From positions 1 to 40,092 of the forward strand of contig QCGF01000008.1 in assembly GCA_003278175.1 (NCBI GenBank): a stretch of 40,092 bases of DNA. The letters run 5' to 3'. This DNA comes from Prochlorococcus sp. AG-363-P15 (lineage in GTDB: Bacteria; Cyanobacteriota; Cyanobacteriia; PCC-6307; Cyanobiaceae). Below the pieces are notes generated by a model. The model made no database searches and was not told the DNA's origin. It was given only the letters and a program-made list of their open reading frames with translations. Of the stretch, positions 1-40,092 are shown one piece after another. The position numbers were made by a program, and so were the translations under genes. Each line of letters opens with the position of its first letter. Positions within the stretch are counted from its first letter, which is position 1.

Positions 1-94
1 ATTCCAAAAATATTGCGTTATGTAAAGCGTACTACTAAGAAGTGTAAAGCTCCCCCGGAAAGCTTTAAATCTTGCCGAATTTAAGTATAAATAC

Positions 95-1516
95 TCATAA
101 AGGTGGAGGCGGTAAATGAATGAAAAGCCAGCTTGCGGTTTTCAAGTAAATCAACACCCCGGCCACGTCAGTTGCAGTTGTAATAAACGGTGCCGACATC
201 AAAGCAGGGTCTAACCCCATTCGATCAAAAAGCAAAGGCAAAGCAGCCCCAGCCGTAGCCGCCAAAGTTGTAATAGCTAAAAGACTAATTCCCACTGCTG
301 CTCCAACCAAAGGGCTTTGACCGCGCCACCAAGCAAATGGAACCACCACAACCAGCATCAATAAACCCAGCAATGCACCTGCAATAGCCTCTCTGAAAAT
401 TGCTTTCATTACACCAAGAGCTTGGATACTTTGAGTACTTAATCCACGAATTACCACTGTCGAGCTCTGAGCACCAACATTGCCTCCGGTACCAATCAGT
501 AAAGGTATAAATGCAGCCAAAAGAACAACTTGCTTTAAAACGAAGTCATTCATCGCAATCACTTGAGTTGTTAAACCATTCGCCAAAACCAAAGCTGATA
601 GCCAAACAACTCTTCTACGCGCTACCACAAATAAATTGCTTTGAAAATAATCATCCTCATCACCAGCCTGAACAGCACCAGCGGCATATATATCACGTGT
701 AGCCTCCTGCTCAATCACGTCAATAATGTCATCAACAGTGACAATGCCAACCAAACGCTGCTCCAAATCAACTACAGGTAAAGCTAAAAAGTCATACCTC
801 TGAATAGCACGTGCGACCTCTTCTTGATCTGTATCAGTTCGAACACTCACTACATCGCGAGTCATTACATCCCCAATGCGATCTTCAGGAGCAGCAGTCA
901 CAAGATCCCTTAAAGAAAGAATCCCTGTCAGATGTCTTTCACGATCAGTCACGTAAAGGCTATAGATAGTTTCTGTAAAAGGAGCTTGTCGTCTGACTAT
1001 TGTTAATGCTTGCTGGGCATTTTGAAATTCCTTAAGGTCTATAAACTCAGTGGTCATAAGCCTTCCAGCAGTCTCTGGTTCATATCCCAACAATTGTGCT
1101 GTCACACGTCTTTCAGCTGGACTTAACTGAGAAAGCAATCTTCGAACAACCTTTGCAGGCAACTCATCAAATAAGCGAACTCTGTCGTCTGGAGACATCT
1201 CCTCAACCAACTCAAGAACTTCGCCTGATCTCAATCTGTCAAGCAAGCTTTGTTGTACTACAGGGTCTAGATATTCATAAACCTCTATTGCTTCGTTTTT
1301 ATTTAAAAGCCTAAAAGCCAAAGCCTGCAATATCAAGGGAAGTCGACCAATTGCCTCAGCAATATCAACCGGCTGTGCTGGCTCAAGCAAAGCTTTGACG
1401 CCATCATAATTACCAGCAGAAAGCAACACTTCCAGTTGAGCAGCAAGCAAATCTGCAGGGTGTGAGCTATTCAGCAAAGAAGCAGATGTGTTACCCCCCC
1501 CAGTTGCCTCATTCAT
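95..1516 (-). CDS. mgtE: MgtE-family magnesium transporter
   Basis: Inner-membrane Mg2+ channel/transporter gated by cytoplasmic Mg2+. The protein (about 473 aa, normal for the family) shows the full MgtE order: a helical N domain (about residues 20-150, including the segment EEMSPDDRVRLFDELP), a tandem CBS pair (about 155-275, with VVSVRTDTDQEEVARAI and LVGIVTVDDIIDVIE), then about five membrane helices (300-465). The pore region carries GGNVGAQSSTVVIRG and the last helix DPALMSAPFITTATD, which contains the Asp expected at the ion site. I choose the ATG at 1514-1516 (MNEATGGG); an in-frame TTG lies five codons upstream. Codons 6-8 form a run of eight G on the coding strand (1494-1501). Divergent from the peroxidase gene; nothing is visible downstream except weak inverted repeats in 46-100. 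Confidence 0.95.
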   Translation of the reverse strand: MNEATGGGNTSASLLNSSHPADLLAAQLEVLLSAGNYDGVKALLEPAQPVDIAEAIGRLPLILQALAFRLLNKNEAIEVYEYLDPVVQQSLLDRLRSGEVLELVEEMSPDDRVRLFDELPAKVVRRLLSQLSPAERRVTAQLLGYEPETAGRLMTTEFIDLKEFQNAQQALTIVRRQAPFTETIYSLYVTDRERHLTGILSLRDLVTAAPEDRIGDVMTRDVVSVRTDTDQEEVARAIQRYDFLALPVVDLEQRLVGIVTVDDIIDVIEQEATRDIYAAGAVQAGDEDDYFQSNLFVVARRRVVWLSALVLANGLTTQVIAMNDFVLKQVVLLAAFIPLLIGTGGNVGAQSSTVVIRGLSTQSIQALGVMKAIFREAIAGALLGLLMLVVVVPFAWWRGQSPLVGAAVGISLLAITTLAATAGAALPLLFDRMGLDPALMSAPFITTATDVAGVLIYLKTASWLFIHLPPPPL

Positions 1517-1579
1517 CGCCGCACTCAACAAGGCATAGTTACTTTATGGCTAACCTCATAGATAAACACCTTCAAGTCA

Positions 1580-2059
1580 ATGAGCGTGAACGTAACTGAA
1601 GTCTTAGTCCAAAAAGCAAATGGAGAAAAACTCCGACTAGGAGACCTTCACGGGCAAGTACTACTCATAGTCAATGTTGCTAGCCGTTGCGGTTTCACAA
1701 AGCAATACGCAGGCCTCCAAGAATTGCAAAATACTTATGGACCAAAAGGATTCCAAGTACTTGGATTCCCTTGCAACGATTTTGGCGGGCAAGAGCCTGG
1801 GACTCTTGATGAAATAAAAGCATTCTGTGCTTCAAATTACGAAGCAACATTTACCCTGTTTGAAAAAGTTCATGCAAAAGGCACCACTACTGAGCCCTAC
1901 ACAACACTTAACCAAGCCGAGCCCAGCGGAGACGTTGACTGGAACTTTGAAAAATTCCTCATTGACAAAGAGGGAAATGTATTAAAGAGACTCAAAAGTG
2001 CAATCGAACCTAATAGCCGCGACTTAACAGATGCAATAGAAAAGGCCTTAGCCTCTTAA
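1580..2059 (+). CDS. glutathione peroxidase family protein
   Basis: Thiol peroxidase of the GPx family, 159 aa, reducing hydrogen or lipid peroxides; bacterial members often use thioredoxin rather than glutathione. Visible family blocks are NVASRCGFT with the peroxidatic Cys (Cys, not selenocysteine) near residue 37, LGFPCNDFGGQEPG with the catalytic Gln and a second Cys that fits a resolving role, and WNFEKFLIDKEG with the catalytic Trp. No signal peptide, so cytoplasmic. ATG start. The last 50 bases overlap, tail to tail, the end of the crcB gene on the other strand. Electron donor cannot be told from sequence. Confidence 0.93.
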   Translation: MSVNVTEVLVQKANGEKLRLGDLHGQVLLIVNVASRCGFTKQYAGLQELQNTYGPKGFQVLGFPCNDFGGQEPGTLDEIKAFCASNYEATFTLFEKVHAKGTTTEPYTTLNQAEPSGDVDWNFEKFLIDKEGNVLKRLKSAIEPNSRDLTDAIEKALAS

Positions 2060-2450
2060 TTTGTCTTCCCAGCAGAAAACCAATCGCACCAGCAAATAAG
2101 CCAAAAGAAAAAGTATAAATAATCAGCCCAAATGCTTGGATAAAAAATCCATTGAGAAAGAGCTCGGCCGAGTCAAGCATCCAACCACTAAAAGTAGTTA
2201 ATGCTCCACAAAAGCCAACACTAAGCATTAGTCTCAGGTTACCTCTAAATTTACATCCAACTACAAAACCTAATACTCCTGCGCCAAGCAAGTTAACCAA
2301 AAGATTATTTTCAAGCTGCCACCTAATAATTGCTCCTGGCAAAGCACCTATTGCAATAAAAAGAAAATAGCAAGGGTCAAATCTTTCTTTTAAGTAAATA
2401 TTACATGCCCCCCAACAATAAGCCTGCTGTGGCTGCACACATTCCAGCAC
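2010..2450 (-). CDS. crcB: CrcB/Fluc fluoride channel subunit (second of a pair)
   Basis: Small membrane protein of the CrcB (Fluc) fluoride-exporting channel family, with hydrophobic segments and the family blocks GALPGAIIRWQL, LLVNLLGAGVLGF and GFCGALTTFSGWMLD (the TTFS element lines the fluoride pore). The ORF from the ATG at 2448-2450 gives 146 aa, but its first 17 or so residues read through the end of the preceding crcB and do not look like CrcB; homology begins near residue 24. An in-frame ATT at 2397-2399, one base after the upstream gene's stop, is a possible real start (129 aa), so the N-terminus is uncertain. Paired crcB genes often encode two subunits that together form the dimer. 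The 3' end overlaps the peroxidase gene convergently. Confidence 0.88.
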   Translation of the reverse strand: MLECVQPQQAYCWGACNIYLKERFDPCYFLFIAIGALPGAIIRWQLENNLLVNLLGAGVLGFVVGCKFRGNLRLMLSVGFCGALTTFSGWMLDSAELFLNGFFIQAFGLIIYTFSFGLFAGAIGFLLGRQIKRLRPFLLHLLSRGY

Positions 2451-2805
2451 CTAAAGAAATCAGAGCTAAGTTAATAAAAAGCCTCCATCTTGACGACAGC
2501 AAGATATTAACTAGTTCAATAATAAAAGTTGAAAAGGTACTCAAGCTTCCAAGAAATCCCACACATACTAGAAGAATTATTGGAGAGGTGTTTGCAGAAT
2601 ATGTTAGACGATTCGAATATAATGCAAATACAAACCCAAGAAAAAAAGTTGCAGTAATATTAATTAAGAATGTCCCCAAATACTTAGACCGCAGCGCAGT
2701 AGAAAAGTAATTAAACAAAAAAAATCTGGTAAAAGACCCAATAATTGCTCCAAAAGCAACTAAAAAAACTGATTGAGAGTCTTGCAAAAAGACCCAATCA
2801 AACAT
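2401..2805 (-). CDS. crcB: CrcB/Fluc fluoride channel subunit (first of a pair)
   Basis: 134-aa membrane protein of the CrcB/Fluc family that removes toxic fluoride. Recognised by AIIGSFTRFFLF (the G..R element near the N-terminus), FLINITATFFLGF with the conserved Asn, and GFLGSLSTFSTFIIE, the pore-lining motif. Four hydrophobic segments fit the family fold. ATG start at 2803-2805. Its first eight bases overlap the end of the SH3-domain gene and its end overlaps the long form of the second crcB ORF, so the genes are probably translated from one message. The two crcB proteins are clearly diverged from each other, which fits a heterodimeric channel rather than a recent duplication. I see no obvious fluoride riboswitch; with no leader in front of crcB, any control would have to act at the gyrB promoter. 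Confidence 0.9.
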   Translation of the reverse strand: MFDWVFLQDSQSVFLVAFGAIIGSFTRFFLFNYFSTALRSKYLGTFLINITATFFLGFVFALYSNRLTYSANTSPIILLVCVGFLGSLSTFSTFIIELVNILLSSRWRLFINLALISLGAGMCAATAGLLLGGM

Positions 2806-3132
2806 TTATCCACCCACGTCTTGCAGAAGAAGATAATTCAATAATCTCGTTAGAGGCAATTCTGACTTGTAGCCATTTTTTTCCGTCAGAAGCCTGCCAT
2901 GTTCTGAGAATATTTAAAGGTGTACCAATTTCCAAGGTACGCAAAATTGGGGAAGAAGAATAAGGGCTGGCTTGCAAACACGAATTATCCACCAACAGTA
3001 AAGGGTTAGGTCTTGCTGTACATAAGCGGTCTGCAGGAAAAGTGTCACTGCCTCCTGCAGGAAGAGCAACTGGCAAAAAAAGAGCTATGCCTAAAACCCA
3101 AGTCCAGCGAAGCACAAAATTAATTCCTATCA

Positions 3133-3133
<1 letters not shown>
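2798..3133 (-). CDS. secreted SH3-domain protein, small
   Basis: 111-aa protein of unknown role. Residues 1-26 look like a signal peptide (a hydrophobic core WTWVLGIALFLPVALPAG followed by small residues). The rest resembles a bacterial SH3 (SH3_3-like) domain: CLQASPYSSSPILRTLEIGT, then VxILRTW-type spacing, KKWLQVRI and a terminal RRGWINV, the usual 'W.V....GWV' pattern. Such domains commonly bind cell-wall components, so an envelope or periplasmic location is inferred. Its ATG shares one base with the gyrB stop (TGATG arrangement), suggesting translational coupling, and its end overlaps crcB by eight bases. No catalytic domain is attached. Confidence 0.75.
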
Positions 3134-5139
<2,006 letters not shown>

Positions 5140-5266
5140 TTAAAAGGCTTCATTAATTCAGAAACCTATGCCTGGCAATCTCAATTTACCACTGGCTTCC
5201 AAGAAAGTCTCTATTTTGCAGACGCTCCTGACAATGATTGCTGGAAATACATAGCTAAAAAAATGA

Positions 5267-6172
5267 ATGACAAAAACTAAGCCTCTAGTCATAGTTCTGC
5301 TAGGGCCAACTGCTAGTGGCAAAACAGATTTAGCAATAGATCTGGCAGAGGCCTTGAAGCTGAATATTCACAACATTGATTCTCGACAGCTATACATCGG
5401 GATGGACATTGGTACAGCAAAGCCAAATAGAGATCAAAGAAGTCGTATAAAACATTTTTTAGTCGACATTCGCACTCCTGATGACCCGATCACTCTTAAA
5501 GAATTTCAAGAAAATGCCCAATCCAGTCTAGAGAAAACCTTAAAAGAAAATTCAACTCCTTTTTTAGTAGGAGGGAGTGGCCTATATCTACAAGCAATCA
5601 CTTCTGGACTACGTCCTCCAGCAGTACCTCCAAACAAAAGCTTCCGCAAGCAATTAAACGAGCTAGGTCAATCAGAATGCTATGAACTTCTAAAACTATC
5701 TGATTACAAAGCTTCTAAGCGTATTGCCTCAGCTGATGCAATCAGAACTCAACGAGCTCTTGAAGTTCTTTATGCCACAGGCGAATCAATAACTAATCAA
5801 GAAAGCGCAAAGCCACCACCATGGCACATTCTTGAGCTTGGTCTAAATCCCCCCAACCTTCGAGAAAGAATTACCCATCGCACAAATCAAATTTATGCGA
5901 ATGGATTAATACAAGAAACTGAGCAACTAATTAGCAAGTACAGCCAAGAACTACCTTTGCTACAAACAATTGGTTACGGGGAAGCCTTAAAAGTGATCCA
6001 AAACAAATTAACTATCAAAGCCGCTATGGAAATTACTAACAGACGTACCAATCAATTTGCGAAAAAACAACGTACTTGGTTTCGCAGGAAACACAAACCA
6101 ATCTGGTTAAACAATGATGAACCCCTGAGAGAAGCACTATCCTTAATCAAAACTGGTCTAGGGTGGAGCTAA
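5267..6172 (+). CDS. miaA: tRNA dimethylallyltransferase
   Basis: Transfers the dimethylallyl group of DMAPP to N6 of A37 in tRNAs that read codons beginning with U, the first step to (methylthio-)isopentenyladenosine. The 301-aa protein has the P-loop GPTASGKT (residues 13-20), the substrate-binding [16 protein letters not shown], the GGSGLYLQA block, and the C-terminal [18 protein letters not shown]. Length is normal. The ATG at 5267 is preceded by an overlapping out-of-frame ATG; the chosen start places the P-loop where expected. Divergent from gyrB and followed 55 bp later by infC on the same strand. Confidence 0.97.
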
Positions 6173-6227
6173 GCAGACATAAGCTTTGATTTCTCCTTTG
6201 GTCTGCATTGTTCCCTTAACCGACTGA

Positions 6228-6893
6228 ATGCCTCCACGTCCTCGTTTTGATCGTCGCGCCCCAGTAAGGGAGCTACCCAACATTAATGATCGCATCAACT
6301 ATCCCAAACTCCGGGTGGTAGACGCAGACGGAACCCAACTAGGAGTAATTGATAGAAAAGAAGCTCTTGAAGTAGCAGAAGAAAGAGAGCTGGATCTTGT
6401 ACTTGTCAGTGAGAAAGCAGATCCGCCTGTGTGCAGAATTATGGATTATGGAAAATTCAAATTTGAGCAGGAAAAAAAAGCCAAAGAAGCCAAAAAAAAA
6501 TCACATCAAACAGAAGTCAAAGAAGTCAAAATGCGCTACAAAATCGATCAACATGATTACGACGTGCGCATCGGACATGCGGTCCGCTTCCTAAAAGCCG
6601 GAGACAAAGTCAAATGCACAGTTATCTTCAGAGGCCGTGAAATTCAGCACACCGCTCTTGCTGAGACTCTTCTAAGGCGCATGGCTAAGGATTTAGAAGA
6701 ACAAGCAGAAGTTCAACAAGCCCCAAAACGCGAAGGTAGAAACATGATCATGTTCTTAACACCGCGCAAAACTCCTCTAATAAAAAAAGAGCAAGAAGCA
6801 TCCAAGCAGGTTCGTGCCGTGAGGACAATTACTGCACCCCCAAGAGGAGGTGCAACCAAAGTTCAAAGAAGCACAAAAGCCAGAGATCTCTAA
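6228..6893 (+). CDS. infC: translation initiation factor IF-3
   Basis: Binds the 30S subunit, blocks premature subunit joining and checks the start codon. The N domain is seen at about residues 15-80 ([34 protein letters not shown]), a Lys-rich linker at 80-100, and the C domain at 100-180 ([32 protein letters not shown]). At 221 aa it is longer than the 170-180 aa of many bacteria because of a basic C-terminal tail (about 185-221) that looks disordered. The start is an ordinary ATG, not the rare AUU that drives autocontrol in E. coli. The linker is encoded by runs of 8 A (6472-6479) and 9 A (6492-6500). infC stands apart from rpmI-rplT, which lie 32 kb away. Confidence 0.97.
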
Positions 6894-6932
6894 AGGAATC
6901 AACCTTTTATCAAAATGTACGCAAAACGCATT

Positions 6933-6958
6933 AATAATTCGTCAGTTGACGAATTATT
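6933..6958. terminator. perfect 11-bp inverted repeat after infC
   Basis: AATAATTCGTC and its exact complement GACGAATTATT flank a four-base loop, 40 bp after the infC stop. As RNA it is a strong hairpin by length but is A/U-rich, and the following bases (TCAAATTG) are not a good U tract, so it may be a weak terminator. It lies upstream of the GntR-type gene, so it could instead be a protein-binding palindrome. Confidence 0.45.
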
Positions 6959-7002
6959 TCAAATTGTTTGAAAGAGGCTAACCCCAGTCTGCGTCAATGT
7001 TT

Positions 7003-7014
7003 TGACAACTGTCA
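7003..7014. promoter_or_regulatory. short inverted repeat upstream of the GntR-type gene
   Basis: TGACA-AC-TGTCA lies about 80 bp before the regulator's start. GntR-type regulators often bind short two-fold symmetric sites near their own gene, so this is a candidate operator; a further TGTCAC occurs downstream at about 7040. It is a short motif and could be chance. Confidence 0.25.
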
Positions 7015-7094
7015 CAAGTACTTAGGACAAAGAAGCGATTGTCACGAAAGCCTGCAGTCCTTATCGTAGCCACATTGCAACCTGGCCCTGCTGC

Positions 7095-8081
7095 GTGCGA
7101 TTTCATATTCAGCAAGATAGTGACATCCCTGCATCGAGCCAGCTCTATAACCAGATCTGTTTCGCAATAGCAGCTCGGCATTACCCACCAGGGCATCGTC
7201 TCCCAAGTACAAGACAACTTGCGATGCAAACTGGTCTGCATCGCAATACCATTAGCAAGGTTTACCGTCAGCTAGAAACAGATGGCGTAGTCGAAGCAAT
7301 AGCTGGATCTGGTATCTACGTCCGAGATCAACAAAAACAACGTGAACTACGTATCTCACCTCATGTAAGGAATCGTGGCGTAAAGGATCTAGATCAAGAA
7401 GTACGAAAATGTGTGGATGGACTGCTAAATGCGGGTTGCACTCTTCAGCAAACAAGAGAGCTATTAACTCGCGAAATTGATTGGCGTCTTAGATGTGGTG
7501 CAAGAGTCTTGGTGAGTACTCCTCGTGAAGATATTGGAGCCTCAATGCTTATAGCTGAAGAGCTTGCCCCAAACTTAGATGTTCCAGTTGAAGTGGTTCC
7601 AATGGAGGAACTCGAAAGTGTTCTAGAAAGCTCAACTAATGGAACTGTGGTCACTAGCAGATATTTCCTAAAACCTTTAGAAGAGTTAGCTAAACGGCAT
7701 TCTGTTAGAGCAGTAGCAGTAGATCTCAGTGACTTCCGAAAAGAACTATCCATGCTTAAAGAACTGCGCCCTGGTAGTTGCGTTGGACTGGTAAGCATTA
7801 GTCCAGGAATCCTGAGGGCTGCTGAGGTAATACTGCACAGCATGCGAGGGAATGAACTCTTGCTAATGACAGCAACACCCGATGTAGGCAGTAGATTGCT
7901 AGCCCTGCTTCGTGCTGCAAGTCATGTGCTATGTGATAGCCCTAGCCTCCCATTAGTTGAGCACAGCCTGAGACAAAACCGTTCTCAGCTCATGCGAATG
8001 CCTCAAGTTCATTGCGCAGAGAGCTATCTCAGCGAATCGACTATTGAGCAACTTCGCAAAGAGATCGGTCTGCTGGCTTAA
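7095..8081 (+). CDS. GntR-family transcriptional regulator with unassigned C-terminal domain
   Basis: 328-aa DNA-binding regulator. Residues about 10-77 form a typical GntR winged helix-turn-helix: IPASSQLYNQICFAIAARHY, PPGHRLPSTRQLA, TGLHRNTISKVYRQLETDG and the wing SGIYV. The roughly 250-residue C-terminal part is not the aminotransferase domain of MocR proteins (no PLP-lysine block seen) and I do not recognise a UTRA or FCD domain; its alternating strands and helices (LVSTPREDIGASML, VRAVAVDLSDF, ELLLMTATP) look like an alpha/beta ligand-binding fold. The start is a GTG at 7095. Synechocystis has a GntR regulator, Sll1961, linked to photosystem stoichiometry, but orthology cannot be judged here. 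It sits between infC and cysE, 25 bp before the latter, so the two may be co-transcribed. Confidence 0.85.
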   Translation: MRFHIQQDSDIPASSQLYNQICFAIAARHYPPGHRLPSTRQLAMQTGLHRNTISKVYRQLETDGVVEAIAGSGIYVRDQQKQRELRISPHVRNRGVKDLDQEVRKCVDGLLNAGCTLQQTRELLTREIDWRLRCGARVLVSTPREDIGASMLIAEELAPNLDVPVEVVPMEELESVLESSTNGTVVTSRYFLKPLEELAKRHSVRAVAVDLSDFRKELSMLKELRPGSCVGLVSISPGILRAAEVILHSMRGNELLLMTATPDVGSRLLALLRAASHVLCDSPSLPLVEHSLRQNRSQLMRMPQVHCAESYLSESTIEQLRKEIGLLA

Positions 8082-8106
8082 AAAAGGTCATTAACCTAGG
8101 TCGGAA

Positions 8107-8841
8107 ATGTTTAAAACCTTCAAGTCCGATTTGGCAATAATCCGAGAAAGAGATCCAGCGGCAAGGGGATTGCTGGAAATCCTTCTCTGTTATCCAGGCT
8201 TCCAAGCCCTCTCACTCCATAGAATTAGCCACAAGCTCTGGCAATATCATTTGCCTTTATTGCCGCGATTACTCAGTCAAATCAATAGAGCATTAACAGG
8301 TATAGAAATTCACCCTGGCGCGAGAATTGGACAAGGTGTATTTATTGATCACGGAATGGGTGTAGTCATAGGAGAAACAACAGAAATTGGCAATCGATGT
8401 CTTCTATATCAAGGAGTGACTCTTGGAGGCACTGGTAAAGAAAGTGGCAAAAGGCATCCCACCTTGGCGGAGAATGTGGTTATTGGAGCTGGAGCAAAAG
8501 TTCTAGGGGCAATTAACGTTGGCGCTAACACAAGAATTGGCGCAGGATCTGTGGTAGTTCGCGACGTCGAAGCTAATAGCACAGTCGTAGGTATTCCAGG
8601 ACGCGTAGTACATCAAAGTGGAGTTAAAATAAATCCTCTAGCTCACTCTGCATTACCTGACGCTGAAGCCAATGTAATTAGAAATCTAATGGAGCGAATT
8701 GACCAACTAGAAAATCAAGTGAATGCTCTACAAATATGCCTAGAGGATGTTACCGACGGACGAAGTCCACAAGATATTCAATCTGGTGAATCACAAAATT
8801 TAAAAGACAGAGAGATAATAGAATTTATTGGAGATAATTAG
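8107..8841 (+). CDS. cysE: serine O-acetyltransferase
   Basis: Transfers acetyl from acetyl-CoA to L-serine, giving the O-acetylserine used by cysteine synthase. The 244-aa protein has the N-terminal helical region (DPAARGLLEILLCYPGFQAL), then a left-handed beta-helix of hexapeptide repeats from about residue 65 (IEIHPGARIGQGVFIDHG, VVIGETTEIG, LGGTGKESGKRHPTL, VVIGAGAKVLG). Asp81-His82 and His117 match the usual catalytic and binding positions. After the beta-helix (about 185) comes a polar, probably coiled tail (NLMERIDQLENQVNALQ). Ends 12 bp from the secA stop, tail to tail. Confidence 0.96.
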   Translation: MFKTFKSDLAIIRERDPAARGLLEILLCYPGFQALSLHRISHKLWQYHLPLLPRLLSQINRALTGIEIHPGARIGQGVFIDHGMGVVIGETTEIGNRCLLYQGVTLGGTGKESGKRHPTLAENVVIGAGAKVLGAINVGANTRIGAGSVVVRDVEANSTVVGIPGRVVHQSGVKINPLAHSALPDAEANVIRNLMERIDQLENQVNALQICLEDVTDGRSPQDIQSGESQNLKDREIIEFIGDN

Positions 8842-8853
8842 TTTTGAAATACC

Positions 8854-11697
8854 TTAATCATTCTTTTCGGCAGGTGCAGGTTGAAACATAAACATTGAGT
8901 AAATAACATTACGCCTCATATTCGTCATCATTTCAAGAAACATATCATAACCTTCATTCTTATATTCAATCAAAGGGTCCTTCTGTCCATAACCCCTTAG
9001 ACCAACTGATTCTCTCAAAGCATCCATCGATTGCAAATGCTCTCTCCACAAAGTATCTATTTGCTGAAGAATAAAGAATCTTTCGGCTTCTCTCATTAAG
9101 CCTGGCCTGTCGACTTCAATTTGGCTTTCTTTGATGTCATAACTATTGCGAAGTTGTTCCTGCAAAAATGCCTTAAGCTCATCCATATTTAATCCTTGAA
9201 TATTTTTAGGCTCCAAGTCTTCCAGCAAATAAACAAATTGCTTAACCTTATCTAATAATTGAACAACATCCCATTCTTCAGGAGGCAAGTCAGGGTTCAC
9301 ATAAGCCTCAACAATATCATTCATTGTTCTCTCACCATAACCAATAACTTGTTTTTTCAATGCAAGTCCTTCAAGAACTCTTCGGCGTTCTGAATAGACA
9401 GCTTTGCGTTGATTATTCATAACCTCATCATATTCAAAAACTTGTTTTCGAATATCATAATAATAAGTTTCAACCTTCTTCTGGGCAGTTTCCAAGGAGC
9501 GAGTCAACATTCCAGATTCAATAGGCATATCTTCATCTACACGAAATGCATTCATCAAAGAAGCAACTCTATCCCCTCCAAAGATACGTAGTAGATTATC
9601 GCCTAATGACAAAAAGAAGCGAGTACTTCCCAAGTCTCCTTGTCGTCCAGATCTTCCACGAAGTTGATTATCAACCCTTCGCGATTCGTGTCTTTCAGTA
9701 CCTATTACATGAAGACCACCTGCTTCACGAACCCTTACCTCCTCTTGGACAACTACAACGTCATATTCTGATTTAACCTTTACAATTGCATTCCTTAAAG
9801 AATCAATTTGAGAGTCAGTAGTTGGTGCCTTTTCCGCTGCAGTAGAAATTCGATCTTCCAACTCAATCATATTTAAAGCTCGATCACCCCATGCATTAAC
9901 TAGATCTTTTACCAAATCAGAAAGAACCTTATCAGTTTCCTCAGTAAGTGCACAAGGATAAAGACTACCTATTGCTCGAGCTTCATTAACTGCATTAGAA
10001 ATGCTTTCTTGAGCCGTATCATTCTTCACACTGAATCCTGTAGCTGGCTCTCGACTACGTTGTAAAGGAACTGGTGCTTTATGGTCATCTTCAGGTTTCA
10101 CCAATCTTGGTAAAAGAACCTCTCTTAATTTCAAACGAGCCATGTAATCAGAATTTCCACCAAGAATGATGTCTGTACCCCTTCCAGCCATATTCGTCGC
10201 AATTGTCACTGCTCCAGCACGGCCGGCCTGAGCAACAATCTCTGCCTCTCTTTCCACATTTTCAGGCTTCGCGTTTAAAAGGTTGTGAGGTATATGTTGC
10301 TCTGAGAGTAAAGAACTCAAAAGCTCACTTTTTTCAACGCTGGTTGTTCCCACAAGAACCGGCCTGCCTTGTTTATGTATTTCAATAGTTTCCTTTGCTA
10401 CAGCTCGCCATTTAGCCGGTTCAGTTTTAAAAACTTGATCGACCCAATCCTGTCGAGAACGTGGCCTATTAGTTGGAATAACTGTAGTTTCAAGCTTATA
10501 AGTCTTTTCAAATTCCACCTCCTCAGTCTTAGCTGTACCTGTCATCCCTGCAAGTCTTGGATATAACAAAAAGAAATTCTGATAAGTAATGGATGCAAGA
10601 GTCTGGGTCTCAGGCTGAATATTCAAATCTTCTTTGGCTTCAATAGCTTGATGCTGCCCATCACTCCAACGTCTCCCAGGCATAACCCGGCCTGTAAACT
10701 CATCGACAATTACAGCATCTCCATCACGAACAATATAATTAACATCCTTAATAAACAATTCTTTTGCCTTTAATGCATTAGTTATGTAGTGAGCCCAAGG
10801 ATCAGAAGGGTCAAATAAATCTCTTACCTTAAGTATCTCCTCAGCTTTAGAAAAGCCTTCATCGGTAAGAGTGCAAGTTCTTTGTTTCTCGTCCACTTCA
10901 TAATCCCCCTCTGGATCAATACCGTCCTTACCCATTTCTGAAGCCCTCTCAAGTTGAGAAACCACTTCTGCAGCTTTTTGATATTTCTCTTGAGGTCTTT
11001 CTACTTGACCAGAAATTATTAAGGGTGTACGAGCTTCATCTATCAAAATTGAATCGACTTCATCAATAACACAATATTGAAACTCCCTCTGAACCACATC
11101 ATTAATATCGGTGGCCATATTGTCTCGTAGATAATCAAATCCCAATTCAGAATTTGTGGCATAGGTGATATCACATGCATAATTTTTTGCTCTGTCAAAA
11201 GGACTCATTTCCTGCTGAATTAAACCGACTGTGAGTCCCAGGAATCGATGTACTTGCCCCATCCACTCAGCATCTCTTCGGGCTAAATAATCATTCACAG
11301 TGACTACATGAACCCCACGCCCAGTGAGTGCATTAAGAAAACTTGGCAAAGTGGCCACCAAGGTCTTGCCTTCGCCAGTCTTCATTTCTGCAATTTGACC
11401 CTCATGCAAAACCATCCCGCCAATCAATTGAACGTCAAAATGACGCATCCCTAATACTCTTTTGCTTGCCTCTCGAACAACTGCAAACGCTTCAGGCAAA
11501 AGCTCATCTAACAACTCACGCTGGCTATCCAAACTGCCAGCACTTTGCAACTGGGTACGAAAATCTGTTGTTCTTGCCCGCAGTTGATCGTCACTTAAAG
11601 GAGAAATAACCTCCTCAAGAAGATTGATTTCAGTGACAATCGGCTGGTAACGCTTCAGCTTGCGGGCATTTGGATCTCCCAGCAAAACCTTGAGCAT
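8854..11697 (-). CDS. secA: preprotein translocase ATPase SecA
   Basis: Motor ATPase that drives unfolded preproteins through SecYEG, in cyanobacteria at both plasma and thylakoid membranes. Motifs: Walker A MKTGEGKT (105-112), Walker B DEVD (212-215) with [15 protein letters not shown], the SAT-like [28 protein letters not shown] and [12 protein letters not shown]. The 947-aa length is typical of cyanobacteria. The protein ends [12 protein letters not shown] and lacks the C-terminal Cys-rich zinc/SecB-binding tail of the E. coli protein, as expected where SecB is absent. ATG at 11695-11697. Its mRNA is alone on this strand; the 186-230 bp to the divergent acetyltransferase hold no visible gene. 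Confidence 0.98.
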
Positions 11698-11928
11698 GAC
11701 TTGAGCATCTACCAGAAATATTCCATCAGCCTAACCAGGCATATCATTTACTTCACCATCAAAGGAGTAGGGATAGCAAACCAAACAGTCCAAATTTTGA
11801 TTGAAAAGGCTCAAAAACTTATCAAACAGCTACTGAAAGCCATGCATAATCTCAATTTGAGAACGATCCAACCCTGCTGAGGCATGATGAGCAATCGGTC
11901 GATGCGGCAAGAGACAGGATCTATCGGC

Positions 11929-12396
11929 ATGAATTCCATCAGGCTTATCAAGCACGCTCCTTCTGCGCCAGGACTCCGCCTCTTAGGACTTGGCCCCCGA
12001 TTACTGCCTATCCGTGGTGTCCTCCAACTAAAGCAGTTACTCGATAAACATGCTTTTTGGGCTACTGGTCGCAGTACGAAGCAATTACGTCATGTTTTGG
12101 CACGAAGCACTGTCGTCATAAGTCTTTGGAAAGATAAGCGAATGGTGGGTTTTGGAAGGGCTACTAGTGATGGAATCTATCGGGGTGTCCTCTGGGACAT
12201 AGTCGTTGCAGATGATCTGCAAGGGCTTGGGCTCGGTCGCCAAGTAGTTGATGCTCTAATAGCATCTTCAGCCTTAAAAGATGTAGAGAAAATTTATTTG
12301 ATGACTACTAACAGCTCTGAGTTTTACGAACAGCTGGGCTTTGAAAAATGCAATAGTCAGGATTTATTGCTTCTACGTAGAAACAATCAATTATAG
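11929..12396 (+). CDS. GNAT-family N-acetyltransferase (Ycf52-like)
   Basis: Acetyl-CoA-dependent N-acetyltransferase. The GNAT core is clear: VVISLWKDKRMVGFGRATSDG (strands 2-3), GVLWDIVVADDLQGLGLGRQVVDAL with the Q-x-x-G-x-G/A acetyl-CoA loop, and YLMTTNSSEFYEQLGFEK, the usual end motif. The closest kind I recognise is the cyanobacterial and plastid Ycf52-like group, some of which acetylate arylalkylamines such as serotonin in plants; the natural bacterial substrate is unknown. The ORF is open from an ATG at 11884, which would add 15 polar residues; I prefer the ATG at 11929 (MNSIRLIKHAP), with an AGGA about 10 bases upstream and with similarity starting there. It borders the looser 12.4-14.5 kb pocket. 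Confidence 0.8.
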   Translation: MNSIRLIKHAPSAPGLRLLGLGPRLLPIRGVLQLKQLLDKHAFWATGRSTKQLRHVLARSTVVISLWKDKRMVGFGRATSDGIYRGVLWDIVVADDLQGLGLGRQVVDALIASSALKDVEKIYLMTTNSSEFYEQLGFEKCNSQDLLLLRRNNQL

Positions 12397-12482
12397 ATTT
12401 AAACACCATATATAGGTATTCGAACTCATCCCAACACTATATATATAGTTATATTGGTTATACGTCCTTATCAAATATATCA
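12397..12482. other. A+T-rich gap before the small ORF
   Basis: Very A/T-rich, with an alternating run TATATATAG near 12440. It holds a ten-base match (12418-12427) to the T-arm of the tRNA-Gly gene at the other end of the pocket; alone this is not significant. The run of TATA-like hexamers could serve as promoter for the following ORF but no clear -35 element is seen. Confidence 0.3.
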
Positions 12483-12626
12483 ATGCAGCCCTCAGGGAAA
12501 GAAGACCTATTGGATTTTCTCTGGCATGTAGTGAGAGCTCATCCCATTAAACATCGTGAGAAAGTAATTACATTGCTTAATTCCTCCATTGATGGAAAAA
12601 AAGAAGGGAAAGTTTCATTTGACTAA
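12483..12626 (+). CDS. hypothetical 47-aa protein
   Basis: A complete short ORF, ATG to TAA, encoding 47 residues that begin MQPSGKEDLLDFLWHVVRA and continue with a charged second half (HREKVITLLNSSIDGKKEG). The composition is that of a soluble, probably helical small protein: hydrophobic residues are spaced amphipathically and there is no membrane segment. It has no recognised domain. No convincing ribosome-binding site is seen, which is common in this group of organisms. An 8-bp hairpin follows nine bases after the stop. Protein-like composition and the hairpin are the support; conservation in relatives would decide. Confidence 0.45.
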   Translation: MQPSGKEDLLDFLWHVVRAHPIKHREKVITLLNSSIDGKKEGKVSFD

Positions 12627-12634
12627 CTATGCAG

Positions 12635-12655
12635 AGTGATTAATTCCTAATCACT
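12635..12655 (+). terminator. hairpin after the 47-codon ORF
   Basis: AGTGATTA and TAATCACT form an exact 8-bp stem around a five-base loop. It starts nine bases after the small ORF's stop. There is no U tract after it, so it is a weak terminator or an mRNA-end stabiliser. Confidence 0.35.
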
Positions 12656-12867
12656 TGGAATTGAATATGGATCAACCCCAAAGATATGACTCTTCATCAA
12701 TATGATTCAAACCTCGAAACCTGCAGAAATTACTATTTTCAATCACCCAAAGAAATAAGCCTGCAGCCCATGAAATAGCATCTAAAAAAGCTATCCAATT
12801 TTTAAGTCAGTTTCTTGTTCAACAAAAGAGCATAGATTGCCACCTAAAATTCCAACCAAAGCTTGAC

Positions 12868-14082
12868 ATGAGACTTATGTTAAATCTAAGAAAAAGCATC
12901 AAAATAGTCTGCATAAATCTTACACTTATAATCGTTGGATCTATCACAATAGGAGAGCTTTACCTAAGGTTATTAAGACCTAAATTTCCTATGGAGGCTC
13001 AAGGAGAATCGTATCCAGAACGGCTTAAGAAAGCAAAAAAAGATAGCAGCAAGACAAACTTAATGACAATAGTGGTAGGTGACTCCTTTGCACATCACGA
13101 AATAGGTTCTGATGGAAACTTCTTTGATACAGTGTTCAGTTGTGATAATGATCTACAGTGTAGTTATCACAACCTAGCGCAATCAGGTGTAGGCCTAAAA
13201 TTCTATTGGAATACAATACTTTCAATATTAAATAGCAGGCAGAATAATTCTTATAATAGAATAGTTTTAAGCATTTATTTTGGAAATGATACTCCGTTTA
13301 TCAATCCATCTACAGAGCTTAATTCTTGTAGCTCAATACATACATTAGATTCTAGAATGACTAAGAATTATACAGATAATTTTATTCTTTCGATCAAAAG
13401 AAAATTTCCTTCATTACTTTTAATTGCAAGAAGCATAAAAGCAAACTTAGGAATTGGCGCAAAAGATAATTCCCAACAAATCATATCTAATGCGGCGGGC
13501 CTTCGTCTACTGAGAACAGACTCTAATAATCAATTAGCAGAAATAGAAAAGCTCCTCAATAAAATAGATCCGTCAATAATTCAAGCCGCTAATAGGTCCG
13601 CAATTAATCCTTGGGAGATATCTCTAGCATTAGCAAATCCTTATTTTTATGATAGCTTATACAATCTAGAAGGAGATTGGTCAACCAATTCAGTAAGGTG
13701 CCTGATTGATAATTTAACAGCCAACATAAATGCCGTATTAAATAAATATGGCAATACAGAATTTCTAGTTATCGGAATCCCTGATAAATTTTTCTGGTCT
13801 CAAGTTTCATACGAAACTACTGTCAAAGAATATCAAAAGCTAGGCTATAAGTTTAAAGATAGGCAAAGTAATTCAACAAATAACCCCCTTTCAGTATTAG
13901 TTTCTAACAGACTAAGCATGGCAGGGATTAATTACCTATATCTTCCTAGCTTGATAGACCCTAAAACTGATATTTCCGACTGGTTTTACTTCAGAGATAT
14001 GCATATTAATACCAAGGGAAATCGTAAAATCTCTCAGCTTCTAAAAGAAAAAATGTTCTGGTCAGAAGAAAAAGAAAGTTAG
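12868..14082 (+). CDS. membrane-anchored SGNH/GDSL hydrolase-like protein
   Basis: 404-aa protein with one N-terminal membrane segment (about residues 10-32, IVCINLTLIIVGSITIGELY) and a large presumably periplasmic domain. SGNH blocks are visible: GDSF (71-74, nucleophile Ser73) after hydrophobic TIVV; NLAQSGVG with the block II Gly; YFGNDTPF with the block III Gly-Asn; and near the C-terminus FRDMHINTKGN with the Asp-x-His pair. This arrangement resembles SGNH domains of polysaccharide O-acetyl transferases or esterases (AlgJ/AlgX, DltD-like), so envelope glycan acylation or deacylation is a reasonable inference, but no partner acyltransferase is in the window. Codon use is more A/T-rich than in the flanking core genes. 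Possibly acquired; it lies alone between a GNAT gene and tRNA-Gly. Confidence 0.65.
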   Translation: MRLMLNLRKSIKIVCINLTLIIVGSITIGELYLRLLRPKFPMEAQGESYPERLKKAKKDSSKTNLMTIVVGDSFAHHEIGSDGNFFDTVFSCDNDLQCSYHNLAQSGVGLKFYWNTILSILNSRQNNSYNRIVLSIYFGNDTPFINPSTELNSCSSIHTLDSRMTKNYTDNFILSIKRKFPSLLLIARSIKANLGIGAKDNSQQIISNAAGLRLLRTDSNNQLAEIEKLLNKIDPSIIQAANRSAINPWEISLALANPYFYDSLYNLEGDWSTNSVRCLIDNLTANINAVLNKYGNTEFLVIGIPDKFFWSQVSYETTVKEYQKLGYKFKDRQSNSTNNPLSVLVSNRLSMAGINYLYLPSLIDPKTDISDWFYFRDMHINTKGNRKISQLLKEKMFWSEEKES

Positions 14083-14095
14083 TAAAATTAACTTT
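14075..14095 (+). terminator. weak hairpin at the end of the SGNH gene
   Basis: AAAGTTA and TAACTTT form a 7-bp stem around a seven-base loop, overlapping the TAG stop (14080-14082). A/U-only except one G-C pair, so weak as a terminator. Confidence 0.3.
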
Positions 14096-14489
14096 TAAGA
14101 AAGAATTTAATCTTCTACAAAAGTTGAAAAAATTATTATTCAAGGGTATACCAAAAACATCAAAAAAGTCTATTGGTATTAAAAGAGGTATTGAAGTCAG
14201 CCAATTTAACCCTTTCATGATCTATATCAAAACTTAGTGGCGTTATCTTGATCAAAGACTAATTTTGAAAGCACCTGATAACTACATCATGATTATTGTG
14301 AATCGTTCACTCTTCTTAGTCTCTAATAAACAGCTTGGTATTAATTGCAATACACACTCATTGAGCTAAGAAAATATTCGACAAACCTAAACATGCTCTG
14401 GCATAAATTTATCCAGCCAAAGAAGAAGATTCAAAGAGCATGGAATCGTTAGCCCAGTTAACGCTCTATCTGAAGCAATCTTATTGAAA
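14083..14489. other. about 0.4 kb without a convincing gene
   Basis: A/T-rich. On the plus strand only short ORFs of 15-26 codons (14289-14369, 14440-14487) occur, without recognisable content. The stretch from about 14123 to 14237 is open in one frame and reads LKKLLFKGIPKTSKKSIGIK and onward, but has only a TTG at its start. It may be a gene remnant or may hold an unrecognised small RNA; I see no strong terminator or tRNA signal in it. Confidence 0.4.
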
Positions 14490-14561
14490 AGCGGATGAAG
14501 AGATTCGAACTCTCGACCCTCTCCTTGGCAAGGAGATGCTCTACCACTGAGCTACATCCGC
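14490..14561 (-). tRNA. tRNA-Gly (anticodon GCC)
   Basis: On the minus strand a 72-base cloverleaf folds cleanly: 7-bp acceptor stem GCGGATG/CATCCGC with discriminator U, D-arm GCTCAGTGGTAGAGC, anticodon stem TCTCC/GGAGA enclosing loop TTGCCAA (anticodon GCC), and T-arm GAGAG-TTCGAAT-CTCTT (one G-U pair). No CCA is encoded. It decodes GGC and GGU. Its 3' end faces the gene-poor pocket, the side where elements that integrate into tRNA 3' ends would lie. Confidence 0.97.
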
Positions 14562-14638
14562 AAGCAATCTTGTCAGTAAGCATTCAACAAGATCAGAGCA
14601 GCATGCCTCAACAAAGGGGATCTGGTCAATTGAATCTT

Positions 14639-15133
14639 TCAAGACGAAGGCTTTCTTGACTGTATTGCGTCCATTAATGATCCCATTTCTAAAGCTTGCA
14701 AGGCAAAATTCCAACCCAGATTGTTCTTAATTCCCGCTCTTTCCAACGCCTGCTGCATTGTGTCAGTGGTTAATACACCAAAAATCACTGGTATTCCAGT
14801 ATCCCTAGAAACAGCTGCAATTCCTTTGCTTGCCTCCGACACAACAACATCAAAATGAGGTGTATCTCCACGAATCACAGCTCCAAGTGTAATTAAGACC
14901 TCATATTTGCCACTACGTGCCAAAGATTGAGAAACTATCGGCAACTCAAAAGAACCAGGTACCCAAGCAATATCTAATTGATCGCTTGAGTCGGTAGTGT
15001 TAATTCCATGCCTCTCTAAACAATCCAAGCAACCACTCAGAAGCTTTTGAGTTACCAAATCATTAAATCGAGCAACAACTACTCCTATGCGCAAATTTGA
15101 CGCATCTGTAAATCTCCCTTCAATAATGGCCAT
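14639..15133 (-). CDS. ribH: 6,7-dimethyl-8-ribityllumazine synthase
   Basis: Condenses 5-amino-6-ribitylamino-uracil with 3,4-dihydroxy-2-butanone 4-phosphate, the penultimate step of riboflavin synthesis; the enzyme assembles as icosahedral or pentameric particles. From the ATG at 15131-15133 it has 164 aa. Diagnostic segments are [26 protein letters not shown] (substrate-binding loop), [14 protein letters not shown] with the catalytic His, and [17 protein letters not shown]. An upstream in-frame TTG would add only three residues. It follows the psbZ-like gene on the same strand, a neighbour pair also present in Synechocystis (sll1281-sll1282). Confidence 0.97.
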
Positions 15134-15268
15134 TTCAATCAAACACTTCCTATGTCCCTACTACCGTAGGGGCTCAAGGCATATTTAGCTCAAACAATGA
15201 TGACCTTTTAAAGAATCTCTGAGATCCCAATTGAAGACTTAAGTTTCAAGCTTCTTGGGTTTTACTTC

Positions 15269-15487
15269 TCAAAGTCCAAATGTCTGGTGAGTTACATATT
15301 CACCAACAATTGCTTGGATAAGTACCAGGTGGAACCAAACACCACCAAGAATCTCAATCCTTTTGATATTCCCATTTCTTCGATCTGAGGGATCAGATTG
15401 AGTCATATAAAGAACTGGTACACCAATTACCAAAAGCAATGAAGCGAAAAGAACAGCGTTCGTTGTAAAGGCGTTAATAACCAGCAT
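15269..15487 (-). CDS. psbZ: photosystem II protein PsbZ (Ycf9)-like
   Basis: 72-aa membrane protein with two hydrophobic segments (about residues 9-29 and 46-64). PsbZ is a small two-helix subunit at the edge of the photosystem II core that helps hold peripheral antenna. Support: length and two-helix topology, the end of helix 1 (LLLVIGVPVLYMTQSD, like the conserved VGVPV of PsbZ), and its place directly upstream of ribH, as in Synechocystis. The stromal loop (DPSDRRNGNIKRIEILGG) is unusually charged and helix 2 ends in a polar tail (VTHQTFGL), so the match is divergent; if not PsbZ, it is an unidentified two-helix membrane protein. A 12-bp palindrome lies 17-28 bp upstream of its ATG. Confidence 0.68.
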   Translation of the reverse strand: MLVINAFTTNAVLFASLLLVIGVPVLYMTQSDPSDRRNGNIKRIEILGGVWFHLVLIQAIVGEYVTHQTFGL

Positions 15488-15503
15488 TGAAATCGGAGCG
15501 GCG

Positions 15504-15515
15504 GAGCAATTGCTC
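15504..15515. promoter_or_regulatory. 12-bp perfect palindrome upstream of the psbZ-like gene
   Basis: GAGCAATTGCTC is its own complement and lies 17 bases before the psbZ-like ATG. It could be an operator or, in RNA, pair between two transcripts; it is more G+C-rich than its surroundings. Confidence 0.25.
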
Positions 15516-15646
15516 TGGGCAAGTACTAATTTTCACACGAGATGATGCCATTTCGGAAAAAGCTAGGCGGAGTTGTCGCGAGGCTTCACATCCAAAAAAA
15601 ATTCTTTGCATTTACTATGCCTCATGTTGACTGGATGAGGATTTCT

Positions 15647-18454
15647 ATGGCAACGAATCCTGACCCAGGGCAGGGCAGTTTGTTTGATGACAGCCAGGAA
15701 ATCGAACTTGATAAGAAACCTTGCAAAAGCAACTCTGTTGAAACAAGCAAAGAATTGTCAGACACTGAGCTTGCAAAAGATGCTGAGCTCCGTCCTCGAA
15801 AACGAAAACATGTACGGTTAAATACTCGAGAAAAGGTTAGTCCAACATCGAAGCAGAAGGCATTTAATGACGATTCAGATCTTCCTCCATGGTCTCATCA
15901 CGAACTGGTTGAAATCAATCAATTAACCCCTGTACTTCGGCATTACGTTGAACTGAAAGCAGCCAACCCAGAAAGAATTTTGCTCTATAGGCTTGGAGAT
16001 TTTTTTGAATGTTTTTTTGAAGATGCAATCAAGCTTTCAAGGATTCTAGAGCTCACACTGACTGGCAAAGAAGGAGGCAAAGCTATTGGTCGGGTTCCCA
16101 TGGCTGGGATCCCTCATCATGCTGCTGAAAAATACTGTTCTGAATTGCTCCGTAAAGGACTAAGTGTGGCCATATGTGATCAATTAGAAACCACTCCAAT
16201 CAAAGGCTCACTAATAAAAAGAGAAATCACAAGGGTGCTTACACCTGGAACAGTTCTTGAAGAAGGAATGCTGCATGCTCGCCGCAACAATTGGCTAGCC
16301 GCATTAGTAATAGATCAGACAAGAGAAGATGATTCTTTTTATTGGGGTTTAGCGAGTGCTGATGTAAGCACAGGAGAGTTTTTTGTTATGGAAAGAGAAG
16401 GCAAGACTTCATTGTTACAAGAGCTAAGCAAACTCGAAGCCTCAGAAATTATCTATAGTCCAAGCCAATTAAATGCACCCAACGAATGGTGCCCAGAACG
16501 AGTTCATTTGACTGAGATTCCAATAACACCTTTCAACAAAAATGAAGCTGAATTTACCCTTAGAAATCATTTCGAATTAACAACTTTAAATGGCATTGGA
16601 CTGCAGGATTTACCCTTAGCTTTAAGGGCTGCTGGTGGACTTTTAAGCTATCTGAATGATACAAACCCAACCAACGAGGAAACTCTTTCCTTCACAAAAT
16701 CAGCAAAAATACCTCTAGACATTCCTCGTATAATTTTCCAGAAAGACTTTCTAATAATTGATGCTCAAACTCAACGTAATCTAGAAATAACATCCACTCA
16801 GAGAGATAATCAATTCCAAGGTTCACTGTTGTGGGCATTAGATAGAACGCTCACATCTATGGGTGGTCGATGCCTAAGAAGCTGGCTAGAAAGGCCCTTA
16901 ATGAATGTTGAAGACATTCTTGCTAGGCAAAAAATAATTACGGAACTTGTTAGTTCAAGAGACTTAAGGCAATCAATCAGAAGATTATTAAGATCCATGG
17001 GAGATCTCGAGCGTCTTGCAGGCCGTGCTGGCGCAGGCCAAGCAAGTGCAAGAGATCTTATGGCAATTGCCAACGGATTAGAAAGACTGCCTCAACTATC
17101 AACAAAACTAAAAACTATTTCGGTTCAAGGCCCTGACTGGCTGAAATCTCTAATAAATTTAGATTTAAAATTATTAGAGATTTCATCAATTATTCATGAA
17201 AATGTAGTAGATTCTCCTCCATTAAATCTTAACGAAGGTGGTTTAATTAATGACGGAGTTGACCAAGTTCTCGATGGTCTTAGGAATCAACTTGACGACC
17301 AAGATGCCTGGCTAGAAAGTCAAGAAATTTTAGAAAGAAAATTAAGCGGGATAACGAATCTTCGCCTGCAATACCACCGTACCTTTGGTTATTTCCTTGC
17401 TGTAAGCAAAGCCAAAGCTCAAACAGTACCAGATCATTGGATAAGAAGACAAACTTTATCCAATGAAGAAAGATTTATCACACCCGAACTTAAATCAAGA
17501 GAAGGTAAGATTTTCCAAGCCAAAGCTCGAGCAGCTGAAAGAGAGTACGAAATATTCTGTAAGTTAAGAGCTCGAATAGGTAAACAAGCAAATTTAATAC
17601 GTCAAGCTGCTAGATCTATTGCAGGGGTAGATGCGTTAGCTGGGCTAGCAGAAGTTGCAGCAACTCACTCTTATTGTCCGCCCAAGCTTCTAACTAGTGA
17701 CAATCGAGAGGTATCACGCAAAATTAAGATTGAAGCATGCAGACATCCTGTAGTTGAGCAAATACTAGTAGAGGAATCTTTTAAGCCAAATGATGTTCAA
17801 CTAGGTTCTAATACTGACCTAATTATATTAACTGGTCCTAATGCTAGTGGAAAAAGCTGTTACTTACGGCAAATAGGTTTAATCCAATTAATAGCCCAAA
17901 TCGGAAGTTGGGTTCCGGCCAAAAAAGCCAGCTTAAGTATTGCTGATCGTATCTTTACACGTGTGGGTGCAGTTGATGATTTAGCAGCAGGGCAATCAAC
18001 ATTTATGGTGGAGATGACAGAGACCGCTTATATACTTCATCAAGCCACGAGTCTTTCCTTAGTGCTGCTTGATGAAATTGGAAGAGGAACAGCGACTTAT
18101 GATGGACTTTCAATTGCATGGTCAGTAAGTGAATTTCTAGCAAAAGAAATAAAAAGCCGCACAATCTTTGCTACTCACTATCATGAGCTAAATGAGTTGT
18201 CAGAAACATTAGCGAATGTGGCTAATTTCCAAGTTTTAGTAAAAGAAACTGGAAAAGATTTACATTTTCTCCATCAAGTAGTGCCAGGTGGAGCAAGTCG
18301 CAGCTATGGAATAGAAGCTGCTCGCTTATCTGGAGTTCCTACTCCCGTAGTTCAAAGGGCTCATCAAATTTTGAATCAGTTACAAACAAGGGGATTATCC
18401 CCAAATAAGGATCTCAATTCATCAGAAAAGAAAGCTATACCCTCTGCTGCTTAA
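15647..18454 (+). CDS. mutS: DNA mismatch repair protein MutS
   Basis: Recognises mismatches and small loops and recruits MutL. From the ATG at 15647 ([15 protein letters not shown]) the length is 935 aa; the frame is open 35 codons further up but that part is unlike MutS. Residues about 20-90 are a charged extension ([16 protein letters not shown]). The mismatch-binding domain starts near 100 with [13 protein letters not shown], keeping the essential Phe-x-Glu. Connector, lever and clamp follow, with [20 protein letters not shown] in the clamp; the ATPase has GPNASGKS (about 730), [23 protein letters not shown] (about 805) and [10 protein letters not shown]-terminal helix-turn-helix ([14 protein letters not shown]) ends it. 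No mutL is in the window. Convergent with cobH, 7 bp between stops. Confidence 0.97.
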
Positions 18455-18461
18455 ACATCTA

Positions 18462-19097
18462 TCAAGACACAACCAAAGATGCCCTCAATAAAGCATTCAT
18501 AGTTGCAGCTACAAGCCCTGCTCCTCCTCGAGTACCTTCCAAGAGAATATAAGGCAAACCACTGTTTGATAGTCGTCTTTTACTTTCAGCGACACCTATA
18601 AAGCCTACTGGCATACCAATGATCAAACTAGGAGGCGGTGCACCTTGATCAACTAACTCCAATAAAGCTTCCAAAGCTTTTGGCGCACTCCCTATCAGAA
18701 CAATTGGAGAGCAAACATTACATAGTTCATCACACAGTTCTCGCCATGCCCGCTCAATCCCAACAGCAGTTCTTGTATTCCCTAAAACAGACTTTTCTGG
18801 AGCCCATTCCAGAACTATTCGCACTTGTGAATTAGTGGTGCGCAACGCCATAGGAGATACAGCTGCAGCTGCCATTGCAGTATCAGTCAATATTGTTGCT
18901 CCTGCTTGAAGTGCCACGATGCCTTCCTCACAAGCGCAGGGGCTAAAACGAAGGAAAGATTGCAAGCCAAAATCACCACTGCTGTGAATCAATCTCTCAA
19001 GAACTTGCTGCTGAAGTGGGTCTAAGCCGGTATGACCAAGACGTGCCTTAATAAAACGAATACTCTCTAAAAAGATGGGATGATCAATTGTGCTCAT
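18462..19097 (-). CDS. cobH: precorrin-8X methylmutase
   Basis: Moves the C-11 methyl group to C-12 of precorrin-8X to give hydrogenobyrinate (CbiC in the anaerobic route), a late corrin-ring step of cobamide synthesis. The 211-aa protein (from the ATG at 19095-19097; a second ATG five codons upstream is possible) shows LERLIHSSGD with the catalytic His38, GATILTDTAMAAAA, GSAPKALEALLEL and IIGMPVGFIGVAESK plus LEGTRGGAGLVAA, which together bind the corrin. It stands alone among unrelated genes, convergent with mutS and divergent from holA. Confidence 0.95.
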   Translation of the reverse strand: MSTIDHPIFLESIRFIKARLGHTGLDPLQQQVLERLIHSSGDFGLQSFLRFSPCACEEGIVALQAGATILTDTAMAAAAVSPMALRTTNSQVRIVLEWAPEKSVLGNTRTAVGIERAWRELCDELCNVCSPIVLIGSAPKALEALLELVDQGAPPPSLIIGMPVGFIGVAESKRRLSNSGLPYILLEGTRGGAGLVAATMNALLRASLVVS

Positions 19098-19165
19098 GAC
19101 TACTCCAATCATCCAACATATTTAAATCACATCTATGCACCAACCAAACAGGACATTGAAATAAA

Positions 19166-20185
19166 ATGCCAATACATCTGCTCTGGGGAGATGATTCAGC
19201 TGCGATAGAAAGAGAAATTCAACATTTAATTAAACAAACGGTTGACCCAGCATGGAACAGTATCAATTTAAGTCGACTAGATGGGTCAGATCCCGATCAA
19301 GCCAATAAAGCCCTAGAAGAAAGTCGCTCCTCCCCATTTGGTTCTGGAGGCAGGCTGGTCTTAGTTGCAAGAAGTCCTTTTTGCAATGGATGTCCCAATG
19401 AACTAGCTAAGTGTTTTGAAGAAATTCTGGAATTAATACCAAGACAAACCTTATTGGTACTTTTCAACACAAATAAACCAGATGGTCGGCTAAAGACAAC
19501 AAAAGCTGTTCAATTGCTTATCCAACAAAAAAAAGCTATAGAAAAAAGTTTTTTGTTGCCAGCCATTTGGGATGAAAAAGGTCAAAAAGAATTAGTAGAA
19601 AGAACTGCTAAAGAACTAGGCCTGCAGCTTTCAGGAAGAGCAGCTTCACTCCTCGTTGAATCAATTGGGAATAACAGTGCAAGGCTTACCTCAGAACTAC
19701 AAAAGCTTTCACTCTTGGCAGGGACAAATGAAAACAACAGAAATGTTGCCCAACAAACAATTTTCATCACCGAAGAAACTGTCCAAGCCCTAATTGGAGG
19801 CATTACAACCAATGCTCTCCAAGTTGCCGAATCCCTTTTGGCAAACAACGTCGGAGAAGCCATTGGTCGTATTAATGCACTAATAGAACAAGGTGAGCCT
19901 GCACTTCGGATACTTGCCACACTCACCAATCAAGTCAGAGGATGGCTATGGGTCAGCCTCATGGAACAGCAAGGCGAACGGGATGTCGCACTCATTGCAA
20001 AAGCAGCAGGTATTGGAAATCCAAAACGCATATACATCATGCGAAAACAACTGAAAGGGATTCCTCCTAAAAGATTTCTAAAATTACTTGGCTGTTTGTT
20101 AGAAATAGAAGCAGGATTAAAAAAAGGTGTTACGCCCTCGAACGCATTCAAAGACAGTCTTATTACTGTCGATCACTTTGAGTGA
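19166..20185 (+). CDS. holA: DNA polymerase III subunit delta
   Basis: Clamp-loader delta subunit that opens the beta clamp. The 339-aa protein has the AAA+-like delta layout without a functional P-loop: an N-terminal HLLWGDDSAAIEREIQHLIK block, SSPFGSGGRLVLVARSPF (the clamp-contact strand region), LLVLFNTNKPDGRLKTTKA, then an alpha-helical collar (VAESLLANNVGEAIGRINAL, LRILATLTNQVRGWLWV). Sequence identity between delta subunits is low, so I rely on layout and spacing. 38 bp upstream of lysC on the same strand; the tau/gamma partner dnaX lies 14 kb further on. Confidence 0.9.
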   Translation: MPIHLLWGDDSAAIEREIQHLIKQTVDPAWNSINLSRLDGSDPDQANKALEESRSSPFGSGGRLVLVARSPFCNGCPNELAKCFEEILELIPRQTLLVLFNTNKPDGRLKTTKAVQLLIQQKKAIEKSFLLPAIWDEKGQKELVERTAKELGLQLSGRAASLLVESIGNNSARLTSELQKLSLLAGTNENNRNVAQQTIFITEETVQALIGGITTNALQVAESLLANNVGEAIGRINALIEQGEPALRILATLTNQVRGWLWVSLMEQQGERDVALIAKAAGIGNPKRIYIMRKQLKGIPPKRFLKLLGCLLEIEAGLKKGVTPSNAFKDSLITVDHFE

Positions 20186-20223
20186 CTTCACACTGAAATA
20201 ATCAAACCTTCCTAGGAAATTCG

Positions 20224-22014
20224 ATGGCCTTGCTGGTGCAAAAATTTGGTGGCACCTCTGTAGGAAGTGTCAAGCGAATTCAATCAGTGGCCACAAGAAT
20301 TGCCGCCAGTAAAGATTTAGGCCATGAACTGGTCATAGTTGTTTCAGCAATGGGACATACAACCGACGAACTAACTTGCCTGGCACAGGCAATTAGCAAA
20401 AAACCACCTCAACGTGAAATGGATATGTTGCTTGCCACAGGCGAGCAAGTTTCTATTGCGCTGCTTTCAATAGCACTACATGAACTTGGGGTACAGGCAG
20501 TTTCCATGACAGGTGCCCAAGTAGGAATAGTTACCGAGTCCTCGCATGGCGGTGCACGAATCCTAGAAGTGCGAACTGAGAGTATCAAGCAAAAGCTTGG
20601 TGAAGGGCAGATTGTTGTTGTTGCAGGTTTTCAAGGTACAAGTCTTAGCAGCGGCGGGACTGCAGAAATAACCACACTTGGAAGAGGAGGTTCAGATACA
20701 TCTGCAGTGGCTCTTGCTACTGCACTTGATGCTGAAGCATGTGAAATCTATACCGATGTTCCAGGCGTATTAACTACAGACCCCCGCAAAGTGGCAAATG
20801 CCCAACTCATAGACACTTTGAGCTGCAATGAAATGCTTGAATTGGCCAGTCTCGGAGCAGCTGTTCTACATCCCAGGGCAGTAGAACTTGCACGCAACTA
20901 CGGTGTTCTCCTCAGAGTCAAATCCAGCTGGACTTATGATCAAGGCACAACACTCACCAGTCAAGGCCAACGTTCACTAGGGAGAGAAGGGCTAGAGCTG
21001 GGCCGGCCAGTTGATGGATTGGAATTGATAGAGGGCCAAGCTGTTTTAGGACTATCTCATGTGCCTGACAAGCCAGGGATTGCAGCAGATTTGTTTGAAA
21101 GCTTGTCCAATCAAGGAGTCAATGTTGATCTAATCATCCAAGCGACGCATGAGGGGAATAGCAATGACATAACATTTACGGTTGATGAAATTGAACTGCC
21201 AAAAGCTCAAAAGATATGTAAAAACGTTCTGCAAAAGATCGGAGGAGAACTACTAGCTCAAACCGGAATGAGCAAACTCAGCATTAGTGGGGCAGGAATT
21301 ATGGGGAGACCTGGAATAGCTGCAACTCTTTTTGACACTCTTTCTAGAAAAGGCGTCAACCTAAGACTTATCGCCACAAGCGAAGTAAAAGTCAGTTGTG
21401 TAATTGATGCATCCTTTGGAGCTAAAAGTCTTCGTGCAGTTACTGACGCCTTTGAACTTGATGACAACCAAGTGAAAATAAACCCGAAAGTCAGTGGAAT
21501 TGGGGAGCCAGAAGTCAGAGGTGTAGCTCTTGACCCCTATCAAGCTCAAGTTTGCGTTCGTAGTGTTCCTGACAAACCAGGAACAGCAGCCGCATTATGT
21601 TGCGCACTTGCTGATGCTGGCATCAGCTTAGATGCAATTGTCCAGTCAGAAAGACAACAAAAAAATGGTGCTCGAGATATAAGTTTCACACTAAAAAAAA
21701 CTGATCGACTACAAGCTGGAACTGCCCTTGTTCCTCTCCTAGCAAAGTGGCCAGGTAGTCAACTAGAAGATGGTCCTGAAATAACACGAGTAAGTGCCGT
21801 CGGTTCAGGAATGCCAGCCACGCCAGGAACTGCTGGCAGAATGTTTAGAGCGTTGGCCGAAGCAAAAATCAATATTGCCATGATTGCAACCAGTGAGATT
21901 CGCACTAGTTGTGTTGTCGCAAAAGCAGATGGCCTGGCCGCCCTTCAAGCAGTTCATAATTGTTTTGATCTAGGGGGACAAGATGCATTGCAGCAAAAAG
22001 ATAATTTTTTCTAG
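20224..22014 (+). CDS. lysC: aspartate kinase with four ACT domains
   Basis: Phosphorylates aspartate, the entry to lysine, threonine and methionine synthesis. Residues 1-250 are the kinase domain (LVQKFGGTSVGSVKRIQ, MLLATGEQVS, LGRGGSDTSAVALATALDAE, DVPGVLTTDPR). The C-terminal half has two tandem ACT pairs, starting near residues 279 (VPDKPGIAADLF), 357 (GIMGRPGIAATLF), 447 (VPDKPGTAAALC) and 529 (GMPATPGTAGRMF). This four-ACT form (596 aa) is typical of cyanobacteria and binds the feedback inhibitors lysine and threonine; most bacteria have two. asd and dapA, the next steps to lysine, lie 7-8 kb on. The end of the gene forms one arm of an inverted repeat shared with uvrB. Confidence 0.97.
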   Translation: MALLVQKFGGTSVGSVKRIQSVATRIAASKDLGHELVIVVSAMGHTTDELTCLAQAISKKPPQREMDMLLATGEQVSIALLSIALHELGVQAVSMTGAQVGIVTESSHGGARILEVRTESIKQKLGEGQIVVVAGFQGTSLSSGGTAEITTLGRGGSDTSAVALATALDAEACEIYTDVPGVLTTDPRKVANAQLIDTLSCNEMLELASLGAAVLHPRAVELARNYGVLLRVKSSWTYDQGTTLTSQGQRSLGREGLELGRPVDGLELIEGQAVLGLSHVPDKPGIAADLFESLSNQGVNVDLIIQATHEGNSNDITFTVDEIELPKAQKICKNVLQKIGGELLAQTGMSKLSISGAGIMGRPGIAATLFDTLSRKGVNLRLIATSEVKVSCVIDASFGAKSLRAVTDAFELDDNQVKINPKVSGIGEPEVRGVALDPYQAQVCVRSVPDKPGTAAALCCALADAGISLDAIVQSERQQKNGARDISFTLKKTDRLQAGTALVPLLAKWPGSQLEDGPEITRVSAVGSGMPATPGTAGRMFRALAEAKINIAMIATSEIRTSCVVAKADGLAALQAVHNCFDLGGQDALQQKDNFF

Positions 22015-22037
22015 CAGAAATAAAAAATTATCTTTTT
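21995..22037. terminator. bidirectional terminator shared by lysC and uvrB
   Basis: A perfect 16-bp inverted repeat (arms 21995-22010 and 22022-22037, loop 11 bases) has A runs leading into T runs on both strands, so each strand gives a hairpin ending in U. It spans the last codons and stop of lysC and the stop and last codons of uvrB, which converge here with 13 bp between stops. Confidence 0.8.
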
Positions 22038-24064
22038 CCGGATAACTTCTTTCTCAATTGGCATACTTGGTCCCGTAGTTTTGCAGCCTCCTCGAAATTC
22101 AATTCTTTTGCGGAATTTTTCATTTTTTCTTCCAATTGACTAATAACTTCTGGCAAAGATTCTAAGGCAATTCCTAACTCCAAATTGTTGAGTTGATTTG
22201 TTGCCTTTCCTGCAATATTAATTAAGTCAGAATCTGAACCTTCTTTTTGCAATCTTCTTGATAATTCTAAAAAAGAAAGTATTGAATTTGTTGCCTTTTT
22301 CCCAGCTGCTTTTGGAATAATTCCAAATTTATCGTTATAAGATTTTTGAATTTTACGGCGCCGTTCTGTCTCACTAATTGCTTTTGACATTGAGTCGGTC
22401 AGAGTATCTGCATATAAGAGAGCGACGCCTTCAATATGTCTTGCTGCTCTACCAATTGTCTGTATCAATGATCGCTCTGCCCTAAGAAAACCTTCCTTAT
22501 CAGCATCCAGAATGACTACCAAAGAAACTTCTGGGAGGTCTAATCCTTCTCGCAAAAGATTAACTCCCACCAGAACATCATATTCACCTAGTCGGAGGTC
22601 CTGAATTATTTCAATGCGCTCAATCGAATGTATTTCGGAATGAAGGTAACGAACACGTACAGAATTCTCCGCAAGATAGTCAGTCAGGTCTTCCGCCATG
22701 CGCTTTGTCAAAGTCGTAACTAAAACTCGCTGATTCTTATCACTTCTTTTTCGTATCTCAAGTAACAAATCATCAATCTGCCCTTCAGTTGGGCGAACTT
22801 CAACCAAAGGGTCAAGTACACCAGTTGGTCTAATAACTTGCTCAACTATGTTGCTGGTGCTGATTTGCAATTCCCAATCTCCAGGAGTTGCACTAATAAA
22901 AATGGTTTGTTTTGCCTTATCCCAAAATTCGGTACTTTTCAAAGGTCGGTTATCTGCTGCACTGGGCAAGCGAAAACCATGTTCAATGAGAACATTTTTT
23001 CTTGATTGATCACCGTTGTACATAGCTCTTAATTGTGAACAAGTTACATGGCTTTCATCAACAACAAGCAACCAGTCTTCCGGGAAATAATCAATCAAAC
23101 ATTCTGGTGGAGTCCCCTCTAAACGTCCCGAGAGGTGTCTAGCATAATTTTCAACTCCATTACAATAACCAACTTCTTTTAACATTTCAAGATCATATTT
23201 TGTTCTTTGCTCTAATCGCTGGGCTTCTAAAAACTTTCCTTGCTCATTAAAAGTTTCCAAGCGCTCTTTTAACTCATTTTGTATTGATTGAATTGCAACA
23301 TCAAGACGATCTTTTGGAGTCACAAAGTGCTTTGCCGGATATATATTAATTGAATCCAAACTTTTAAGGATCTCTCCAGTGATTGGATCTAAAAAGTGAA
23401 TAGCTTCTACTTCTTCTCCAAAAAATTGAATGCGTACCAGTCTATCATCATAAGCAGGTCCTATTTCTAAGACATCTCCCTTAATTCGAAAGCGGCCTCT
23501 ATGGATATCAAAATCATTACGAGTATATTGGTTGTTCACTAAGGAACGCAATGAACCACGTAAATCAATAGTTTCTCCTACCGTAAATCTTACAGAAGCA
23601 TTTAAATATTCACTGGGGATACCTAATCCATAAATACAACTAATCGATGCTACAACAATAACATCTTTTCTTTCAAATAAAGAACGAGTTGCGGAATGTC
23701 GAAGCATATCAATCTCCTCATTAATTGATGATGTCTTCGCGATGTATGTATCACTTACAGGAACATAGGCTTCTGGCTGGTAATAATCGTAATAAGAGAT
23801 AAAATATTCAACTGCATTATCAGGGAAAAACTCTCTCAACTCATTACATAGTTGGGCAGCCAAAGTCTTGTTATGTGCTAATACAAGTGCAGGCCTCCCT
23901 GTCTGGGCGATGACATTAGCAATAGTAAAAGTTTTCCCAGTGCCAGTAGCTCCTAATAAAGTCTGATATTGCGCGCCTTCATTGACCCCTCTAACTAAGC
24001 GATCAATAGCTTGAGGCTGATCGCCTTTAGGGCTATAAGGTGCCTGAATTCTGTGTATAGGCAT
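22028..24064 (-). CDS. uvrB: excinuclease ABC subunit B
   Basis: Damage-verifying helicase-like subunit of nucleotide excision repair, loaded by UvrA and then binding UvrC. The 678-aa protein has Walker A GATGTGKT (38-45), the beta-hairpin [18 protein letters not shown] that locks the damaged strand, LLVVDESH, motif [15 protein letters not shown], motif [14 protein letters not shown], and a C-terminal UVR domain ([23 protein letters not shown] counted in two parts: [23 protein letters not shown]). I choose the ATG at 24062-24064; a TTG directly before it would add one residue. Its upstream region has a 12-bp palindrome but no SOS box that I can recognise. Confidence 0.98.
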
Positions 24065-24102
24065 CAAATTAAAGGATTAAAAACAACAGAACACTTGCAT
24101 GG

Positions 24103-24114
24103 TGGAAATTTCCA
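24103..24114. promoter_or_regulatory. 12-bp palindrome upstream of uvrB
   Basis: TGGAAATTTCCA is an exact palindrome 39-50 bases before the uvrB ATG, in a 217-bp gap with no gene. It sits where an operator or the core promoter would be. It does not match LexA boxes I know. Confidence 0.25.
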
Positions 24115-24281
24115 TGATCCTTATCATTGTCTATGAAAAGTTTCCAAACACTGAACTGTCATCATTTAAAAGAGAAATTAATCCAAGCTAAACCCACAAA
24201 ATATGGAGTCAATTATCAACAAAAAGTTAGCAAGAATATCAACATATTTTACTCACTCAACTTAGGAAAGAAAAGCAATGT

Positions 24282-25067
24282 TTAATCTTTCAAAGATTTT
24301 GCGATAAAAGTCTGATCACTCCAAATTGCTTCTCGCAACCTCCTTACAGCAGCCAACATTTCTAACTGGTCACCCAAGCGATTAACAAGGGAACCAACTC
24401 CCACTCCCGAGGCACCAACAGCAAGTGCCATAGGGATGGTGATTGCCGAAAGACCTGAAGCGCAAATTACTGGTGTCTTTATGCCTTCTCTCAAAAAATT
24501 TCCAACAATACTTGATGTAGCAGCCAAGGTAGGTGCTGCTTTTTCAATTAAGCCTAAAGATCCAGGGCTAAAAGGCCTGGAACTAGTACCACCTTCGGTC
24601 TGAATTAAATCAGCACCGGCATCCACTAAATCCACCGCCAATTGTGCTTGTTGGTCTAAGGGTAAAACATGTGGGACGGTCACTGATAAAACCACTTCGG
24701 GCAATATTTTTCTAGATTGCTTAGTAAGGTCAAGTACATCCTTAGCTGAAAAAAAGCGCCCTTTTGGGTAAAAAGAGTCAAAGTTACCGATCTCAATGAT
24801 TGATGCACCAGCATCTACAACTTCAGGAAACAATTCTGGCTCCACTGCACTAACACAAATTGGCAAGTCAGAAGCCTCAATAGCTATACGCACCAAATCA
24901 GGATCGCATGCAACATCAATTAAATCCGCACCACCACTCCCAGCCGCGCTGGAAATCATTTCAACGGAAATTGGATCAAAATTACTTAAACCAGAAATTA
25001 CCTTAAGAAGACAACGGCCCTCAAGACTGTTCTGTAGTGAAGAAGGTAAGTGCTTAAGACGATCCAT
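24282..25067 (-). CDS. ycf23: Ycf23/DUF561 family protein
   Basis: 261-aa protein of the DUF561/Ycf23 family, found in cyanobacteria and some algal plastids; function unknown. The sequence looks like a TIM barrel of the phosphate-binding kind: LLKVISGLSNFD, ADLIDVACDPDLVR, PICVSAVEPELF, SIIEIGNFDSFY, DLIQTEGGTSSRPF, and a C-terminal GASGVGVGSLVNRLGD that resembles a phosphate-binding loop. I choose the ATG at 25065-25067 (MDRLKHLPSS); the frame runs 33 codons further up, but that part is hydrophobic, non-conserved-looking and would cover the tilS promoter region. Divergent from tilS by 97 bp. Confidence 0.85.
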   Translation of the reverse strand: MDRLKHLPSSLQNSLEGRCLLKVISGLSNFDPISVEMISSAAGSGGADLIDVACDPDLVRIAIEASDLPICVSAVEPELFPEVVDAGASIIEIGNFDSFYPKGRFFSAKDVLDLTKQSRKILPEVVLSVTVPHVLPLDQQAQLAVDLVDAGADLIQTEGGTSSRPFSPGSLGLIEKAAPTLAATSSIVGNFLREGIKTPVICASGLSAITIPMALAVGASGVGVGSLVNRLGDQLEMLAAVRRLREAIWSDQTFIAKSLKD

Positions 25068-25164
25068 CAAAAGACCAACAAACAATCTGATTGTGCCACT
25101 GACCACGTCAAAAACTAAAAAAATTAATTTGGTGGTTAACTCAAAAGAAATGTCGATGTCCACC

Positions 25165-26172
25165 ATGAATCAAAATCCGTGGACCACCTGGCATCTTCGC
25201 CTACACAAAAAACTACTTTCCAAAAAAAAGCTATTACCAAAAGGATCTTCTCTGCTTTTGGCGGTGTCTGGAGGCCAAGACTCCATGGCTCTACTGCAAT
25301 TGATGCTTGACCTCCAAAGACTTCATGCATGGAAAATAAGAATTTGGCATGGCGATCATGGATGGCACGAACAATCAGGATCAATTGCAAAAGAACTAAA
25401 AAATTGGTGCAAGAGCAAAAATCTTGATTACTTCTGTGCTCAAACCACAAAGATAAAAACTAAAAGTGAGGCTTCTGCAAGAGATTGGCGTTATCAACAA
25501 TTATTAAAAACTGCTGAAAAAATTTCAGCCCAAAATATATCTTCTCCTTGCCAACATATTGTCACTGGTCATACAGCTAGTGATAGAACTGAGACCCTTT
25601 TACTCAATTTAGCTAGAGGGGCAGATTTGGCTGGAATTAGCAGCCTAAAAGACACAAGAAAGCTTAATCAAAATATTAACTTGGTACGTCCATTGCTTGT
25701 ATTTAGCAGACAAGAAACAGCTCAAATCTGTCAAGAGATGAAACTACCAATATGGATCGATCCATCTAACAAAAATACCAATCTGAGCCGCAATAGAGTT
25801 CGACAAGAAATCATTCCAGTATTGGAAGATCTGCACCCAGGATCAAGCCTGAGAATATCTTCCTTAGCAGAAAGACTTTCGGATTACAAGGCTAACCAAC
25901 AAGCGATGGCACGACTTCTGCTAGAGAGACTTTCAAGCGGCGAAGGGATCTGCAGACAATCGCTATTGGAACTGCCCTTGACGGCACGAACAACTGTCCT
26001 ATCTGCGTGGCTACAGCAACATGGTGCACCTGGATTAACCGCGGTTCAACTAGAAGAGTTAAGCGACAAGATTGGAAAAAGCAAGCCGCCTGGATCTCTT
26101 CACTTAGCCAAGAACTGGACAATTAAATGGATTAAAAACTTAATTCTCATAGAAGAACCCAAAACAACTTAA
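25165..26172 (+). CDS. tilS: tRNA(Ile)-lysidine synthase
   Basis: Attaches lysine to C34 of the CAU-anticodon tRNA-Ile, changing both charging and decoding from Met/AUG to Ile/AUA; essential. From the ATG at 25165 (MNQNPWTTWHLRLH) the protein has 335 aa. The PP-loop motif SGGQDS (35-40) sits after strand LLLAV, followed by WHGDHGWHEQSG, the conserved TGHTASDRTETLLLNLARG and a region LSRNRVRQEIIPVLE. It lacks much of the C-terminal extension of the E. coli enzyme, as usual for short TilS. ATGs at 25150 and 25156 in frame are alternatives; the frame is open far upstream over ycf23 and that part is not coding. Confidence 0.95.
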   Translation: MNQNPWTTWHLRLHKKLLSKKKLLPKGSSLLLAVSGGQDSMALLQLMLDLQRLHAWKIRIWHGDHGWHEQSGSIAKELKNWCKSKNLDYFCAQTTKIKTKSEASARDWRYQQLLKTAEKISAQNISSPCQHIVTGHTASDRTETLLLNLARGADLAGISSLKDTRKLNQNINLVRPLLVFSRQETAQICQEMKLPIWIDPSNKNTNLSRNRVRQEIIPVLEDLHPGSSLRISSLAERLSDYKANQQAMARLLLERLSSGEGICRQSLLELPLTARTTVLSAWLQQHGAPGLTAVQLEELSDKIGKSKPPGSLHLAKNWTIKWIKNLILIEEPKTT

Positions 26173-26197
26173 AAATAACAAGAAGTTCTCATCAGGA

Positions 26198-28222
26198 TCA
26201 TGAAGCCACCGCTGATCGCCGCCTTCTAGTTCTGCCTGCAGTAATTTCTCGATCCGATTCAGCAGTTTGTTTGGTTTGCGCACCAGATACTTGTGAGCCT
26301 AAATCAACTGAAGTGGAAGTCTCTGCAGCGGAACGAGCAGCTTTCACAGGAGCCGCCTTAGTTGCAGCAGCCTCACGAGCTTGCCCCCCCGAATCATTTT
26401 TTCTTTGCAAAGGAGTTGAGTCAGCCTCTAAATCTGTCCTGCCTTTATAAGCAGGAGTTCCACTAGGAGCAGGTTGCACCAAGCAAAGAATCAATGGCTC
26501 AACTTGCAACTCACGACGCATACGTCGAGCCAAGCCAACTTCCACTTCTCGCTGCAAGCCCATCCAATCCACCTCAACAGAATTTCCCCCAGTTTGGCGA
26601 GCCAACTGTTTCCACCGATTTTCTAAGACCCAACCAATCTCTCTCTCAGTCCAAAAAGACATCTTTTTGGCCTCAACACTAGTAACAACTCCTCGCAAAT
26701 TGACCCGTGGAGGGGCAACCATTAGGCCATCTGTACTTACTGCTGCAAGAACAGTGACTACACCATCTTCAGCCAATTGCTGACGTTCTTTCAAAACTCG
26801 ATTATCAACAATGCCTTCTCTGGAAGCATCAAGTAGTTCAATCCCAGCGGTTACTGATTCCCCTTTCGAGATTGTCTCTGGAGTGAGCTGAACCACATCT
26901 CCATTCTCAATAATCAAAATATTGTCCGCTGGCACACCCATTGACTGAGCACTTTTGCTGTGACAAACAAGCATTCTATGTTCACCGTGTACTGGAACAA
27001 AGAACTTTGGTTTAGTCAGAGCAAGCATCAATTTTTGATCTTCTTGGCAACCATGGCCTGAAACATGAATGCCCTCAGACTTGCCATAAACCACTTTTGC
27101 TCCAAGCTTCATCAACCTGTCAATAGTATTGACAACGGAAATGGTGTTTCCAGGAATAGGACTAGCAGAAAAAATAATCGTATCTGTGGTCTTAACCTGC
27201 ACATGCTGATGCTCACCACGGGATATTCGGCTGAGTGCAGCCATAGGTTCACCCTGACTACCTGTCATTAACAACAAAGTTTCGCGATCTGGTAGATCAC
27301 GAATTTGCTTAATCGGAACAAAAAGATCATCTGGACAGCGTAGATATCCCAGCTCTCGGGCCTTTGCAACCACATTGATCATGGAGCGACCCATTAAACC
27401 AACCTTCCTACCATTTTTCATCGCGAGCTCAATAAGCATTGCGACCCTATGAGTAGAGCTTGCAAAAGTCGTTACTATTACACGCCCCTCAGACGTCGCA
27501 ATATGACGATCCAGTTTTGGGAAGACTGAACGTTCAGAAGGGGTAAAGCCAGGAACCTCAGCATTAGTAGAGTCTGAGAAAAGACAAAGAACACCTTTTT
27601 CTCCATATTGGGCAACTCTTTGAATATCAAAATGTTCTCCATCTGGGGGAGTATGGTCGAATTTAAAATCGCCAGTAAAAATAACAACTCCCACTGGTGT
27701 TGTTATGGCTAGAGAAAAGCTGTCAGAAATTGAATGTGTATTACGTATATATTCAACTGAAAAATGTTGACCAACTTTGACAACCTCTCGTGGAGTAATT
27801 GTCTGAATGGTTGTGCAATTATTCACACCAGCATCTTCCATCTTTCCTTGAAGCATTGACATGGCCAATGGAGGCCCATAAATAATTGGAATCTGGAAAT
27901 GCTTGAGATGATGCGAAATACCTCCTATGTGATCCTCATGCCCATGAGTCACAATCATCCCGCGAATGCGCTTCTGGTTTTCCCTTAAATAAGTCGTATC
28001 AGGCATGACCACATTCACGCCATGCATTCCATCGTCAGGGAATGCAAGACCTGCATCGACAAGCATGATGTCATCACCATATTCAAAAACACAGGTGTTC
28101 TTGCCAATCTCATGTAAGCCACCAAGTGGAATCACACGCAGGCAAGGCTGGTTGTTTTTGGATGTGCCAGATTTGCTGGCAACAGAACTATTCATCTGGG
28201 TCGAACTGAAACTAGATGTCAT
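26198..28222 (-). CDS. rnj: ribonuclease J
   Basis: Metallo-beta-lactamase/beta-CASP nuclease with 5'-3' exo- and endonuclease activity on RNA, central to mRNA decay in cyanobacteria. Zinc motif HGHEDH at 93-98, then NTHSISDSFSLA, FTGDFKFDHTP, SDSTNAEVPGFT; beta-CASP blocks LLMTGSQGEPMAALSRIS and VHVSGHG-like EGIHVSGHGCQED; HGEHRM follows. The core ends near 550. The last 80 residues are low-complexity, Ala/Thr/Gln-rich and finish with a basic RTRRRRSAVAS, a cyanobacterial-type tail. ATG at 28220-28222, or the ATG nine codons later. A run of seven G (26384-26390) lies in the tail. Last gene after asd and dapA, 81 bp behind dapA. Confidence 0.95.
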   Translation of the reverse strand: MTSSFSSTQMNSSVASKSGTSKNNQPCLRVIPLGGLHEIGKNTCVFEYGDDIMLVDAGLAFPDDGMHGVNVVMPDTTYLRENQKRIRGMIVTHGHEDHIGGISHHLKHFQIPIIYGPPLAMSMLQGKMEDAGVNNCTTIQTITPREVVKVGQHFSVEYIRNTHSISDSFSLAITTPVGVVIFTGDFKFDHTPPDGEHFDIQRVAQYGEKGVLCLFSDSTNAEVPGFTPSERSVFPKLDRHIATSEGRVIVTTFASSTHRVAMLIELAMKNGRKVGLMGRSMINVVAKARELGYLRCPDDLFVPIKQIRDLPDRETLLLMTGSQGEPMAALSRISRGEHQHVQVKTTDTIIFSASPIPGNTISVVNTIDRLMKLGAKVVYGKSEGIHVSGHGCQEDQKLMLALTKPKFFVPVHGEHRMLVCHSKSAQSMGVPADNILIIENGDVVQLTPETISKGESVTAGIELLDASREGIVDNRVLKERQQLAEDGVVTVLAAVSTDGLMVAPPRVNLRGVVTSVEAKKMSFWTEREIGWVLENRWKQLARQTGGNSVEVDWMGLQREVEVGLARRMRRELQVEPLILCLVQPAPSGTPAYKGRTDLEADSTPLQRKNDSGGQAREAAATKAAPVKAARSAAETSTSVDLGSQVSGAQTKQTAESDREITAGRTRRRRSAVAS

Positions 28223-28303
28223 TGATGTGTATGAAAAACAAACTGGATGGTGTTTGCTATAGCGCTAAAGGCGAAGCAAACTTTTTTGAGAGAAGCCTGC
28301 ACA

Positions 28304-29212
28304 TTAATGCTTAGGCAACGCTGCAAGAATTTTGAAAAGTTCTTTTTTCATATCATGGTCTAAGTCAAGTAAAGGACTTCGAGGAGATCCAACAGGCCAT
28401 CCACAATGCTCTAAGGCAGCTTTCACAGGGATGGGATTGGTAGTAGCAAATAAAGCCTTAAAAAGAGGTTGCAACTGTTCATGATAAGCAAGGGCAATAG
28501 CACCTTGCCCACTTAAAGAGGCATCAATCATCGCCTTGAGGCGTCTTCCCACAAGATGACTGGCCACACTAACCACTCCAACTGCCCCTACAGACAACAT
28601 TGGAAGCAGTAATCCATCATCTCCGCTATAAACAGCCAATTGAGGACCGCACTCAATTCTTAACTGAGTAACTTCATCAGTTCTACCACTCGCAGCTTTA
28701 AAGCTGACTATATTTGGACAATCCATCAAACGTGCAACAGTTTTTGGAGCAAGTGAACATCCTGTTCGTCCAGGTATGTTGTAAAGCATAAGAGGCAGCT
28801 GAGGTGCAGAGGCTGCAATAGCCCGAAAATGCGCTTCCAAACCTTCTTGAGGAGGCTTGTTGTAATAAGGAACAACTACTAAAGCTCCATCAGCCCCAGA
28901 CTCTGCAGCCTCACCAGTTGCTTCAATAGCTTCAGCAGTACTATTACTTCCCGTACCTGCCAAAACATAAACACCTGTTCCTACAGCTTTTCGCACTGTT
29001 GCAAACAACTGATGTTGCTCCTTCCAGCTAAGTGTGGGTGATTCTCCAGTAGTTCCACAAACCACAATGCCATCAGAACCTTGTTCAACAAGATGACGTG
29101 CTAAACGACCAGCCAAGGTTAAATCCACTCTTCCATCTGAGTCGAATGGAGTCACCATGGCTGTTAACAAACGACCAAAAGGTGCCGGAGAAAGCTCAGA
29201 AACAAAACTCAT
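28304..29212 (-). CDS. dapA: 4-hydroxy-tetrahydrodipicolinate synthase
   Basis: Condenses aspartate semialdehyde and pyruvate, the committed step to diaminopimelate (cell wall) and lysine. The 302-aa TIM barrel has [13 protein letters not shown] (53-63), YNIPGRTG with the proton-relay Tyr144, [10 protein letters not shown] with the Schiff-base Lys172, and [22 protein letters not shown]. Its ATG overlaps the asd stop in an ATGA (four bases), so translation is coupled to the enzyme that makes its substrate. Length is typical. Confidence 0.98.
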
Positions 29213-30240
29213 AACTTTGGAACTAATAATTCAGCAATTTGTATTGCATTTAAAGCTGCACCTTTGCGAATTTGATCTCCACATAGCCAAAGCTCCAAAG
29301 AGTTTTTGTCACTAATGTCCTGACGTATACGACCGATAGCGACTTGATCTCTTCCATTCACATCACATGGCATAGGGAAACGATTTGTCTCAAAGTTTTC
29401 GATTAATTTTAAGCCTGGAGAATTACTTAAAACTTGACGTGCTTCCTCCACTGGGAAAGACTTTTCAAACTCAATATTAACTGATTCTGAATGAGCTCTA
29501 AGTATAGGTACCCGAACACAAGTTGCCGTAAACCTTAGATTTGGTAAATCCATAATCTTTCTTGTTTCATTGACCATTTTCATTTCTTCTTCGCAATAGC
29601 CATTTGCTTGTAGTGGTGAATTATGCAGGAATAAATTGAAAGCCAGTGAATAAGGTAAAACTTCACTTTTTGGGAGAGCGCCATTTAAGACTTCTTGACT
29701 ATGTTTCTTTAATTCCTCCATTGCTCTTGCACCTGCACCACTAGCGGATTGATACGTAGAAACAATTACACGCTTAATAGGAACACATTTTGCCAAAGGT
29801 CCTAACACCAAAGACAACAATATTGTGGTGCAATTAGGGTTTGCAATTAAGCCCTGATGTTTAAAAGCAGCTTGTGGATTAACCTCTGGAACCACCAAGG
29901 GCACATCTACATCCATTCTAAAAGCGCTGGAGTTATCAATCATCAAGGCGCCAGCTGAATGAATGACTTCTCGCCATTTACGGGAAACAGATCCACCTGC
30001 AGACGCCAAAACAATATCAACATCTTGAAAAGATGCTTCAGAAACCTCTTCGACTTTGCACATTGAACCTTTCCAAACTTGCGAGGTGCCTGCAGATCGC
30101 TGAGAGGCCAATAAACGAAGCTCACGGATAGGGAAAGATCGTTCCTCCAATAAACGAAGTAACTCCTGGCCCACTGCGCCGCTTGAACCAAGCACAGCAA
30201 CTCTTAGCAAGTTGTCAGAAGTGAAAGATTTGATAGACAA
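29209..30240 (-). CDS. asd: aspartate-semialdehyde dehydrogenase
   Basis: Reduces aspartyl phosphate to aspartate semialdehyde with NADPH. The 343-aa protein has the NADP-binding [26 protein letters not shown], the active-site NPNCTT with Cys137, [17 protein letters not shown] and the catalytic region [10 protein letters not shown] with its His. No ATG lies near the N-terminus: the frame starts at a TTG at 30238-30240, 11 codons before the next TTG, and the glycine-rich loop position fits this first TTG, so I take it as the start. First gene of asd-dapA, probably also rnj. The 162 bp to divergent tig must contain both promoters. Confidence 0.96.
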
Positions 30241-30402
30241 CGACCGATCAGCTATAGATGTTAAAAAGTTTTATCGAGCCAAGCAGGATAGCCTTAGAGG
30301 GGGAAAGGTCAATCGTTGGGCATTCAAAACATTAAGGCCACAATACGCACCAAACGTTGGACCCGCGCTTAATTAATGTGTTTTGTGCTTATCTAAACCC
30401 AC

Positions 30403-31785
30403 ATGAGTGCTGCTGAATTGAAAGTTCAAACAAATAACCTAGCTGGCAGCCGCATTGCGGTGACAATAGAGATACCTGCAGAGCGTTGTAAAACTAGTTA
30501 TGAAGAGGCATTATCACGCCTGAGCAAATCTATAAAATTACCTGGCTTCCGCCAAGGGAAAGTTCCAAAACAAGTCATCCTTCAACAAATAGGCACGACA
30601 AGAATCAAAGCAACTGCTTTAGAAGCACTCTTAGAAACAGCTTGGCGAGAGGCAATAAACCAAGAATCCATAGAGCCGCTTTGCGAACCAGATATCAATG
30701 GAGGATTTGAAGCCGTACTTGAAAATTTCAATGCATCAAAAGAATTATCTGTAACTTTAGAAACCGATATAGCTCCAGCTCCGAAATTAAAATCCACAAA
30801 AGGTCTTGAAGCAGAAGCTGAAGTAATTAGTTTTGATCCTGGAAAGGTTGACGAGCTAATAGAACAATCTCGCAAACAACTTGCCACACTGATTCCAGTC
30901 GAGGACAGACCTGCAGCCAAAGGAGATATAGCAGTCGTAAGCTTCAAAGGAACATATGAAGATGGCAATGAAATTGAAGGTGGAAGTTCTGATTCAATGG
31001 ACATTGAATTAGAAGATGGCCAGATGATACCTGGATTTGTAGAAGGCATAATCGGCATGGAGATTAATAAGAAGAAAACAGTAACTTGTCAATTTCCAAA
31101 GGACTATCAAGAAAAGAGTGCTCAAGGTAAGAAAGCAAAGTTTGCAATCACACTTAAAGACTTAAAGACTCGAGAGCTTCCAAAAATAGATGATGAATTT
31201 GCAAAGCAAGCAAGTGACAAATCAACAATCAAAGAACTGAAAGATGATTTAGAAAAGCGTCTACTAGAAGATATTAAAAACCGTAATAAAAGCAATAGAA
31301 AAGAAGCTCTAATAAATTCACTTACAGAACAATTAGAGGTAGACTTGCCTAAAAGCTTGATAGACCAAGAAGTAAGAATCTTAGTTGAACAAACCGCTCA
31401 GAAATTTGCTCAGCAGGGAATGGATGTCAAATCGATGTTTACTCCTGAGCTCGTGAAATCTCTTATGGATTCTTCACAAGAAGATGCAAAAAAGAGTCTT
31501 CGCCGTAAACTTGCCCTCCAAGCACTTGCAGAAGAGGAGAAAATAGAGGTAGACCAAAAAGAACTAGATGCAAAGTTAAAAGAAGTTAAGTCTGAACTGA
31601 AAAATGAGAAAAACATTGACCCACAAAGACTTCACAATGCAATTCGCGAAGACTTATTAGAGGAAAAACTTATAAAGTGGCTTGAAGAAAATAACAATGT
31701 TATTGAACAAAAACAGATTCCCAGTAACAAGCCAAAGCAGACGAGTAAAAAGTCTAATCCCACCAAAACCAAAAAAGAAAAATAA
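30403..31785 (+). CDS. tig: trigger factor (ribosome-associated chaperone)
   Basis: Folding helper at the ribosomal exit tunnel, with peptidyl-prolyl isomerase activity. The 460-aa protein shows the N-terminal ribosome-binding domain with signature GFRQGKVPK (48-56), an FKBP-type domain at about 155-240 (AAKGDIAVVSFKGTYEDG, MIPGFVEGIIGMEI) and the helical C-terminal chaperone domain (about 260-430). The last 20 residues are Lys/Ser/Thr-rich and probably disordered. Followed 95 bp later by clpP and then clpX on the same strand, the tig-clpP-clpX order widespread in bacteria. Confidence 0.97.
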   Translation: MSAAELKVQTNNLAGSRIAVTIEIPAERCKTSYEEALSRLSKSIKLPGFRQGKVPKQVILQQIGTTRIKATALEALLETAWREAINQESIEPLCEPDINGGFEAVLENFNASKELSVTLETDIAPAPKLKSTKGLEAEAEVISFDPGKVDELIEQSRKQLATLIPVEDRPAAKGDIAVVSFKGTYEDGNEIEGGSSDSMDIELEDGQMIPGFVEGIIGMEINKKKTVTCQFPKDYQEKSAQGKKAKFAITLKDLKTRELPKIDDEFAKQASDKSTIKELKDDLEKRLLEDIKNRNKSNRKEALINSLTEQLEVDLPKSLIDQEVRILVEQTAQKFAQQGMDVKSMFTPELVKSLMDSSQEDAKKSLRRKLALQALAEEEKIEVDQKELDAKLKEVKSELKNEKNIDPQRLHNAIREDLLEEKLIKWLEENNNVIEQKQIPSNKPKQTSKKSNPTKTKKEK

Positions 31786-31880
31786 AGAAAAAAACCTAAC
31801 TCTGAAAAATAACCCTTGGAATGACCCAAAGCCTGAGTTGTCCCAATAGATTGATATCAATTACCTGCACTACCTCCTGA

Positions 31881-32534
31881 GTGATTAACGCTATAAGTCC
31901 ACACCCAATTAATAATGAATGGCTTGGCTCTCGGCCCAAGTCATCTACAGGGGTTCTCCCCACAGTCATTGAGCAATCAGGCCGAGGAGATCGCTCGTTT
32001 GATATTTACTCTCGATTACTGCGAGAGCGAATCATATTCCTAGGCACTGATGTAAATGATCAAGTAGCAGATTCCCTAGTAGCTCAAATGCTTTTCTTAG
32101 AAGCAGAAGACCCAGAAAAAGATATCCAAATTTATATCAATTCCCCTGGGGGTTCAGTAACAGCAGGTTTGGCTATTTACGACACAATGCAGCAAGTCAG
32201 TCCTGACGTAGTAACGATTTGCTATGGACTAGCAGCAAGCATGGGAGCCTTTCTGCTTTCAGGTGGCTCAAAAGGCAAAAGACTTGCTCTGCCAAATTCA
32301 AGAATAATGATCCATCAACCCTTAGGAGGAGCACAAGGACAAGCAGTGGAAATCGAAATTCAAGCCAAAGAAATTCTGTATCTTAAAGATACACTCAACC
32401 AACTCATATCAGAACACACTGGACAAGCAATAGAAAAAATTGCTGAAGACACTGATAGAGACCATTTCCTTTCTCCTCAAGAAGCGGTTGAATACGGCCT
32501 AATTGACAAAGTTGTTGACAGTCTTAAACATTGA
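31881..32534 (+). CDS. clpP: ATP-dependent Clp protease proteolytic subunit
   Basis: Serine peptidase that forms the tetradecameric chamber and works here with ClpX. The 217-aa protein has the catalytic triad in family context: Ser120 ([12 protein letters not shown]), His145 ([10 protein letters not shown]) and Asp194 ([10 protein letters not shown]), with [20 protein letters not shown] for subunit packing. The N-terminal 25 residues are a propeptide-like extension before [21 protein letters not shown]. Start is a GTG at 31881. Cyanobacteria carry several ClpP/ClpR paralogues; the one linked to clpX is usually called clpP2, which fits this position. Confidence 0.97.
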
Positions 32535-32644
32535 AATCGTTAAGGAAGGCTGACGAAGCACTCATCCCGAACGATCCTATGAGTTCAGGCTTGCCAACTA
32601 ATACGTCAATCCTGTTAAACCCTCACTGAATTATTCAGCGCCCG

Positions 32645-34003
32645 ATGGCAAAATTTGACGCCCATCTAAAGTGCTCCTTTTGTGGCAAGTCACAAGAACA
32701 AGTACGAAAATTAATCGCAGGCCCTGGGGTATATATCTGTGATGAATGCATAGATCTATGCAATGAGATCTTGGATGAAGAGCTCTTAGATAGTCAAGGC
32801 AACACTAGACAAAGCAATGAAGTCAATCGCAAAAGTACAACGGCAACACGTAATAGTGGGAAACCAGCACCAACACTAGCCTCAATCCCTAAGCCCTTAG
32901 AGATCAAAACTTTCCTGGATAATCAAGTAGTTGGACAAGAAGCAGCTAAAAAAATCCTTTCAGTCGCAGTGTATAACCACTACAAAAGACTTGCCTGGCA
33001 AGGAGATGGAAAAGGCGAAGCTGACCAAACAGCAACCAAATTGCACAAATCAAATATATTATTAATTGGACCAACTGGTTGTGGCAAAACACTTCTTGCT
33101 CAAACCCTCGCAGAGCTGTTAGATGTTCCCTTTGCAGTTGCTGATGCAACCACATTAACCGAAGCAGGTTATGTAGGTGAAGATGTAGAGAACATCCTTC
33201 TACGGCTTCTGCAGAAAGCAGATATGGATGTAGATCTTGCCCAAAGAGGGATTATTTATATTGATGAAATAGATAAAATTGCTCGAAAAAGCGAAAACCC
33301 ATCAATTACACGTGACGTATCTGGCGAAGGAGTTCAACAAGCTTTACTAAAAATGCTGGAAGGAACTGTTGCAAATGTACCCCCACAAGGAGGGCGGAAA
33401 CACCCATATCACGATTGCATTCAAATCGATACAAGCCAAATACTTTTTATATGTGGCGGAGCCTTTGTTGGCCTCGAGGATGTAATTCAAAAAAGATTGG
33501 GCCGTAATTCCATAGGTTTCATGCAAACAGATAATCGAGGGAAAAACCTTGTCAATCGAGATTTAAAAACACATGAAGTGCTTCATCACCTGGAGCCAGA
33601 TGATCTAGTGCGCTATGGCCTAATTCCAGAATTTATTGGACGAATACCAGTTAGTGCGGTCCTTGACCCCCTCGATGCCGAGGCTTTGGAATCAATCCTT
33701 ACCGAACCAAGAGATGCACTTGTTAAACAATTCAAAACCCTACTCAGTATGGATAATGTAGAACTCGAATTTGAAAATAAAGCTGTTAAAGCTATTGCGC
33801 AAGAAGCTCACCGTCGCAAAACTGGCGCAAGAGCTTTAAGAGGAATTGTTGAAGAGTTAATGCTTGAACTAATGTATGACCTTCCATCAAAGAAAAACAT
33901 AAAGAGTTTCACTATTACCCGAGCAATGGTTGATGACCACACTGGGGGCAAGGTATTAGAACTTCCTTCAAATGAGGAGCGATCTGAACAAAAGCCTGCT
34001 TAA
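32645..34003 (+). CDS. clpX: ATP-dependent Clp protease ATP-binding subunit ClpX
   Basis: AAA+ unfoldase that feeds tagged proteins to ClpP. The 452-aa protein has an N-terminal zinc domain with Cys10, Cys13, Cys32 and Cys35 ([17 protein letters not shown]), a variable linker (about 45-80), Walker A GPTGCGKT (142-149), pore loop GYVGEDVE (175-182), Walker [10 protein letters not shown] (203-211), and the sensor 2 block [15 protein letters not shown]. The IGF-type loop for docking ClpP appears as [10 protein letters not shown] (about 290). Three bases separate its stop from the ATG of the LRAT-like gene, implying co-translation. Confidence 0.98.
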
Positions 34004-34006
34004 TTA

Positions 34007-34684
34007 ATGGCTGCAGCTGATCACCTAAAGGTTCTTAGACAACATGGTCTTTTCACGCATCATGGAATCGATTTAGGTGATGGAACAGTGGCTCATTATT
34101 TAGAAGGAAAAGCAATCATTAGAAGTTCAATTAAAGAATTTTGTAAAGGCCAGATTTTTAGTGTTGTGACTCATGAAAATGCATCACCAAATGGGGTCAC
34201 TTTGCGTCGAGCAATGAACCGTCTTGGAGAGCAAAGGTATAATTTACTGTTCAATAATTGTGAGCATTTTGCAACCTGGTGCAAAACGGGGACACATCGC
34301 AGCAATCAAATGGAAGACTGGTTGAAAAATGGCAGTCTTAGCTCCATAGCAATAGGTCAATTAATGCCAGCAGCACTATTTACAGGGTTAAATCTTTTAT
34401 TAAAAAAAGGACTTGCCGATGAAGCTTCTAGGAACAAAGCTAAGCAAGCAATCAAAAACCTTGAAAAATTAAGAAAAGCAATAACTTATAAACTCGAGTC
34501 CACATTAGAAGAAGTCGAAAGCTGGCTAAACAAAGACTCACAAACAAATAACAGCCAAGGTTCAAATCAAATTTCCCAATCACTTCTTCTCAAAGGGCAA
34601 GCTCTTGCAGATCAATTGAATGGTATAGAAAATGTTGAAGCTGAAATTACTAGTCTCCTTAACACAACAAACCCTAAAAAATGA
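34007..34684 (+). CDS. LRAT-like (NlpC/P60 superfamily) Cys-hydrolase/acyltransferase, function unknown
   Basis: 225-aa protein resembling the LRAT/H-rev107 group of permuted papain-like enzymes, which move or remove acyl groups from lipids. The N-terminal part has LFTHHGIDLGDGTVAHY (candidate catalytic His18/19 and His30), and the core FNNCEHFATWCKTG at about 82-95 with candidate nucleophile Cys85, the hallmark NCEHF. Residues about 112-132 (SIAIGQLMPAALFTGLNLLL) form a hydrophobic segment, as in family members that anchor to membranes. The remaining C-terminal third is polar and helical. It starts three bases after clpX and ends 27 bp before dnaX, so it belongs to that transcription unit. 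Substrate unknown; lipid or lipoprotein acylation would be inference. Confidence 0.75.
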   Translation: MAAADHLKVLRQHGLFTHHGIDLGDGTVAHYLEGKAIIRSSIKEFCKGQIFSVVTHENASPNGVTLRRAMNRLGEQRYNLLFNNCEHFATWCKTGTHRSNQMEDWLKNGSLSSIAIGQLMPAALFTGLNLLLKKGLADEASRNKAKQAIKNLEKLRKAITYKLESTLEEVESWLNKDSQTNNSQGSNQISQSLLLKGQALADQLNGIENVEAEITSLLNTTNPKK

Positions 34685-34711
34685 GTATTCTCTAAATACT
34701 GCAAGCAGCGC

Positions 34712-36475
34712 ATGAGCAAGGCATACCAGCCGCTGCACCACAAATACAGACCAAAACGCTTCGACGATCTAGTTGGTCAACAAAGCATCGCGGCCACCCT
34801 TAAACAAGCACTCATTACAAATCGGATAGCACCCGCATATCTCTTCAGTGGACCACGTGGCACAGGGAAAACCTCAAGTGCAAGAATCCTTGCTCGATCA
34901 CTAAATTGTCAATCAAGCAAAAATCCCACTCCAGAACCCTGTGGGCAATGTGAAATCTGCAAAACGATTTCTTTAGGGACATCATTAGACGTAATAGAAA
35001 TAGATGCCGCTTCAAATACGGGAGTCGACAATATCCGGGAGCTCATTGAAAGATCAAGGTTTGCCCCTGTTCAAGCAAGGTGGAAAGTTTATGTAATAGA
35101 TGAATGCCATATGCTTTCAACTGCAGCCTTCAACGCTCTATTAAAAACCTTAGAAGAGCCTCCTGAAAAAGTCGTATTTGTCTTGGCAACTACAGATCCT
35201 CAGCGTGTTCTACCAACAATTCTGAGCCGTTGCCAATGCTTTGACTTTCGAAGAATTCCAATCAAAGAAATAAGTAAGCATCTCCAAATGATCTCTACTC
35301 AAGAGGAGATTTCTATTGAAACTAAGGCCTTAGATTTAGTTGCACAAAGAGCTCAAGGTGGATTAAGGGATGCCGAAAGTATGCTCGACCAATTAAGCCT
35401 TCTACCTCAACCAATCAAAATCGAATCAGTCTGGGATTTGTTAGGCGCTATTCCTGAGGAAGAACTAATAACACTAACTAATGCCTTAAGCAATAAAGAC
35501 CCAATCACACTTTTGGAAACTTGCCGCACACTTCTTGATCAGGGAAGGGATCCACTACCTGTGCTTCAAGGGTTGGCATCGATACTTAGAGATCTAGTAC
35601 TTCTCAAAGCAGCACCCAATCGCCATGATCTAACCAGTTTTTCCAATGAATTAAATGAACAATTAGGAGAATTAGCAAACAGTTTAGAAATAGAAAAACT
35701 CTTTCAATGGCAAGCAAGATTAAAAGGTACAGAATATCAACTTCGTCAAAGCAATCAACCACGTCTCTGGCTAGAAGTTTTGCTCCTAGGCCTTCTCTCA
35801 GAGAATCATGTTAAAGAAGTAAGCGGTCAAAAAATTAAAACTCTTCCGACGGAGTTTTTGTCTTCAAGTAAGAAGCAAGTACTCGAGGATAAATCAGAAA
35901 GTTTCAAGTCAGAAGACAAAACTTCTGAAACAAAGCCAATCATCAAAGATGATCTAAGTACACCCAACCTTGAATCAAAAGAAAATTTATCAGATTTATG
36001 GCGACAAATTCTTGGAAAGCTTGAACTGCCTTCAACAAGAATGCTCCTATCACAGCAAGCCAAGCTTGTGAGCTTAACTGCATCCAAAGTGGTTGTAGAA
36101 GTATCATCTAACTGGATAGGCATGGTTCAAAGCCGAGTCAGCCTTATAGAAACCGCAATCAATGAAACATTAGGTGGAAATAGAAAGCTATTGCTTGAGA
36201 GCACACTAGAAAAAAGTTTCAGCAATTCACAAGACGTTAGGTCAATATCAACTAATCAGACAGTAGATGAAGATTTAGAAAGTGATAAAAAAGTTCAATC
36301 GAATTTATCTATACAAAAATCTTCTACTTCCATCCCTAAAAAAGAAAAAGAGTCAGACTTAATTCAAGAAAAGCCTGCCATTAACAATGTGCCCCATAAT
36401 GACGAGGAAATTGATAACAAGGCAAAAAACCTTGCTGAATTCTTTAATGGAAAAGTTTTAGATATAGAAATCTGA
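34712..36475 (+). CDS. dnaX: DNA polymerase III subunit tau/gamma
   Basis: Clamp-loader ATPase that links polymerase cores. The 587-aa protein has HHKYRPKRFDDLVGQ, Walker A GPRGTGKT (47-54), a four-Cys zinc module (Cys66, 77, 80, 83), Walker B YVIDECHML, sensor 1 LATTDPQRVLPTILSRCQCF and sensor 2 GGLRDAESMLDQL. Residues beyond 370 are low-complexity, then a domain III/V-like LWRQILGKLELPSTRML block, ending in another charged tail. I see no clear programmed frameshift signal for a short gamma form. The gene follows the LRAT-like gene and is convergent with the glycosyltransferase (12 bp between stops). Confidence 0.96.
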   Translation: MSKAYQPLHHKYRPKRFDDLVGQQSIAATLKQALITNRIAPAYLFSGPRGTGKTSSARILARSLNCQSSKNPTPEPCGQCEICKTISLGTSLDVIEIDAASNTGVDNIRELIERSRFAPVQARWKVYVIDECHMLSTAAFNALLKTLEEPPEKVVFVLATTDPQRVLPTILSRCQCFDFRRIPIKEISKHLQMISTQEEISIETKALDLVAQRAQGGLRDAESMLDQLSLLPQPIKIESVWDLLGAIPEEELITLTNALSNKDPITLLETCRTLLDQGRDPLPVLQGLASILRDLVLLKAAPNRHDLTSFSNELNEQLGELANSLEIEKLFQWQARLKGTEYQLRQSNQPRLWLEVLLLGLLSENHVKEVSGQKIKTLPTEFLSSSKKQVLEDKSESFKSEDKTSETKPIIKDDLSTPNLESKENLSDLWRQILGKLELPSTRMLLSQQAKLVSLTASKVVVEVSSNWIGMVQSRVSLIETAINETLGGNRKLLLESTLEKSFSNSQDVRSISTNQTVDEDLESDKKVQSNLSIQKSSTSIPKKEKESDLIQEKPAINNVPHNDEEIDNKAKNLAEFFNGKVLDIEI

Positions 36476-36487
36476 AACCTTTAATGA

Positions 36488-37795
36488 TTAACCATGATGA
36501 TTAGTTTTTGCCCACACAAGATCTTTTGGGAACAATGCCATATGGATAGTTACCCAAGGTATGACTAAAAACCAATGTGCCAAATAAGCAATAGCAATTG
36601 ATATTCTTAAAGGACTAGGAGATGGCAATTCAGGACCTTCGCTTTCAGTTCTACAGCCTTGCCAATAAGCCAATCCTGAAATACTAAAAGCAGCTATTGA
36701 AAGAGGCCAATACGCAGGCATTGATTTAGTAAGAAGGGCGGTAATCAAATCCGCAAATGATACAAGTGGTAGAGCATATTGAAGAAGAAAAAAACAAGCC
36801 AAATCCCTTCGCTGTGAAAAGCTAAGTCGACTTGAAATCAATGACGGCCAATAATCAAAAAATCTCTGCAAGCCACCCTCTGCCCAACGTTTTCTCTGTT
36901 TCCATAAAGCAAGAATTGTTTCCACTCCCTCTTCATAAACTGGTGGATCCCAAAGGATTCCAACTAAAGCGCCAGAAATAAGTAACCGAAAACTTAAATC
37001 AAGATCATCAGTCACTGTGTCCTCATTAAACCCTCCAGCTTTATCAAGCTCAATTCGATTGATTAATTGGCCATTCCCTCTGAGTTCAACCACTCCACCA
37101 CCTCTTAAACGACCCTGTTGAATCACCGTATCCATTGCCATTTCCATTGCCTGGCAACGAGTTAATTGATTGTGAGAAGAATTTATTACTGCTTTCCTTA
37201 ATTGAACCGCAGCCCAGCCACCTGTTATTGCATATGAAACAAGACGCTTGAGCGAATCATCTTGCAATTGGGCATCAGCATCGAGAATCAACAACCAATC
37301 ACCTTTGACCTCTTTCAACGCAGTGTTAAGAGCCCCAGACTTCCCCCCCCCAGCCGATCTAGTACGTCGGATCACATGCAAATTTCCAAACTTTTGCTTC
37401 AACTGATCTAATAAAACTGGCGTTCGATCAGTGCTTCCATCATCAATAATCCAAGTAGAAATCTTATGTTTTGGATAATTCAATGAGGCAATACGTTCAA
37501 CTAGTCGACGAATTACAGACTCTTCATCTCTTGCTGCAACCAATACATCAACAAAAGGCAAATTTTCTTGGTCAATAGATTGCAGTGAATTGGAATTCAC
37601 GGTCCTTTGGCCTTTATCCCGTAAATAAACAGTTCTTAAACCATATCCTGCAAGAACAAAAACCAAGGTAACTGCTGGCCAAAGACTCTTTGCGGGCTCA
37701 AGCCAATGCGGAGCTGCACCTGCCCAGCCACAAGCGATCAAGAACAAAGCTGTCTTGCCACGTCGGTACTGTCCCTTTACAGCAGCCGCAGCCAT
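36488..37795 (-). CDS. membrane family 2 glycosyltransferase, processive type
   Basis: 435-aa integral membrane glycosyltransferase. Two hydrophobic segments (about 14-52) precede a GT2 catalytic domain: VDVLVAARDEESVI, WIIDDGSTDRTPVL, LLILDADAQLQDD (the D-x-D), VTDDLDLSFRLL (acceptor Asp) and LWKQRKRWAEGGLQ (the Q..RW motif of processive beta-glycan synthases). Three or more helices close the protein (about 320-430). Such enzymes make cellulose, hyaluronan, poly-GlcNAc or glycolipids; product unknown. The acceptor-side glycines in SAGGGKSGALN are encoded by nine consecutive G on the coding strand (37343-37351). Downstream partner of the SpoIID lipoprotein gene (24 bp gap), so an envelope role is likely. 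Confidence 0.88.
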   Translation of the reverse strand: MAAAAVKGQYRRGKTALFLIACGWAGAAPHWLEPAKSLWPAVTLVFVLAGYGLRTVYLRDKGQRTVNSNSLQSIDQENLPFVDVLVAARDEESVIRRLVERIASLNYPKHKISTWIIDDGSTDRTPVLLDQLKQKFGNLHVIRRTRSAGGGKSGALNTALKEVKGDWLLILDADAQLQDDSLKRLVSYAITGGWAAVQLRKAVINSSHNQLTRCQAMEMAMDTVIQQGRLRGGGVVELRGNGQLINRIELDKAGGFNEDTVTDDLDLSFRLLISGALVGILWDPPVYEEGVETILALWKQRKRWAEGGLQRFFDYWPSLISSRLSFSQRRDLACFFLLQYALPLVSFADLITALLTKSMPAYWPLSIAAFSISGLAYWQGCRTESEGPELPSPSPLRISIAIAYLAHWFLVIPWVTIHMALFPKDLVWAKTNHHG

Positions 37796-37819
37796 GGCTT
37801 TTCCCGAAGTGCAGGGACT

Positions 37820-39376
37820 CTAAGGGGCTTTAGGCAAGTCCTGCAAAGTTCTATAAGTTGAACCAGGGTAATAATGTCGCAGAATCTCTGAAACTTGCCA
37901 CCCTCTTTGGGCCAAATCAATTGCACCAGCCTGAGAAAGGCCAGCACCATGGCCAAAGCCGCCTCCAATAAACTGCCAATAACCTTCTTTCAATTCATTT
38001 ACAACAAATAATGTGCTTGGCAACATACGTAGCATTCTCCGAATCTCATCAAGTTTCAAAACCATTCGCAATTTATTGTCTTCTGAAGCAATCTCTAAAG
38101 AAAGGACTCTGCCACTAGCTCCTCTTTTAAGAACTTTTACACTCTTAGGCAGAGTATTGGAATCTTGAAATAACGGCAGTGCTGCCTTTAAATCTTCAGC
38201 ATTCAACGTACGAGTCCACCTAAACCTTGGATGAGCATTGCCATATGCACCATCTTGCTTAGACAAAAAACTCTTCAAAGTCGAATTATCAACGAGTGGC
38301 AAATTAAAGCTTTTTCGCCACTTGTTAGACCCATCTAAACGAGCTTGCAAGTAAGGCAATGGCTCCATTGACCAAGCCTCAGTAGACGCAGCCATAACAC
38401 CTCCATTACTAGCGTGATAAACAGCATGAATTGGTTTCCTCTGCGAACTTAAATATTTTCCAGCTGTTTGAGATATTGCATTTTTGATTCTTGAATTAGC
38501 TTTCTGTGGATCTTTATAGACCTGACATTGAGTATCACTACAAAGGTGATAGCCATCAACAGCAAAGCGGTGACTATTCGCTAATGCCCAAGTACGAGCT
38601 AATACTGCTTGTGTAGCAAGCGCCGCTTGCGGAGCACTAAAGCCAATCTCATGCGGCACTACTCCCAACAGATAGCGCTCCATTGGTACCTGTTCAACCA
38701 ATGTCCAGCTTCCATATGAATCAGCCTTCAACCAAAAAGGACCAAAGTAAACGCCTTGCCCCAACAACAACCCATCCGGTGCAGCAATCTTTAAAGGGCC
38801 AGATAATAAAAGTTCTCCACTTTGTCCTTTTAAAGCTGGAACTATCTTTGAGTGTTTAGTTTGCTTCCAGGATGCAAAGCCCATCTCCTTAGGTAAAACA
38901 AAATCTTTAGAAACCCATACTTCCCATTCATTTGGATGAGCGACAACTGCCGGCAACCCTTTATTCCGCAACCTCAGAGCTAAACGCTCTGCCGATTCAA
39001 AGCTTGCGAAAGGTCCCGCAACTTGCCTTTCTATTATTTGTTCTTTTAATAAAGGGACTTTACGCCAAGTAATAGCTATAGCACTCGATTTATGTGTTAA
39101 ACCATTTGCATCTTTTAGAACTAAAGGCTTACCTAAACTTTTTAAATGCAACTCTTTAGCCCGTCTTAAATCAGTTGTACCTCTCCCTAGATATGGCTTT
39201 AAACCAACTAAAAGCGAGGAATGAAAGCTCAAGGGACGAGCAGAGTGCTCTTGGGAACGAGGACTAGCAATAGAAATAGATTCATTTGATTTTATTAAAG
39301 AGTCCGTCTTACATCCAGACAAAAGCCCCGAAATACTAATGAAGAGGCCTGTGAAGACAAGCTTTTTAAAGATCAT
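37820..39376 (-). CDS. lipoprotein with SPOR-like and SpoIID/LytB domains
   Basis: 518-aa probable lipoprotein. The signal peptide ends with lipobox LLSGC (Cys22). At about 112-158 GPFASFESAERLALRLRNKG with a following strand VWVS resembles a SPOR (septal peptidoglycan-binding) domain. From about 210 on lies the SpoIID/LytB-type domain: MERYLLGVVPHEIGFSAP, ATQAVLARTWALAN, IHAVYHASNGGVM and the C-terminal GGGFGHGAGLSQAGAIDLAQ. SpoIID is a lytic transglycosylase acting on stem-peptide-free glycan in Bacillus; cyanobacterial relatives do not sporulate, so septal or wall remodelling is inferred. ATG at 39374-39376. Divergent from rpmI, and upstream of the glycosyltransferase in the same direction. 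Confidence 0.88.
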   Translation of the reverse strand: MIFKKLVFTGLFISISGLLSGCKTDSLIKSNESISIASPRSQEHSARPLSFHSSLLVGLKPYLGRGTTDLRRAKELHLKSLGKPLVLKDANGLTHKSSAIAITWRKVPLLKEQIIERQVAGPFASFESAERLALRLRNKGLPAVVAHPNEWEVWVSKDFVLPKEMGFASWKQTKHSKIVPALKGQSGELLLSGPLKIAAPDGLLLGQGVYFGPFWLKADSYGSWTLVEQVPMERYLLGVVPHEIGFSAPQAALATQAVLARTWALANSHRFAVDGYHLCSDTQCQVYKDPQKANSRIKNAISQTAGKYLSSQRKPIHAVYHASNGGVMAASTEAWSMEPLPYLQARLDGSNKWRKSFNLPLVDNSTLKSFLSKQDGAYGNAHPRFRWTRTLNAEDLKAALPLFQDSNTLPKSVKVLKRGASGRVLSLEIASEDNKLRMVLKLDEIRRMLRMLPSTLFVVNELKEGYWQFIGGGFGHGAGLSQAGAIDLAQRGWQVSEILRHYYPGSTYRTLQDLPKAP

Positions 39377-39493
39377 TCAAGTAATGGGTGAGAACAGGAG
39401 CATCTGCATAAGTGTTCAGTAACACAAATCTCTCCATTTGGCCTTAGGCAGGTCAAAGAAGTAATGTTATCGATTGTGCTTGGAATAAATCAG

Positions 39494-39691
39494 ATGCCAA
39501 AGCTAAAGACCCGCAAATCTGCTGCAAAGCGGTTCAAAGCAACTGGCACTGGTAAATTTATGCGTCGTAGAGCATTCCGCAATCATTTACTCGACCACAA
39601 GAGCCCAAAACTCAAAAGACACCTTGCAACCAAAGCTGTTGTAGATGATCGAGATGCGGACAATGTCAGTCTGATGCTCCCTTACGCATAA
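39494..39691 (+). CDS. rpmI: 50S ribosomal protein L35
   Basis: Small basic protein of the large ribosomal subunit, 65 aa, the normal length. The start is the ATG at 39494 ([14 protein letters not shown], the family's invariant beginning); the frame is open ten codons upstream from another ATG but that part is non-ribosomal. The rest has the conserved [16 protein letters not shown]. Followed 54 bp later by rplT, the usual pair; infC, commonly the first gene of this operon in other bacteria, is 32 kb away. Confidence 0.97.
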
Positions 39692-39745
39692 CAAAAAGCT
39701 AACTGCAGCAAAATCTTCTGATTCTTAAACTATCAATCAACTCCT

Positions 39746-40092
39746 ATGGCACGCGTAAAAAGAGGCAATGTAGCTCGTAAAAGGCGGAACAAAATACTCC
39801 GTTTGGCACGCGGTTTTAAAGGGAGCAATGGAACCCTTTTTCGTACCGCAAATCAACGAGTCATGAAAGCTCTTTGCAATGCTTATCGAGACCGAAGACG
39901 TAGAAAACGAGATTTCCGACGCCTATGGATAGCTCGAATTAATGCAGCCTCAAGAATCAATGGCATTAGCTATAGCCGACTAATTGGTGGCTTAAAGAAA
40001 GCAGATGTTCGTCTTAATAGAAAAATGCTTGCCCAATTAGCCTTAGTAGACCCACAAAGCTTCACAGAAATTGCCGCCTTAGCAAAGAGTTA
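39746..40092 (+). CDS. rplT: 50S ribosomal protein L20 (cut in the stop codon by the window end)
   Basis: Early-assembly rRNA-binding protein of the large subunit. ATG at 39746; the 115 sense codons read [16 protein letters not shown] at the start, then [48 protein letters not shown] and end in IAALAKS, the full family length, and the window stops after the two bases TA, so the stop is probably TAA or TAG just outside. Because no stop falls inside the window it is easily missed by simple ORF calling. In many bacteria L20 represses its own operon through a leader fold; none is evident in the 117 bp before rpmI. Confidence 0.96.

Follow-up and report, generated by a model that had tools for sequence, protein, structure and literature searches.

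Introduction

The human PLAAT/HRASLS proteins (viz. PLAAT3, PDB 4dot, and HRASLS2, PDB 4dpz) are the closest described counterparts of the protein considered in this work, with which they share the LRAT fold, the NCEHF motif and two upstream histidines, and a hydrophobic segment follows the domain, although that of the cyanobacterial protein is borderline as a membrane anchor. In the PLAAT proteins, the two histidines and the cysteine are catalytic, and the reaction proceeds via an acyl-thioester. The cyanobacterial protein, which is about 20% identical to the human PLAATs, differs from them in having a predicted two-helix hairpin behind the hydrophobic segment, and the membrane lipids that it is expected to encounter also differ; cyanobacteria generally contain PG, galactolipids and sulfolipids rather than phosphatidylcholine.

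A second described system is provided by Vipp1/IM30 and PspA, the bacterial ESCRT-III proteins, whose hairpin is common to the LRAT relatives from other cyanobacterial families. The first helix and the later part of Vipp1 are unmatched in those relatives, whereas in the family to which our protein belongs (the window's family) only what appears to be a diverged hairpin is left. A cyanobacterial fusion of PspA_IM30 with an NlpC/P60 (LRAT) domain, AFZ52345.1, is recorded in one sentence of Ravi et al. (2024, PMC11237479). As described in that sentence, this fusion has the same enzyme type and the same tail as 38 relatives analyzed here and its identity with them is likely, whereas the window's family is without a detectable PspA signature and its gene sits between clpX and dnaX. 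A statement in Schlosser et al. (2025, PMC12636044) holds that the alpha1-3 hairpin of IM30 binds membranes by itself, and a passage in PMC9338259 describes PLAAT3 as being drawn to damaged membranes.

Except for the above sentence in PMC11237479, no paper dealing with the cyanobacterial gene itself was found in a search that covered main texts and few of the subscription papers, and the terms 'lecithin', 'PspA', 'clpX' and 'NC domain' do not occur in the main text of the Synechococcus elongatus tagging study (PMC11804935), which is the part of that source considered. Proteins with the LRAT fold and fusions to PspA are of kinds already described; the family-wide position between clpX and dnaX, the missing PspA signature in this family and the intermediate gene order described below were not met in the literature searched, within the same scope.

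Results and discussion

The LRAT gene and its surroundings

The window (i.e. the whole stretch of 40,092 nucleotides that was analyzed; G+C 41%) is from an assembly of 1.1 Mb in 65 contigs, which is 57% complete and contains one LRAT match. The genes tig, clpP, clpX, the LRAT gene and dnaX form a row in the window, all on the + strand, with a spacing of 3 bases between clpX and the LRAT gene and of 27 bases between the latter and dnaX. The features of relevance to this work are as follows:

34007..34684, + strand: LRAT-domain protein of 225 aa (ATG start, open reading frame; Pfam LRAT 76.8 bits; orthologues)
34013..34297, + strand: LRAT domain, predicted to be catalytic, residues 3-97 (Pfam range, PLAAT3 profile alignment, fold match with Z 14.8, motif in 142/142)
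34058-34060, 34094-34096 and 34259-34261, + strand: codons for His18, His30 and Cys85, respectively, within the LRAT domain
34346..34402, + strand: hydrophobic stretch at residues 114-132 that may serve as a membrane anchor (mean Kyte-Doolittle 1.67; low model confidence at 111-117)
34421..34666, + strand: predicted two-helix hairpin, residues 139-220, occupying the site of the PspA/Vipp1 hairpin of the relatives (model helices; profile comparison probability 70%)
32645..34003, + strand: clpX, upstream neighbour (NCBIfam TIGR00382)
34712..36475, + strand: dnaX, downstream neighbour (NCBIfam NF011510)
31881..32534, + strand: clpP, same gene row (Pfam CLP_protease)
30403..31785, + strand: tig (trigger factor), same gene row (Pfam Trigger_N, Trigger_C and FKBP_C)

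From the spacing of these genes, the LRAT gene may be supposed to be co-expressed with those for ClpXP.

Membership in the LRAT family and conservation of the predicted active-site residues

The window protein is a member of the LRAT family and it has the LRAT/PLAAT fold. Its match to the Pfam model LRAT (PF04970), at 76.8 bits, is above the cut-off of 24.3 bits (E = 2.2e-21), and no NCBIfam model matches it at that model's cut-off. Human HRASLS2 was matched at 2.4e-4 in a single-sequence comparison against solved structures, and PLAAT3 at about 1e-9 when a profile from an alignment of 62 cyanobacterial proteins was used. The AlphaFold model of the protein (62 sequences, mean pLDDT 83.9, pTM 0.57) matched HRASLS3/PLAAT3 with a Foldseek E of 1.3e-5 and a TM of 0.81 on the target, and its superposition on human PLAAT3 covered 94 residues with an rmsd of 2.1 Å.

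The sequence NNCEHF, which includes Cys85, occupies residues 83-88 of the window protein, and His18, His19 and His30 are located upstream of it. In the profile alignment to PLAAT3, His18, His30 and Cys85 align with the His, His and Cys of the PLAATs, and this pattern is retained in all 142 distinct relatives (77 from the family and 65 others), a count that omits the paralogues L075 and L076 (unmatched by the window protein) and L077 (matched), as well as the contig-cut fragment L108. The gene is also under purifying selection, the median dN/dS values in three groups of the family being 0.10-0.13 for the LRAT part and 0.15-0.35 for the C-terminal part, with some pairs near saturation. In the group that includes the window, these values are 0.10 and 0.35, respectively, i.e. 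the LRAT part is more constrained than the tail. The hydrophobic stretch at residues 114-132 is the best one in the protein and it is borderline for a membrane helix; the pLDDT of the model is <50 at residues 111-117, and within the family the hydrophobic score ranges from 0.51 to 2.1, with several members being low.

Due to the Pfam match, the low dN/dS and the presence of orthologues in 6 of the 7 same-genus genomes (the seventh is 55% complete), this gene is not a chance open reading frame. The original prediction had named absence from close relatives as evidence against it, and the orthologues show that the gene is present in six of these seven. It had also described an open reading frame starting three bases after clpX, an assignment to the LRAT/H-rev group, a candidate Cys85 in an NCEHF context with upstream histidines, and a hydrophobic segment, and all of these are borne out, the segment as a feature that is present and of borderline hydrophobicity.

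The LRAT fold is also seen in NDUEG7, a subunit of the respiratory complex I of Euglena gracilis (PDB 8iuf chain E7; Z 12.8, 113 residues), indicating that it was recruited into an organelle complex as well. Separately, some cyanobacteria harbor an additional LRAT-domain match, which is shorter and less closely related (L075, L076, L077), and relatives of the domain are encoded on 27 contigs of a viral collection (L204-L230), where either a phage gene or a host flank is possible; the match in L204 is full-length, at 41%, and lies near the contig end.

Comparison of the C-terminal tail with the PspA/Vipp1 hairpin

Both LRAT and PspA_IM30 matches are found in 38/38 relatives from other cyanobacterial families (alignment A3, E <0.001), and the ten proteins of another comparison likewise match both, 4 of them over the curated PspA_IM30 (PF04012) cut-off. 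A Planktothrix relative (L140) also has the PspA fusion. A single search with the profile of the 38 relatives gave Vipp1/PspA chains (1e-10) as well as PLAAT chains (1e-8), whereas no unrelated chain scored better than 0.0027. The matched piece corresponds to Vipp1 residues 23-127, and the hairpin of the relatives includes a Trp and an ARxALxRK-like stretch. The model of one of the 38, L122 (mean pLDDT 85.5), matches PLAAT at an E of 1e-6 and it also matches the hairpins of Vipp1/PspA/Snf7, at E values of 0.008 and above with a probability of 1.00.

The window protein shows no match to PspA_IM30 at E up to 1, and this domain is absent among the matches listed for 35 proteins of its family (25 of the 38 families listed). 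Similarly, a search with the profile of the family retrieves PLAAT, but even at an E limit of 10 it retrieves none of the Vipp1/PspA chains. However, the model of the window protein contains two long helices, at residues 139-177 and 186-220, and in profile comparisons the tail of the family is colinear with the PspA-like tails (E 4e-5). From these comparisons, a common descent of this tail with the PspA-type tails is plausible; as the signature is absent and the descent is plausible but unproven, the window protein is kept out of the PspA class.

Distribution of the LRAT gene and its losses

Among 59 genomes related to that of the window (own genome excluded), 40 have a match to the gene, comprising 27/36 from the same family and 13/23 from other cyanobacterial families. 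Synechococcus elongatus, taken as a control, has an LRAT match as well. At the level of the order, a profile search detected LRAT in 146 of 299 genomes, in 145 of them over the cut-off. Genome G021, where the end of the gene is at a contig edge, is counted as present in the survey of relatives and as absent in the order-wide profile search, which is a miscount. Three LRAT-less draft genomes (G006, G013 and G035) are also without a true clpX match and because of this they are uninformative on the absence of LRAT. Three changes in the presence of the gene are needed on a ClpX tree of 67 rows, viz. one basal to a clade of ten streamlined rows, one in a pair and one in a long-branched row; many forks of this tree are weak, and it excludes four duplicate loci as well as ten genomes from other families that are without LRAT. 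G015 forms a very long branch in this tree.

Both LRAT and PspA_IM30 are present in 141 of the 299 genomes, LRAT only in 5 (G000, G004, G092, G267 and G322), PspA_IM30 only in 40 (G021 being wrongly among them), and neither in 113. The co-loss of LRAT with Vipp1 was considered as evidence of a shared pathway and set aside, as 40 genomes keep Vipp1 without LRAT; further, Vipp1 is missing from 2 of 35 genera, which represents few events, and due to this the co-loss proves little. Among the streamlined genomes of the family, complete genomes of two genera (e.g. G017, G024 and G063) are without both PspA_IM30 (Vipp1) and LRAT. In G064, the only PspA_IM30 match of the genome (C1:1589983-1590330) covers half of the profile and contains an internal TAG, as if Vipp1 were decaying there.

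Gene order and the proposed link to ClpXP

In the window's family, clpX is located upstream on the same strand at 77/77 distinct loci (median gap 10 bases; <=120 bases in 74), and dnaX is located downstream at 75 of these (within 120 bases in 73); in the two loci without dnaX, L172 and L198, the locus ends 1 and 2 bases past the gene piece read, respectively. In those family genomes without LRAT in which clpX was located, clpX adjoins dnaX and nothing of this kind lies between them (13 loci: L078-L089 and L100). In contrast, outside the family clpX is within the stretch read at only 4 of 64 loci (L109, L110, L120 and L121), and neither clpX nor dnaX is within it at 60 of the 64, a sample in which one contig is counted twice (L112 and L123). 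The neighbours at these other loci are mixed, the commonest being an alpha/beta hydrolase, which adjoins the gene at 7/64 loci (four checked in Pfam). At three of the four loci with clpX outside the window's family, viz. those where the interval was read, clpX and the LRAT gene are separated by an alpha/beta hydrolase gene, at the following locations:

L109:6982-7824
L110:4943-5995
L121:4964-5872

A survey of clpX-dnaX intervals had been proposed in order to see whether the gene is fixed there, and its outcome is divided: where the gene is present in the family it is fixed behind clpX, but about half of the order is without it. The suggestion that the protein is a partner in ClpXP proteolysis is not supported, as clpX and dnaX are missing from the stretch read at most loci outside the family and abut each other where the gene was lost. 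If the gene were tied to clpX, the two should occur together wherever the gene is found, but this fails outside the family, and because clpX is found there at so few loci nothing beyond the position of the gene supports its linkage in function to ClpXP. On this basis the ClpXP partnership was set aside, the arrangement with clpX not being retained in other families. The slot that the gene occupies behind clpX and ahead of dnaX is old and shared by the whole family, and this operon position probably provides steady expression rather than reflecting a function with ClpXP.

A possible evolutionary path

In most other cyanobacteria LRAT and the hairpin are present and a hydrophobic linker is lacking, the best score over 19 residues not exceeding 1.03. 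Seven distinct lineages, L109, L110, L120 and L121 among them, also have a hydrophobic linker (1.77-1.97). In a tree of the LRAT domain (103 rows, few columns), the window's family forms one branch with a support of 99, and G046, which has the hydrophobic-linker form, is placed next to this branch with a support of 90. The linker lineages, their clpX neighbours and the position of G046 suggest that the fusion occurred first, followed by the gain of the linker, the placement behind clpX, the loss of the hydrolase from between the two genes, and lastly the decay of the PspA signature.

Proposed function of the LRAT protein and alternative explanations

We consider it somewhat better than an even prospect that the window protein is a membrane-docked, LRAT/PLAAT-like thiol acyl hydrolase or acyltransferase that acts on glycerolipids. 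In such an enzyme, His18 would activate Cys85 with the assistance of His30, Cys85 would remove an acyl chain from a glycerolipid of the membrane and carry it as a thioester, and the chain would then be released by water, as in a phospholipase A, or handed to an acceptor, as in an acyltransferase. The protein would be retained on the membrane by the hydrophobic segment together with the two-helix hairpin at its C-terminus; in other cyanobacteria a PspA/Vipp1-type hairpin would serve in that place, of which the window's family would have a diverged version. We infer the catalysis, the lipid substrate, the membrane docking and the meaning of the operon position alike, and docking by the hairpin is suggested by analogy, as the PspA signature is undetectable in the window's own family. 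The fusion of PspA/Vipp1 hairpins to the same enzyme elsewhere points to membranes, not to proteolysis. Counted against the glycerolipid reading are the absence of the gene from about half of the genomes of the order and the low hydrophobic score of several family members.

The substrate of the enzyme could instead be a small acyl compound or ester (e.g. a carotenoid, phytol or quinone ester) and not bulk glycerolipids, which we regard as improbable: the substrate does not follow from membership in the family alone, and LRAT itself esterifies retinol, but it is the PLAAT phospholipases that give the best matches in both fold and sequence, and the relatives are fused to a membrane-surface hairpin.

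A protein-directed thiol hydrolase (an isopeptidase or protein deacylase, PPPDE-like) working with ClpXP would agree with the location of clpX directly upstream at every family locus, and weak matches to the PPPDE peptidases (PF05903, Peptidase_C97) cover the LRAT region in 35/35 proteins of the family when E values of up to 1 are admitted. However, the window protein scores 16 bits against this model, below the cut-off of 29.2 and in contrast to its score for LRAT; clpX is also not in the stretch read at 60 of the 64 outside loci and it remains intact where the LRAT gene was lost, and this explanation is thus quite improbable.

A similarly low probability applies to a non-catalytic membrane adaptor in which the LRAT fold is kept for binding only. 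The Euglena complex I subunit, although possibly itself catalytic, indicates that a structural context is open to this fold, but the invariance of the His/His/Cys pattern and the stronger constraint on the LRAT part than on the tail in the window's group argue against it.

LRAT is a branch of the NlpC/P60 superfamily, which counts in favour of a cell-wall peptidase. Such a peptidase is nevertheless very improbable, since, although the fusion partner is named NlpC/P60 in the sentence of Ravi et al. (PMC11237479), Pfam gives LRAT and, within an E limit of 0.1, does not give NLPC_P60, the closest folds are those of the PLAATs, and the N-terminus is without an apparent export signal (by eye).

Returning to the membrane-docked glycerolipid enzyme, the joining of the same enzyme elsewhere to a part of a membrane-repair protein raises the possibility that the LRAT protein may tend stressed membranes. 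In a bolder form of this proposal, which is doubtful as it stands, it would be a cyanobacterial membrane-damage lipase and a bacterial counterpart of PLAAT3, the latter being recruited to organelle membranes that are damaged. An ESCRT-III-type hairpin (PspA/Vipp1) would direct the LRAT enzyme to thylakoid or plasma membranes under stress, where it could co-assemble with Vipp1 and deacylate or transacylate damaged glycerolipids; in the window's family, its own anchor would have taken the place of the hairpin steering and the gene would have moved into the clpX operon. If this is correct, it would provide a tractable bacterial system in which a lipase of the PLAAT type acts on one membrane together with an ESCRT-III hairpin. 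The clean losses in the streamlined relatives offer natural comparison strains. Further, it would be the first role for a protein present in more than half of the sampled genomes of other cyanobacterial families, and the turnover of lipids would thereby be connected with the maintenance of thylakoids.
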